IMG/VR virus record: IMGVR_UViG_3300006052_000017
Span: 1 to 39,025 of that record
Source: a virus
Strand: one strand, 5' to 3'
DNA: 39,025 bases
Shown: positions 1 through 39,025 of the stretch, piece by piece
Layout of the letters: the number at the start of each line of letters is the position of its first letter
Numbering within the stretch: position 1 is the first letter of the stretch
The notes under the pieces: generated by a model
Seen by the model: only the letters and a program-made list of their open reading frames with translations
Told to the model about the DNA's origin: nothing
Databases searched by the model: none
Program-made: the position numbers and the translations under genes

Positions 1-261
1 GTATGGTTCAACTGGGAGATTGACGAAAAGCTAGAGACTGCCCTCGCAGCCGACACGGCATGGTCGCAGCGCGTGCAAAAGGCGCGCCGCTACTGCGCCG
101 AAAAGGGAATCAAAGATATCCTCATAACGCCCCGCGCCACAATCAAGGGCTGCGCCCTGCTCGCCGCTGGCATGCCACGCGATCGCGTAGACCAGATGAT
201 CCTCCGCAAGGGCATGAGTGACGAACAGTGGGCCGGTCTGTCGCGCCATCTGGGAGCGTAA
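1..261 (+). CDS. C-terminal part of AAA+ (MoxR/CbbQ-type) ATPase, 5' truncated by window edge
   Basis: The frame is open from base 1 to a TAA at 259-261 (86 codons), with no start codon or ribosome site of its own. It begins VWFNWEIDEKLE, which matches the segment of MoxR/CbbQ AAA+ ATPases that follows sensor 1, normally written DRFV...W..DEKLE. The gene at the far end of the window (37833-39025) stops at ...SSID plus two bases of an Arg codon, exactly before this segment. The two are therefore almost certainly one gene of about 485 codons interrupted by the window boundary. The remaining C-terminal helical lid is rich in Arg, Lys and Met. The downstream gene starts 2 bases after the stop, indicating tight coupling. 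Confidence 0.85.
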   Translation, partial: VWFNWEIDEKLETALAADTAWSQRVQKARRYCAEKGIKDILITPRATIKGCALLAAGMPRDRVDQMILRKGMSDEQWAGLSRHLGA

Positions 262-263
262 CC

Positions 264-1256
264 ATGTGCCATCTCTGCACAATCCCGCCAAAGCTGCCCG
301 CACTGCATACATTCACCAGTGCGCGCAGCGCATTCGATGCGTGCATCAAAATGTCCGCATTCAAAGCCGCAAACCGTGATCGTGAGGCGTGGTTTGATGG
401 GCTCACGCAAGAGCAAGCGCGGCAGTGGTCATACGAAGGCTGCAACGCCATCGTCCCGCAAATCGAGGAAACAATGGCGCTCATGGACGCGGAACTGCCC
501 ACGCTATCAATCGAGCATACGATGGGCATTGCGGGGTATTGCCCCGATATCCCGCTGTTTCTATCCTCGGACCCTGAGTGCATGCGTTCAGTCCACTACG
601 ATGCCGCTGCCACTGGCGCAATCAACATCGCGGTATGTCTCGAATCCGGTTGCCGTCAATGCGATAACATCAATTGCTTGTGCGAGCCAATCGACGCAAA
701 CAGCGTGAAGCTGCGCGGCGCCGCTGTTCTCTCACTCGTTGCGCGACTGTCTGCCATCCGCCCCGTCAATCTCATTGCACTTCATACCGTACACGGGCAT
801 ACGCTGGAATCGGAAACGGACAAGCAGTTTTTCTATCGCCGTCGCCATCGCGACTATCAATCGACAGCGGCGCTCGCTGTGCAAATCAACACTGCGCCCC
901 TTGACCTTGCCAGCGCGGGATTTGTTCTGTGCAATGTAGGCTTCGCCCGCGCGGTTCTGTATGGTCTGCATGTACGGGGTCAAAAGGCGCGCAAGACTAG
1001 CGTAAGCGGCGCTCCTGCCGCTGGCCTTACTTTCGCGGCTATCCTTGACGATGATGGTCGGCGCGTAAACGTGCGCGATATGACAGGGGACAAGGAGATG
1101 GAATCGCGGTACTGCCAAGGGATCCGCCGCATGCTCGGATGGGACGCAGCCGACTCGCTGATCGTACCGCCCACGCAAGAGCATATGAGCAGCGCAGAGG
1201 ATGCTATCGCATGGGTCAAGGATAGACTGGCAGTGCTCATGCCAGCGGAAGCATAG
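264..1256 (+). CDS. DUF7192-like (VWA-like) partner of the AAA+ ATPase
   Basis: 330 aa, starting at the ATG 2 bases after the AAA+ stop; a longer reading from 228 would overlap that gene. By recognition it resembles phage proteins of the DUF7192 type. It has an N-terminal helical region with a degenerate F-G-L-T-Q-E-Q-A segment, then a conserved stretch with GIAGYCPDIPLFLSSDPECM (about residues 90-110), then LRGAAVLSLV followed by alternating strands as in a von Willebrand A-like Rossmann fold. Cysteines cluster near residues 133-146 (ESGCRQCDNINCLC) and at the N-terminus (MCHLC), hinting at metal binding. MoxR-type ATPases are typically encoded next to VWA proteins and remodel targets through them, so the pair probably works as one complex. 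The target is unknown. Confidence 0.6.
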   Translation: MCHLCTIPPKLPALHTFTSARSAFDACIKMSAFKAANRDREAWFDGLTQEQARQWSYEGCNAIVPQIEETMALMDAELPTLSIEHTMGIAGYCPDIPLFLSSDPECMRSVHYDAAATGAINIAVCLESGCRQCDNINCLCEPIDANSVKLRGAAVLSLVARLSAIRPVNLIALHTVHGHTLESETDKQFFYRRRHRDYQSTAALAVQINTAPLDLASAGFVLCNVGFARAVLYGLHVRGQKARKTSVSGAPAAGLTFAAILDDDGRRVNVRDMTGDKEMESRYCQGIRRMLGWDAADSLIVPPTQEHMSSAEDAIAWVKDRLAVLMPAEA

Positions 1257-1269
1257 GAGCGCAACAGTG

Positions 1270-1325
1270 ACGGGGCATGGCGCGATTGTTGCATCATGCC
1301 CCGTAGCGGTTGCATTCCGCAATCG
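1270..1325 (+). other. Two consecutive RNA hairpins between operon genes
   Basis: The 92-base gap between the DUF7192-like gene and the next gene contains a perfect 10-bp inverted repeat, ACGGGGCATG (1270-1279) with CATGCCCCGT (1295-1304). It is followed by a 7-bp stem, CGGTTGC (1307-1313) with GCAATCG (1319-1325), whose one G-U pair is allowed only on the plus-strand RNA. No T tract follows, so neither is a terminator. They could be a processing site, a stability element or an attenuator tuning the downstream genes. The function is inferred. Confidence 0.5.
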
Positions 1326-1348
1326 ACAACAGCGAAGGGAAACACAAA

Positions 1349-1948
1349 ATGGAAAACGAACGCAAAGACGTAGAAGTGCACGTGATTGGCAGCGATGGGA
1401 AGGAGCGCACCGAAACGCTCCCCACGGCAATCAAGGATCAACTGTTGACCATCCTCACCAATCGCAAAGATGCGCGCGATGCGGCGCTGACGGCAATCAA
1501 AAAGGCTTTCGGCGCACGCGCCGCGCATGCCGTAAACAATGCCGTGGGCTTGCTGGTGCTCAATCAGAAAACGCTGCAACTTCTGCGCGACGCCGACGCG
1601 CCGGTAGGATTGCTCAAACACTTGGCGCAAGAGCAAGACCAAGTAGAGAACCACCTTTTCCGGTTGCTGTTCGATTGCGCCTTGCCGGAACACTTGCAAT
1701 TGCAGAACTTGGAGATTGCGCCCGAATCCTTGGAGAACATCGCGCAAGTGAAATTGATGCGCGCATGCATCGACATTGCCAAAGCCGACTTGGAAGCGAT
1801 GGACAAGGCAAGCAAAGTCTCGCGCATGATGGCAAAGGATACCGCGCCCGCGTTTCCTTCCAGCGTGGCGGAATTGCTGGCAGGACGCGGCAAGGTGACG
1901 GTAGTCGATGACGATTCAGAAGGGGCGGGTAGTGGAACCGTTCACTAA
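1349..1948 (+). CDS. Hypothetical phage protein, 199 aa
   Basis: Starts at ATG 1349, preceded by a good ribosome site in AGCGAAGGGAAA. Almost the same string, AACAGCGAAGGGAAA, precedes the AAA+ start at 37833, so the two genes share translation signals. The protein is soluble, mainly alpha-helical and charged, with a central DQVENHLFRLLFDCALPEHL region and an acidic C-terminus (VVDDDSEGAGSG). No family is recognised. It lies third in the AAA+/VWA-like operon and may serve the same process. Its 3' end overlaps the next gene by 17 bases in another frame. Confidence 0.75.
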   Translation: MENERKDVEVHVIGSDGKERTETLPTAIKDQLLTILTNRKDARDAALTAIKKAFGARAAHAVNNAVGLLVLNQKTLQLLRDADAPVGLLKHLAQEQDQVENHLFRLLFDCALPEHLQLQNLEIAPESLENIAQVKLMRACIDIAKADLEAMDKASKVSRMMAKDTAPAFPSSVAELLAGRGKVTVVDDDSEGAGSGTVH

Positions 1949-2180
1949 TCGGGAATTGGGTCTGCTGCTGCGCTGCGCGGGCAATGTACTAACGGGCATT
2001 GTCTGCGCATGCGTGCTCGCACTGGTCGGCGTGTCGTGGTATCAGTGGGTGCACGACAACGACGAACGCGCCCGCCTTCTGATGCAGCAAGACACGGCAT
2101 GCCAAATCCGCTATGGCCCCGAATACGGGGCCGGGCAGGATATGCGCTGTCATAAGAAGGACGGCCAGCGCTTCTACTAA
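1932..2180 (+). CDS. Small single-pass membrane protein, 82 aa
   Basis: I chose the GTG at 1932 because GAAGGGG lies at ideal distance upstream (1919-1925). An ATG at 1908 in the same frame would add 8 residues but has a poorer ribosome site. The protein has one hydrophobic segment around residues 16-38 (VLTGIVCACVLALVGVSWYQ), followed by a polar tail with two cysteines (TACQIRYGPEYG, DMRCHKKDG). It is the last gene of the rightward operon, 23 bases before the terminator. It overlaps the previous gene, suggesting coupling. The role is unknown; it could be a superinfection or envelope-modifying protein, but nothing in the sequence proves that. Confidence 0.65.
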   Translation: MEPFTNRELGLLLRCAGNVLTGIVCACVLALVGVSWYQWVHDNDERARLLMQQDTACQIRYGPEYGAGQDMRCHKKDGQRFY

Positions 2181-2203
2181 CAGTCACCCGGAACAACACA
2201 ACT

Positions 2204-2234
2204 AGCCCAGGCTAACCCCCTGGGCTTTTTCTTT
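2204..2234 (+). terminator. Rho-independent terminator of the rightward AAA+ operon
   Basis: A perfect 8-bp stem, AGCCCAGG (2204-2211) with CCTGGGCT (2219-2226), has a 7-base loop and is followed directly by TTTTCTTT. It stands right after the last rightward gene and before the leftward block, as expected for the end of this operon. Confidence 0.92.
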
Positions 2235-2499
2235 ACCTGGGGATAAGAAATCTTATGTTGACTGTTGGCGACTGTTGACTGTTGCTCGAGCGCTCGAGCT
2301 TGGGGCCCGCGCGCCTGGCCGGGCTCGCCTGGTGAGCCTACTGTGAGCCGCCGGGGATGCGCTACATCCGCGACATCCGCTACAAGGCCACCCCGCCCAC
2401 ACTTTTTACCCTTTACGCCCCCGGTGGGATTTCCTTTTTCCCCGGCTACCCCCTCGGCCCTTTGCTACCACCGAGTTAGCAGCACGGATTGCAGCACCC
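2235..2499. other. Non-coding repeat- and palindrome-rich region, candidate replication origin
   Basis: No convincing gene lies here. In order: an AT-rich inverted repeat, ATAAGA-AA-TCTTAT (2243-2256); three direct copies of GACTGTTG (2260-2267, 2270-2277, 2277-2284); a 16-bp perfect palindrome, GCTCGAGCGCTCGAGC (2284-2299); paired GTGAGCC (2332-2338, 2343-2349); paired ACATCCGC (2364-2371, 2373-2380); and a pyrimidine-rich tract near 2400-2450. Iterons, a palindrome and AT/pyrimidine-rich DNA in a non-coding gap between convergent transcription units are typical of a replication or partition origin. I saw no clear DnaA box. The function is inferred. Confidence 0.45.
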
Positions 2500-2739
2500 T
2501 CACTGCTCCCACCACGTAGCATCCGATTTGCCACGTGCGACCATTGGCGTTTGCTCTTTGCCGATTTGGCCTTCTTCGTATGCCTGCTTGCGCTTGAACT
2601 CGTCCACGGCACGTTCGGCCTCCCTTATGTCAGCAGCAATCTGGTTCGGGGAATTCCAGGGAAGTTTATCCCAGTACGGATCAGCTTGCACCCGCCGCAA
2701 CCCCTCCAACCGGAATTCCAATGCTCGCAGGGTGATCAT
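2500..2739 (-). CDS. Small helical hypothetical protein, 79 aa
   Basis: ATG at 2739 is preceded (minus strand) by CCAGAAGGAATCTTA, a good ribosome site at normal distance. The protein is highly charged and helical: an N-terminal MITLRALEFRLEGLRRVQ, then PYWDKLPWNSPNQIAADIREAE and a Lys/Glu-rich helix, ending TWWEQ. It resembles small phage accessory proteins of unknown role and matches no named family I recognise. It is the most distal leftward gene, separated from the rest of the early cluster by the candidate small-RNA region, so it may be transcribed by read-through. Confidence 0.65.
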   Translation of the reverse strand: MITLRALEFRLEGLRRVQADPYWDKLPWNSPNQIAADIREAERAVDEFKRKQAYEEGQIGKEQTPMVARGKSDATWWEQ

Positions 2740-2990
2740 TAAGATTCCTTCTGGTATCTACGCGAAGAAACATTCCCTAGGGCATATACCAATGCTTGCT
2801 GGTGAGCAAAGCCTAGCCATCCTTAGTGCAGATGACTAAGCCTTCAACAATGCCCGCCGGAGCCGCATCGCCCGTCAGCCGTTCGACTAGGGGCGCTAAC
2901 TTCGCCACCCCTCCCCCTGTCTCAAGTCTTTCCCACAGTAGGGGGTTTCCTCGCACCCTGCCGTTGAGTCCCCGACAGTGCGACGGCGGC
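2740..2990. other. Structured non-coding stretch, no supported gene
   Basis: On the minus strand this stretch has several foldable segments, such as a GCTT-T-GCT/AGC-AAGC hairpin (2791-2809) and the pairing CTGT/ACAG with flanking C5/G5. A leftward frame (stop near 2813, TTG at 3010) stays open, but its only start lies within the upstream terminator hairpin and lacks a ribosome site. I treat it as unproven. The region may be leader RNA for the 2500-2739 gene or the 3' part of a longer structured RNA. Confidence 0.35.
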
Positions 2991-3068
2991 AATAAAAAAG
3001 CCGCATTCAACTGGATTCCTGTGGAAACCCTGACTGGTGAGACAGGGAGGAACCCATGTGAATACGGC
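2991..3068 (-). terminator. Long-stem Rho-independent terminator, leftward
   Basis: The 10-bp outer stem (3000-3009/3059-3068), continued by 8-bp and 5-bp inner stems, is directly followed on the minus strand by TTTTTTATT (2999-2991). It could end both the leftward early operon coming from 3135 and the short RNA starting near 3094. Confidence 0.75.
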
Positions 3069-3094
3069 CTTGCAACCCGTCGTTTCCACGCGAC
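2991..3094 (-). ncRNA. Candidate regulatory small RNA with long stem, possible pseudoknot and intrinsic terminator
   Basis: Downstream of a leftward promoter lies about 104 bases ending in a compound stem followed by T6ATT on the minus strand (2991-2999). Outer stem: GCCGTATTCA with TGAATGCGGC (3059-3068 with 3000-3009). Middle stem: TGGGTTCC with GGAATCCA (3049-3056 with 3012-3019). Inner stem: CCCTG with CAGGG. Two positions pair as G-U only if the minus strand is transcribed and would be C-A mismatches on the plus strand, which fixes the direction. The 5' segment GTGGAAAC (3089-3082) is complementary to GTTTCCAC in the bulge (3028-3021), allowing a pseudoknot or a switch. A simple operon terminator is the alternative reading. 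Confidence 0.55.
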
Positions 3095-3100
3095 AGGCGA

Positions 3101-3129
3101 AATCTAAATTCTCCTGGCTACCCTGTCAA
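3101..3129 (-). promoter_or_regulatory. Sigma70-like promoter, leftward
   Basis: On the minus strand, TTGACA (3129-3124) and TAGATT (3106-3101) are separated by exactly 17 bases. The -35 is perfect and the -10 matches at 4 of 6 positions. It starts just after the stop of the 3135-3611 gene, and the predicted start near 3094 lies about 25 bases before the long stem. It would make a short terminated transcript. Confidence 0.6.
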
Positions 3130-3134
3130 GCACT

Positions 3135-3611
3135 TTATATCCCAAGGCTTGTCTTAACGGCAACCATAGCCCTGCCGTGCATTTCCAGGGCTTCATCCCA
3201 ACTGGAACACCTCTCCTGGCTACCATCCAATTCCCCTCCAAAGATCATGGTTTCAAAGAGAAGGGGTGGCCCACCTGCAAAAGAGTGATCCAGGCCCAGG
3301 AATACCGTGCTGACCCGCACCCCCTTGATGGTGTCCTGCTGGACTATCCGGTTGGCTGCATTCTCAAACCATCCCGCCCACTGCCTTGTGGACACCGGCA
3401 CAGGAACATGGGCCTCATTGAGAATATACGTCCCGATCCACGTAGTTACCTCGTCCCCATTGGGGTCGTATATCTTCCTCGTAGACTCCAAGACCAGCCT
3501 GCCCAACCCATACGTCACGGGTGGTTTGCTGTATATCACGGGTGGTTTGCTGTATATCGACTCCATCAGCTTTTGGCGTAGCGATTCCAACTCCGATGAT
3601 GCTTTCTTCAT
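3135..3611 (-). CDS. Conserved-looking phage hypothetical protein, 158 aa
   Basis: I chose ATG 3611 because GGAGG sits 5 bases upstream; an ATG at 3623 is in frame but lacks a ribosome site. After a helical N-terminus (ASSELESLRQKLME) comes a duplicated heptad, YSKPPVI/YSKPPVT. The C-terminal half carries the pattern STVFLGLDHSFAGGPPLLFE followed by CSSWDEALEMHGRAM, which I recognise as a recurrent motif of phage-encoded hypothetical proteins without known function. It is the last gene of the leftward early cluster, one base after the stop of the 48-aa gene before it. Confidence 0.75.
   Translation of the reverse strand: MKKASSELESLRQKLMESIYSKPPVIYSKPPVTYGLGRLVLESTRKIYDPNGDEVTTWIGTYILNEAHVPVPVSTRQWAGWFENAANRIVQQDTIKGVRVSTVFLGLDHSFAGGPPLLFETMIFGGELDGSQERCSSWDEALEMHGRAMVAVKTSLGI
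3515..3556 (-). repeat. Perfect 21-bp tandem duplication inside a gene
   Basis: Two identical adjacent 21-bp units (3515-3535 and 3536-3556; plus strand TCACGGGTGGTTTGCTGTAT and one more A) encode the repeated heptad YSKPPVx of the 158-aa protein. Identity at every base indicates a recent in-frame slippage or duplication event. Confidence 0.9.
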
Positions 3612-3612
3612 G

Positions 3613-3759
3613 TCACCCTCCATTCCTCTTTAACCACTCCACATAGGCCACCCGCTGTTCCTGGCTATATGGCTCGGGTGCTGGCCGGTATTTGGGCGGC
3701 TTGACCTCCTTGCCCTTATCCTTGACCAAGTTGACTGTTCCAAACTGGTATTTCTTCAT
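3613..3759 (-). CDS. Small hypothetical protein, 48 aa
   Basis: A 49-codon frame starts at ATG 3759, overlapping the stop of the preceding 20-aa gene in an ATGA junction, and ends TGA one base before the next start. The protein is basic and proline-rich in the middle (KEVKPPKYRPAPEPYSQEQ), ends in a short helix VAYVEWLKRNGG and has no membrane segment. The junctions on both sides and normal codon composition support a real coupled gene. No family is recognised. Confidence 0.65.
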   Translation of the reverse strand: MKKYQFGTVNLVKDKGKEVKPPKYRPAPEPYSQEQRVAYVEWLKRNGG

Positions 3760-3818
3760 TTATCCGCCCACTCCAAGATCAATACAGCAGCAATTATTAA
3801 CAAAAGAAAAGTAATCAT
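3756..3818 (-). CDS. Tiny membrane peptide, 20 aa
   Basis: ATG 3818 follows GGAGGGGAA, a near-ideal ribosome site, and overlaps the upstream stop as ATGA. The product MITFLLLIIAAVLILEWADK is a single hydrophobic helix with a short charged C-terminus. Its own stop overlaps the next ATG in another ATGA junction. Position, ribosome site and composition all argue for translation. Tiny phage membrane peptides may act on host membrane proteins or in lysis timing, but no role can be assigned here. Confidence 0.55.
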   Translation of the reverse strand: MITFLLLIIAAVLILEWADK

Positions 3819-4396
3819 TTCCCCTCCCTGCGTGCGGCGTCGATTGCGGCGTGCAACCTGCGCATTTCCTGCTGCAAGTAAGCCTCTGGCGCGGTCTTGG
3901 CGTCAAACCATAGACCCTCATCCTCTGACTGTTCGTCTACAACCTCCTGCGCTGCCTTGAGTGCGTTAGCTGCATCTGCATACTTCTTTATGGTTTCTGG
4001 ATCACCATAGATGAATCCAGGTGGAGGGTTTTGGTACTCGGCTAACCGTGCTTCAAGTGCCTCTGCAAACTCATGTGTATTCTCTAGTGATATTTCTGCT
4101 GCCTTAAGTGCGGCCTCTAGCTGCGCAATGCGCTTGTCCTGCAACCGTATGGTTTCCTCCCCTAGCTGTCGAATGGCGGCGGCACAATACACACCCGGCC
4201 TTGGCACGCCCTCAAATGTTCCCATTTCCTCGCACACCTTCGCCGCTTCCTCTAGCGCGATACGCTGGGCGGCACGCATGGCGTCAAACACAGGTGTACA
4301 GGCTGGGCACTCTTGTTCTGGAGCACCCATGATTGCTGGGACTCTGCGGGTGTCATTGCACATAACGCACGGCAACGGCGGTAGGGGGAGTTTCAT
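3815..4396 (-). CDS. Zinc-ribbon and coiled-coil protein, 193 aa
   Basis: ATG 4396 is chosen because GGAG lies 7 bases upstream and it forms a TGATG junction with the preceding 31-aa gene; ATG 4408 is a longer alternative. Near the N-terminus, CVMC (about residues 10-13) and CPAC (about 30-33) form a four-cysteine zinc-ribbon pattern. The rest is a long helical region (EEAAKVCEEMGTF, then LQDKRIAQLEAALKAAEISL and ALEARLAEY), probably a coiled coil. A C-terminal helix ends HAAIDAARREGK. Phages often carry such proteins beside nuclease and regulatory genes; the precise role is unknown. Confidence 0.75.
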   Translation of the reverse strand: MKLPLPPLPCVMCNDTRRVPAIMGAPEQECPACTPVFDAMRAAQRIALEEAAKVCEEMGTFEGVPRPGVYCAAAIRQLGEETIRLQDKRIAQLEAALKAAEISLENTHEFAEALEARLAEYQNPPPGFIYGDPETIKKYADAANALKAAQEVVDEQSEDEGLWFDAKTAPEAYLQQEMRRLHAAIDAARREGK

Positions 4397-4491
4397 CACA
4401 TGCTCCATAGAATAAGCGCACCTACTATCGCAATAAGCAATATAGATGCCAACAGCACGTAGTAAAACGGTACTCTGGGATAGTCAAACAC
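4396..4491 (-). CDS. Tiny membrane protein, 31 aa
   Basis: GTG 4491 lies in the last codons of the nuclease gene, with GAAGG 6 bases upstream. The 31-residue product starts near MFDYPRVPFYYV and continues into one hydrophobic helix (LLASILLIAIVGALILW). Its TGA overlaps the following ATG as TGATG. It is the second tiny membrane protein in this cluster, and both are wired into the operon by overlaps. That arrangement makes chance frames unlikely. The function is unknown. Confidence 0.55.
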   Translation of the reverse strand: MFDYPRVPFYYVLLASILLIAIVGALILWSM

Positions 4492-4762
4492 CGATTACCT
4501 TCAAGGCTTCCTCGGCGCTGTGGACAATGGCGTACTGCCCATACCAAGTCTGCCTAAAATCCGCCTGTGCTATGGTCAGCCGTCGCTTGGAGGGAGGCTT
4601 CTTCGGGTCCTTGACTTCCAACAGGTAATTCTTCCCCCGAAACCCCACCAACAGGTCGCACGGCTCGTCCATCACAAACACCGATGCCGCTACCCGCTTC
4701 AAGGCTTGCACTATCTCGCCCTGGTTCGCATCCTTGCGGTTCCCATATCGCGCCAATGTCAC
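4484..4762 (-). CDS. Small PD-(D/E)xK (VRR-NUC-like) nuclease, 92 aa
   Basis: The product is a compact restriction-fold nuclease. The frame is open from 4810, but GTG 4762 has GAGGGGG 6 bases upstream and gives the usual N-terminus, (M)TLARYGNRKDANQGEIVQAL. Catalytic residues are visible as D36, then E49-V-K51 in LLEVKD, following the CDLLVGFRGKNY strand, with a conserved PPSKRRLT loop after it and a final helix SAEEALKVIGV. Small VRR-NUC-like proteins are common in phage early regions and are thought to cut branched DNA. The 5' end overlaps the upstream gene by about 209 bases in another frame. Confidence 0.75.
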   Translation of the reverse strand: MTLARYGNRKDANQGEIVQALKRVAASVFVMDEPCDLLVGFRGKNYLLEVKDPKKPPSKRRLTIAQADFRQTWYGQYAIVHSAEEALKVIGV

Positions 4763-5030
4763 GTAACACCCCCTCGTAGGCTTGGATCTGGCACCACTCC
4801 AATTTCTCACCCGCTAGGTGCCGATCCCGTAGACGATACGCCCACGCCTTCGGGCCAGCATAGCCATCGACTGTTCGCAGGGAGGCCAGGTGGGTGCTGG
4901 CAAACAGCCGCCAGGAAGCCGGAACAGCCGCATTCTTGCTGGCTATGCACTTCTCACACCACTCCTGCTCGGAGGAGAACTTCCCCGATTGCACCGCCCG
5001 TTGCATCACCAGCCTTGGTCTGCGTTCCAC
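4554..5030 (-). CDS. Hypothetical protein, 158 aa, with unusual long overlap of the nuclease gene
   Basis: GTG 5030 follows GAAAGG; ATG 5006 is an alternative start. Residues 1-90 look like a genuine phage protein: EQEWCEKCIASKNAAVPASW, then GPKAWAYRLRDRHLAGEKLE ending VLRDIGAIW. This is a short-helix pattern I associate with small phage proteins of about 90 residues. From there to 4554 the frame simply stays open across the nuclease gene (GCEPGRDSASLEAGSGIG...) with low-complexity character, so the last 70 or so residues may be incidental. The gene starts only 18 bases after the upstream terminator. Confidence 0.55.
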   Translation of the reverse strand: MERRPRLVMQRAVQSGKFSSEQEWCEKCIASKNAAVPASWRLFASTHLASLRTVDGYAGPKAWAYRLRDRHLAGEKLEWCQIQAYEGVLRDIGAIWEPQGCEPGRDSASLEAGSGIGVCDGRAVRPVGGVSGEELPVGSQGPEEASLQATADHSTGGF

Positions 5031-5047
5031 GTGAAACCTTTCTTGGG

Positions 5048-5084
5048 CAAAAAAATGCCCCGGTAGGAGGAGAGCTACCGGGGC
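5048..5084 (-). terminator. Rho-independent terminator, leftward
   Basis: On the minus strand a perfect 10-bp stem, GCCCCGGTAG with CTACCGGGGC (5084-5075 with 5066-5057), and an 8-base loop are followed by A and then T7 (5055-5049). It closes the two-gene regulator transcript, and genes further left would need read-through, antitermination or another promoter. Confidence 0.9.
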
Positions 5085-5093
5085 CGGAGGTCG

Positions 5094-5342
5094 CTAAGTC
5101 GCCTCTCGGGCCAACTCGCGAAGGGAACGAACATTCGGATCATACGTCAAGCGTTCAATGAACTGGCAAATAGCCTCACGGTTCATGCCATCGCATTCCT
5201 TGGACGCCAGCCGCACGGCAAGGCGCTCCAAGACCAGCTTTTCGATGGTCGAGCCAAACGCCACCATGCGCCGTTCCTCATCCCCGATCCAGAAGGTCGA
5301 GTCAGCAATTTCGGCAAATTCCCTGCGGGCTACCAAGTCCAT
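5094..5342 (-). CDS. Hypothetical protein, 82 aa, second gene of the regulator operon
   Basis: ATG 5342 has GGAG 8 bases upstream and follows the HTH gene stop by 3 bases. The protein is acidic to neutral and helical, with DEERRMVAFGSTIEKLVLER and LASKECDGMNREAICQFIER segments. No membrane segment or named domain is seen. Being alone with the HTH regulator between the switch promoter and a strong terminator, it may modulate that regulator or host functions. That is inference from position. Confidence 0.75.
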   Translation of the reverse strand: MDLVARREFAEIADSTFWIGDEERRMVAFGSTIEKLVLERLAVRLASKECDGMNREAICQFIERLTYDPNVRSLRELAREAT

Positions 5343-5345
5343 GAT

Positions 5346-5615
5346 TTACTCCGTGTGCGCTAATTCCGGTTGTCTCTCCACCATTGGGGGGATATAGACC
5401 AATTTGGACGGGTCAATGTCTACCCCTAGCTTCCTGGCTGCAATCAGAACATCCGTCTGCCCTGCCGCCGACAATAAACCCCCATTGTTTCTCCATCGGT
5501 AAATCTGGGAAGTGCTGCGGTTTATTGCCCTGCAAAAAGCTAGCACCCCTCCAAACTTTTCAATGCAGTAAGCAAGCGGCGTACCCTCTGTGAAGGTTCT
5601 CGGTTGTAGCTGCAT
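5346..5615 (-). CDS. Helix-turn-helix transcriptional regulator (Cro/YdaS-like), 89 aa
   Basis: The likely start is ATG 5615 with GAGG 9 bases upstream; ATG 5621 and TTG 5630 are in-frame alternatives. Residues about 14-40 (LAYCIEKFGGVLAFCRAINR then STSQIYRWRN) form a helix-turn-helix of the Cro/YdaS type, with the SQIYRWR recognition helix. The C-terminus (IAARKLGVDIDPSKLVYIPP) resembles the linker that follows such domains. It is read leftward from a promoter overlapping that of the recombination operon. It is therefore the obvious candidate to bind the inverted repeats between them and decide direction of transcription. Confidence 0.8.
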   Translation of the reverse strand: MQLQPRTFTEGTPLAYCIEKFGGVLAFCRAINRSTSQIYRWRNNGGLLSAAGQTDVLIAARKLGVDIDPSKLVYIPPMVERQPELAHTE

Positions 5616-5637
5616 TTGCATATTCCTCAAAATGTAC

Positions 5638-5666
5638 TTGACAAGATATATCGCATCCTATACTAT
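5638..5666 (+). promoter_or_regulatory. Strong sigma70-like promoter of the rightward recombination operon
   Basis: TTGACA (5638-5643) and TACTAT (5661-5666) have a 17-base spacer. The -35 is perfect and the -10 matches at 5 of 6 positions. The expected start is near 5673, about 30 bases before the ERF gene. The -35 box lies within CTTGACAAG, one arm of an inverted repeat. Confidence 0.85.
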
Positions 5667-5683
5667 GTCTCCGTGCTTGTCAA
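5655..5683 (-). promoter_or_regulatory. Sigma70-like promoter of the leftward HTH regulator operon
   Basis: On the minus strand TTGACA (5683-5678) and TAGGAT (5660-5655) are separated by 17 bases, with a perfect -35. It overlaps the rightward promoter completely in the spacer and -10 zone, so the two should exclude each other. The transcript would start near 5648, just ahead of the regulator. Confidence 0.7.
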
Positions 5684-5701
5684 TCAAAAGAGGGAACAAA
5701 C

Positions 5702-6376
5702 ATGAACGAATTGCGAGAAATAGATATAGTCGATTCTGATGTATCTCAACCTGATGTAGCTGCGCCAGAGCAGATCAAAAGCCTAGCGGAAGCCCTGGCA
5801 ATCGCCCGCATGGGATGGCCGCAGATTCCCAAATCCCGCAAGGTCACGGTGCGAACCAAGTCAGGAGGCACCTACGACTTCGCATACGCCCCGCTAGACG
5901 TAATCCTGGCCCGTACACAGGCCCACCTAGCCCTGTACGGCCTATCCGTGGCCCAGGACGTTGAATGGGTCGATATGGGCCGTCCTTCGGGCGCTAGGAC
6001 AGCCGTAGTCACCACCACCATCCTGCACAAGTCAGGGCAGCTAATGACTCTGGCCCCATTTCCGGTGCTGGCCCCGGATGGCGCTAACCCCCAGGAATGG
6101 GGCAGTGCGCTGACCTACGCCCGGCGCAATTCCTACTGCACCGCCCTGATGATCGCGGCAGAGGAAGATGAGGATGGCAACCTTGGCTCCCACAACAGCG
6201 CAACAGTCACCAGGGATACCCAAGCCGCCGACCCCGATGTTGTCCTTGCCATGCGCAAGTGCAAGACGATGAGCCAACTGGCCGATGTTTGGCTGGCACT
6301 GCCCGAAAAAGCCCGCATGAATCTTGGCAATGCGGAAATCAAGGATCAAATGAAGGAAGAACTCAAAGGGGAATGA
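5702..6376 (+). CDS. erf: ERF-family single-strand annealing protein
   Basis: 224 aa. ATG 5702 follows AGAGGGAA. It anneals complementary single strands during phage recombination and genome circularisation. The core (about residues 25-165) shows the ERF superfamily pattern: LAEALAIARMGWPQIPKSRK, then YDFAYAPLDVILARTQAHLA followed by LYGLSV, then WGSALTYARRNSYCTALMI and the acidic AAEEDEDGN. The C-terminus is a variable linker and a helix rich in Lys, Glu and Met. It is the first gene after the strong rightward promoter, with the YqaJ-like exonuclease two genes downstream. Together they form a typical phage exonuclease/annealing recombination pair. Confidence 0.9.
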   Translation: MNELREIDIVDSDVSQPDVAAPEQIKSLAEALAIARMGWPQIPKSRKVTVRTKSGGTYDFAYAPLDVILARTQAHLALYGLSVAQDVEWVDMGRPSGARTAVVTTTILHKSGQLMTLAPFPVLAPDGANPQEWGSALTYARRNSYCTALMIAAEEDEDGNLGSHNSATVTRDTQAADPDVVLAMRKCKTMSQLADVWLALPEKARMNLGNAEIKDQMKEELKGE

Positions 6377-6378
6377 AC

Positions 6379-6795
6379 ATGCGTGGATATATCGCAACTA
6401 CGGTACTACTGCGCCAGAAGCACATGGCGCGCGACACCAAGACTATCAACGCCGCTATCGCCACCTTCGATAAGGAGAAGGTTCCCTGCGTCAAGCGGCG
6501 CGCTGACCGCATGCGACTGTGGAAAAAGGATGCCGCAGAGCAAGCAATCCCGGCGCTGATAGAGGAATTGAAGAAGCACTCATCCAAGCCGGGCCTTATC
6601 GGCAAGGCCAAGAGCAAGCGCATTACCAACGGCCTACCAACGATCACCGCCCGCGTTCCCACGGTAACCGTCACATCGGAGAAGGGCGTCCTGTTGACCG
6701 TCCAGTACGGCACCAACAAGTCCGTCACCGTAACCCTGGAAGAAGGTCGGCAGATCCACGGTTGGCTGGACACCATCTTCGGCAGCGACGCATGA
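6379..6795 (+). CDS. Hypothetical protein of the recombination operon, 138 aa
   Basis: ATG 6379 has AAGGGGA 6 bases upstream, and the gene starts 2 bases after the ERF stop. The protein is strongly basic in its first two thirds (HMARDTKTINAAIATFDKEK, RRADRMRLWKKDAAEQ, then KAKSKRITNGLP). It ends in a beta-rich segment (VPTVTVTSEKGVLLTVQYG and VTVTLEEG). Sandwiched between ERF and exonuclease, with ATGA overlap to the latter, it probably helps DNA recombination. It might be a DNA-binding or accessory protein, but no family is recognised. Confidence 0.75.
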   Translation: MRGYIATTVLLRQKHMARDTKTINAAIATFDKEKVPCVKRRADRMRLWKKDAAEQAIPALIEELKKHSSKPGLIGKAKSKRITNGLPTITARVPTVTVTSEKGVLLTVQYGTNKSVTVTLEEGRQIHGWLDTIFGSDA

Positions 6796-7451
6796 TCCGC
6801 AAACGCCCGCCCATCGAAGCCGTCCAAGGCTCCGATAACTGGCACGCCGCGCGCAGAGGCAAGCTAACAGCCTCTAGGATGGCCGATGCTATGAGCTTCC
6901 TAAAGAACGGCACCCCGGCGCGCGCCCGCATAGACCTGATGATGGAATTGGTCGCGGAGCGCATGACCGGGGTGGCTACCGACCACTACGTAACACCGGC
7001 AATGCAATGGGGGCTGGACAATGAAGCAGGGGCTATCAAGACCTTCGAGAATAAGACCGGCCTCATTGTGGAGCCAGCGGGTTTCGTCCTGCATCCGACC
7101 ATCGACAACTTCGGGGCATCCCCGGATGGCTTTGCCTACCCGCCCGAATCTTCGATGTTCGCCATTGTCGAAGTCAAGTGCCCGACCACCAAGACCTTCG
7201 TGGATTGGTGCATCCAGGGGAAAATCCCTGAAAACTACCGCTGGCAGATGGTCGCCCAAATGGCCTGTTGCAGAACCCGAGAAGGGCTATTTGTCGCTTA
7301 CGACCCTCGGGTTACTAGCGGGCCTAATCTGCTAGTGCGTGAGTTGATCCTTGAGGACGACCGGGAAATAGTGGAGTGCGAAGAAGCTGCCAAGGTGTTC
7401 TTGCAGCAAACAGATGAACTTTTTGACGAGGTAATCAAAAATGCCAAATAA
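6792..7451 (+). CDS. YqaJ/lambda-exonuclease-type recombination nuclease
   Basis: 219 aa; ATG 6792 overlaps the upstream stop (ATGA). It is a PD-(D/E)xK 5'-3' exonuclease expected to produce single strands for the ERF protein. Visible motifs are GSDNWHAARRGKLTASRM at the N-terminus (the usual WHAARxGxxTAS start), GLDNEAGA with E78, the catalytic SPDG (D112) and EVK (E127, K129) in IVEVKCPTTK, and YRWQMVAQM with Q152. Length is as usual for the family. The order ERF, unknown, exonuclease, small protein suggests a single recombination module. Confidence 0.92.
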   Translation: MIRKRPPIEAVQGSDNWHAARRGKLTASRMADAMSFLKNGTPARARIDLMMELVAERMTGVATDHYVTPAMQWGLDNEAGAIKTFENKTGLIVEPAGFVLHPTIDNFGASPDGFAYPPESSMFAIVEVKCPTTKTFVDWCIQGKIPENYRWQMVAQMACCRTREGLFVAYDPRVTSGPNLLVRELILEDDREIVECEEAAKVFLQQTDELFDEVIKNAK

Positions 7452-7677
7452 ATATGAACAGTCGGGCTTCGGATCAATCGCCAAGAACGACGACAAGGTA
7501 AAGGACGGCCAACCCGACTACAAGGGTAGCTGCACCATCGACGGCCAGAAGTATTGGATTGCCGCTTGGCCCAAGGAAAACGAGAACGGCAAGTACCTGT
7601 CGCTGGCTTTCACCAAAGCCGAGGGACGCGCACCTGCCGCCAAGTCAAAACCTAGAACAGCCGATATCGACTTCTAG
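7441..7677 (+). CDS. Small protein with SSB-like acidic tail, 78 aa
   Basis: ATG 7441 overlaps the exonuclease gene by 11 bases. The protein looks like a compact beta domain (YKGSCTIDGQKYWIAAWPKE, then NGKYLSLAFTKAEGRAP), followed by a Lys/Pro linker and the C-terminal tip TADIDF. An acidic tip ending in Phe is the hallmark of single-stranded DNA-binding proteins that recruit partners through it. Given its place behind ERF and exonuclease, I infer a small SSB-like protein. The fold cannot be shown from sequence alone. Confidence 0.65.
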   Translation: MPNKYEQSGFGSIAKNDDKVKDGQPDYKGSCTIDGQKYWIAAWPKENENGKYLSLAFTKAEGRAPAAKSKPRTADIDF

Positions 7678-7678
7678 G

Positions 7679-7987
7679 CTACTTGTAGTTGCCGCCTAGC
7701 CTCTTGATAATGTCCCGGTCGCCCTTGCTGACGCGACCGGGCATTGTCTTGCCCAGGGGCGCATAGGCGGCTGTTCCCTCATAGCTCTGCCGGTCTGCCC
7801 CGAACATCATGTTGATGTGCCGGGGCATCACCTTGCCCTGCACCGGGGCAACATTGGACAGGTCATTCATGTCCATCGGCAACGGCGGGCGCACCAACTC
7901 CGATGGCGCTGTCGCCGCACCCTTGCGCGACATTTTCATGTTGTTGCCAACAGCCGACCCCAACGTTGTTCTAAGATTCTTGCCCAT
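7679..7987 (-). CDS. Hypothetical protein, 102 aa, last gene of the late operon
   Basis: ATG 7987 has GAGGA 7 bases upstream. The protein is basic, low in hydrophobics and probably extended: GNNMKMSRKGAATAPSELV, a Met/Pro-rich centre (PPLPMDMNDLSNVAPVQG), and the end RDIIKRLGGNYK. It stands at the 3' end of the structural operon, one base from the convergent recombination operon. No terminator with a T tract is visible between them. It is possibly a virion component next to the ejection proteins, but it is unassigned. Confidence 0.7.
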   Translation of the reverse strand: MGKNLRTTLGSAVGNNMKMSRKGAATAPSELVRPPLPMDMNDLSNVAPVQGKVMPRHINMMFGADRQSYEGTAAYAPLGKTMPGRVSKGDRDIIKRLGGNYK

Positions 7988-7988
7988 G

Positions 7989-8219
7989 TCAATTCCTCTC
8001 GCTCCAAAGAGCCGGTAGATACGCCAACAGCCACCAAGCCACGGCCAGCCCCACCCGGTACGGGTCGGGAGCCACCATCGCCCACACGGTTACTACAAAA
8101 CCAAGTAGCAAGGCCGATGCCACCACCACCTTGCCGGAGAGCAACTTCATGTTGAACCGGATATAGGTCAACACCCTCTCCGCATTGGCGACAATCTCCT
8201 GCTCGCTCATATCGGTCAT
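7989..8219 (-). CDS. Small two-helix membrane protein, 76 aa
   Basis: ATG 8219 has GAGG at a suitable distance and overlaps the upstream stop; ATG 8210 is also possible. An amphipathic start (EQEIVANAERVLTYIRFNMK) leads into two hydrophobic stretches, VVVASALLLGFVVTVWAMV and YRVGLAVAWWLLAYLPAL, with a charged end SERN. Size and topology allow a holin-like or antiholin-like role, but a better holin candidate sits beside Rz at 14038. It lies among the ejection protein genes, so it could also serve membrane passage of DNA. Confidence 0.7.
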   Translation of the reverse strand: MTDMSEQEIVANAERVLTYIRFNMKLLSGKVVVASALLLGFVVTVWAMVAPDPYRVGLAVAWWLLAYLPALWSERN

Positions 8220-8515
8220 TGTTCTTCCTCGTTGACTTCGATCCGACCGGGCGTGTCATCCATGAACCCGGCACCGTAATCGTCATCCTGCAACTTGTTC
8301 CTAACCGCTTCCACCTTTAACACCAGTGCGCCAACAGCCATTCGCTGCTCGAAAGTCATCGGGGAATTTTCCGCTATGGCTTCCTCCATCATCCGATCCA
8401 GCATCTTCTCTAATCGCGGATTGACTACCTTGCGCGAGGTAGCTGTAGTATCGGAATCCCCCTGGCTGCGGATTTTTGAAAGGAACGCCTTTCTTGCCGG
8501 AATTCTTGTTGCCAT
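8216..8515 (-). CDS. Hypothetical helical protein, 99 aa
   Basis: I chose ATG 8515 (MATRIPARKAFLSK); GTG 8527 gives a 103-aa variant. A basic N-terminus is followed by helices NPRLEKMLDRMMEEAIAENS and FEQRMAVGALVLKVEAVRN, then an acidic tail (QDDDYGAGFMDDTPG, EVNEEEQ). It lies just downstream of the largest ejection protein. The charge split (basic front, acidic back) suits a virion-internal or chaperone-like protein. No family is recognised. Confidence 0.7.
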   Translation of the reverse strand: MATRIPARKAFLSKIRSQGDSDTTATSRKVVNPRLEKMLDRMMEEAIAENSPMTFEQRMAVGALVLKVEAVRNKLQDDDYGAGFMDDTPGRIEVNEEEQ

Positions 8516-8535
8516 GACCCATGTCACCCTTGCCT

Positions 8536-10602
8536 CTACTTGTGCCCACCGCCAGGTGTGGGAAGAAGATAACCGTAGTAACGCCCGCCAACTTCCAGAC
8601 CCGCCATGATGAATACCGCACGCAGCATCTTGTTCATGACGGCGCTGCGGGAATACTTGCGCTCAACATCATTCATCATGTCCAGCATCTTCGCGTGCGT
8701 GCCAGGATCAATCATCCCCAACTTATCCATCTTGTTGATGATGGCACGCATCTTCTGGATCTGACCCTTGCTATCCTCGGTGTGCTCCAACTGCCGGATG
8801 AAGGATTGCAAATCGGTCTTGACCTTCTCCTGCTCGACGGCTTTATCCAGGGCAGCCTTTCTCTCCTTGGCTAGACCCTCGGAAGCCTTCTTGGTTGCAT
8901 CGACCACCTTCTTGTGCAATTCCTCTAGGTGCTCAATGCGGGCCTTGGACTTGGCTACCCCCTCCAAGTCGGCCTTCAATTCTGGGAATTTTTGCAACAG
9001 CCCTTCGTTGTCCTTGATGAACTTTGCCATTGCCTGCGCATTGCCCTTGGACATGATCTGCCTGCGCAGATAGCCACGAACAGCGGCCACCAGTTCCGGG
9101 GTCTTGCCACCAACCAGTTCGATAGCCTTCTGGGCCTGCTGTGCGCTGCCATCGAAATACTTGCGAGCAACCCCCTCGGCTGTTGACTCGTAAACGCTGT
9201 CCCCAAGGGTGTCGATTGTCCTGAGAGTGTTCTTGCCAGCAGCGCCACCCTCTGCCTGATTGATTTTCAGGCTACCCTTCTTGTAGGCGGCAATGTACTT
9301 TCCTATATCCGGCTCATAGGCTTCCATAATGTCTTGGATTCGCCTGCCGATCTGCCGGTACAGGACAGCCCAACTAGCCTTGTTGCCAGTTGGGTCGGAT
9401 AGGATGGCGTCGTTCAACTCCCGGCGCATGGATTCCAACTGATCCAGGGTGAGTGTGTTCATCCCTAGCTTGCGGATAATCACGTTTACCATGTCGCGGG
9501 TGGTTGCGCTTCTGGGCAATCCAGTTGGAAGTTTCTTGCGCTCCTCCCGCAACCATTCCCTGACAGAATCCATCAACGTCTTGACGGCCTCTACCTTGCG
9601 TGGCGTTTCCTTTGCTTCGGCTCGCATGCGACCGCGCTCAAACGCCGGGTCTTTGTTTTCATCAATGGCGTCTTTTTCGCGTTCTAGCTCCAATTTCTCG
9701 ATGGTCTTGGAGCCTTCCTTCTGCACCAAGCTGCCAAGGGATTCCTCGGAGACTTCCTCTGGGGCTAACTGTGTTGCCGCCTGCGTATGCTCGACTGTTG
9801 CCTTGCGAAGATTGTCCTCAACCTCGCTTCGCACATCCAGCACCCGGCTTGCATGCTGATGGGCATTCTCCACGCCCTCGGTCTTGCCAGCCTTGAGTTC
9901 TTCCACCCGCTTGTCGATTTCCCCCATAGCCTGCTCGGCTGTGAAGGTAACGTCGCCACCAGCCTTGCGTAGCTCCCGCTGTGGGATGCGGGCTTCCTTG
10001 AACGGCGGGGCAATGTAACCAGTCACCCTGCCAATGGGGTCCATGACATTGCGCAGGCCCTTGGCCCCCGCGTCAACAGCCGCCTTGCCTGCAACAGTCG
10101 CCGCAGAAGCAACCTCGGGCATGGCCTGGCCCAGATGGGAAACAGCATTGAACTCCGGCGTCATGGGGTTGGGATACATCCCCAGAACATCAGCCGTCTT
10201 GTTCATGAAGGTCTGCCCAATTTCGCTCTGGGGCATGAAGGGGGCGGTGGCCTCCTTGGATATACGCTCCTGGGCATGCTTGAATGTTTCCTTGTCAGGC
10301 TCCGGCCCAATTTCACCGGCCACCCTCTTGCCCAATGCTCCCACCAAACCGATAGCATCCCCGAACATCCCGGTAGCCATGCCCAGACCAGCCTCGCCAG
10401 CACCGGCCAGGATGTTGCCAAGGGAGCGCTCGTTCTTCGGCTCCGGCTGCATGCCGAACTTGGAATTTAGATCCTCGATGGTGTCGTGCTTTTCCTGAAA
10501 CTGCGGATAGCTCGACTGTATGGCCTGTGCAATGGCAGCATCGGACATGCCATCGGGGAACTCCGTAGGCCCTACTCCGGGAACATCAACAATGTGCGGC
10601 AT
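8536..10602 (-). CDS. Large internal virion/DNA ejection protein, 688 aa
   Basis: ATG 10602 overlaps the upstream TAA (TAATG). The N-terminus has VPGVGPTEFPDGMSDAAIAQ, a short motif common at the start of phage internal proteins. A hydrophobic glycine-rich stretch follows (LAGAGEAGLGMATGMFGDAI, residues about 65-95). The rest is overwhelmingly helical and charged, with long coiled-coil-like regions (KVVDATKKASEGLAKERKAA). The C-terminus again has a hydrophobic piece (LRAVFIMAGLEVGG). Large helical proteins with membrane-prone stretches at the end of a podovirus late operon match the T7 gp16 or P22 gp16 type of ejected protein. No lytic transglycosylase motif is seen. Confidence 0.7.
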   Translation of the reverse strand: MPHIVDVPGVGPTEFPDGMSDAAIAQAIQSSYPQFQEKHDTIEDLNSKFGMQPEPKNERSLGNILAGAGEAGLGMATGMFGDAIGLVGALGKRVAGEIGPEPDKETFKHAQERISKEATAPFMPQSEIGQTFMNKTADVLGMYPNPMTPEFNAVSHLGQAMPEVASAATVAGKAAVDAGAKGLRNVMDPIGRVTGYIAPPFKEARIPQRELRKAGGDVTFTAEQAMGEIDKRVEELKAGKTEGVENAHQHASRVLDVRSEVEDNLRKATVEHTQAATQLAPEEVSEESLGSLVQKEGSKTIEKLELEREKDAIDENKDPAFERGRMRAEAKETPRKVEAVKTLMDSVREWLREERKKLPTGLPRSATTRDMVNVIIRKLGMNTLTLDQLESMRRELNDAILSDPTGNKASWAVLYRQIGRRIQDIMEAYEPDIGKYIAAYKKGSLKINQAEGGAAGKNTLRTIDTLGDSVYESTAEGVARKYFDGSAQQAQKAIELVGGKTPELVAAVRGYLRRQIMSKGNAQAMAKFIKDNEGLLQKFPELKADLEGVAKSKARIEHLEELHKKVVDATKKASEGLAKERKAALDKAVEQEKVKTDLQSFIRQLEHTEDSKGQIQKMRAIINKMDKLGMIDPGTHAKMLDMMNDVERKYSRSAVMNKMLRAVFIMAGLEVGGRYYGYLLPTPGGGHK

Positions 10603-12110
10603 TATCGTATCGGCTCAATGCGGCCAGTTTCCGGGTTGTATCGGCTGGTAGCGGCACCACCAGGGGCGGCACCAGCATTTGCGTCAACACCGCCAGGTCT
10701 GCCAAATCCACCAATCATCTGCGATATGGCGTTCTTGTAGCTGATCGTGCGCAACTGTCCTTCCTGCTCCATCGTTTCAGCAAGGCGCAGAAAGGCTTGC
10801 GGGGTGATGCTCGGGTCAAGCCACTTCCTTGCTAACTCCTGGGCATAGCTGTGCAACTGTGCTGCTGACGCCTGCCCGCTGCTTTGCAACCGGGCGGCTT
10901 CATTGGCAACCGCATCTACAAGGAAGTACCAGGAGTTGACCTCTGCCCCACCCGTGCGCCGGGAGGTTCCGTTGATGAAGTCGTTGAGGATGGTGAAATG
11001 GGTCTGGTCTGGAATCTTGGCAAGTGACTTCTTCGCCAACTCGATGTTCTTGTGCAACTGGTCTGTTGCCTGCTGCGTAGCACCCAACATCTTTTGCTCG
11101 AAATTGAGCGCACCGGCTGTTGACTTCATTGCCATCTGGCGCTGCACCAACTCCTGCGCAGCAGCCGTGCGATTCATGCCGGGGTTCTCCCGCATAATCA
11201 TGTCGATTGCGGCAGACGTATACATGGTGCGGGCAAGGCTGGCTTGCTGCCCGTACACGCCCATGAACTGCCTTGCGTCTGCACCCGTTGCCACCATCGC
11301 AGTAATGCCGGGGTCCATCTGCGCACGCATGTCAGCAATCATCTTTTGCTGTGCGGCAGACTTGGCTATGGTTTTCTGCGCCTCTGCTTCCAGCTTGGCC
11401 TGCATCAGCGCATCTTTTTCCAACTGATCGGCTGTTCTGGAATATCGGTTGACCGCATCGGTATCGGCTCTGGATACACGGCCAGCCTCACGGTTGATCT
11501 GGTCAATCCGGTGCAAACGCTCGTCAAGGGTGAGCTTGTTGTTAGCCATCACCGCCTTGACCTTCTTATCGTATTCGGCTTGCTCGTTTTTCAGCCTAGC
11601 AAGGTCTGCCTCGTACTTGGTCTTGTTGGCCTCGTAGGCTTCCTTCTTGCCTTCCTCTGCCCCTTGGAGCATGGCAGAAAAGGATTTCATGGCCCCTATT
11701 GCATGGCGGCGAACTCCCAACCCACCCAATGTGGCAAGGGCCAGCAACGGGAAGATGTTGGCATGCACATCCTCCATAGTGACCGGCTCATATTTGGGAG
11801 GGGTGAGCTTGTTATCCGGCTCGCCATAGATAAGGTCAAGGTTTTGCTTGTCTGCCTTCTCCGATGCGCTCTGCCAGTCGGCAACAGCAGCATCTTCCTT
11901 CTGGGCCATAGCCTGCTCATCAGCAGACTTCTTGGCATCTGCTTCCTCGATCTTCTTGCGAGCCTGCGGCACGCCCAGGCGGTTCTCCGCCTCGACAATC
12001 TGCTTTTCCGTTGGATTGACAGGCGCAGGATTGCCTGCCGCAGCCTGCGGATCAACAACCTCGCCAGCAGCGGCGATTACTTCTGGATCGGTTTCCAACG
12101 CATCAGGCAT
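10602..12110 (-). CDS. Internal virion/ejection protein, 502 aa
   Basis: ATG 12110 lies inside the end of the 383-aa gene. The protein starts with an Ala/Glu/Pro-rich disordered region. It has one short hydrophobic segment (IFPLLALATLGGLGVRRHA, about residues 110-130) and then a long Lys/Glu/Ala-rich helical part (KKEAYEANKTKYEADLARLK, QLEKDALMQAKLEAEAQKTI). Near the C-terminus is a folded piece (FINGTSRRTGGAEVNSWYFL). Coupling to the genes on both sides and the general composition suggest the middle member of a three-protein ejection apparatus. Confidence 0.65.
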   Translation of the reverse strand: MPDALETDPEVIAAAGEVVDPQAAAGNPAPVNPTEKQIVEAENRLGVPQARKKIEEADAKKSADEQAMAQKEDAAVADWQSASEKADKQNLDLIYGEPDNKLTPPKYEPVTMEDVHANIFPLLALATLGGLGVRRHAIGAMKSFSAMLQGAEEGKKEAYEANKTKYEADLARLKNEQAEYDKKVKAVMANNKLTLDERLHRIDQINREAGRVSRADTDAVNRYSRTADQLEKDALMQAKLEAEAQKTIAKSAAQQKMIADMRAQMDPGITAMVATGADARQFMGVYGQQASLARTMYTSAAIDMIMRENPGMNRTAAAQELVQRQMAMKSTAGALNFEQKMLGATQQATDQLHKNIELAKKSLAKIPDQTHFTILNDFINGTSRRTGGAEVNSWYFLVDAVANEAARLQSSGQASAAQLHSYAQELARKWLDPSITPQAFLRLAETMEQEGQLRTISYKNAISQMIGGFGRPGGVDANAGAAPGGAATSRYNPETGRIEPIR

Positions 12111-13254
12111 GTCCAGCCCCCATCGACATATCCACCTTGTAGAAACCGTTGTCGTCCACGCTCACCGCCCACGGGTATTTTTCCATTACTTCATCAGCCA
12201 TCGGGCCAATTCTGCACGCTTCGCTGTCCCTATCCCACAGGTAGTGGAATAGATACAGATTCAATCCGGTCTGCTCGTCCTTGGCAAAGAACATGACGTT
12301 CTTCTTTAGGCGACGATCACAGAAGATGCCCGCAATGCTGGCAACGCTTCCCGCAATTCCAGCGGCTTGACTCAAGAAGCTGCCAATACCACTACCACCT
12401 CCACCACCGCCACCTCCGCCACCACCACCACCGGCAGCCGCAGCCTTCGCCAGCCCACCCAGGACAGACGACCACAACTGTTCAATCTCCTGGTCGCCCT
12501 GGATCTGTGCTTGGATGCCAAGGCCCATTTCCTTTGCGTAGTCCCCGAAGGAGGATTGCCAGTTGGTGAATGCTTGCTGTTGGAACTGTCCCTGCTGGAT
12601 GAGGGCGTTGGTATCAATCTGCTGTTGCTCGCCCAGGTTGGTTGTGCTGTTGGATGTGCCCGTGTTGGCCCCGAACTGCGCTGCCTGCGCCTTCTCCTGC
12701 TGCACCATCTTGTCGATGGTCGCCTGTTGCCACGGCTGCAACTGCCCGGTCTGCACCTGAGTTTGGAACTGCTGTGCAATGGCCCCTGCGGGGGCGGCTA
12801 TCGACTTGTACTGGTTGGCATAGTCCTGGGCGTTGTTGGACAGGTTCTTGCCCACCAGGGTAGCCGTGCCCAGGAGGGCGGCAGGGCCAGCGACAGCGCC
12901 TAGCCCGCTACCAATCTGGTTAATCATGCTTCCCACATTGAACCCGCTTGAACTGGGGATTGATATGGGAGAGCCGCCAGCACTACCCTGCCCACCAACG
13001 CCCACATTGGGGTCTGTGCTGCTAGGGCCGTATGGCGTGCTGCTGGTGCCCGATAGATAGTCAGTGACCGCGCTGTTGCTCGACGTAGCTCCGGTTGGGT
13101 CGTATGGCGTGCTGGATGTGCCCGTAAGGAAATCAGTCACCCCCGTATTGGTTGGGGCGGCAAAAGTGGAGGACGTAGACCCAAAACTACTGCTTAACGT
13201 AGGGTCTGATATCCCGGCAAGCGGGTCATACCCGGTAGACGAATCTGTACTCAT
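12103..13254 (-). CDS. Ejection/virion protein with C-terminal S74-type chaperone-like domain, 383 aa
   Basis: The N-terminal 90 residues are Ser/Thr/Pro-rich with two copies of a LTGTSSTPYDPTG-like repeat. A hydrophobic Gly/Ala region (IGSGLGAVAGPAALLGTATL) and a Gln-rich helical part (QPWQQATIDKMVQQEKAQAA) follow, then a run of 13 glycines. The last 73 residues begin CDRRLKKNV and contain LYLFHYLWDRDSE, GPMADEVMEKYPWAV and DDNGFYKVD. This matches the intramolecular chaperone (peptidase S74) domain usually found on tail spikes, although the normally cleaved Ser is Cys here. It lies first in the ejection gene group. Confidence 0.7.
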   Translation of the reverse strand: MSTDSSTGYDPLAGISDPTLSSSFGSTSSTFAAPTNTGVTDFLTGTSSTPYDPTGATSSNSAVTDYLSGTSSTPYGPSSTDPNVGVGGQGSAGGSPISIPSSSGFNVGSMINQIGSGLGAVAGPAALLGTATLVGKNLSNNAQDYANQYKSIAAPAGAIAQQFQTQVQTGQLQPWQQATIDKMVQQEKAQAAQFGANTGTSNSTTNLGEQQQIDTNALIQQGQFQQQAFTNWQSSFGDYAKEMGLGIQAQIQGDQEIEQLWSSVLGGLAKAAAAGGGGGGGGGGGGGSGIGSFLSQAAGIAGSVASIAGIFCDRRLKKNVMFFAKDEQTGLNLYLFHYLWDRDSEACRIGPMADEVMEKYPWAVSVDDNGFYKVDMSMGAGHA

Positions 13255-13580
13255 GTCAGCCCCAAGGCAAGGTCAAAGTTGGCATGCTCATCGCGGTGTT
13301 GGAGCATCCACTGCTGGTAATTCTCCGCAACCGTCATATCCACTACCCCGATATTTGGGTTGGCCTGTAAGCCAAGGGCATTCGCCATGTCCAAGTGTTC
13401 CTGGGCATGGAGCAACATCCAACTGTTGTCCTTGGGGATAATGCTCTGGATACTGCTGTTTGTCACCTGTGCGCTGACCATCGAGCGATAGGTTTGGTGC
13501 CGAAGATAGTGAGCAAGCACAAACCTGTACCAAGCATCCTCGTTGCCGTATGGTGCATCGCAAAAGATGGAAATGCTCAT
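13251..13580 (-). CDS. Hypothetical virion-region protein, 109 aa
   Basis: ATG 13580 overlaps the Rz stop, and the 3' end overlaps the next gene by 4 bases. The protein is helical and rich in His, Gln and Trp: WYRFVLAHYLRHQTYRSM, then SWMLLHAQEHLDMANALGL and ENYQQWMLQHRDEHANFDLA. The two HAxEHxxM/HRDEHxxF-like segments look like an internal repeat of a His/Glu helical hairpin, possibly metal-binding. It sits between lysis and ejection genes. The function is unknown. Confidence 0.75.
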   Translation of the reverse strand: MSISIFCDAPYGNEDAWYRFVLAHYLRHQTYRSMVSAQVTNSSIQSIIPKDNSWMLLHAQEHLDMANALGLQANPNIGVVDMTVAENYQQWMLQHRDEHANFDLALGLT

Positions 13581-14041
13581 TTCTCAAGCCGTCTTACCTC
13601 GTCCCCGAGCCGGTCGGCTTCGGCAGCGCATTGCTTTCCAAAGTCGTCAAGGTTTGTTGCCAGTAGCCCGAGGGCTTTGGCGGAGGCGATACTGGCATCA
13701 CCACTGGTGCCTTGGGGCAATCCGACACTGAGACTTGCGGTTGCGGAGGCGATGTAGTCGTGCAGCTTTGCAGAAACGCTATTGAGAGTCCGAGTAGCGT
13801 TATCTCGGGCCAGTCTATCCAGTAGGGCTTGCCGTTGGGCTTCATCGACCGCATCTTGCAACTCCTTCTGTTTTACCGCAGCCTGCTTCAAGAAATCCGC
13901 TGTTTTCTTGGCATCTTCTGCCACCAGGTCCACATAACGACTGTTCAGGTGGTCAATCTCCGGCCTCGCATAGACGAAATATAGGATCACCGCCCCCAAA
14001 AGGGCCATCAGCCCATACTTTGCCACTGTCAGGTAGATCAT
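13577..14041 (-). CDS. Rz: Rz-like inner-membrane spanin
   Basis: 154 aa. ATG 14041 overlaps the holin stop. An N-terminal signal anchor (YGLMALLGAVILYFVYA, residues about 9-25) is followed by a periplasmic coiled coil (LVAEDAKKTADFLKQAAVKQ, LQDAVDEAQRQALLDRLARD) and a less ordered C-terminus. This is the layout of inner-membrane spanins, which span the periplasm with the outer-membrane partner and fuse the membranes at the end of lysis. The partner lies completely inside this gene in another frame, which strongly supports the call. It implies a Gram-negative host. Confidence 0.85.
   Translation of the reverse strand: MIYLTVAKYGLMALLGAVILYFVYARPEIDHLNSRYVDLVAEDAKKTADFLKQAAVKQKELQDAVDEAQRQALLDRLARDNATRTLNSVSAKLHDYIASATASLSVGLPQGTSGDASIASAKALGLLATNLDDFGKQCAAEADRLGDEVRRLEK
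13594..13854 (-). CDS. Rz1: Rz1-like outer-membrane lipoprotein spanin, nested in Rz
   Basis: 86 aa, read in a different frame entirely within Rz. ATG 13854 has AAGGAG 7 bases upstream, an ideal site. Residues about 17-31 form a signal segment (EITLLGLSIAFLQSC) ending in an LQSC lipobox. After the acylated Cys comes a Pro-rich region (TTTSPPQPQVSV, PVSPPPKPSGYW) typical of Rz1. Fully embedded Rz1 genes are well known from lambda and its relatives. Confidence 0.85.
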   Translation of the reverse strand: MRSMKPNGKPYWIDWPEITLLGLSIAFLQSCTTTSPPQPQVSVSDCPKAPVVMPVSPPPKPSGYWQQTLTTLESNALPKPTGSGTR

Positions 14042-14238
14042 TGCTTCTCAGACTGGTTCTTTGCGGCGATGGCAGCACCAATAGCAGCCAACCCAAATGC
14101 GAACGACTTGTAGGTTTCCTCCGTTGGGGAGTGCGTGCAAAACTGAAACAGCATCGCAACTCCACCAGCAGACAGCAGGGCGCGAACAACGCACCAGCTT
14201 GCGTTGTCGCGCTCCGTAAACCAGTTCTTCCAGAACAT
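14038..14238 (-). CDS. Holin candidate, 66 aa
   Basis: ATG 14238, with 4-base overlap to Rz. A charged N-terminus (WKNWFTERDNASW) is followed by two hydrophobic segments, VVRALLSAGGVAMLFQF and SFAFGLAAIGAAIAA, and a short basic tail (KNQSEKQ). Two-helix proteins of this size directly before Rz/Rz1 are usually holins that open the inner membrane to release or activate the endolysin. No dual start is obvious. Confidence 0.75.
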   Translation of the reverse strand: MFWKNWFTERDNASWCVVRALLSAGGVAMLFQFCTHSPTEETYKSFAFGLAAIGAAIAAKNQSEKQ

Positions 14239-14239
14239 C

Positions 14240-14617
14240 TTAGGTCACGCCAAGCTCGCCCTCTCCGATAAGGGTCAGGGCCGTTGTAGTGCCAGCACCG
14301 CCAACCAGGAAGTCGGCAACGTCCAGGCGGATCATCCCGTACCACTCCGCATAGCTGTTGGCCGCAACCGAGGAACCAAACCCCATGAGCGAGTTCGAGG
14401 AGCTAGCCGTTGCACCCGTAGCGCCGATACAAAGCGTGAACGTAACCGGGGCTGCTGTTACGTTGACGATACGGATGTGACGAATCACAAAATACAGGTT
14501 GGTCGAGGTAGAAGGCATACCCACGCCACCAGTCGTCGTTCCTGGGTTGAGGATGTTGGTGGTCAAGGTGGTCGTCAGAGCCACCGGGCCAAAACGTACA
14601 ATCTTGTTTGCTGCCAT
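14240..14617 (-). CDS. Small beta-rich virion protein, 125 aa
   Basis: ATG 14617. The sequence is rich in Thr, Val, Gly and Ala with alternating strands: VRFGPVALTTTLTTNILNPG, STSTNLYFVIRHIRIVNVTA, and WYGMIRLDVADFLVGGAG. It ends LIGEGELGVT. The pattern of a short beta sandwich with IRIVNVT resembles small head-decoration or fibre-base proteins. It shares its general style with the 156-aa and 107-aa proteins at 29364 and 30055. It stands between the collagen-like fibre and the holin. The role is inferred. Confidence 0.7.
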   Translation of the reverse strand: MAANKIVRFGPVALTTTLTTNILNPGTTTGGVGMPSTSTNLYFVIRHIRIVNVTAAPVTFTLCIGATGATASSSNSLMGFGSSVAANSYAEWYGMIRLDVADFLVGGAGTTTALTLIGEGELGVT

Positions 14618-14626
14618 GTGTGGCTC

Positions 14627-16138
14627 CTATTTCAGTCTTTCCATTGTTACTTGTTGCACCGACCAAGAATCGCTGGTCACAGCGACGCTCGAATAAAACC
14701 GTAGATCCAAAGTCTGAGGACCGGCTGTTACCGTAGTGCTGGCCGGTGTGATCCCAGAGGTAGCCACCAGCGTTGCCGAGGCCACCCTGTTATTGCAATA
14801 TCCTGTAGTCCAAATAGCCGTTGTACTCGAAGCTGTCAAGATCATTTCCAACTCCCAGTTTGTCGTCTGGGCAGTGGAAGCGAGAACGGCTCCTACTGTC
14901 AAAACAGTCAGGGAAGTTGACCCCCAAAATGCGGCGCACAATGCGTTGCGTGCTGTTGCAGAGGACACAGCTACGAAAGTTCCATGCGCCCGCACCCTCC
15001 AAACCGATCCAACAGCCGCCACCTGATTTAACTGGGTAATGCCCCCAGTCGTGGGGGTAACAGTCGAGTTGATGGTCGTCAGGGCTGTCAAACCACCCGC
15101 ATTGACCGTATCCGGGTCAAACCCGCCGCCACCGTAGATGTGGCTTATGGCTTCCGATGCCACATCCACCCCATCCGAAGTATCAATGGTGAAATGAGCA
15201 GAGGGTCCCATAGGCCCTTGGGAGCCTGTCACCCCAGGGCTTCCCTGAGGCCCTTGGTGCATGAAGAATGGTTCGTCTGCGTCCGGTGCTTCCAGATACA
15301 CGGCAGGTCCCGTAGGCCCCTGCGCCCCCGTTGTTCCAACCCCCGCAGCCCCGGCGGGGCCGGGAATAATCATTGGCTCATCAGCCTCGGGAGCCTCTAG
15401 GTACACAGCAGGACCGATAGGACCCTGAGCACCAGTAGACCCGGCAGCGCCAGCCGCCCCAGGTGGCCCTGGTATGGCTAGCGGCTCATCTGCTTCGGGG
15501 GCTTCGAGATAAACAGCAGGACCAGGAGGGCCAGCAGAGCCAGTAGTGCCAATGCCAGTAGCCCCAGGCGGACCAGGAACGACAGCAGGCTCATCGGGAG
15601 GGTCAGAATCGAGGTAGATGAAAGCCGTTGTGGTGATGTTTGTCGTGACTCCGGGAGGCCCCTGCGGACCAGGCGGGCCAGGAATCGGCATACCGTCATC
15701 ACCATCGGCACCATCCAATGCTATTGGTTGCGCTGCAACACCGGGACTACCCTGCTGGCCGGGGTTTCCAGGCGGACCGGGGATACCGGGAATAGGCATC
15801 CCATCGTCCCCATCTGCACCATCGAGTGCTATGGGGTACGCCGCTACTCCGGGTGCCCCAGGAATCCCCTGCAAGCCCTGCGGTCCTTGTGGGCCGGGTA
15901 TGGGCATACCGTCATCGCCATCAGCCCCGTCCAGGGCAATCGGCATGGCGGCTGTTCCCGGTGCCCCAGGTGTTCCAGGTGTTCCGGGCGCTCCTGCCGC
16001 CCCAGGAATACCCGGTATGGGCATCCCATCGTCACCATCCTCGCCGTCCAAGCCAAGGCCAATAGGACCCTGCGGCCCCATCGGTCCTTGAGGGCCTACA
16101 CCACCCCCACCACCGCTTCCAGGGTTGTAGACAGGCAT
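14627..16138 (-). CDS. Collagen-like phage fibre protein, 503 aa
   Basis: ATG 16138 (MPVYNPGSGGGGG) forms a TAATG junction with the upstream stop; the frame is open further but the extension is not protein-like. After a glycine run comes a Gly-X-Y collagen region of about 260 residues. It is interrupted at regular intervals by eight acidic blocks: four of the type LDGADGDDGMPIPG, then four of the type YLEAPEADEPLAIPG. The C-terminal 190 residues are a beta-rich domain (GGITQLNQVAAVGSVWRVRA, NWELEMILTASSTTAIW, TLDLRFYSSVAV), probably a trimeric jelly-roll head. Collagen-like phage proteins form trimeric rods in fibres or head appendages. Confidence 0.85.
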   Translation of the reverse strand: MPVYNPGSGGGGGVGPQGPMGPQGPIGLGLDGEDGDDGMPIPGIPGAAGAPGTPGTPGAPGTAAMPIALDGADGDDGMPIPGPQGPQGLQGIPGAPGVAAYPIALDGADGDDGMPIPGIPGPPGNPGQQGSPGVAAQPIALDGADGDDGMPIPGPPGPQGPPGVTTNITTTAFIYLDSDPPDEPAVVPGPPGATGIGTTGSAGPPGPAVYLEAPEADEPLAIPGPPGAAGAAGSTGAQGPIGPAVYLEAPEADEPMIIPGPAGAAGVGTTGAQGPTGPAVYLEAPDADEPFFMHQGPQGSPGVTGSQGPMGPSAHFTIDTSDGVDVASEAISHIYGGGGFDPDTVNAGGLTALTTINSTVTPTTGGITQLNQVAAVGSVWRVRAHGTFVAVSSATARNALCAAFWGSTSLTVLTVGAVLASTAQTTNWELEMILTASSTTAIWTTGYCNNRVASATLVATSGITPASTTVTAGPQTLDLRFYSSVAVTSDSWSVQQVTMERLK

Positions 16139-16419
16139 TACTGGAACTCTTGTATGGCTATTGTCGTGCCACTGGGGGAGATTGCGAACACATCCCCGTT
16201 GAAGAAGGAGTATGGGTCCATGTTCCATACCCCGTTCTGGGCTAGGGCTATGCCACCATTGGGGATTGCGGGGTCCTCACAGCCAAGGAACACGTAGTTG
16301 GTGCCCACGTTGACGATGATTAACCCCTTGCGAAAAGGGTTGGCTGGCAGGACGTTAATGCTCGCCGCCCCTACGTTGACCGATAGGGGTGCATTGGCGA
16401 ATCCAGAGCCACCAGACAT
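16138..16419 (-). CDS. Small beta-rich virion protein, 93 aa
   Basis: ATG 16419; both ends are coupled by overlap. After SGGSGFANAPLSVNVG comes ASINVLPANPFRKGLIIVNV and GTNYVFLGCEDPAIPNGGIA, ending FNGDVFAISPSGTTIAIQEF. NPxRKGLIIVNVGTNxVFLG is a pattern I know from small phage virion proteins that cap or decorate fibres and heads. It precedes the collagen-like gene with a TAATG junction, so it is probably made together with that fibre. No enzymatic motif. Confidence 0.7.
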   Translation of the reverse strand: MSGGSGFANAPLSVNVGAASINVLPANPFRKGLIIVNVGTNYVFLGCEDPAIPNGGIALAQNGVWNMDPYSFFNGDVFAISPSGTTIAIQEFQ

Positions 16420-16832
16420 TACTCAACAGTCAACCAAAACTCGTTGACCCCCGCCTGCAAGCCCATGAATACGGCAAACGCATCCGCCGACCCGAGTACA
16501 GCGGATTGCCCCTCTAGGGAACCAAGTGCAGACCCCAGAAGAATACAGCCTTGCGAGTCTATCTCCGGCAGATTCCCCTTGTGAAACAGTATCCCCGTGT
16601 GCCCCGGAACCGCTGTCACTTGGAAAGTCTCGAACGGCAGGCCTCCGGTCAAAACGTGAATACCCCTCTGACACAGGTATCTCCCAGGAGGTACTTTTGG
16701 TAGCCATAGATCCCCCTCGTCTTGAAGGTAGGCATGCTCTGCGCACATGCAAACCTGCGCTCCATCACAGTTCTTGATATAGCCAAAGGACCCATTGGGG
16801 CCTACCGCAAACCGAGATAGGGTCATGTCCAT
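16419..16832 (-). CDS. DUF5675-family protein, candidate peptidoglycan-active lysis enzyme
   Basis: 137 aa. ATG 16832 has GAAGGGG 7 bases upstream and forms a TGATG junction. It fits the DUF5675 pattern: MTLSRFAVGPNGSFGYI, then CAEHAYLQ, PKVPPGRYLCQRGIHVL, FETFQVTAVPGHTGILFHKG and SQGCILLG. H84 and C96 (FHKGN...GC) are spaced like the His/Cys pair of L,D-transpeptidase (YkuD) folds. No classical lysozyme or amidase exists in the window, so this is the best endolysin candidate. Activity is inferred from fold-like motifs and operon position, not proven. Confidence 0.7.
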   Translation of the reverse strand: MDMTLSRFAVGPNGSFGYIKNCDGAQVCMCAEHAYLQDEGDLWLPKVPPGRYLCQRGIHVLTGGLPFETFQVTAVPGHTGILFHKGNLPEIDSQGCILLGSALGSLEGQSAVLGSADAFAVFMGLQAGVNEFWLTVE

Positions 16833-17140
16833 CAGGAGCCCCTTCTCTGGCCGTCTACGCGACCCACCAGCTTGTCCAGTTCTTCCTTGATGGCATCCAA
16901 CTTCTCGTTCAACTTGTCGTTCTTGGCGTCGTCGTTGGCAGCATGATGGGCTACCCATTCCTTGACGCTGGATATGTCCTTGGAGTTTTCTCGAACATCG
17001 GCGGAAAGGAAGGCGACAGTGTAGATAGCCGATCCTATGACCCCAAGGATGGCAACTAACCCCTCAACGGATAGGTTCTTCACTAAAAACACCTTCCCTT
17101 GTTCCGGGTCTGTAGACCGTTTCGTGGTAGCAATCATCAT
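16832..17140 (-). CDS. Membrane-anchored coiled-coil protein, possibly holin-related, 102 aa
   Basis: ATG 17140 overlaps the preceding stop (TGATG) and has AAGGGTG upstream. A polar N-terminus (TKRSTDPEQGKVFLVKNLSV) leads to one membrane segment (GLVAILGVIGSAIYTVAFLSA, about residues 28-48). A charged coiled coil follows (NDDAKNDKLNEKLDAIKEELDKL). The arrangement resembles small phage membrane proteins placed directly before endolysins, such as XhlA-like or class III-like proteins, with which it could work as an accessory holin. Confidence 0.65.
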   Translation of the reverse strand: MMIATTKRSTDPEQGKVFLVKNLSVEGLVAILGVIGSAIYTVAFLSADVRENSKDISSVKEWVAHHAANDDAKNDKLNEKLDAIKEELDKLVGRVDGQRRGS

Positions 17141-17715
17141 CAGAAGTTCACCCTTATCGACAGATCGGTTTCCTTCCACCCTAACCCCTGGAAGTCAACA
17201 TTGGAATTGACCACCCGCAGCAGCCTCCAATTTACTAGCAAATCCACGTTCTTGACAGAGTACCCAAAACCGATTAGCGGGCTGTAAACCATCCGATTAT
17301 TACCAACCAATAAGGGTCTGGGAGTGTCTACCCCATCATTCCAGTCGGGTACTGCCATCGAGAACCGGGGCCAAGCCAGCCCCACCCCCAACTGCCCGAA
17401 AACAGGCCCCCAATGAGGCTCCCAGTTGGCCCAGACCCCCGATGGATGCTCCGACCCGAGGAAATGGGAAAAGGGGATCTTCCCGCTGGTACACATGGGT
17501 TCGTTGTTCCCGCAGGCTACGGCTGTTGAAGTCATCCTCCCCAATTCCTCAACAGTCACCGACCAGTTTTCCCCTCGAACGCCCACCCCTGCGCTCACCC
17601 CACGGGTATTGAACTGTGCCGGTTGGGGATACTCCCACCAGGTTCCATCGGGCGGGATGCTCTCGCTGGTGAAACCGGCAAGCAGGGAGATACACAGGTG
17701 TAGAAGGCAGGTCAT
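17140..17715 (-). CDS. Secreted protein, outer-membrane beta-barrel candidate, 191 aa
   Basis: ATG 17715. The short hydrophobic N-terminus MTCLLHLCISLLAGFTSES looks like a signal peptide. The body alternates polar and hydrophobic residues in strand-like stretches (VSAGVGVRGENWSVTVEELG, QLGVGLAWPRFSMAVPDW, SPLIGFGYSVKNVDLLVNW, WRLLRVVNSN). The protein ends in TDLSIRVNF, with a C-terminal Phe and alternating pattern as in the assembly signal of outer-membrane barrels. A phage-encoded porin-like or Lom/Ail-like barrel could change the host surface. A virion or enzyme role cannot be excluded. Confidence 0.55.
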   Translation of the reverse strand: MTCLLHLCISLLAGFTSESIPPDGTWWEYPQPAQFNTRGVSAGVGVRGENWSVTVEELGRMTSTAVACGNNEPMCTSGKIPFSHFLGSEHPSGVWANWEPHWGPVFGQLGVGLAWPRFSMAVPDWNDGVDTPRPLLVGNNRMVYSPLIGFGYSVKNVDLLVNWRLLRVVNSNVDFQGLGWKETDLSIRVNF

Positions 17716-18621
17716 TTAGTATCCAGAAAACATCAGCGCAACTATTCCTGCTTGCGCAATAGTGGGTGGGTAGGCATTGGTACAGTTATTCCCGAGCAGC
17801 ACGGGAAAATCAAAGTTCGGCGTTACGGCAATGAAGTTCGCCGCCCCCGGCCCGGTTGCTATTGTCTGACTCAACATCGTTCCTGCTGGCGCAGGAGTCC
17901 ACAAGGGGGACGGCGCACCCGCTGCCTGACCGCCACCACTAGGCCCAACAACACCGCAGTAGGACGCCCATGTATTCATGGTGTCCACATACGCCCCAAC
18001 GACCAGGGAGTTGACGTATGAATCAATCCGATAGGTATACCCGTTGTAGAAAGTTGTGTTGAAGTACGGTGAATACCTTGTGGTCGTGTTGTTCATTGCG
18101 CAGCTAGTGGGAGTGTACGAATTGGATACGATCCCAGAGTTCAACCCGCTAACGGTTCCGGCAAAGGTGTACTGGTTGATCCATACATGTGCTGGCCCAG
18201 ATCCAGCATGTCCTGACGGTGGATACACGCCAACAGCGGTACAAGTAATAGACCTTGCGGCCTGCAATTTGGCAACAGGAATAACTGCCCACCCGATGTA
18301 AACAGCAGCGCCGCAGTACAAAGCCCCTGCTGCTCCGTTGCTTGGGTTTTGCCCACCATCGCCGGCATAAGGACCGCCACCACTAACCGTGTAGGTAATG
18401 CTATTTGTTGTATCGGTAATTACGGGAGAACTCATGCTAAGACCGCTGTAGCCAGCGTTATACGCACACATGTACGTAACGCAGATTACGTCGAGTCCAT
18501 ACCCAAGAGTCGTATTGGGTATCACAGCAGATCCGAATGTCGTCCCCGTAGCACCGTTGTAATAGCTATCGGTGGTTGTCCCGGTGGTCAGGGAGTTGAT
18601 TTTTGCTGGATTGTTTGCCAT
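17716..18621 (-). CDS. Tail-associated accessory protein, 301 aa, paralogue of the 299-aa protein at 20071
   Basis: ATG 18621. Gly/Thr/Tyr-rich and beta-structured. It shares order and motifs with the 20071-20970 product: VITDTTNSITYTV against IVDSTNGVVYHG, YIGWAVIPVAKLQAARSITC against YIGFAPVATFNTSRTLTI, LWTPAPAGT against NWTPAPAGL, and a C-terminal AGIVALMFSGY against AYGIATITGF. Each copy follows a fibre gene, so these proteins may be receptor-binding tips or fibre accessory heads. A duplication followed by strong divergence is apparent. Function is inferred from position. Confidence 0.7.
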   Translation of the reverse strand: MANNPAKINSLTTGTTTDSYYNGATGTTFGSAVIPNTTLGYGLDVICVTYMCAYNAGYSGLSMSSPVITDTTNSITYTVSGGGPYAGDGGQNPSNGAAGALYCGAAVYIGWAVIPVAKLQAARSITCTAVGVYPPSGHAGSGPAHVWINQYTFAGTVSGLNSGIVSNSYTPTSCAMNNTTTRYSPYFNTTFYNGYTYRIDSYVNSLVVGAYVDTMNTWASYCGVVGPSGGGQAAGAPSPLWTPAPAGTMLSQTIATGPGAANFIAVTPNFDFPVLLGNNCTNAYPPTIAQAGIVALMFSGY

Positions 18622-18622
18622 G

Positions 18623-20071
18623 TCAATCCAGTGAAAATGGAGCAGACGGTGGGGTGAATGGAGCCGAGTACCTTGCGATATTGCTTACTCGGAACTCGTC
18701 TACGTACATGGTTGGCGTGTATCCAGAATTAAATGATATCGAACCAATACTCATGTCGGACGATGGTTGGATGGTGGTTGCGGAAGTAATGGTTCCGGCA
18801 GACGCGCCATCTACCCATATCGTGAATGTAGTCCCACTTTTAGTAACGGCAATGTGATGCCATGCGCCAGTGGAAACAGCCGTTGTAGGGCCTATCATCG
18901 TTGGAAAACCGCTTCCATTTCCCCAATACAACTGCCCCGATGTATTGAAGTACAAGGTACAGTAGAAGTTAAACGAGTTCCCGTTATACGACCACATCGC
19001 GCCATTGGATGCGCCGTATGAAATAATCCAGAAGAACCCCTCTACCGTCCATGTGGCCCCGGTCATGGCATTAGTTATGGCTGTTGCCGATGCAGTGGGA
19101 TTGTTCAGGGAGCAAACATCCGCCGATACAGTCCCATCGAATCTAGCGGAAGAAGCCCCAAACTTCTTCTGCACCGTACTGATGTAAAAGTTGATCGGAG
19201 GAATGTTCGATGTGTTTAAGCTGGAGTATTTACCCGTCACCGCATCGTAGGTAACGTATCCACTGGTTTCGTCAAAGTGGTACAACAACGCCGTGTTGTA
19301 CTGCGTGGACATGTTGTTGACGAGATACGCATACCAGTTCGTATCGCTGCGGTAGGTCGCTATCAGCAGGTCGCACTGGTTTGCGGTCGATGTGACCGCC
19401 CCCGCAGTGCCACCAGCCCACTTGATATTGGTGGGCCACACCACCGTCCTGCCACCCGTGCTGTCCTGCTGGAACCAGATGTTGACCGTCTGCCCTGGCT
19501 GCGGGTTGGAAAACGTCATCGAGGTAATGTTGCCGGTCATCGTCACGGCCTGCACATTGCTCTTGGATACGTCGAAGGTCTGCGTGGCATTGAAGGTGAC
19601 AGCCAACTCCGGCTCTGCACTGCCCCTAACAACGCCTCCACCGTGCGCCTGGAAGGTGTTGTTGTTGTATAGCTGCCAGCCACCCAAGCCCCCATTGAGG
19701 CTCGATAGCCACTCGAAACTCACGATCTGCCCACCGGCCACCAGCCCCGGATAGGCGGGCAGGCCCCCACGGGCATAGACGTTATGCGCCCCCAGGCCAT
19801 TGATGTTGATGGTGACGTTGCCCGTGTTGGTCGTCAGCACCTTCACGTGAATAATGAACCCGTCAGCAGGAGCCGACCAGTTGGGAACAGTCCCTATGAT
19901 GTTGTTGGTGAACCCCGTGTCCTGAAAGTAGGTCACGAACCACGATGGGTTGGCAAAGTAGGTGTTGAGCAGGGCAAAGTTCTGGTCGAGCAGGACCAGC
20001 AGCTTGCTCAAGTTCTGGATCGGCTGTAGCGGTGTTCCAGTTGCAAACAGGGTTAGACCGGGAACAGCCAT
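18623..20071 (-). CDS. Tail fibre with shared N-terminal domain and C-terminal LamG-like domain, 482 aa
   Basis: ATG 20071, TGATG junction. The first 100 residues (LSKLLVLLDQNFALLNTYFA, VLTTNTGNVTININGLGAHN) match the N-terminus of the fibre proteins at 20967 and 21743. A second domain carries GQTVNIWFQQDSTGGRTVVW, also shared with the 20967 product. The last 220 residues form a concanavalin/LamG-type domain: YHFDETSG, ASSARFDG, WTVEGFFWI, WHHIAVTKSGTTFTIWVDG and YVDEFRVSNIARY. LamG-like folds often bind sugars, so this fibre probably contacts surface polysaccharide. Confidence 0.8.
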   Translation of the reverse strand: MAVPGLTLFATGTPLQPIQNLSKLLVLLDQNFALLNTYFANPSWFVTYFQDTGFTNNIIGTVPNWSAPADGFIIHVKVLTTNTGNVTININGLGAHNVYARGGLPAYPGLVAGGQIVSFEWLSSLNGGLGGWQLYNNNTFQAHGGGVVRGSAEPELAVTFNATQTFDVSKSNVQAVTMTGNITSMTFSNPQPGQTVNIWFQQDSTGGRTVVWPTNIKWAGGTAGAVTSTANQCDLLIATYRSDTNWYAYLVNNMSTQYNTALLYHFDETSGYVTYDAVTGKYSSLNTSNIPPINFYISTVQKKFGASSARFDGTVSADVCSLNNPTASATAITNAMTGATWTVEGFFWIISYGASNGAMWSYNGNSFNFYCTLYFNTSGQLYWGNGSGFPTMIGPTTAVSTGAWHHIAVTKSGTTFTIWVDGASAGTITSATTIQPSSDMSIGSISFNSGYTPTMYVDEFRVSNIARYSAPFTPPSAPFSLD

Positions 20072-20970
20072 CAGAACCCCGTTATCGTGGCGATGCCGTA
20101 TGCACCGTTGGAACTCAAATTCTGCCCAGAATAGTTACCCGTCCTGATCTGGCTATAGTTAAACGGGGAAATGGTAGGGCAGTAATCCACCATGAACTGC
20201 GCAATGTAGCTGCCAATATTCTTGTTGTATGCCAACCCTGCTGGCGCTGGCGTCCAATTGGCTGTTGGCGCAGAGCCGGAGTATGCCGTCTGCCCATCTG
20301 CCGTACCCCCAACAACTATGTCGCCAGCAGCAGTTGGGGAAATGGTAGGTCCATACGTGCCACCAGAGGCAACCGAGAATGTTCCACCAGCAGAAGATCC
20401 AACGTGCATCCCAGAACTCAATGTTCTGCTGGTGCTCCCAAGGTACAGGTCAGACAACGCGCTAGTAGCCGAATAGGATGCCCCGACTGTGACAATCGAG
20501 GGCCACGTTATTGTTAGCGTTCTGCTGGTATTGAATGTGGCTACAGGAGCAAAACCTATATAAATCCAAACACCAGTGGTTTCCTGAATATACGGTGGCG
20601 TTGGAGGCGGTGGAGTGTAGTAGACGATGGTTGCGCCAGCATCAGCACCATACGGCCCGTGATAGACAACGCCATTTGTGGAATCTACTATCTGGGGAGC
20701 ACCGCTGATAGTTATTCCGTTCCCATTGGTGTTGTACCCAAGATTGTCCACATAATTTATCAACACCACATGCGCCATGTACCCAAGGCATGACCCAATT
20801 CCACCAGGGGTGGATACGAAAGTCCCCGCGTAGTTCGTGTAGGTTCCTGCCGTTGGGAGAAATCCACCTGAATACGTAATGGTTCCGCCGCCAACGACGC
20901 CCGTGGTAATGAACGATGGCACAACCGGAGGCTGCGGAGCATCCTGCATGGTGCGTGCGAGCCAGGTCAT
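20071..20970 (-). CDS. Tail-associated accessory protein, 299 aa, paralogue of the 301-aa protein at 17716
   Basis: ATG 20970 overlaps the next upstream gene by 4 bases. Beta-rich with Gly/Thr/Tyr: GGGTITYSGGFLPTAG, HVVLINYVDNLGYNTNGNG, a Pro-run (YYTPPPPTPPYIQ), and the shared motifs IVDSTNGVVYHGPYG, GVWIYIGFAPVATFN and WTPAPAGLAYNKNIG. The start MTWLARTMQDAPQPPVVPSF differs from the paralogue. It follows a fibre gene as the other copy does, giving a repeated pattern of fibre plus accessory head. It might be a second receptor-binding specificity. Confidence 0.7.
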   Translation of the reverse strand: MTWLARTMQDAPQPPVVPSFITTGVVGGGTITYSGGFLPTAGTYTNYAGTFVSTPGGIGSCLGYMAHVVLINYVDNLGYNTNGNGITISGAPQIVDSTNGVVYHGPYGADAGATIVYYTPPPPTPPYIQETTGVWIYIGFAPVATFNTSRTLTITWPSIVTVGASYSATSALSDLYLGSTSRTLSSGMHVGSSAGGTFSVASGGTYGPTISPTAAGDIVVGGTADGQTAYSGSAPTANWTPAPAGLAYNKNIGSYIAQFMVDYCPTISPFNYSQIRTGNYSGQNLSSNGAYGIATITGF

Positions 20971-21746
20971 GAAAAGTTCTTCATTACATTGCCGTACCAG
21001 AACCCCGTGCTGTTCCGATACGTCAGGGTCAACAGGTCAATAGCGTTCGCTGATGTGGATAGCGTCTGCGCACTGCCACCGGGCCACTTGATCCCAGTCC
21101 ACGTTGCCACCCGCCCACCCGTCGCATCCTGCACCAGCCACACCAATATGGTCTGCCCATTGCTGATAGCTAGACCGCCTACGGGGGCACTGTTGATAAG
21201 GGAGAGTGTGAAGTTTGCCGTCAGCACCCCGACCTCGAACACGTTGCTCTGGTAGGCGTCGATCACCAGATTGGTGTTAAAGGGCAGCGCATAGGGAACA
21301 GTCTCCGTCCCGAGCAATACCTGCCCACCAACGAACCCGTAGTAGTTGGGCGTGTACAGGTTGAACCCACCAGAGCCAGCATTGAGGGTGGAGTTGTAGA
21401 TGAAGTTGCAAATCTGCCCCGCTACCAGCATCCCCGCAGCGACCGCATTGCCCTGCATGTCATAGATGTTCTTGGTTCCCAGGGCGTTGATGTTGAGCGT
21501 CGCGGCAGCGGTGTTGTTGTTGGCGATCTTGACCGCATAGGTCTGCCCATCCGAATAGGAGGACAGACCAAGGCCGGATATGGTGACGATGACTGTGTTC
21601 GTGGTCCCCGAGTCCACCCCATAGTTGGAGGAGGAACCCGGATCATTGATCGCATTGGCGAGCAGGGAGAAGTTGTAATCGAGATTGACCAGCGAATTGC
21701 TGGAATTGTTCTCGAAAATAATCAGCCCTGTGACCGGACGGGTCAT
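20967..21746 (-). CDS. Tail fibre protein, 259 aa, shares N-terminal domain with two neighbours
   Basis: ATG 21746; 4-base overlaps on both sides. The N-terminus RPVTGLIIFENNSSNSLVNL with DYNFSLLANAINDPG is nearly the same as that of the 21743-22816 product, followed by TYAVKIANNNTAAATLNINA. It also has GQTILVWLVQDATGGRVATW, as in the 18623 product. It lacks a long C-terminal receptor domain, so it may be the core fibre or adaptor onto which others attach. The family of three fibres implies sharing one attachment site on the tail. Confidence 0.78.
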   Translation of the reverse strand: MTRPVTGLIIFENNSSNSLVNLDYNFSLLANAINDPGSSSNYGVDSGTTNTVIVTISGLGLSSYSDGQTYAVKIANNNTAAATLNINALGTKNIYDMQGNAVAAGMLVAGQICNFIYNSTLNAGSGGFNLYTPNYYGFVGGQVLLGTETVPYALPFNTNLVIDAYQSNVFEVGVLTANFTLSLINSAPVGGLAISNGQTILVWLVQDATGGRVATWTGIKWPGGSAQTLSTSANAIDLLTLTYRNSTGFWYGNVMKNFS

Positions 21747-22816
21747 CCAATTCTCCGCACGGTAGCCATCGCAGAGCCAGCATCAATAAGGTAGGTCGAT
21801 CCGTTGAACGTACCGCTGCTGGTAATGGTCAGGTATTGGCTGGCACTGGTAACTCGCAATACGGCGCACAGCGGAGCAGAAAATGTCGCTCCCGTGTATG
21901 TAAAGAATGGATATGTGCTGGTCGGACCGATGATTGATCCTATCGTCCCGCCAAAGTAGACGTTGTATGAGCCGACCGCAGTGGTGCGAATGGTCAGCAT
22001 CAGGTTGATTTCATATATCCCCGTATTGGCGAACACGATGTTGCCACCGGATAGGGAGAAATTGGAACCGTTCTGCGCAGCGATGGTGTCGAACGTAACC
22101 GCTGTCCCGCTTCCAATGGAAGCGGAATTGCGCACACAAACGCTCATCAACGTGTTGGTCGTGTTGGACAACTGACCATTTGTGTCAATGTTCCAGTTCG
22201 TTCCCAAGGCGGGGCTTGCCCCCGATAGCCCAGTAGCCGTGCCGTTGAACCCACCCGTAGCCGCCAACACGCCCGTACTGGGGTTGTACGTCAGCCCACC
22301 AGCGGTGTACTCCGCAAGGTTGCCGCTGGCCGAGGCTACGATTACCGGGTAGAACGTCGCATTGGTGGACGTTGCAGTGATCGCTACGCTAGGCGCTGTG
22401 CCTGCGGCTGTTGGGGCCAGGCCGATCATGTTGAAGCCACCAGCCCCACTATTGAGCAGGCTGTTGTACTGGAACATGTAGACGTTGTTCAGTACCAGGT
22501 CGCCCGATACCAGCGATGTGCCATCCTGGTGATAGATGCTCTTTGCGCCGATGGCATTGACGTTGAGCGTTGCCACGCCCGTATTGGTGTTTGCCACCCG
22601 CACCGAGAACACCTGCCCTTCCGTGTAGGCAGACATGTTCAGGTTGGGGATGGTGATAATCATTGCATTGACCGCACCCGTGTCAATGCCGTAGTTGCTG
22701 TAGCTGGCAGGATCGTTGATGGCCTGCGCCAGCGTGGTGAAATTCTGGTCTAGCAAAACCAGCGAGTTCGTGGCGTTGTTCTCGAACTGGTTCAGACCCG
22801 TTACTGGTTTAGCCAC
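21743..22816 (-). CDS. Tail fibre with C1q-like C-terminal domain, 357 aa
   Basis: ATG 22816. N-terminal attachment domain: KPVTGLNQFENNATNSLVLL, DQNFTTLAQAINDP, then FSVRVANTNTGVATLNVNAI. A repeat-like linker (AGGLTYNPSTGVLAATGGFN) follows, as in many phage fibres. The last 130 residues (AVTFDTIAAQNGSNFSLSGG, IVFANTGIYEINLMLTIRTT, FSAPLCAVLRVTSASQYLTI) match a C1q/TNF-like jelly roll, a common trimeric tip of receptor-binding proteins. It is the first of the fibre genes after the nozzle gene. Confidence 0.8.
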   Translation of the reverse strand: MAKPVTGLNQFENNATNSLVLLDQNFTTLAQAINDPASYSNYGIDTGAVNAMIITIPNLNMSAYTEGQVFSVRVANTNTGVATLNVNAIGAKSIYHQDGTSLVSGDLVLNNVYMFQYNSLLNSGAGGFNMIGLAPTAAGTAPSVAITATSTNATFYPVIVASASGNLAEYTAGGLTYNPSTGVLAATGGFNGTATGLSGASPALGTNWNIDTNGQLSNTTNTLMSVCVRNSASIGSGTAVTFDTIAAQNGSNFSLSGGNIVFANTGIYEINLMLTIRTTAVGSYNVYFGGTIGSIIGPTSTYPFFTYTGATFSAPLCAVLRVTSASQYLTITSSGTFNGSTYLIDAGSAMATVRRIG

Positions 22817-22817
22817 G

Positions 22818-24755
22818 CTACCACCTCGCCCGTTCCATGTATGCGCTCAAGATCCCATTGACCGTTATATCGTTGGTGGGTGCATTGGAACCACCAGTGC
22901 CGGAATTGGGCCTGCCATTATTGATGGTGAATCCGTAGTATTTGCCCATCTGCGGATTGGTGTTGCCAAACGAGTTCATCGGGTCGATGTAGATGGCCTT
23001 GAAGTTAGGCCCATACCAGATCGACACCGTACTGCTGGCCGTGTACCAAGTGGACACCGGCCCTCCATAGGTAGCCCCACCAGCACCGGCATCGGTCCAG
23101 ATATCAATGTTGATGCTGGACATTGCCCAGGTTGGCGTGGAGCTTCCATTTTCCGAGTCGTTGGTCACCCAGAAGGTCGCATTGCTCTGCGGGTAGCTCG
23201 CCTCCAAGCCAAAGCGCATCACCTGCTTGTCGGTGATGGGGTCGCCGTGGTGCCACAGCGCGGTCTGGATCTGACCCCATGCCGGGTTGTAGTCGTTGAC
23301 AAATAGCTGGTAGACGTTGGTTCCATCCGTGCCAAACATGCAGGGGATGCCCGCATAGGGGGCCACGCCAGCGGAGTAGCCCTGCACTGCATAGGTCAGG
23401 GATACGTTCGTACCTGCGGGTTTATTATTGGGATGGCCTGCGCTCCCAAGGAACCACTTGCCGTCAAAGAAGCAAGAGAACAGGTATCTCGAACCACCGC
23501 CCAGTAGAGGGTCCTTGTAGTTAAATCCCCAAAATATGATGTTGGCGGAAGGCCCTGGTTTGGCGGAAAGGAAGTTGACCTGTCCCACGCCACAGCAAAC
23601 CGGCTTAGTCCAGTCGATATACGGGACGATTCCATCGAGATTGTTCCCCAGTTTTTGCGGCATGGCCCCCGAGAGGATGTAGGGGCCGCGATTGGTCATG
23701 AATACAATCGTGCCAAGGTAACCCGCTACGCATGAATTAGAGGGGATGCCGATATTGGTGCTGATGTTGGTGTTCGTAAAGAGTGTGACTGTAGCCGTGC
23801 TAGTAGTACCACCGACAATGCTAGTAGTGCTGCCAATACGAACATCCGAAATAACATTGATGGAGTCATAGCCTGCCCAGAACAGGTAGTTGTTCGTGGC
23901 AATCATGGCAGTGATGCTACCCATCAGGGCAGAATCATTTGAGATTAGCGCGCCTCCCGCATCCCCGACTGTGAAATCGGAGAACGATCCCGGTGCCGAC
24001 CAGTAGATCGTGCGGCCATTGGCAATCCACACCCGGCCAGCATAGGTGGCAATGCAGGTTCCGGCTGTTGGCGCGGATTGGGTGACTGTTATCGACCCCG
24101 AGGCTACGTTGGCGATCGTGACGTTATACGTCCCATTCGCACTATTGGCAGCGCCGTTCCCGCCCGTACCTGTCCCATAGGAAAGGATGGGTGCAGAGGC
24201 GGGTGTGCTTGTGGTAATCGTCATCCCCGGCTGCAACACGAATCCAGAAGGTGAGGCCGTTACCGTCAGTACATTCGCGAAAACGCTTCCTGTTATCGTG
24301 AATGATGTGTTCAGGTCGAGTATGTAGGCTCCGTTCCATGCCTTGTACCCCCCGGTAGGCCCTATGAACAGGGCTGTGGTGTTCTGCCACTGGGCGCACG
24401 CCTCCGCAGCGTGGTCAGCAATGCCCGTGGCAATCTTGGTCATCGTGCCCGTGGTGGCATTGACCATGTTGAAGGTGTACACGTTGCCGTTGGTGCAAAA
24501 ACACATCTGCGTGTCGTTGCCCGCGATGTTGGCATCGAACATCGCGTAGACCGTATCACCCCCGGTCGTGGCCCCAAGGCTTACGGAAATCCCGTCCAGG
24601 GATTGCAGGTTGGCATTGCCAATCTGCATGAAGTTTTCCAGCCAAGCAAAATCAGTGGGCTTGATCGCCTGCCGGTTTGAGGAAGTATCAATACTTCCCC
24701 ATTCCTTGAAGTGGTGCTGCTTGATCTGGGGCTTGCCAGATGAGCTATAAGGCAC
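22818..24755 (-). CDS. Tail nozzle/tube protein (P22 gp10 or T7 gp12-like), 645 aa
   Basis: ATG 24755, overlapping the adaptor gene by 11 bases. Repeated sheet-like units with Trp/Gly/Asp turns run along the protein (TVYAMFDANIAGNDTQMCFC, CIATYAGRVWIANGRTIYW, MTNRGPYILSGAMPQKLGNN, YRNP-like loops). This resembles the beta-propeller body of podovirus nozzle proteins. The order portal, capsid, adaptor, this gene, fibres is that of podoviruses. The last residues NGILSAYMERARW are typical of this protein class. The exact family (gp10-like or gp12-like) cannot be decided by eye. Confidence 0.75.
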   Translation of the reverse strand: MPYSSSGKPQIKQHHFKEWGSIDTSSNRQAIKPTDFAWLENFMQIGNANLQSLDGISVSLGATTGGDTVYAMFDANIAGNDTQMCFCTNGNVYTFNMVNATTGTMTKIATGIADHAAEACAQWQNTTALFIGPTGGYKAWNGAYILDLNTSFTITGSVFANVLTVTASPSGFVLQPGMTITTSTPASAPILSYGTGTGGNGAANSANGTYNVTIANVASGSITVTQSAPTAGTCIATYAGRVWIANGRTIYWSAPGSFSDFTVGDAGGALISNDSALMGSITAMIATNNYLFWAGYDSINVISDVRIGSTTSIVGGTTSTATVTLFTNTNISTNIGIPSNSCVAGYLGTIVFMTNRGPYILSGAMPQKLGNNLDGIVPYIDWTKPVCCGVGQVNFLSAKPGPSANIIFWGFNYKDPLLGGGSRYLFSCFFDGKWFLGSAGHPNNKPAGTNVSLTYAVQGYSAGVAPYAGIPCMFGTDGTNVYQLFVNDYNPAWGQIQTALWHHGDPITDKQVMRFGLEASYPQSNATFWVTNDSENGSSTPTWAMSSINIDIWTDAGAGGATYGGPVSTWYTASSTVSIWYGPNFKAIYIDPMNSFGNTNPQMGKYYGFTINNGRPNSGTGGSNAPTNDITVNGILSAYMERARW

Positions 24756-25374
24756 GGCTCAATCTCCGCGTATACGAGGAGTTGTTGGCCGAGTTGACCT
24801 GACTCTTGTACATGTTCTGGAACCAGCGGGCTTCATCCCACTCCTGCATACGCTGCTTGGCCTGGTAACAGGCGTAGTAGGGCACGGGGGACTGGAATGG
24901 GATAGGAATTGTCTCAACATCGCCCGGATTAACAAGCGCTGTCGGAGCGAATATCGCATCAATTTCGGTCGCATACGCTTGATCCGGTGGCGGGCCAACG
25001 TAGAAGGTGTTTTGCCCATACACGGAGAACACGATGGGCCGACCCTGCAACAGCGTCCACCAACGCACCTGATAGTTGAACCGGCTCCACGGTAGGTAGT
25101 CCAGGGCGATCTTGCTGTTGCCCCAGATCACATTGATGTTGAGGATATCAATGCAGTTTGACCCATTGGTGATGCTAGAAGCGTAGGGATACGCCTCCTG
25201 ACCCTGGACAAATGCTGTTGTGGTGATTAGCTGCCGCAGGCAGCCGGTATCACGGACGACGCGCAGCCGCGCCTCGTTGATGTAATCCGTCAGTTCCGAT
25301 TGGGAATAGAACTGATTTGTTGCGTCATGCAGAAGCCTCTGGCAACTCGTCAGATAGTTTGCGAGAGTGGTCAT
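24745..25374 (-). CDS. Head-tail adaptor (tail tube A, DUF6682-like), 209 aa
   Basis: ATG 25374. N-terminus LANYLTSCQRLLHDATNQFY followed by SQSELTDYINEARLRVVRDT is the characteristic start of podovirus adaptor proteins that sit below the portal. The middle carries LPWSRFNYQVRWWTLLQGRP and FYVGPPPDQAYATEIDAIF. The C-terminus is helical with YYACYQAKQRMQEWDEARWF. Length of about 200 aa is normal. It joins portal and nozzle as T7 gp11 or P22 gp4 do. Confidence 0.85.
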   Translation of the reverse strand: MTTLANYLTSCQRLLHDATNQFYSQSELTDYINEARLRVVRDTGCLRQLITTTAFVQGQEAYPYASSITNGSNCIDILNINVIWGNSKIALDYLPWSRFNYQVRWWTLLQGRPIVFSVYGQNTFYVGPPPDQAYATEIDAIFAPTALVNPGDVETIPIPFQSPVPYYACYQAKQRMQEWDEARWFQNMYKSQVNSANNSSYTRRLSRAL

Positions 25375-25377
25375 TCA

Positions 25378-25749
25378 TCACGACGCTTTTTGCAGGATAG
25401 ACCGCGTTCTGCCCTTGATGGAACCAACCAGGGCATCCGTTGTGGGAACAGTCACCGGACGCTCGATCTGGGAGGCAATCTCCACAGGTTCAACATCCTC
25501 CTCAACGCACTCCTCGAACAAGAATGCGTTGAGGCGTTCCAGGGCTTTCGGAATCTGGGAACCCGTGGGTGCCCAACCCAACCGGGTGATGAGGCGAAGG
25601 TGGTCCTTATCCTTCTGCCCCATACCCAGGAGGAATTGTGCGGCCTCGGCAGGGATGGTCACGGCAGCCCCAGCAGGGAAGAAATAATCCTTCCCGTCGA
25701 ATCTGTCGGCGTGATCTGCCCCGCTGCCGTTATAGACCGTGATCTGCAT
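25378..25749 (-). CDS. Hypothetical head/connector-region protein, 123 aa
   Basis: ATG 25749 overlaps the upstream stop by one base (TAATG). Begins MQITVYNGSGADHADRFDGK, then FPAGAAVTIPAEAAQFLLGM and LRLITRLGWAPTGSQIPK. The C-terminus is helical and acidic (FLFEECVEEDVEPVEIASQ). The N-terminal half looks like a small beta domain often found between capsid and connector genes. It may be a head-completion or accessory protein. No specific family is recognised. Confidence 0.7.
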   Translation of the reverse strand: MQITVYNGSGADHADRFDGKDYFFPAGAAVTIPAEAAQFLLGMGQKDKDHLRLITRLGWAPTGSQIPKALERLNAFLFEECVEEDVEPVEIASQIERPVTVPTTDALVGSIKGRTRSILQKAS

Positions 25750-26891
25750 TACGCAGGTACAACCCAGATAACGTCATTGGGCAAGCCCATCGTGATCGCA
25801 CCAGCGGTGTACGTTGCTAGCGTACCCCAAGCCGGAGCTACCGTGGGCAAAGCCTGATGCAGACCACCGTAGATCGGGAAGGTGTTGGAAGCCGTCACCC
25901 CGTTGCCGTAAGTCATTGCCGTGGCACTGGTCACGTTGGCAAGGATCAAACCCGATTGCGGCGTGTACAGACCCGTGCTGACCGATGTGTTGGTGTAGAT
26001 CGGGGTCGCAGCCACATAGCCCGCGCTGATGACCGTTGGATACACCCCGACCGTGCCACCCGTGATGGTTGCCGCAGCAATGGCCGTGGGCGTAATGCAC
26101 ATGACAGCCGTAGCAGCCGGAGTACCGCCACCCGTGAAGGTGAAGGTGGGCACAGCAATGTAGCCAGCGCCCGGATCGGTTGCGTACATCGCGGTCAGCG
26201 TGCCCGAACCCGTCAGGGTCGAGGTCAGCACAGCACCGGCACCCGTGGTGTCACCCGTCTGCGGAACCACCGTCCAGGTCGGGGCGGTCAGATAGCCCGC
26301 ACCCTGGTTGGTAACAGTCACGGTGGAGAGGCCACCACCAGCAGTCAGGGCTGTAACAACAGCCGTCGCACGCACACCACCCGAGGGAGGATCGGAAGCA
26401 ATCAGCGTCGGGAACGCAACGTAGTTGGCACCAGCCGTGGTGATGGTAACAGTCGTGCTGATTGCACCACCCACCACCAAGTTGTACGTGGCACGGCGAG
26501 TAGGAGTACCAACGGTTTCCGCGAAGGTCAGGGAGTTACCCGCAGCCGCCGCAAGGCCGGAACCCAGGGCGGTCGAGTACACCCCGTTGTTCATGCCCGA
26601 TCCAGCGCCCGTGACGACACCCGCCACGCAGGAACCGACCACGTTCTTCACTCGATAGTTTGCGCCGTCCGAGGACACCAGAACGGGGTCGGAAGTCGGC
26701 CCGGTCTGGTACGTGCGCCAGATGTTTGCCAGCGAGTCATAGTATTGCAGTGCCGTGTACGGTCCAAGGGTGATGTACGTGTTACCCGAGGGGATCGTCC
26801 ACGCAGCACTGGCAGGGATACCGACCTGCTGGCCGTTTTGCCATGCAAGCGAGCCGCTACGTGCTACGCCGCCGATTTGGTTAAGTCCCAT
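25749..26891 (-). CDS. Beta-repeat virion protein, 380 aa, candidate capsid decoration
   Basis: ATG 26891. After a domain with NGQQVGIPASAAWTIPSGNT and LQYYDSLANIWRTYQTGPTS come four repeats around the motif G-A-G-Y-x-x-x-P-T: AGANYVAFPTLIAS, GAGYLTAPTWTVV, GAGYIAVPTFTFTGGG, SAGYVAATPIYTN. The spacing of about 40 residues is like a short beta-solenoid. Its place right after the major capsid gene suggests a decoration or head fibre protein exposed on the capsid. No catalytic motif is visible. Confidence 0.7.
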   Translation of the reverse strand: MGLNQIGGVARSGSLAWQNGQQVGIPASAAWTIPSGNTYITLGPYTALQYYDSLANIWRTYQTGPTSDPVLVSSDGANYRVKNVVGSCVAGVVTGAGSGMNNGVYSTALGSGLAAAAGNSLTFAETVGTPTRRATYNLVVGGAISTTVTITTAGANYVAFPTLIASDPPSGGVRATAVVTALTAGGGLSTVTVTNQGAGYLTAPTWTVVPQTGDTTGAGAVLTSTLTGSGTLTAMYATDPGAGYIAVPTFTFTGGGTPAATAVMCITPTAIAAATITGGTVGVYPTVISAGYVAATPIYTNTSVSTGLYTPQSGLILANVTSATAMTYGNGVTASNTFPIYGGLHQALPTVAPAWGTLATYTAGAITMGLPNDVIWVVPA

Positions 26892-26900
26892 GTCAGTTCC

Positions 26901-27941
26901 TTACAGCGTGATGTAGTTCAGGTTCTTGACCTGCGTGCTGGCTTTGGGTTTCCCGTTTACCAACTCCGCCGCAGTTACTACTGCGCCGACAAAGCCAAGC
27001 TGCCAGTTCGGGAGCAGGCTTTCGAATCCCGTGAATGCAAAGCTCGCCTGTTCGTGGACATACAAATTCATGTAGTTCGTGTTCGGCAGCCACAGCGTAC
27101 CTTCCGGGCAGTACGGGTCCATGTACACCGGGACACCACCAACCATCAGGGCGCGGAACGCCGCCTTGATGCCGTCACCCTCATTGCCATCATCCGAGAA
27201 GGCCGAATCCGGGGTGACAACATACGTTTCCTGGCCCACGAAGTCCTGTGCCAGCAGAGTCCACGTTCCGGGGCCGCACAGGCCATAGGTCGGGACTTCG
27301 CCGCAGTTCTTGACCGTACCGGCAATCCACTGCAACACGTTCTGGCGGGTCGGGTTGACCGCAGCGCCGGTGTTGTAATAGACCTTGGACTGGAACCACG
27401 TGTTCGACGTCGCACGGTTGATGTTACCGTAGGTCGCCATCTGCGTGCCATCATCAACCGCACCGGGCAGGCCGATGATCTGGTTCATGTTGGAACTGTT
27501 GCCATACAGACTGTTGGTGATCGTCAGGATCATCGAGTTGGTCGCATCGTTCATGCGCGCCTCGATCAGCGGGATCACCGCATGATCCAACTGCACCAGA
27601 CCTTCCATGCCCAGGAACGGGATGGGAGTAATCAGCACTTTCAGATTGAACTCGGCCAGGAACGCACCCTGCAAATCCGCAGGCTGGCTGAAAGTACCCG
27701 TGTAGTCCGAATACTGCGTGTTGACGTATGGGTTGCCCTGAACCGGAATCGAGATTGAGGACACACCACCTGTTGCCGATTGGGCTGTTGACAGCAGCGA
27801 GGCCGCGAACGGCGTGCTGTTGTACAACTGCACAATCATCTTCGGCACGAATGCGCGGCGGGTGACGGCATTGAGTTCACCCCCAAGGTTCGCACCACCG
27901 TAACTACCTGCGGGGACTATGCCCTGACCAAACACCGGCAT
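26901..27941 (-). CDS. Major capsid protein, 346 aa
   Basis: ATG 27941, with AAGGAGAGG upstream. The protein lies directly after the scaffold gene and a 56-aa helical gene. Typical capsid features are the start ELNAVTRRAFVPKMIVQLYN, then SIPVQGNPYVNTQYSDYTGT, the long spine helix region DHAVIPLIEARMNDATNSMI, and the beta-rich end SFAFTGFESLLPNWQLGFVG. Length, composition and context fit an HK97-fold coat protein; the fold itself is inferred. The very strong ribosome site matches a gene needed in hundreds of copies. Confidence 0.88.
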   Translation of the reverse strand: MPVFGQGIVPAGSYGGANLGGELNAVTRRAFVPKMIVQLYNSTPFAASLLSTAQSATGGVSSISIPVQGNPYVNTQYSDYTGTFSQPADLQGAFLAEFNLKVLITPIPFLGMEGLVQLDHAVIPLIEARMNDATNSMILTITNSLYGNSSNMNQIIGLPGAVDDGTQMATYGNINRATSNTWFQSKVYYNTGAAVNPTRQNVLQWIAGTVKNCGEVPTYGLCGPGTWTLLAQDFVGQETYVVTPDSAFSDDGNEGDGIKAAFRALMVGGVPVYMDPYCPEGTLWLPNTNYMNLYVHEQASFAFTGFESLLPNWQLGFVGAVVTAAELVNGKPKASTQVKNLNYITL

Positions 27942-27958
27942 GATTGCCTCTCCTTAGA

Positions 27959-28129
27959 CTACAGTCCCAGATGGGACTTCAAGTTTGTGAACCAGGTTTT
28001 GACCAACTCAACGTCATGCTGCCAAATCGTTTCCGTGGCAGCAATCTTTGCATCAATGGCCGTCTTTGCTGCGGCATAGTCGGCCTCAATCTTGGCCTTC
28101 TCTGCGTTCAGTGATTCCAGCAAGGTCAT
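27959..28129 (-). CDS. Short helical protein between scaffold and capsid, 56 aa
   Basis: A 57-codon frame. ATG 28129 overlaps the scaffold stop as ATGA; it ends TAG 17 bases before the capsid start. The protein is a single long amphipathic helix, LLESLNAEKAKIEADYAAAK then TAIDAKIAATETIWQ, ending TWFTNLKSHLGL, probably a coiled coil. Such a short gene at this place could be a second scaffold, a capsid chaperone or a minor head protein. Coupling on the 5' side and normal coding composition support it. Confidence 0.7.
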   Translation of the reverse strand: MTLLESLNAEKAKIEADYAAAKTAIDAKIAATETIWQHDVELVKTWFTNLKSHLGL

Positions 28130-28662
28130 GCCGACACCCGGTTGCGAGCACGCTTGTTCATGAGGTCGGTGATGACTTCATGGGCAAGACGGTTGGCCGT
28201 GCGGGTGGGACTCTTGAAGAACTGCTTGGCTTCCTGGGGCATCATCATCGGACCACCGCGACCCGGAACTTCGGGGGACGGCTCGGATAACATGCGCTGG
28301 TTGGACAGGAATTGCGCAGCAGACTCATGCTTGCCGATGGCGTGATCCACCATCGTCTTTTCGATATCCTCGAAGCTGATCCCAGGATACTTCTCCTGCA
28401 ACGACACCTTCAACTCCCGGCGTTGCAGTGCAAGATTCTGGTTGGTGATTTCGGCTCTGAGGGCTTCGGTTTCGGAAGCCACCTTGGACGACACTTCCGC
28501 CACCCGATCCTCAACTTCCAACTCGGGGAAGATGGTTTCGGGCTTCTTTTCCTTGATAAGCCGCTGAAACTGGCGTCGCAGCTTGGGGTCATCAGAAAGA
28601 TCCTTGGCAACCGATGCCAGGTTTCTGATCTGTTCGTCAGAAAGGTTCTCAAGCGATGCCAT
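28126..28662 (-). CDS. Scaffolding protein, 178 aa
   Basis: ATG 28662 has GGAG 7 bases upstream; an in-frame ATG further up lacks this. The product is nearly all helix and charged: SLENLSDEQIRNLASVAKDL, FQRLIKEKKPETIF, EVSSKVASETEALRAEITNQ, NLALQRRELKVSLQEKYPG. The C-terminus is Pro/Met-rich then basic (NKRARNRVSA), as in scaffolds that dock to coat protein by a basic helix-turn-helix. It lies just before the capsid gene. It should direct procapsid assembly and leave before or during packaging. Confidence 0.8.
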   Translation of the reverse strand: MASLENLSDEQIRNLASVAKDLSDDPKLRRQFQRLIKEKKPETIFPELEVEDRVAEVSSKVASETEALRAEITNQNLALQRRELKVSLQEKYPGISFEDIEKTMVDHAIGKHESAAQFLSNQRMLSEPSPEVPGRGGPMMMPQEAKQFFKSPTRTANRLAHEVITDLMNKRARNRVSA

Positions 28663-28664
28663 GA

Positions 28665-28958
28665 CTAGCTCCAATTCGTGTCAACATCACTGGTCTTGTT
28701 CCGCTTGGTGCGCTTGGTGTTGTCACCAATCTTGCCCGACTTGATGGGGTTGTCGCCCGTCATGCCAGGGGAAGCAATGCGGAACATGTTTTCCTTGAAT
28801 CCCTTGTCAGCCGGGATATCCAGACCGCCCAATTTGCCAAACCGGGGCGGATTGGAAATGCGCCCATTCAAGCGGTTGTTGTCCAGCGGCCCACGAATCG
28901 CCAGCCCACCCTTGGGATTGGCGAAGTAGGAAACGCCTGTGGTCGAAGTACGTGCCAT
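28665..28958 (-). CDS. Hypothetical basic protein, 97 aa
   Basis: ATG 28958 has AGGAG 7 bases upstream. The protein is polar, glycine- and asparagine-rich: MARTSTTGVSYFANPKGGLA, IRGPLDNNRLNGRIS, PADKGFKENMFRIASPG, ending in a Lys/Thr-rich tail (GDNTKRTKRNKTSDVDTNW). It looks largely disordered. Position between scaffold and portal-side genes suggests a minor head or assembly factor. No family is recognised. Confidence 0.7.
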   Translation of the reverse strand: MARTSTTGVSYFANPKGGLAIRGPLDNNRLNGRISNPPRFGKLGGLDIPADKGFKENMFRIASPGMTGDNPIKSGKIGDNTKRTKRNKTSDVDTNWS

Positions 28959-28959
28959 T

Positions 28960-29364
28960 TCATGCTCCTGGGGGTGGTGCGCCCGGTTGCCCACCTGCCG
29001 GTGGTGCGCCCTGTGGCGGCTTCATGCCCTGCATCAGTTGGGCAATTTCAGTGGGAACCAGATCCTTCGCATCGTGCGCTGTGCCGCCAAATGCCTTGGC
29101 AAGTATATCCAGCGCCTTGCGTACTGCCTTGGCCTCCTCGCCCATCGGCTCAAAGGCGGCTTGACTCATGCCGAGCACCTTGATAGCCATTTCGATGGAC
29201 GCCTTGGCCTTCATCTGCTCGCCCATCTTGGGCTGCGGAGTAGCCATCGGCCCACCCATCGGGGCGGTAGCTCCGGGGGCCTGCACCCCGCCAGCCTGCT
29301 CCGTGGGAGCCTGCGGCGGTAGCGTGCCTACGCCCCCAGGACCGGGGCCTTGTACATCTGCCAT
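28960..29364 (-). CDS. Proline/glycine-rich head-region protein, 134 aa
   Basis: ATG 29364 overlaps the upstream TAA. A Pro/Gly/Ala-rich front (GPGPGGVGTLPPQAPTEQAG) and back (PPQGAPPAGGQPGAPPPG) flank a compact helical core, SIEMAIKVLGMSQAAFEPMG, KAVRKALDILAKAFGG and LVPTEIAQLMQGM. Proteins with a small helical core between disordered arms near portal and scaffold genes are common in podoviruses and may act in assembly. The specific role is not known. Confidence 0.7.
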   Translation of the reverse strand: MADVQGPGPGGVGTLPPQAPTEQAGGVQAPGATAPMGGPMATPQPKMGEQMKAKASIEMAIKVLGMSQAAFEPMGEEAKAVRKALDILAKAFGGTAHDAKDLVPTEIAQLMQGMKPPQGAPPAGGQPGAPPPGA

Positions 29365-29834
29365 TACGGAAGTACCTCGATGTACAGGTAGAAATCAGCC
29401 GTGGCCGCAACAGCGTTGGAAGCACCTGTGCGAATGTACAGTGTCGGCGTGCTTAACACCGTGCTGGTGGCCGTGGCCGAAAGGGTGAAATCCAAGAACA
29501 GGTTGCTGGCCGTCAAGCTCGACGGGCTGGCAGCGGTAATCAGGTTGCTACCCGTACCGCCCGCGCCCGTGAACAGGGAGATTGTCGGGCTGGTAGCCAG
29601 GGAAGCCGATGCGTTGGTGATCGTGAAACCACGAACGATGAAGTACACGGTCCCGGTATAACCGCCCGGAACCGGCGTGAAGTTGTATACGTAATCCGTG
29701 TTGGTCGTGTTCAGCGACACACCATAGGCGGCTGGCTGAACCAAACGGGAGCGCACCCCCATCAGGTCATTGGATACGTTCTGACCTGTCCGACTACCTA
29801 GCCGGGGCATGCCCCAGTTGTGAAGAATGGGCAT
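29364..29834 (-). CDS. Beta-rich head decoration-like protein, 156 aa
   Basis: ATG 29834 has GGAGAAG upstream. A basic N-terminus (NWGMPRLGSRTGQNVSNDLM) is followed by strands NTDYVYNFTPVPGGYTGTVY, FIVRGFTITNASASLATSP, and NLFLDFTLSATATSTVL, ending ATADFYLYIEVLP. It is similar in style to the 107-aa protein just upstream and the 125-aa protein at 14240, perhaps a set of related small beta-sandwich virion proteins. A role on the head surface is inferred. Confidence 0.7.
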   Translation of the reverse strand: MPILHNWGMPRLGSRTGQNVSNDLMGVRSRLVQPAAYGVSLNTTNTDYVYNFTPVPGGYTGTVYFIVRGFTITNASASLATSPTISLFTGAGGTGSNLITAASPSSLTASNLFLDFTLSATATSTVLSTPTLYIRTGASNAVAATADFYLYIEVLP

Positions 29835-29855
29835 CTTTACTTCTCCAAGATGTTA

Positions 29856-29906
29856 CGTGAGGGGCTTCCCGCCCCCCACGGTCATAATCAACCCGTGGGT
29901 TGATTA
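29856..29906 (-). other. Two back-to-back hairpins between virion genes
   Basis: CGTGAGGGGC (29856-29865) pairs with GCCCCCCACG (29871-29880) with one mismatch on the plus strand that becomes G-U on the minus RNA. A perfect 10-bp inverted repeat with a 2-base spacer follows, TAATCAACCC (29885-29894) with GGGTTGATTA (29897-29906). The latter includes the stop of the small basic peptide. There is no T tract, so they are more likely stability or processing elements than terminators. Confidence 0.55.
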
Positions 29907-29960
29907 ACGACGATGCTTGCGGCCCTTACGGCCACGCTTTGCTTCCAGAGGCTGAAACAT
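29904..29960 (-). CDS. Very small basic peptide, 18 aa (34 aa from an upstream ATG)
   Basis: ATG 29960 has GGAG 7 bases upstream and gives MFQPLEAKRGRKGRKHRR before TAA. An in-frame ATG at 30008 without a ribosome site would give 34 aa. Nine of 18 residues are Arg, Lys or His. The peptide fills part of the only sizeable gap among the head genes and is followed at once by a hairpin. It could bind DNA, RNA or acidic head proteins. It may be a conserved tiny phage gene; I cannot confirm this without a search. Confidence 0.5.
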   Translation of the reverse strand: MFQPLEAKRGRKGRKHRR

Positions 29961-30054
29961 GTTTAGCTCCAAACTTCGTGGGGCCACTTTTGGTTCGGGA
30001 GCAGCCATACCCAATTACTACGCTGTCGCAATTCCCTATCTATGTCAAGTGGAA

Positions 30055-30378
30055 TCAAATCCAGGTGACAGTGATATCCGGGGCGGTCATGGTCGCCGTG
30101 ACAATGGTCAACCCGAAGTTCAACTGTATATCGTAGATCGCCGTGAAACTGCTGGCCGCGTTGGGAACGTTGATCGTGGCAACAGTCTCACCAGATCCCG
30201 TTGCGCTGTCATAGATCGTGATGGTTCCACCCGTGGCACCGGCACCGTTGACAACGATGGTGTGCAGTATCCCCATCGGCGTACCGACGTAGTTCGGGCC
30301 GATACCAGAGAAGATTGTCGTCGTCGTATTGCTGGTGATGTTTTGGTAGTTAAAACCTTGCCCTGTTTGCCCTGGCAT
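30055..30378 (-). CDS. Small beta-rich virion protein, 107 aa
   Basis: ATG 30378 overlaps nothing, starting 1 base after the portal stop, with AAAGGGGAAA upstream. Strands: FNYQNITSNTTTTIFSGIGP, GILHTIVVNGAGATGGTITI, YDSATGSGETVATINVP, IYDIQLNFGLTIVTATM. The pattern GxLHxIVVN...GTITIYDS is one I associate with small phage head or tail decoration proteins of about 100 aa. It is followed by an apparently non-coding stretch of about 95 bases before the basic peptide. Confidence 0.75.
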   Translation of the reverse strand: MPGQTGQGFNYQNITSNTTTTIFSGIGPNYVGTPMGILHTIVVNGAGATGGTITIYDSATGSGETVATINVPNAASSFTAIYDIQLNFGLTIVTATMTAPDITVTWI

Positions 30379-30379
30379 G

Positions 30380-32077
30380 TCATTTCCCCTTTGCCGCTAC
30401 GGCTTGAAGTATGCGTGCGCCCTCGGGGTGCTTGGCAGCCTCGATTGCGATTTCGTCCTGACGTTTTTGCTCCTGTGCCTTCTGCTCCCCCGGTTCGATC
30501 TTCTGTTCCAGATCGTCCAGCAGGGTTTGCAGCATGGGCGGATTCATCAACTGCAAGAATCGTTTGCGAGTAATTGATTTGGTCTGCAACAACTCGTTTG
30601 CCATACTCCGCTGATCCTCCATGAATAGGGGGCTGTTGGAGTGGGCATCCACTTTAATGACAAAATCATCTTCGAGTTGCTCGAACACAAACTCGCGTCC
30701 ATCGTCATCCCGATATTTCTTAGGATCGAAACGGCGCATGCACTTTGCGTACATGGTTGCCATTTTTTCCAGTGAATCTTCGATAACCAGCGCACGCTTT
30801 TTAGCGCGGCTACTTCCCAAGGTTGCGAGGGATTTGGTCTGCGACTGGGATCGAACACCGTGTTCTCCTTTACCCATCATCACGTTGGAAATTCCCATTT
30901 CCTCCATGAATTGTTCATCGTTATAGGAGAACTCCTTCCATAGATCACCGGGGATTTCCGGGCGGAATTCCTTGACTGTTGCTGTTGGGTTGTCGTTGGC
31001 GATGAAACTGTTGGGTTCGTCCAGGGCCAGGAACTTTTCATCCTGAATCCCGGTCCAGCCATCCCCCGTGACTGCTTTGGGGGGCGTTGCATTCAATGCA
31101 AGCAGTTTTTGCAGCATTCCAGCGAGCCATTCCCGCCGTTTTTGCAATCCCATGAGGGATTCGACCTCGGAACGGCCCCAGAAGTAATCGGGCAGGGGGT
31201 TGGGCGTGAATTTTATGAAGGGAAGCTCATGTTTGATCCAGCCAGCGTTCTCCGCAGGCCGATCAAAGATCACAACACCGGGGGAAGCCACCGTAACGAT
31301 CTGATAATCCTTGATGGCATCGTTCCAAACGTACAATTCGTACATTTCGACCACATCCACCCCGATTTTTGGTTCATAACCAAAGGTGTAGAGGGTTGGA
31401 TTGTCCACTTCCCCGGTGATATTCGGGCTTCCGGTGCCCGGTCCAGCGGTGATTAGCAGCCGTTCTACCGGCGATTTAGTCTCGTTGGTGTCGTTTGCCG
31501 TGCTGGCAGACACCCGAGCCATGATATCGGCACCCTTTGGATGGCCTTCCAACTGGGTTTCTAGCTCGGTTTTGGTGATGATGTAGCGCACGCAGACGGC
31601 TTCTTGCCGGTCCAGGGAGGGCAAATCCTCCCTCAAAACCCCAAAATTCTGCGGTGCAATCAAGTGGGCATGCACTTCGGGGGCACGGACCACCATTTTC
31701 ACGATCATGGAGTTGTATACGAGGCCCCATTTGGTTGCCTCGTTGGCGATGAAGTCGGCGTTGGAGTTGAGCCATTCATCGTTGACGGCGTCATTAACAG
31801 CCGCCGAATACTTGTTCATGATCTTGTCTGTGGACTTGCCCCAGGAGATAGCAAACCTGGTGGTTTCCTGGGCGTACAGGAAGGAGGAGAGCAAGTCGAT
31901 GGCGGGGAATATCTTGTTGATCTGCCCGTCCTTGAGGATGCCGATTTCGGAACCGAACAGGTACATCATGCGCATGGTGGCGTAGAAGCCCTTGCGCTCC
32001 TCGCGGGACTCAAAGCAGTTCTCGATCAACTTGTTGTAGAAGTTGATGCGCTCTGATTCTTCCTGTGGAATCTTCAT
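30380..32077 (-). CDS. Portal protein, 565 aa
   Basis: ATG 32077, TGATG junction with the upstream gene. Portal-like features are the helical N-terminus (ESERINFYNKLIENCFESRE), IDLLSSFLYAQETTRFAISW, a beta region with DVVEMYELYVWND, then FTPNPLPDYFWGRSEVESLM, GLQKRREWLAGMLQKLLALN and MGISNVMMGKGEHGVRSQSQ. A C-terminal helical barrel (LFMEDQRSMANELLQTKSIT) and Glu/Gln-rich end follow. Size and order (terminase, portal, scaffold, capsid) agree. It forms the dodecameric channel through which the terminase packages DNA. Confidence 0.85.
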   Translation of the reverse strand: MKIPQEESERINFYNKLIENCFESREERKGFYATMRMMYLFGSEIGILKDGQINKIFPAIDLLSSFLYAQETTRFAISWGKSTDKIMNKYSAAVNDAVNDEWLNSNADFIANEATKWGLVYNSMIVKMVVRAPEVHAHLIAPQNFGVLREDLPSLDRQEAVCVRYIITKTELETQLEGHPKGADIMARVSASTANDTNETKSPVERLLITAGPGTGSPNITGEVDNPTLYTFGYEPKIGVDVVEMYELYVWNDAIKDYQIVTVASPGVVIFDRPAENAGWIKHELPFIKFTPNPLPDYFWGRSEVESLMGLQKRREWLAGMLQKLLALNATPPKAVTGDGWTGIQDEKFLALDEPNSFIANDNPTATVKEFRPEIPGDLWKEFSYNDEQFMEEMGISNVMMGKGEHGVRSQSQTKSLATLGSSRAKKRALVIEDSLEKMATMYAKCMRRFDPKKYRDDDGREFVFEQLEDDFVIKVDAHSNSPLFMEDQRSMANELLQTKSITRKRFLQLMNPPMLQTLLDDLEQKIEPGEQKAQEQKRQDEIAIEAAKHPEGARILQAVAAKGK

Positions 32078-32301
32078 CAGTAGTATTCCTTCGTGGGCCA
32101 CTTGCCCTGGCCCTTCCACTTGTCGATGATCTTTGCCTTCTTGATGCTGACCTCATCGACAACCGGCATCGTACTCATGGATCGCTTGGGAGCCTTAACG
32201 GCAGACTTGTCCTGGCCGATCTTTGATCCACCGGATGTATAGCTTCCGCGTTTTGCGGAACTGTATTCATCCTGCACGGGTGAGACAACTGATTTACTCA
32301 T
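32077..32301 (-). CDS. Small basic hypothetical protein, 74 aa
   Basis: ATG 32301 has AAGGTG 7 bases upstream. The protein is Lys/Ser-rich and probably unfolded at the start (SKSVVSPVQDEYSSAKRGSY, KIGQDKSAVKAPKRSMST), with a helical end VSIKKAKIIDKWKGQGKW. It is encoded directly before the portal gene in an overlap, so it is probably a packaging or head accessory protein. It could be considered as a small-terminase-like DNA binder only weakly. Confidence 0.7.
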   Translation of the reverse strand: MSKSVVSPVQDEYSSAKRGSYTSGGSKIGQDKSAVKAPKRSMSTMPVVDEVSIKKAKIIDKWKGQGKWPTKEYY

Positions 32302-32786
32302 CGAATCACCTTTCCATTTGCATCGCATGCGCTTTGCACGACGCTGGCGACCTGGATGTTATTAGGAACACCGGAGATTGTGTCCATGTGGCCCTTGACC
32401 TTGGCCTTGGGCTGGTTCTGTGCGGCGCTGTTGTCGCGCCAGAAGGAGCCGTTGGGTCCTGGGGTGAAGTTGCCGCCGAATCTTGAGCCGAGGGCTTGCA
32501 TGCGACTGGCAATAGCTCCTTGCAGATCCATTGGTACTGCCGGAGCCTGTGGCTGGTACTTGTCTACGCTGGCGGCGAGCGATCCGTTCTTGTTGGACAG
32601 ATCCGAAAGTTTGTAGTCACTAGCAATGCCACCCAAGGTAGCATCAATATTACGAGTGCGGCGAGAAACGGTGCCAGGAGCGCGAGTGTGAATACGCTCA
32701 ACGTCCACGCAGCCATGAGGACAGACAGCAAAGCGGGACTCAAAAACACCGTGCGTTTCACAGGAGAACTCCTTGATGATAGCCAT
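32298..32786 (-). CDS. Zinc-finger-like hypothetical protein, 162 aa
   Basis: ATG 32786. The N-terminus FSCETHGVFESRFAVCPHGC contains a C-x2-H and C-x3-C arrangement with aromatic spacing like small zinc ribbons. Then come a basic region (TRAPGTVSRRTRNIDATLGG), a Gln/Met helical segment (LQGAIASRMQALGSRFGG) and a polar C-terminus. In other phages similar CxxHGxF-type proteins sit near portal genes without assigned function. It might bind nucleic acid during packaging. Confidence 0.7.
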   Translation of the reverse strand: MAIIKEFSCETHGVFESRFAVCPHGCVDVERIHTRAPGTVSRRTRNIDATLGGIASDYKLSDLSNKNGSLAASVDKYQPQAPAVPMDLQGAIASRMQALGSRFGGNFTPGPNGSFWRDNSAAQNQPKAKVKGHMDTISGVPNNIQVASVVQSACDANGKVIR

Positions 32787-32798
32787 ATCATTTTTCCA

Positions 32799-34706
32799 TC
32801 ATTGGATTTGACTGATTATCTGGGAGATGCTCCTGGCCCAACGATAGCCAAGATACACTGAGCCATACGGAGTCGGGTGCAAGCCAACGCTACCTAAAAC
32901 GTAATCGGCATTGCCATCACCGATCTGGTGTCCTGCAAGCGCATATCCAGTTCCGAAAACATAGGGACTCGGATCTGTGCTCATTGGAATGAAGTACGTC
33001 AGGCTATCTCCGACAGCAGCGATCCCCTGTTGAATCCAACCCTCCATCTGCTGCGATTGGGCAAGAGTTATCGCCTGATTTGCAACGTAGCAAGAGGAAA
33101 TGATTATCACGGTGGTAGCGCATCCGGGTTGCGCCCGCACCGTGGAAACGAATTGGGACAACGCGGATTGAATCGTTGCCGCCGTAGAGTTTCCTATGTC
33201 GTTATACCCTACCTGCATCATGATTACATCGGGCTGCATCCATGTGAAATCCGTGATTCGATTCAGGATGGATTGTCCCGATGCCGATGCAACATAAAAA
33301 CCAGTTCCACTTACGGAAGAATTAACCGGATTCTCCCACCCTAGCAAGTCGCACATTACGTCAACCGCGCTACCGGCGCTTGTGCTGCTGTATGCACCGG
33401 CACCGGCGAATATGGATGATCCGTGGAAAACGGCTGTCACCATATCGGATCGTTGCGGTGCCCACACCGTATCGGTAGCTGCCGTATAGATTCCTGTCAG
33501 AGCCAGGTTATGCTGGCAGCGCAACTTTATCTTCCTAGGCTTTTTCGTGGTGAACGAAATGTTGTAGTACGCTCCAGTGGTTGCCAACTGCGGCAGCGTA
33601 TTTCTCTGATAGAACCTTTCCCCGCTTTCGTCCCCGACCAGCAGTTGCGTTGGAGATACGCTGACCCCTCCGGGGTTCATCTGCACGGTTATGGTGGAAG
33701 CGTCCGTCCAGAAAATAAGGTTTGCGCTATTGGCAACGCCAAAATTAGATCCTGCTGTTTGCGGGTTCCATGCGGCAATGCCGTTTTGCAGGCTCGATGC
33801 GACAACGGTTCCCGTGTTGGAGTATCCCAATGAAGAATTGAGCATGTTCATTGTGGACACGGAATTTGCGCCGAAGTACGAATATCCTCCACCGTAGAAG
33901 ATATGTCCCACCGAAAACGAGTAGGGGGCTGTTGCCAAGGATGTTGCAGGGACCCCGCCAACAGCGGTTCCTCCCAATGGGGAAACAACATGGTTGGTTG
34001 CGCTCACCGATGCGGAGGCCGATCTTGCCACTGTTGGTGCGGAAGGATCTGAACTTGTTGTTTCTGCGGATCTTTGATAAGTCCAATATACGGTTCCACC
34101 AGTTCCGTCGATCTGTGCAATCGTGCTTAAGCCCTGGGTTGGTTGTGGTCCTACCCCTGCGGCAGAGGAAGTTCCTCCGGGGTTGTTTACGGCAACATAC
34201 ACGTAGCCGTTTTGCACAACTTGTGCGGAATTTACGTAAGCGGTGTTGGTTGCCCATGTTGGTTCGGCAACCAGTGGTGGGGTATTCCACGGGTTTTGCG
34301 CATTGGCTCTAGCTAGTGCTCTGCGTAGTTTTGAGCCGATTGTTTCCCCGGTAACGAATGGGTTTTGTATATTTGCAGACCAGCCGTTTTGCAGTGCATA
34401 GGCTACATCCGGTGCCGATATGATGGCCGTGCCAGTGGGTCCTGCGGTGTAGGTAGTGCCCGATGGGGCGGTGAATGAGACACCGGGCTTCCAACCTGGG
34501 GATGCCAGGGTGACGGATGTGTAGACCGGAGTCCAGCCGTATCCCATTACTGCCTGCACATCTTGCGGCAGGATGGTGGCTTGTCCGCTGGCGTTGGCTG
34601 TGTATCTTGTACCTGTTGGGCCGACGACAGTCGTGCCCGGTACGCTGTTGGGAGCCGCCAGGGTTTGTCCTGGTATCTGGCTGTTGAGGGAGATTGGCTG
34701 TCCCAT
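32799..34706 (-). CDS. Virion protein with C-terminal SGNH/GDSL-type hydrolase domain, 635 aa
   Basis: ATG 34706 overlaps the upstream stop. The N-terminal 120 residues contain two repeats of the type GPTGTRYTANASGQA. Residues about 420-635 form an SGNH hydrolase: block I VFHGSSIFAGAG (Ser430/431 in place of GDS), block II SGTGFYVASASG, block III VGYNDIG (Asn502), block V VGLHPTPYG (His610). The Asp three residues before the His is Val, so the usual triad may be a dyad. Such enzymes on virions deacetylate surface polysaccharides. It lies next to terL instead of with the tail genes. Confidence 0.8.
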   Translation of the reverse strand: MGQPISLNSQIPGQTLAAPNSVPGTTVVGPTGTRYTANASGQATILPQDVQAVMGYGWTPVYTSVTLASPGWKPGVSFTAPSGTTYTAGPTGTAIISAPDVAYALQNGWSANIQNPFVTGETIGSKLRRALARANAQNPWNTPPLVAEPTWATNTAYVNSAQVVQNGYVYVAVNNPGGTSSAAGVGPQPTQGLSTIAQIDGTGGTVYWTYQRSAETTSSDPSAPTVARSASASVSATNHVVSPLGGTAVGGVPATSLATAPYSFSVGHIFYGGGYSYFGANSVSTMNMLNSSLGYSNTGTVVASSLQNGIAAWNPQTAGSNFGVANSANLIFWTDASTITVQMNPGGVSVSPTQLLVGDESGERFYQRNTLPQLATTGAYYNISFTTKKPRKIKLRCQHNLALTGIYTAATDTVWAPQRSDMVTAVFHGSSIFAGAGAYSSTSAGSAVDVMCDLLGWENPVNSSVSGTGFYVASASGQSILNRITDFTWMQPDVIMMQVGYNDIGNSTAATIQSALSQFVSTVRAQPGCATTVIIISSCYVANQAITLAQSQQMEGWIQQGIAAVGDSLTYFIPMSTDPSPYVFGTGYALAGHQIGDGNADYVLGSVGLHPTPYGSVYLGYRWARSISQIISQIQ

Positions 34707-35230
34707 TAGCGCACCTTGAATACGGAGGCAAAGTCGGGCATGCCAAGGTCAACTTGTTTCTTGGCTACGGGGGCGATGCGGGCACCGAAGGAGCCGATGT
34801 TGACCTGCATCCTTCGTTGGGGTGGAGGGGCACCTTCGGCGGTTGGGTAGTATTCCACGATCACCTTGTTCATTTTCTGGCGTTCCAGGCGTTGTGCCCC
34901 TGTCAGGGGTACGGTGGCCTTGGTGCCGGATTTCATAACCCAACGGCGGGCGTCAGGGTTTTTATAGTAGACCCGAAGCCTGCCAGATTCAATGTCTTGT
35001 ATGAATGCCGATAGGATCAGTTGGTACTGGTCGGTGAGCTTGTTGTGGTTGACCAGATATTCGATGGTTTTGGGTCCGATCTTGCCCTGGCGGCATTCCC
35101 GGGACATGCGCACGTAGGTCCAGGGTGTTGAGAGGTCGTCGTGCAGGGCCTTGATCTTGGCGCGCAGTTCTTGCTTGGGGATCGCGTAGTCGAAGCGATC
35201 TGCCCAGTTGGGGGCCATTCTCCTGCTCAT
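34706..35230 (-). CDS. Hypothetical protein beside terL, 174 aa
   Basis: ATG 35230 overlaps the TerL stop as ATGA; ATG 35218 has its ribosome site too close. Helical N-terminus WADRFDYAIPKQELRAKIKA and YVRMSRECRQGKIGPKTIEY, then a segment LILSAFIQDIESGRLRVYYK. The C-terminus is basic with RLERQKMNKVIVEYYP and IGSFGARIAPVAKKQVDLG. No terminase small subunit is recognised elsewhere in the window, so this terL-coupled gene is a possible, unproven, candidate for that role. Confidence 0.7.
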   Translation of the reverse strand: MSRRMAPNWADRFDYAIPKQELRAKIKALHDDLSTPWTYVRMSRECRQGKIGPKTIEYLVNHNKLTDQYQLILSAFIQDIESGRLRVYYKNPDARRWVMKSGTKATVPLTGAQRLERQKMNKVIVEYYPTAEGAPPPQRRMQVNIGSFGARIAPVAKKQVDLGMPDFASVFKVR

Positions 35231-37002
35231 GCTGCTATGCCGATCTTGCGCAGGTAGTTGGTGACGGCGCGTTGTTCGACGCTGGCGGTAGCGTTTTCGT
35301 TTACCTTTTCCAACGACTGTGATCTGCCGTAGGTGGCACCTGCCCGTGCGAGTTTTGCGCGGATTACATCTACCCACATGACGGTTGCCAGGCATGATGC
35401 AACGCAGCGGTCGTCTTTGAGTCGGCCAGGTGCTTCGATGGAGCCTTCGTCGTTGACGATGGTTTTCATTTCTTGGAGGCAATCAAGGGAGTGGACGATG
35501 ACGATATCGCGCTCGAAGCCGTCCTTGAATGCGTTGAACATCCGGTGTTTGGAGTTATTGGTAGTCAGCCAGTGGAGGGAGTTTGTGGTTCCGTAGGAAT
35601 CTGGTCGTCGCCACAGATAGTGTTTGATGTTGGAGGCAACGTCTGCAATGGCGTGATTTCCACCCCCCTCAATCGTCCCAACCGTGAGCCGCATGTTGCG
35701 CAACTCAGCAAGAACTGCATGACCGGGGCCGTTGGTTTCGAGGTTGAGGGAGGCATTCCTATAGGCTCCGGCGAGGTAGCAGATGATCCAAGCGAACTGG
35801 TAGACGTTGCAGGTTGCGTCGGCAAATTCGGCTACTTGGATGAGTTTGTCGGAATAGCATCGGTAGACCTGGACGCAGAATTTGTCGGCCCAGTCGGAAG
35901 ATCCGTAGGCTGGATCTGCCCCCAGAACATAGACTCCTCCTGGGACAGGGGCTTCCCAGATTCGGAGGGTTGCATTTGCTGGATTCGTTTTAACAAGAAC
36001 GGTATCTTTGAAATGCGTTCCAAAGCCGAATTTGTAGCATTGGAACGGAACACGCCGGGCAATCTTGTACGCATCGTTGATCCTCGTAATCGAGAAGAAC
36101 TGTGATCCAGTCAGGACGAATGCGTATTCCTCGGTGGGTGGGTGTTCCTGGTAGGCCAGGGTTTCGTCGCCAATTCTCTCATTGACTGTCCAGCGCCACC
36201 AAGCGATTTGTGTGTCGTCTATATCCACGCCGTACATTTGCTTGACGGCCTTGACCCACTGTTTTTCTTCGGCGGTGAGTCTGCCGTCCCAGTAGGTTTC
36301 GTAGACCTTGCCGCCTTTTCTTGCCCGGTAGAACTCGTTTCTCCACCAACCCACGAAGATTGCCTTCTGGGTTCTTGATTTTTGGGCGATTTCCCACATG
36401 GATTGGAACATGTTGGGGCCACGGGCGGTGGATTCCCACACGTACAATCTCTGTGGATTCTTTTGGGCGAGGGATTCTATGAGGGAGGCCAGTCCTTCTT
36501 CATCGCCCCAGGAGCTAACCTCAGTGCCATGCAGATACGTGATCGCCTTGCCCCGTCCAAGCTGCCCTCCCTTCCTGCTACCGGCAACCTGGTAGACCAT
36601 CCGTGATCTATTGGCAAAGGATATGAATGTCCGGTTATGAGCCAGAATCGGAACCTTCCAGCGGCGCGGAAGGCCCTCCAGGTACATAGCGAACGTGCTT
36701 TTGAATACATCGCGGTTCACCTCATCGTTGGCGACCATTGTCCCCTGCATGCCGGGATGACGCAGGTGCCAGAACAGGTCGAGGGCTTGGGTGATGGTGG
36801 TGATCCCTTGCTGGCGACCTTTGAGGATGACGAAGTAATGTATGCCCTCACCAACCCCACGGGCTATTTCCTCCATCACATATCTTTGCGTGCCGAGTAT
36901 TTGATCCTTAGCCAGGGTAATCAAACCCTTTTCCTTGGACTCGATGGCTAGGCTGGAACAAAAGTTCCAGAACAACTCCGTTGGAAATCGTGCCACCGGC
37001 AT
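35227..37002 (-). CDS. terL: Terminase large subunit
   Basis: 591 aa from ATG 37002; the frame stays open to 37365, but that extension is Cys-rich, unlike protein and overlaps strong hairpins. It packages DNA into the head. ATPase motifs: FVILKGRQQGITTITQ (Walker A-like, about residues 58-70), AITYLHGTEVSSWGDEEG (Walker B region), VWESTARG (coupling motif). Nuclease domain: VLGADPAYGSSDWADKFCV (first Asp), LNLETNGPGHAVLAELR, and LKDDRCVASCLATVMW (last Asp). It is the first gene of the late operon and has a long structured leader. The GRQQG form is usual in headful-type terminases. Confidence 0.92.
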   Translation of the reverse strand: MPVARFPTELFWNFCSSLAIESKEKGLITLAKDQILGTQRYVMEEIARGVGEGIHYFVILKGRQQGITTITQALDLFWHLRHPGMQGTMVANDEVNRDVFKSTFAMYLEGLPRRWKVPILAHNRTFISFANRSRMVYQVAGSRKGGQLGRGKAITYLHGTEVSSWGDEEGLASLIESLAQKNPQRLYVWESTARGPNMFQSMWEIAQKSRTQKAIFVGWWRNEFYRARKGGKVYETYWDGRLTAEEKQWVKAVKQMYGVDIDDTQIAWWRWTVNERIGDETLAYQEHPPTEEYAFVLTGSQFFSITRINDAYKIARRVPFQCYKFGFGTHFKDTVLVKTNPANATLRIWEAPVPGGVYVLGADPAYGSSDWADKFCVQVYRCYSDKLIQVAEFADATCNVYQFAWIICYLAGAYRNASLNLETNGPGHAVLAELRNMRLTVGTIEGGGNHAIADVASNIKHYLWRRPDSYGTTNSLHWLTTNNSKHRMFNAFKDGFERDIVIVHSLDCLQEMKTIVNDEGSIEAPGRLKDDRCVASCLATVMWVDVIRAKLARAGATYGRSQSLEKVNENATASVEQRAVTNYLRKIGIAA

Positions 37003-37119
37003 ACAAAACCCGCTTGCAAAGGAGAATCGGCAGTAGCAGAATAGCAGCAACCGGGGTGATGCAACAGCCCTGCCCAACTGGTGAACCCCTAGCGGCAACA
37101 TACCCTCCTGCTCACACCC
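37003..37119. other. Leader of terL, no separate gene seen
   Basis: These bases belong to the leader of the late leftward transcript. Neither strand shows a well supported gene; the terL frame is open through here but with an unlikely, Cys-rich translation. Confidence 0.5.
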
Positions 37120-37222
37120 CATCCTGCACAGGGATGCTGCCGAAACCAAGGCATAGCAATGCCTTGGCACGAACCGAAGGTTCGCGCATACGCAGAGGGG
37201 TCGCCGAATCACACATTTCGGC
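37120..37222 (-). repeat. Array of four hairpins in the leader of the late operon
   Basis: Within 103 bases: CATCC/GGATG (37120-37136); CCAAGGCAT/ATGCCTTGG with a 4-base loop (37146-37167); CGAACC/GGTTCG with a GAA loop (37170-37184); GCCGAA/TTCGGC (37203-37222). All four are perfect stems, lying 118-220 bases before the terL start. None has a T tract. They could regulate late translation, be an antitermination or processing site, or form part of the packaging site. Stem sequences differ, so this is not a simple repeat family. Confidence 0.6.
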
Positions 37223-37742
37223 ACGTTGAGAGGGAAATACGGCGGGTTCTGCTCCACCCACACAGCATTGGGTTGCCTCTTTTTGACACCCAAACCAAGC
37301 CATACCCCCCTAGTTACCTGCGCGTAGAGCCATAAGCCGTTGACCAGCAACACTTTTTTTGCCACTCAACGATTATTTTTTTTGGGGGAGGATAGATGTG
37401 GAGTCAACGCCACGCTCGTCCTCGCGGCCCATCGCTCCGTTGCGAAAACGCCACCGCAACAGCGACCACCCACCCAGGTACGGGAAGCGACCGGCGCGAC
37501 AGCAGTGCAGCGCGCCCCGGCACAGTCAACAGTCGCCAGCGCGCCGCTGTTGACCCACGCGGGACATGTGACGAAAAGTGGCAACCCGGTGCCGGACGGG
37601 GAAGATTGTCCCACCCATCATGCGCCGCAATACGTTTTCCATGACTGTTTGCGCGTACCTGGGACGGTCGCCCCTGTCGCGTTTCGGTTGCCGTAGCTCG
37701 GCGGATCGTGCCTGTCGCGGCATACCGTCTATGCGTCATGTA
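37223..37742. other. Divergent control region with no confident gene
   Basis: This part of the divergent region between terL and the AAA+ operon holds two T runs (37354-37360 and 37376-37383 on the plus strand). Next comes GGGGGAGG, a perfect ribosome-like site, in front of ATG 37396. The frame from there (37396-37644, 82 codons) is Arg/Thr/Pro-rich and not protein-like; a competing frame (37340-37696) is also open because the DNA is GC-rich. I do not call a gene. Promoters for both operons must lie here or nearby, but none with good consensus was seen. Confidence 0.4.
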
Positions 37743-37799
37743 TCGCACGGAACCATATATCACTGATACAGTCATACGTGCGAGAGGGATGGTCCCTCT
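37743..37799. promoter_or_regulatory. Inverted repeats upstream of the AAA+ operon, candidate operator
   Basis: TCGCACG (37743-37749) and CGTGCGA (37777-37783) are perfect inverse copies 34 bases apart and enclose an AT-rich stretch with ATATAT and GATAC. Next to them is a 7-bp palindromic hairpin, AGAGGGA-TGG-TCCCTCT (37783-37799). They lie 34-90 bases before the start codon, where a promoter and its operator would be expected. No clear -35 box is visible. Confidence 0.4.
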
Positions 37800-37832
37800 T
37801 GCACAAACCATAACAGCGAAGGGAAAGTGATA

Positions 37833-39025
37833 ATGGCTATTGATACGAGCAAGCTCAACAAGAATGCCGTGGTTACCGTGGCGCATAGCCTTGGATGGCG
37901 CGGCGATTACGATAGAACCGATAAGGCGGATCTGTGCGCATGGATCAGCAAAGCCCATGACAGCGAACGCGACCGGGTACGCAATGCTCTGTATGCCCGT
38001 ACCGCATGGGGCTGGAACGATATCGACGGCGCAGAAGGCAAGGATATCAGCGAAGCAAAGCCCGATGCAGAAGAAGGCGCAGCGGTTGATTCCAAAAAAG
38101 CAGGCGATTCCAATGCACGCATGGATGACGCTGAGAACGGCAGCGAATCATCCTCCGATGAAGAAGGCAGCGAGCAGGAGCAGCAAGACAACGAAGAACG
38201 CGAGCAGCAAGAGGGCGAGGGCGAATCCAAGCAGGATTCCAAGGGCAAGAGCGAGGAAGAACGCCAGCAAGAGCAACAGCAAGCAGCGCAAGACTTAGCC
38301 GCTGCCATCCGCGCCAGCGAGAAGGACGCAATTGCATCCGGCGCAGTCATGGGGATTGCCAACATTCCCGCCAAAAACGATGCACTCGCTGCCGCTGTCG
38401 CCGCATTCGTCGCAACAGTCGCCAGCAACGCCCCGGCAGCCGCGCCCGCTGCAGAACTGCCAAGCATTGATGAGATTGTCGAACGTGTACGCGCCCTCAT
38501 CGACGGCACGCCACGCACGCTCACAATCACGCGCGCCGGAATGCCCGATATCCGCGTCGAGGGACTCACTCATCGCCAATTCCCCGAACTGCTCCAAGTG
38601 CTTTCCGCTGTCGAATCGGACGGCATGCGCATGAACGTCTGGCTCGTAGGTCCCGCTGGCAGCGGCAAGACCCGCGCCGCACTGGAAGCCGCTAAGGCGC
38701 TCGGCCTTGCTTTTTACTCTCACGGCTCCCTCACTGCCAAACACGACGCAATCGGCTACACGGACGCCAACGGTAACTATGTGCGCACGCCCTTCCGCGA
38801 AGCATGGGAACACGGCGGGGTCTGCCTATTCGATGAATTCGACGGCAGCATCGCCAACGCTGTAGTGGGATTCAATCAAGCTACTAGCACGCCCCTCTAC
38901 AACTTCCCGGATAAGGTAGTGCCACGCCATCCTGATTGCGTCATCATCGCCGCATGCAATACGCATGGCATGGGATCAACCGAATATATCGGGCGCATGA
39001 AACAGGACAAATCCTCGATCGACCG
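37833..39025 (+). CDS. AAA+ ATPase of MoxR/CbbQ type, 3' truncated by window edge
   Basis: 397 complete codons from ATG 37833, preceded by GCGAAGGGAAA. The N-terminal part (VVTVAHSLGWRGDYDRTDKA) may be a small recognition domain. It is followed by a very acidic, Gln/Glu/Ser-rich linker (residues about 100-150). The ATPase domain has Walker A GPAGSGKT (273-280), Walker B CLFDEFD (331-337) and sensor 1 AACNTHG (Asn376). The remainder, including the lid, is at 1-261. MoxR/CbbQ ATPases are chaperone-like remodelling enzymes acting with VWA partners, and such a candidate gene follows. It heads the rightward operon. Confidence 0.88.
   Translation, partial: MAIDTSKLNKNAVVTVAHSLGWRGDYDRTDKADLCAWISKAHDSERDRVRNALYARTAWGWNDIDGAEGKDISEAKPDAEEGAAVDSKKAGDSNARMDDAENGSESSSDEEGSEQEQQDNEEREQQEGEGESKQDSKGKSEEERQQEQQQAAQDLAAAIRASEKDAIASGAVMGIANIPAKNDALAAAVAAFVATVASNAPAAAPAAELPSIDEIVERVRALIDGTPRTLTITRAGMPDIRVEGLTHRQFPELLQVLSAVESDGMRMNVWLVGPAGSGKTRAALEAAKALGLAFYSHGSLTAKHDAIGYTDANGNYVRTPFREAWEHGGVCLFDEFDGSIANAVVGFNQATSTPLYNFPDKVVPRHPDCVIIAACNTHGMGSTEYIGRMKQDKSSID

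Follow-up and report, generated by a model that had tools for sequence, protein, structure and literature searches.

We analyzed a 39,025-base virus record (IMGVR_UViG_3300006052_000017), here called the window, that carries ordinary tailed-phage genes, including those for an ERF annealing protein, a YqaJ exonuclease, a portal protein, and a terminase. A collagen-like protein with G-P-X repeats is encoded amid the structural genes (14627-16228, minus strand). Between an open reading frame (ORF) ending at 3135 and small ORFs from 2739 lies a minus-strand unit that very probably encodes a genuine small RNA, about 100 nt long and folded into a knot-like shape, with a promoter and a stop signal of its own (Table 1). 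The preliminary description placed the unit in a non-coding block that faces a terminator. This needs correction, as the unit does not stand alone there and an Rfam RNA, RF02932, adjoins it on the same strand: the order on the minus strand is the unit, then the RF02932 match 8 nt past the T-run, and then the small minus-strand ORFs. The ORF before the unit (3623-3135) has about 21 bp duplicated in tandem at 3520-3560, which repeats YSKPPV.

Table 1. Features of the locus and of two related loci; positions refer to the window unless a locus is named
Feature	Position	Strand	Basis or remark
Sigma-70 type promoter, TTGACA-N17-TAGATT	3101..3129	-	Promoter scan and family-wide score
Pseudoknotted small RNA unit (predicted)	2994..3098	-	Folding; models R2 and R3
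P1 hairpin	3075..3098	-	Loop 3089-3083 supplies the 5' pseudoknot strand
P2/P3 compound terminator hairpin	3000..3068	-	Folding; pairing in relatives
Pseudoknot 3' strand, GTTTCCAC	3021..3028	-	Asymmetric bulge; covariation in relatives
T6 of intrinsic terminator	2994..2999	-	Sequence
Betaproteobacteria-1 RNA, Rfam RF02932	2870..2986	-	96.5 bits
RF02932 3' extension, conserved, unmodelled	2785..2869	-	Ends with direct repeat, GGCTCC-R1 ... CACCA-R2
Small ORF, 79 aa	2500..2739	-	Downstream of unit, same direction; no family match
Small nuclease-like ORF	L012 7103-7429; L014 5604-5969	-	No visible ribosome-binding site

A scan of positions 2300 to 3700 returned TTGACA-N17-TAGATT as the sole promoter-like site. 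Its place ahead of a unit of about 104 bases, as described before, was confirmed on the minus strand (3129-3101), with TTGACA at 3129-3124, a 17-nt spacer, TAGATT at 3106-3101, and 10 of 12 consensus bases. The P1 hairpin pairs GCCTGTCG (3098-3091) with CGACGGGT (3082-3075). In the compound hairpin, the outer part of P2 (3068-3059 with 3009-3000, 10 bp) is followed by a 2x2 internal loop, the inner part of P2 (3056-3048 with 3020-3012, 9 bp), and P3 (3047-3043 with 3032-3028, 5 bp). The stem had been given as 10, 8, and 5 bp followed by T6; the first and last helices and T6 stand, and the middle helix has 9 bp rather than 8. Two stem positions do pair as G-U only when the minus strand is the RNA, as had been pointed out; these are the P2 pairs 3064-3004 and 3053-3015. 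The folding energy was -52.3 kcal/mol for the minus-strand unit compared with -36.7 for the plus strand, and the minus-strand fold had a z score of -4.5, with no shuffle as good. The compound hairpin was missing from the simple terminator scan because its inner loop exceeds the size that the scan allows. In Rfam 15 the unit had no match, whether to a riboswitch model or to RF02932, which matches only 2986-2870 and was the only family reported at E values up to 1 within 2400-3700.

Within the unit, GTGGAAAC (3089-3082) is exactly complementary to the pseudoknot 3' strand (3028-3021). The bases of the eighth pair also take part in P1 and P3, which leaves seven independent pseudoknot pairs. P1, P2, P3, and the 7-bp pseudoknot are mutually compatible and can all coexist; P2 and the pseudoknot do not compete, and no antiterminator structure was found. 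An on/off switch, offered earlier alongside the pseudoknot, is thus unsupported in the window, and a cis switch was set aside there as unlikely, the P1 loop having no second pairing site. When the two segments were shuffled, the 8-nt complementarity between the P1 loop and the bulge had a chance of ∼0.02 in a single sequence. The window by itself is therefore weak evidence for a pseudoknot, and it is the relatives that make the pseudoknot firm.

Preservation of the pairs in related phages, assessed by covariance search, had been put forward as a test of the unit; we ran it, and the pairs are kept. In 26 non-redundant units chosen solely by terminator stem and T-run, complementarity between a unit's own 5' segment and bulge averaged 7.19 nt, compared with 5.07 nt (standard deviation [SD], 0.22) when partners were swapped, and the swapped-partner maximum over 20,000 permutations was 6.15 nt. 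Alignment A3, with nine sequences including the window, had 89.4% of cells paired and double changes at 7/7 pseudoknot pairs. Its whole-structure covariation score was 0.513 compared with 0.228 (SD, 0.023) for shuffled alignments, and neither shuffles nor column slides approached the real score. Patterns for the terminator stem only led to 117 further places (60 non-redundant), and the P1 loop matched the bulge over at least 6 nt in 59 of these 60 units. From this set we aligned 36 distinct phage RNAs (alignment A5), in which 252/252 pseudoknot cells were paired, with double changes at four of the seven pairs and the remaining three invariant; the lower stem of A5 was set by the search pattern and is uninformative on conservation. 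Across the relatives in A3 and A5, 88 to 100% of P1 cells and 91 to 99.6% of P2 cells were paired. Two covariance models built without the window, R2 and R3, each found the unit as their sole match in the window (2995-3096 and 2994-3097, minus strand; E values, 2.1e-7 and 1.9e-11, respectively), and the opposite-strand matches of model R1 were mirror images of the hairpin. Covariation of this kind argues firmly that the predicted pseudoknot is real. What the preliminary description proposed, a small structured RNA that has a promoter, a compound stem, a pseudoknot, and a terminator, was borne out in the window and its relatives, and we are nearly certain that the unit is a genuine, conserved RNA gene.

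With about 100 non-redundant units, the family is widespread across viral contigs. The traits that define it are present in the window: a sigma-70 promoter directly before P1, a T-run directly after P2, a pseudoknot between the P1 loop and the P2/P3 bulge, and a conserved non-coding element directly downstream, here RF02932. The mean promoter score before P1 was 8.56 compared with a background of 6.77 (SD, 0.81), 68% of 99 units were above the 95% background level, and the promoter-to-P1 distance is short and nearly fixed across the family. No promoter was seen around the T-run (score of 6.29 compared with 6.77 in the background; 2% above the 95% level). The terminators have stems of 10 to 20 bp and runs of T5 to T9. 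Neighboring genes are often replication genes (ParB-like, helicase, TOPRIM primase, RusA, RecB/ERF, primase-helicase, and HNH), and in a second setting about 20 loci lie just after the large terminase gene. None of nine records searched whole had more than one copy, and a pattern search for close homologues of the window's stem was empty. The unit appears to be phage-borne, as a search of 399 Burkholderiales genomes with one stem pattern and model R1 yielded 0/399, weak evidence in that the filters were strict and the pattern came from a single subgroup; an origin in chromosomes or prophages was set aside on the same count. The unit was also absent from 43 genome loci carrying the RF02932 pattern. 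Among annotated phage records, MW202545.1 carries the unit inside an annotated hypothetical protein. At 2832-3289 of this record (locus L262), the annotation gives two hypothetical proteins, probably spurious, in place of the unit and an RF02932-like element.

When searched for with a pattern for its conserved core, RF02932 turned up in 98 viral and 43 genome stretches. RF02932 and the unit, both of them non-coding phage elements, sit side by side on one strand in the window, with the unit upstream, and about 45 other viral loci have this arrangement. They are nevertheless separate elements: the unit also precedes other downstream families, and RF02932 also occurs without the unit, in the 43 genome loci and in Acidovorax phage AP1. 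A tie of the unit to RF02932 alone was rejected, since none of the 60 terminator-pattern units had the strict core and a few had variants of it. In Acidovorax phage AP1 (OM049504.1, 11896-11984; L261), an RF02932-like element directly follows the primase gene, without the small RNA. Bacterial RF02932-like copies are repeated per contig in Caballeronia catudaia (L127 and L129) and Caballeronia temeraria (L102 and L142); in one Caballeronia case the copies are about 160 nt apart, and many have a TATACAT -10-like box upstream.

The RF02932 model stops short of a conserved 3' extension of about 85 to 100 nt that is present in nearly all relatives (L002-L142). In the window, the direct repeat in this extension has R1 at 2858-2848 and R2 at 2799-2789 (minus strand), with GCATTG common to both. 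The model also lacks loop-loop pairings that appear to covary, with GCAG/CTGY joining loops 1 and 2 and GACT/AGTC joining loops 2 and 3. A tRNA-like fold of the 3' half was dropped, as the GGG/CCC taken for its acceptor seems instead to form a covarying local pseudoknot. In loci L012 and L014, a nuclease-like ORF sits between the unit and RF02932, starting about 14 to 22 nt past the T-run, and has weak similarity to restriction-enzyme N termini (HSDR_N, below cutoff). There is no room for a promoter before this ORF, so its expression seems to need read-through.

Across the family, a second conserved non-coding element nearly always follows the unit on the same strand, usually within about 40 nt. 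Where the strict RF02932 core is missing, the downstream element is an RF02932 variant or belongs to a family without an Rfam match, and 99 of 101 non-redundant downstream regions fell into nucleotide-similarity groups of at least three. One such group has 33 consensus pairs, 85.5% of them formed and 19 with double changes; folding energies were ordinary in two examples of this group. Given these ordinary energies, we apply "structured" firmly only to RF02932 and with moderate confidence to the 33-pair group; for partners other than RF02932, structure is suggested by conservation and partial covariation. The large downstream families without an Rfam match (L147, L149, L153, L168, L170, L160, L155, and L209) look modular, with common 5' domains and differing 3' domains. 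Several downstream families share the motif GGCTCC-R1 ... CACC-R2, whose anchors are found in 42 of 101 units. R1 equals R2 as a direct repeat particular to each phage (7.14 nt, compared with 3.24 nt when swapped), and such repeats stand after GGCTCC and CACCA in otherwise unrelated elements (L159, L170, L008, and others). Directly past the T-run, units without RF02932 carry further complementarity to the P1 loop (4.87 nt compared with 3.92 nt [SD, 0.115]), with a match of at least 6 nt in 25 of 68. This second site lies just after the terminator in many of these relatives, so partner exchange may be possible there. It is absent from RF02932 units, the window included (3.42 compared with 3.31). 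The swap comparisons for the repeat and for this site leave the relatedness between sequences in place; distinct loop words occur in different downstream families, which makes relatedness an unlikely cause of the signal.

How such a unit might work is less clear than its fold. We tentatively favor, at somewhat short of an even chance, a stable leader RNA with a pseudoknot, in which the terminator acts as a gate on read-through into the RNA next to it. Host sigma-70 polymerase would start about 6 nt past TAGATT, near 3095-3094, and make P1 first. The 5' arm of P2, P3, and the bulge would follow, and the P1 loop would dock in the bulge to form the pseudoknot; the 3' arm of P2 would then close, and the polymerase would halt at T6, leaving a compact RNA of about 100 nt that would accumulate as a stable product. 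In a non-coding locus of two halves, the unit would be the first and constant one, setting or timing, in cis, the output of the RNA next to it and of that RNA's operon. No promoter is visible for the second element, which would thus be made only by transcription through the pseudoknotted terminator, either from this promoter or from upstream, and it is because this transcription must pass the terminator that we favor a gate in cis. The terminators look strong, and so little read-through would be expected unless something antiterminates. The strict preservation of P1 and the pseudoknot is the part that the gate model explains least well, as plain termination needs neither.

The same product might instead act in trans, as a stable phage small RNA of about 100 nt whose binding partner is a host protein, a host RNA, or the RNA next to it; a shared RNA island or a partnership would then explain its position beside the second element. 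We regard this as possible but doubtful. It would account for the unit's own promoter and terminator, for an RNA that begins directly in P1 and finishes with a terminator, as is typical of stable RNAs, for the same-strand tRNA genes just upstream of 10 of 101 units (0 of 83 background windows), and for the complementarity of the P1 loop to the start of the adjacent element in units without RF02932. That second site is missing in RF02932 units such as the window's, however, no antisense target was found in cis, and the loops vary so freely that no fixed recognition sequence is visible. Replication neighbors such as primase, helicase, RusA, and RecB/ERF, together with an R1 (hairpin loop) that equals R2 in each phage, so that RNA from the loop could anneal to the template strand of R2, would also fit a replication origin or primer locus in which the read-through transcript forms an RNA-DNA hybrid at the direct repeat and the terminator limits initiation. 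This seems improbable: the roughly 20 loci noted above adjoin the large terminase instead, no direct sign of initiation was found, and the GC skew of the window has no clear turn at the unit, which is itself uninformative.

The preliminary description thought of an immunity or copy-control antisense RNA like P4 CI, and a small structured phage RNA near replication genes in many relatives does recall it. The idea did not hold up, and we consider it very unlikely: Rfam gave no C4 or CI match, and in 26 phage loci antisense complementarity to the rest of the locus was not above chance, being no longer than that of random segments. With no cis target, antisense immunity was rejected. Least probable of all, to the point of being scarcely credible, is an ordinary terminator of the upstream operon with an accidental pseudoknot. 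The unit lies directly after ORF 3623-3135 and would stop its transcript, but the pseudoknot covaries, a conserved promoter stands between the ORF and the hairpin, and 80 viral loci have relatives of the ORF without the unit. On these grounds, a terminator serving the upstream gene only was ruled out.

Several known RNAs resemble the unit in part. In the Pistol ribozyme, the loop of a 5' hairpin pairs with the internal loop of a second hairpin, just as the P1 loop of the unit pairs into the internal loop of its second hairpin. Unlike in Pistol, the inner hairpin of the unit comes before the strand that forms the pseudoknot, and the outer stem, followed by a T-run, is a terminator; Rfam gave no match. 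The lambda oop RNA and 6S leader RNA are short, have their own promoter and terminator, and lie near replication genes or before further genes. The unit recalls them in general layout; no antisense overlap was found for it, and its next element is a non-coding RNA. Like P4 CI and C4, the unit is a small RNA that phages carry within or close to a replication region, but it has neither the model match nor an antisense target. Within the literature covered, which was partial, we know of no single system that works like the unit, and on this coverage we take the unit to be a new RNA family, closest in kind to the structured RNAs of phages, GOLLD and ROOL among them. GOLLD and ROOL are structured RNAs that phages encode, their function unknown, and they often lie close to tRNA islands (PMC12286853); tRNAs likewise directly precede 10 of 101 units. 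They are, however, several hundred nucleotides long and form cages, whereas the unit measures about 100 nt and has a promoter and a terminator of its own; neither the unit nor the tested partners matched the GOLLD and ROOL Rfam models. A larger and rather unlikely possibility is a two-RNA phage system unlike any described, in which a constant pseudoknotted leader is joined to an exchangeable second RNA from unrelated families, some with a per-phage 3' direct repeat, and the two would act jointly in replication or host take-over, the P1 loop passing from one partner to the other and RNA pairing with DNA at the repeat.

Phage annotation is mainly protein-centered, and in one public record this RNA is hidden inside a hypothetical protein. 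The unexplained RF02932 gains a context as the downstream half of the unit's locus in many phages, with a 3' extension of about 85 nt that its model misses, and Acidovorax phage AP1, an isolated phage, offers a culturable system for the second RNA. A strongly covarying RNA in about 100 viral contigs, nearly always coupled to a second conserved non-coding element, points to an unrecognized phage RNA function, often in replication modules.
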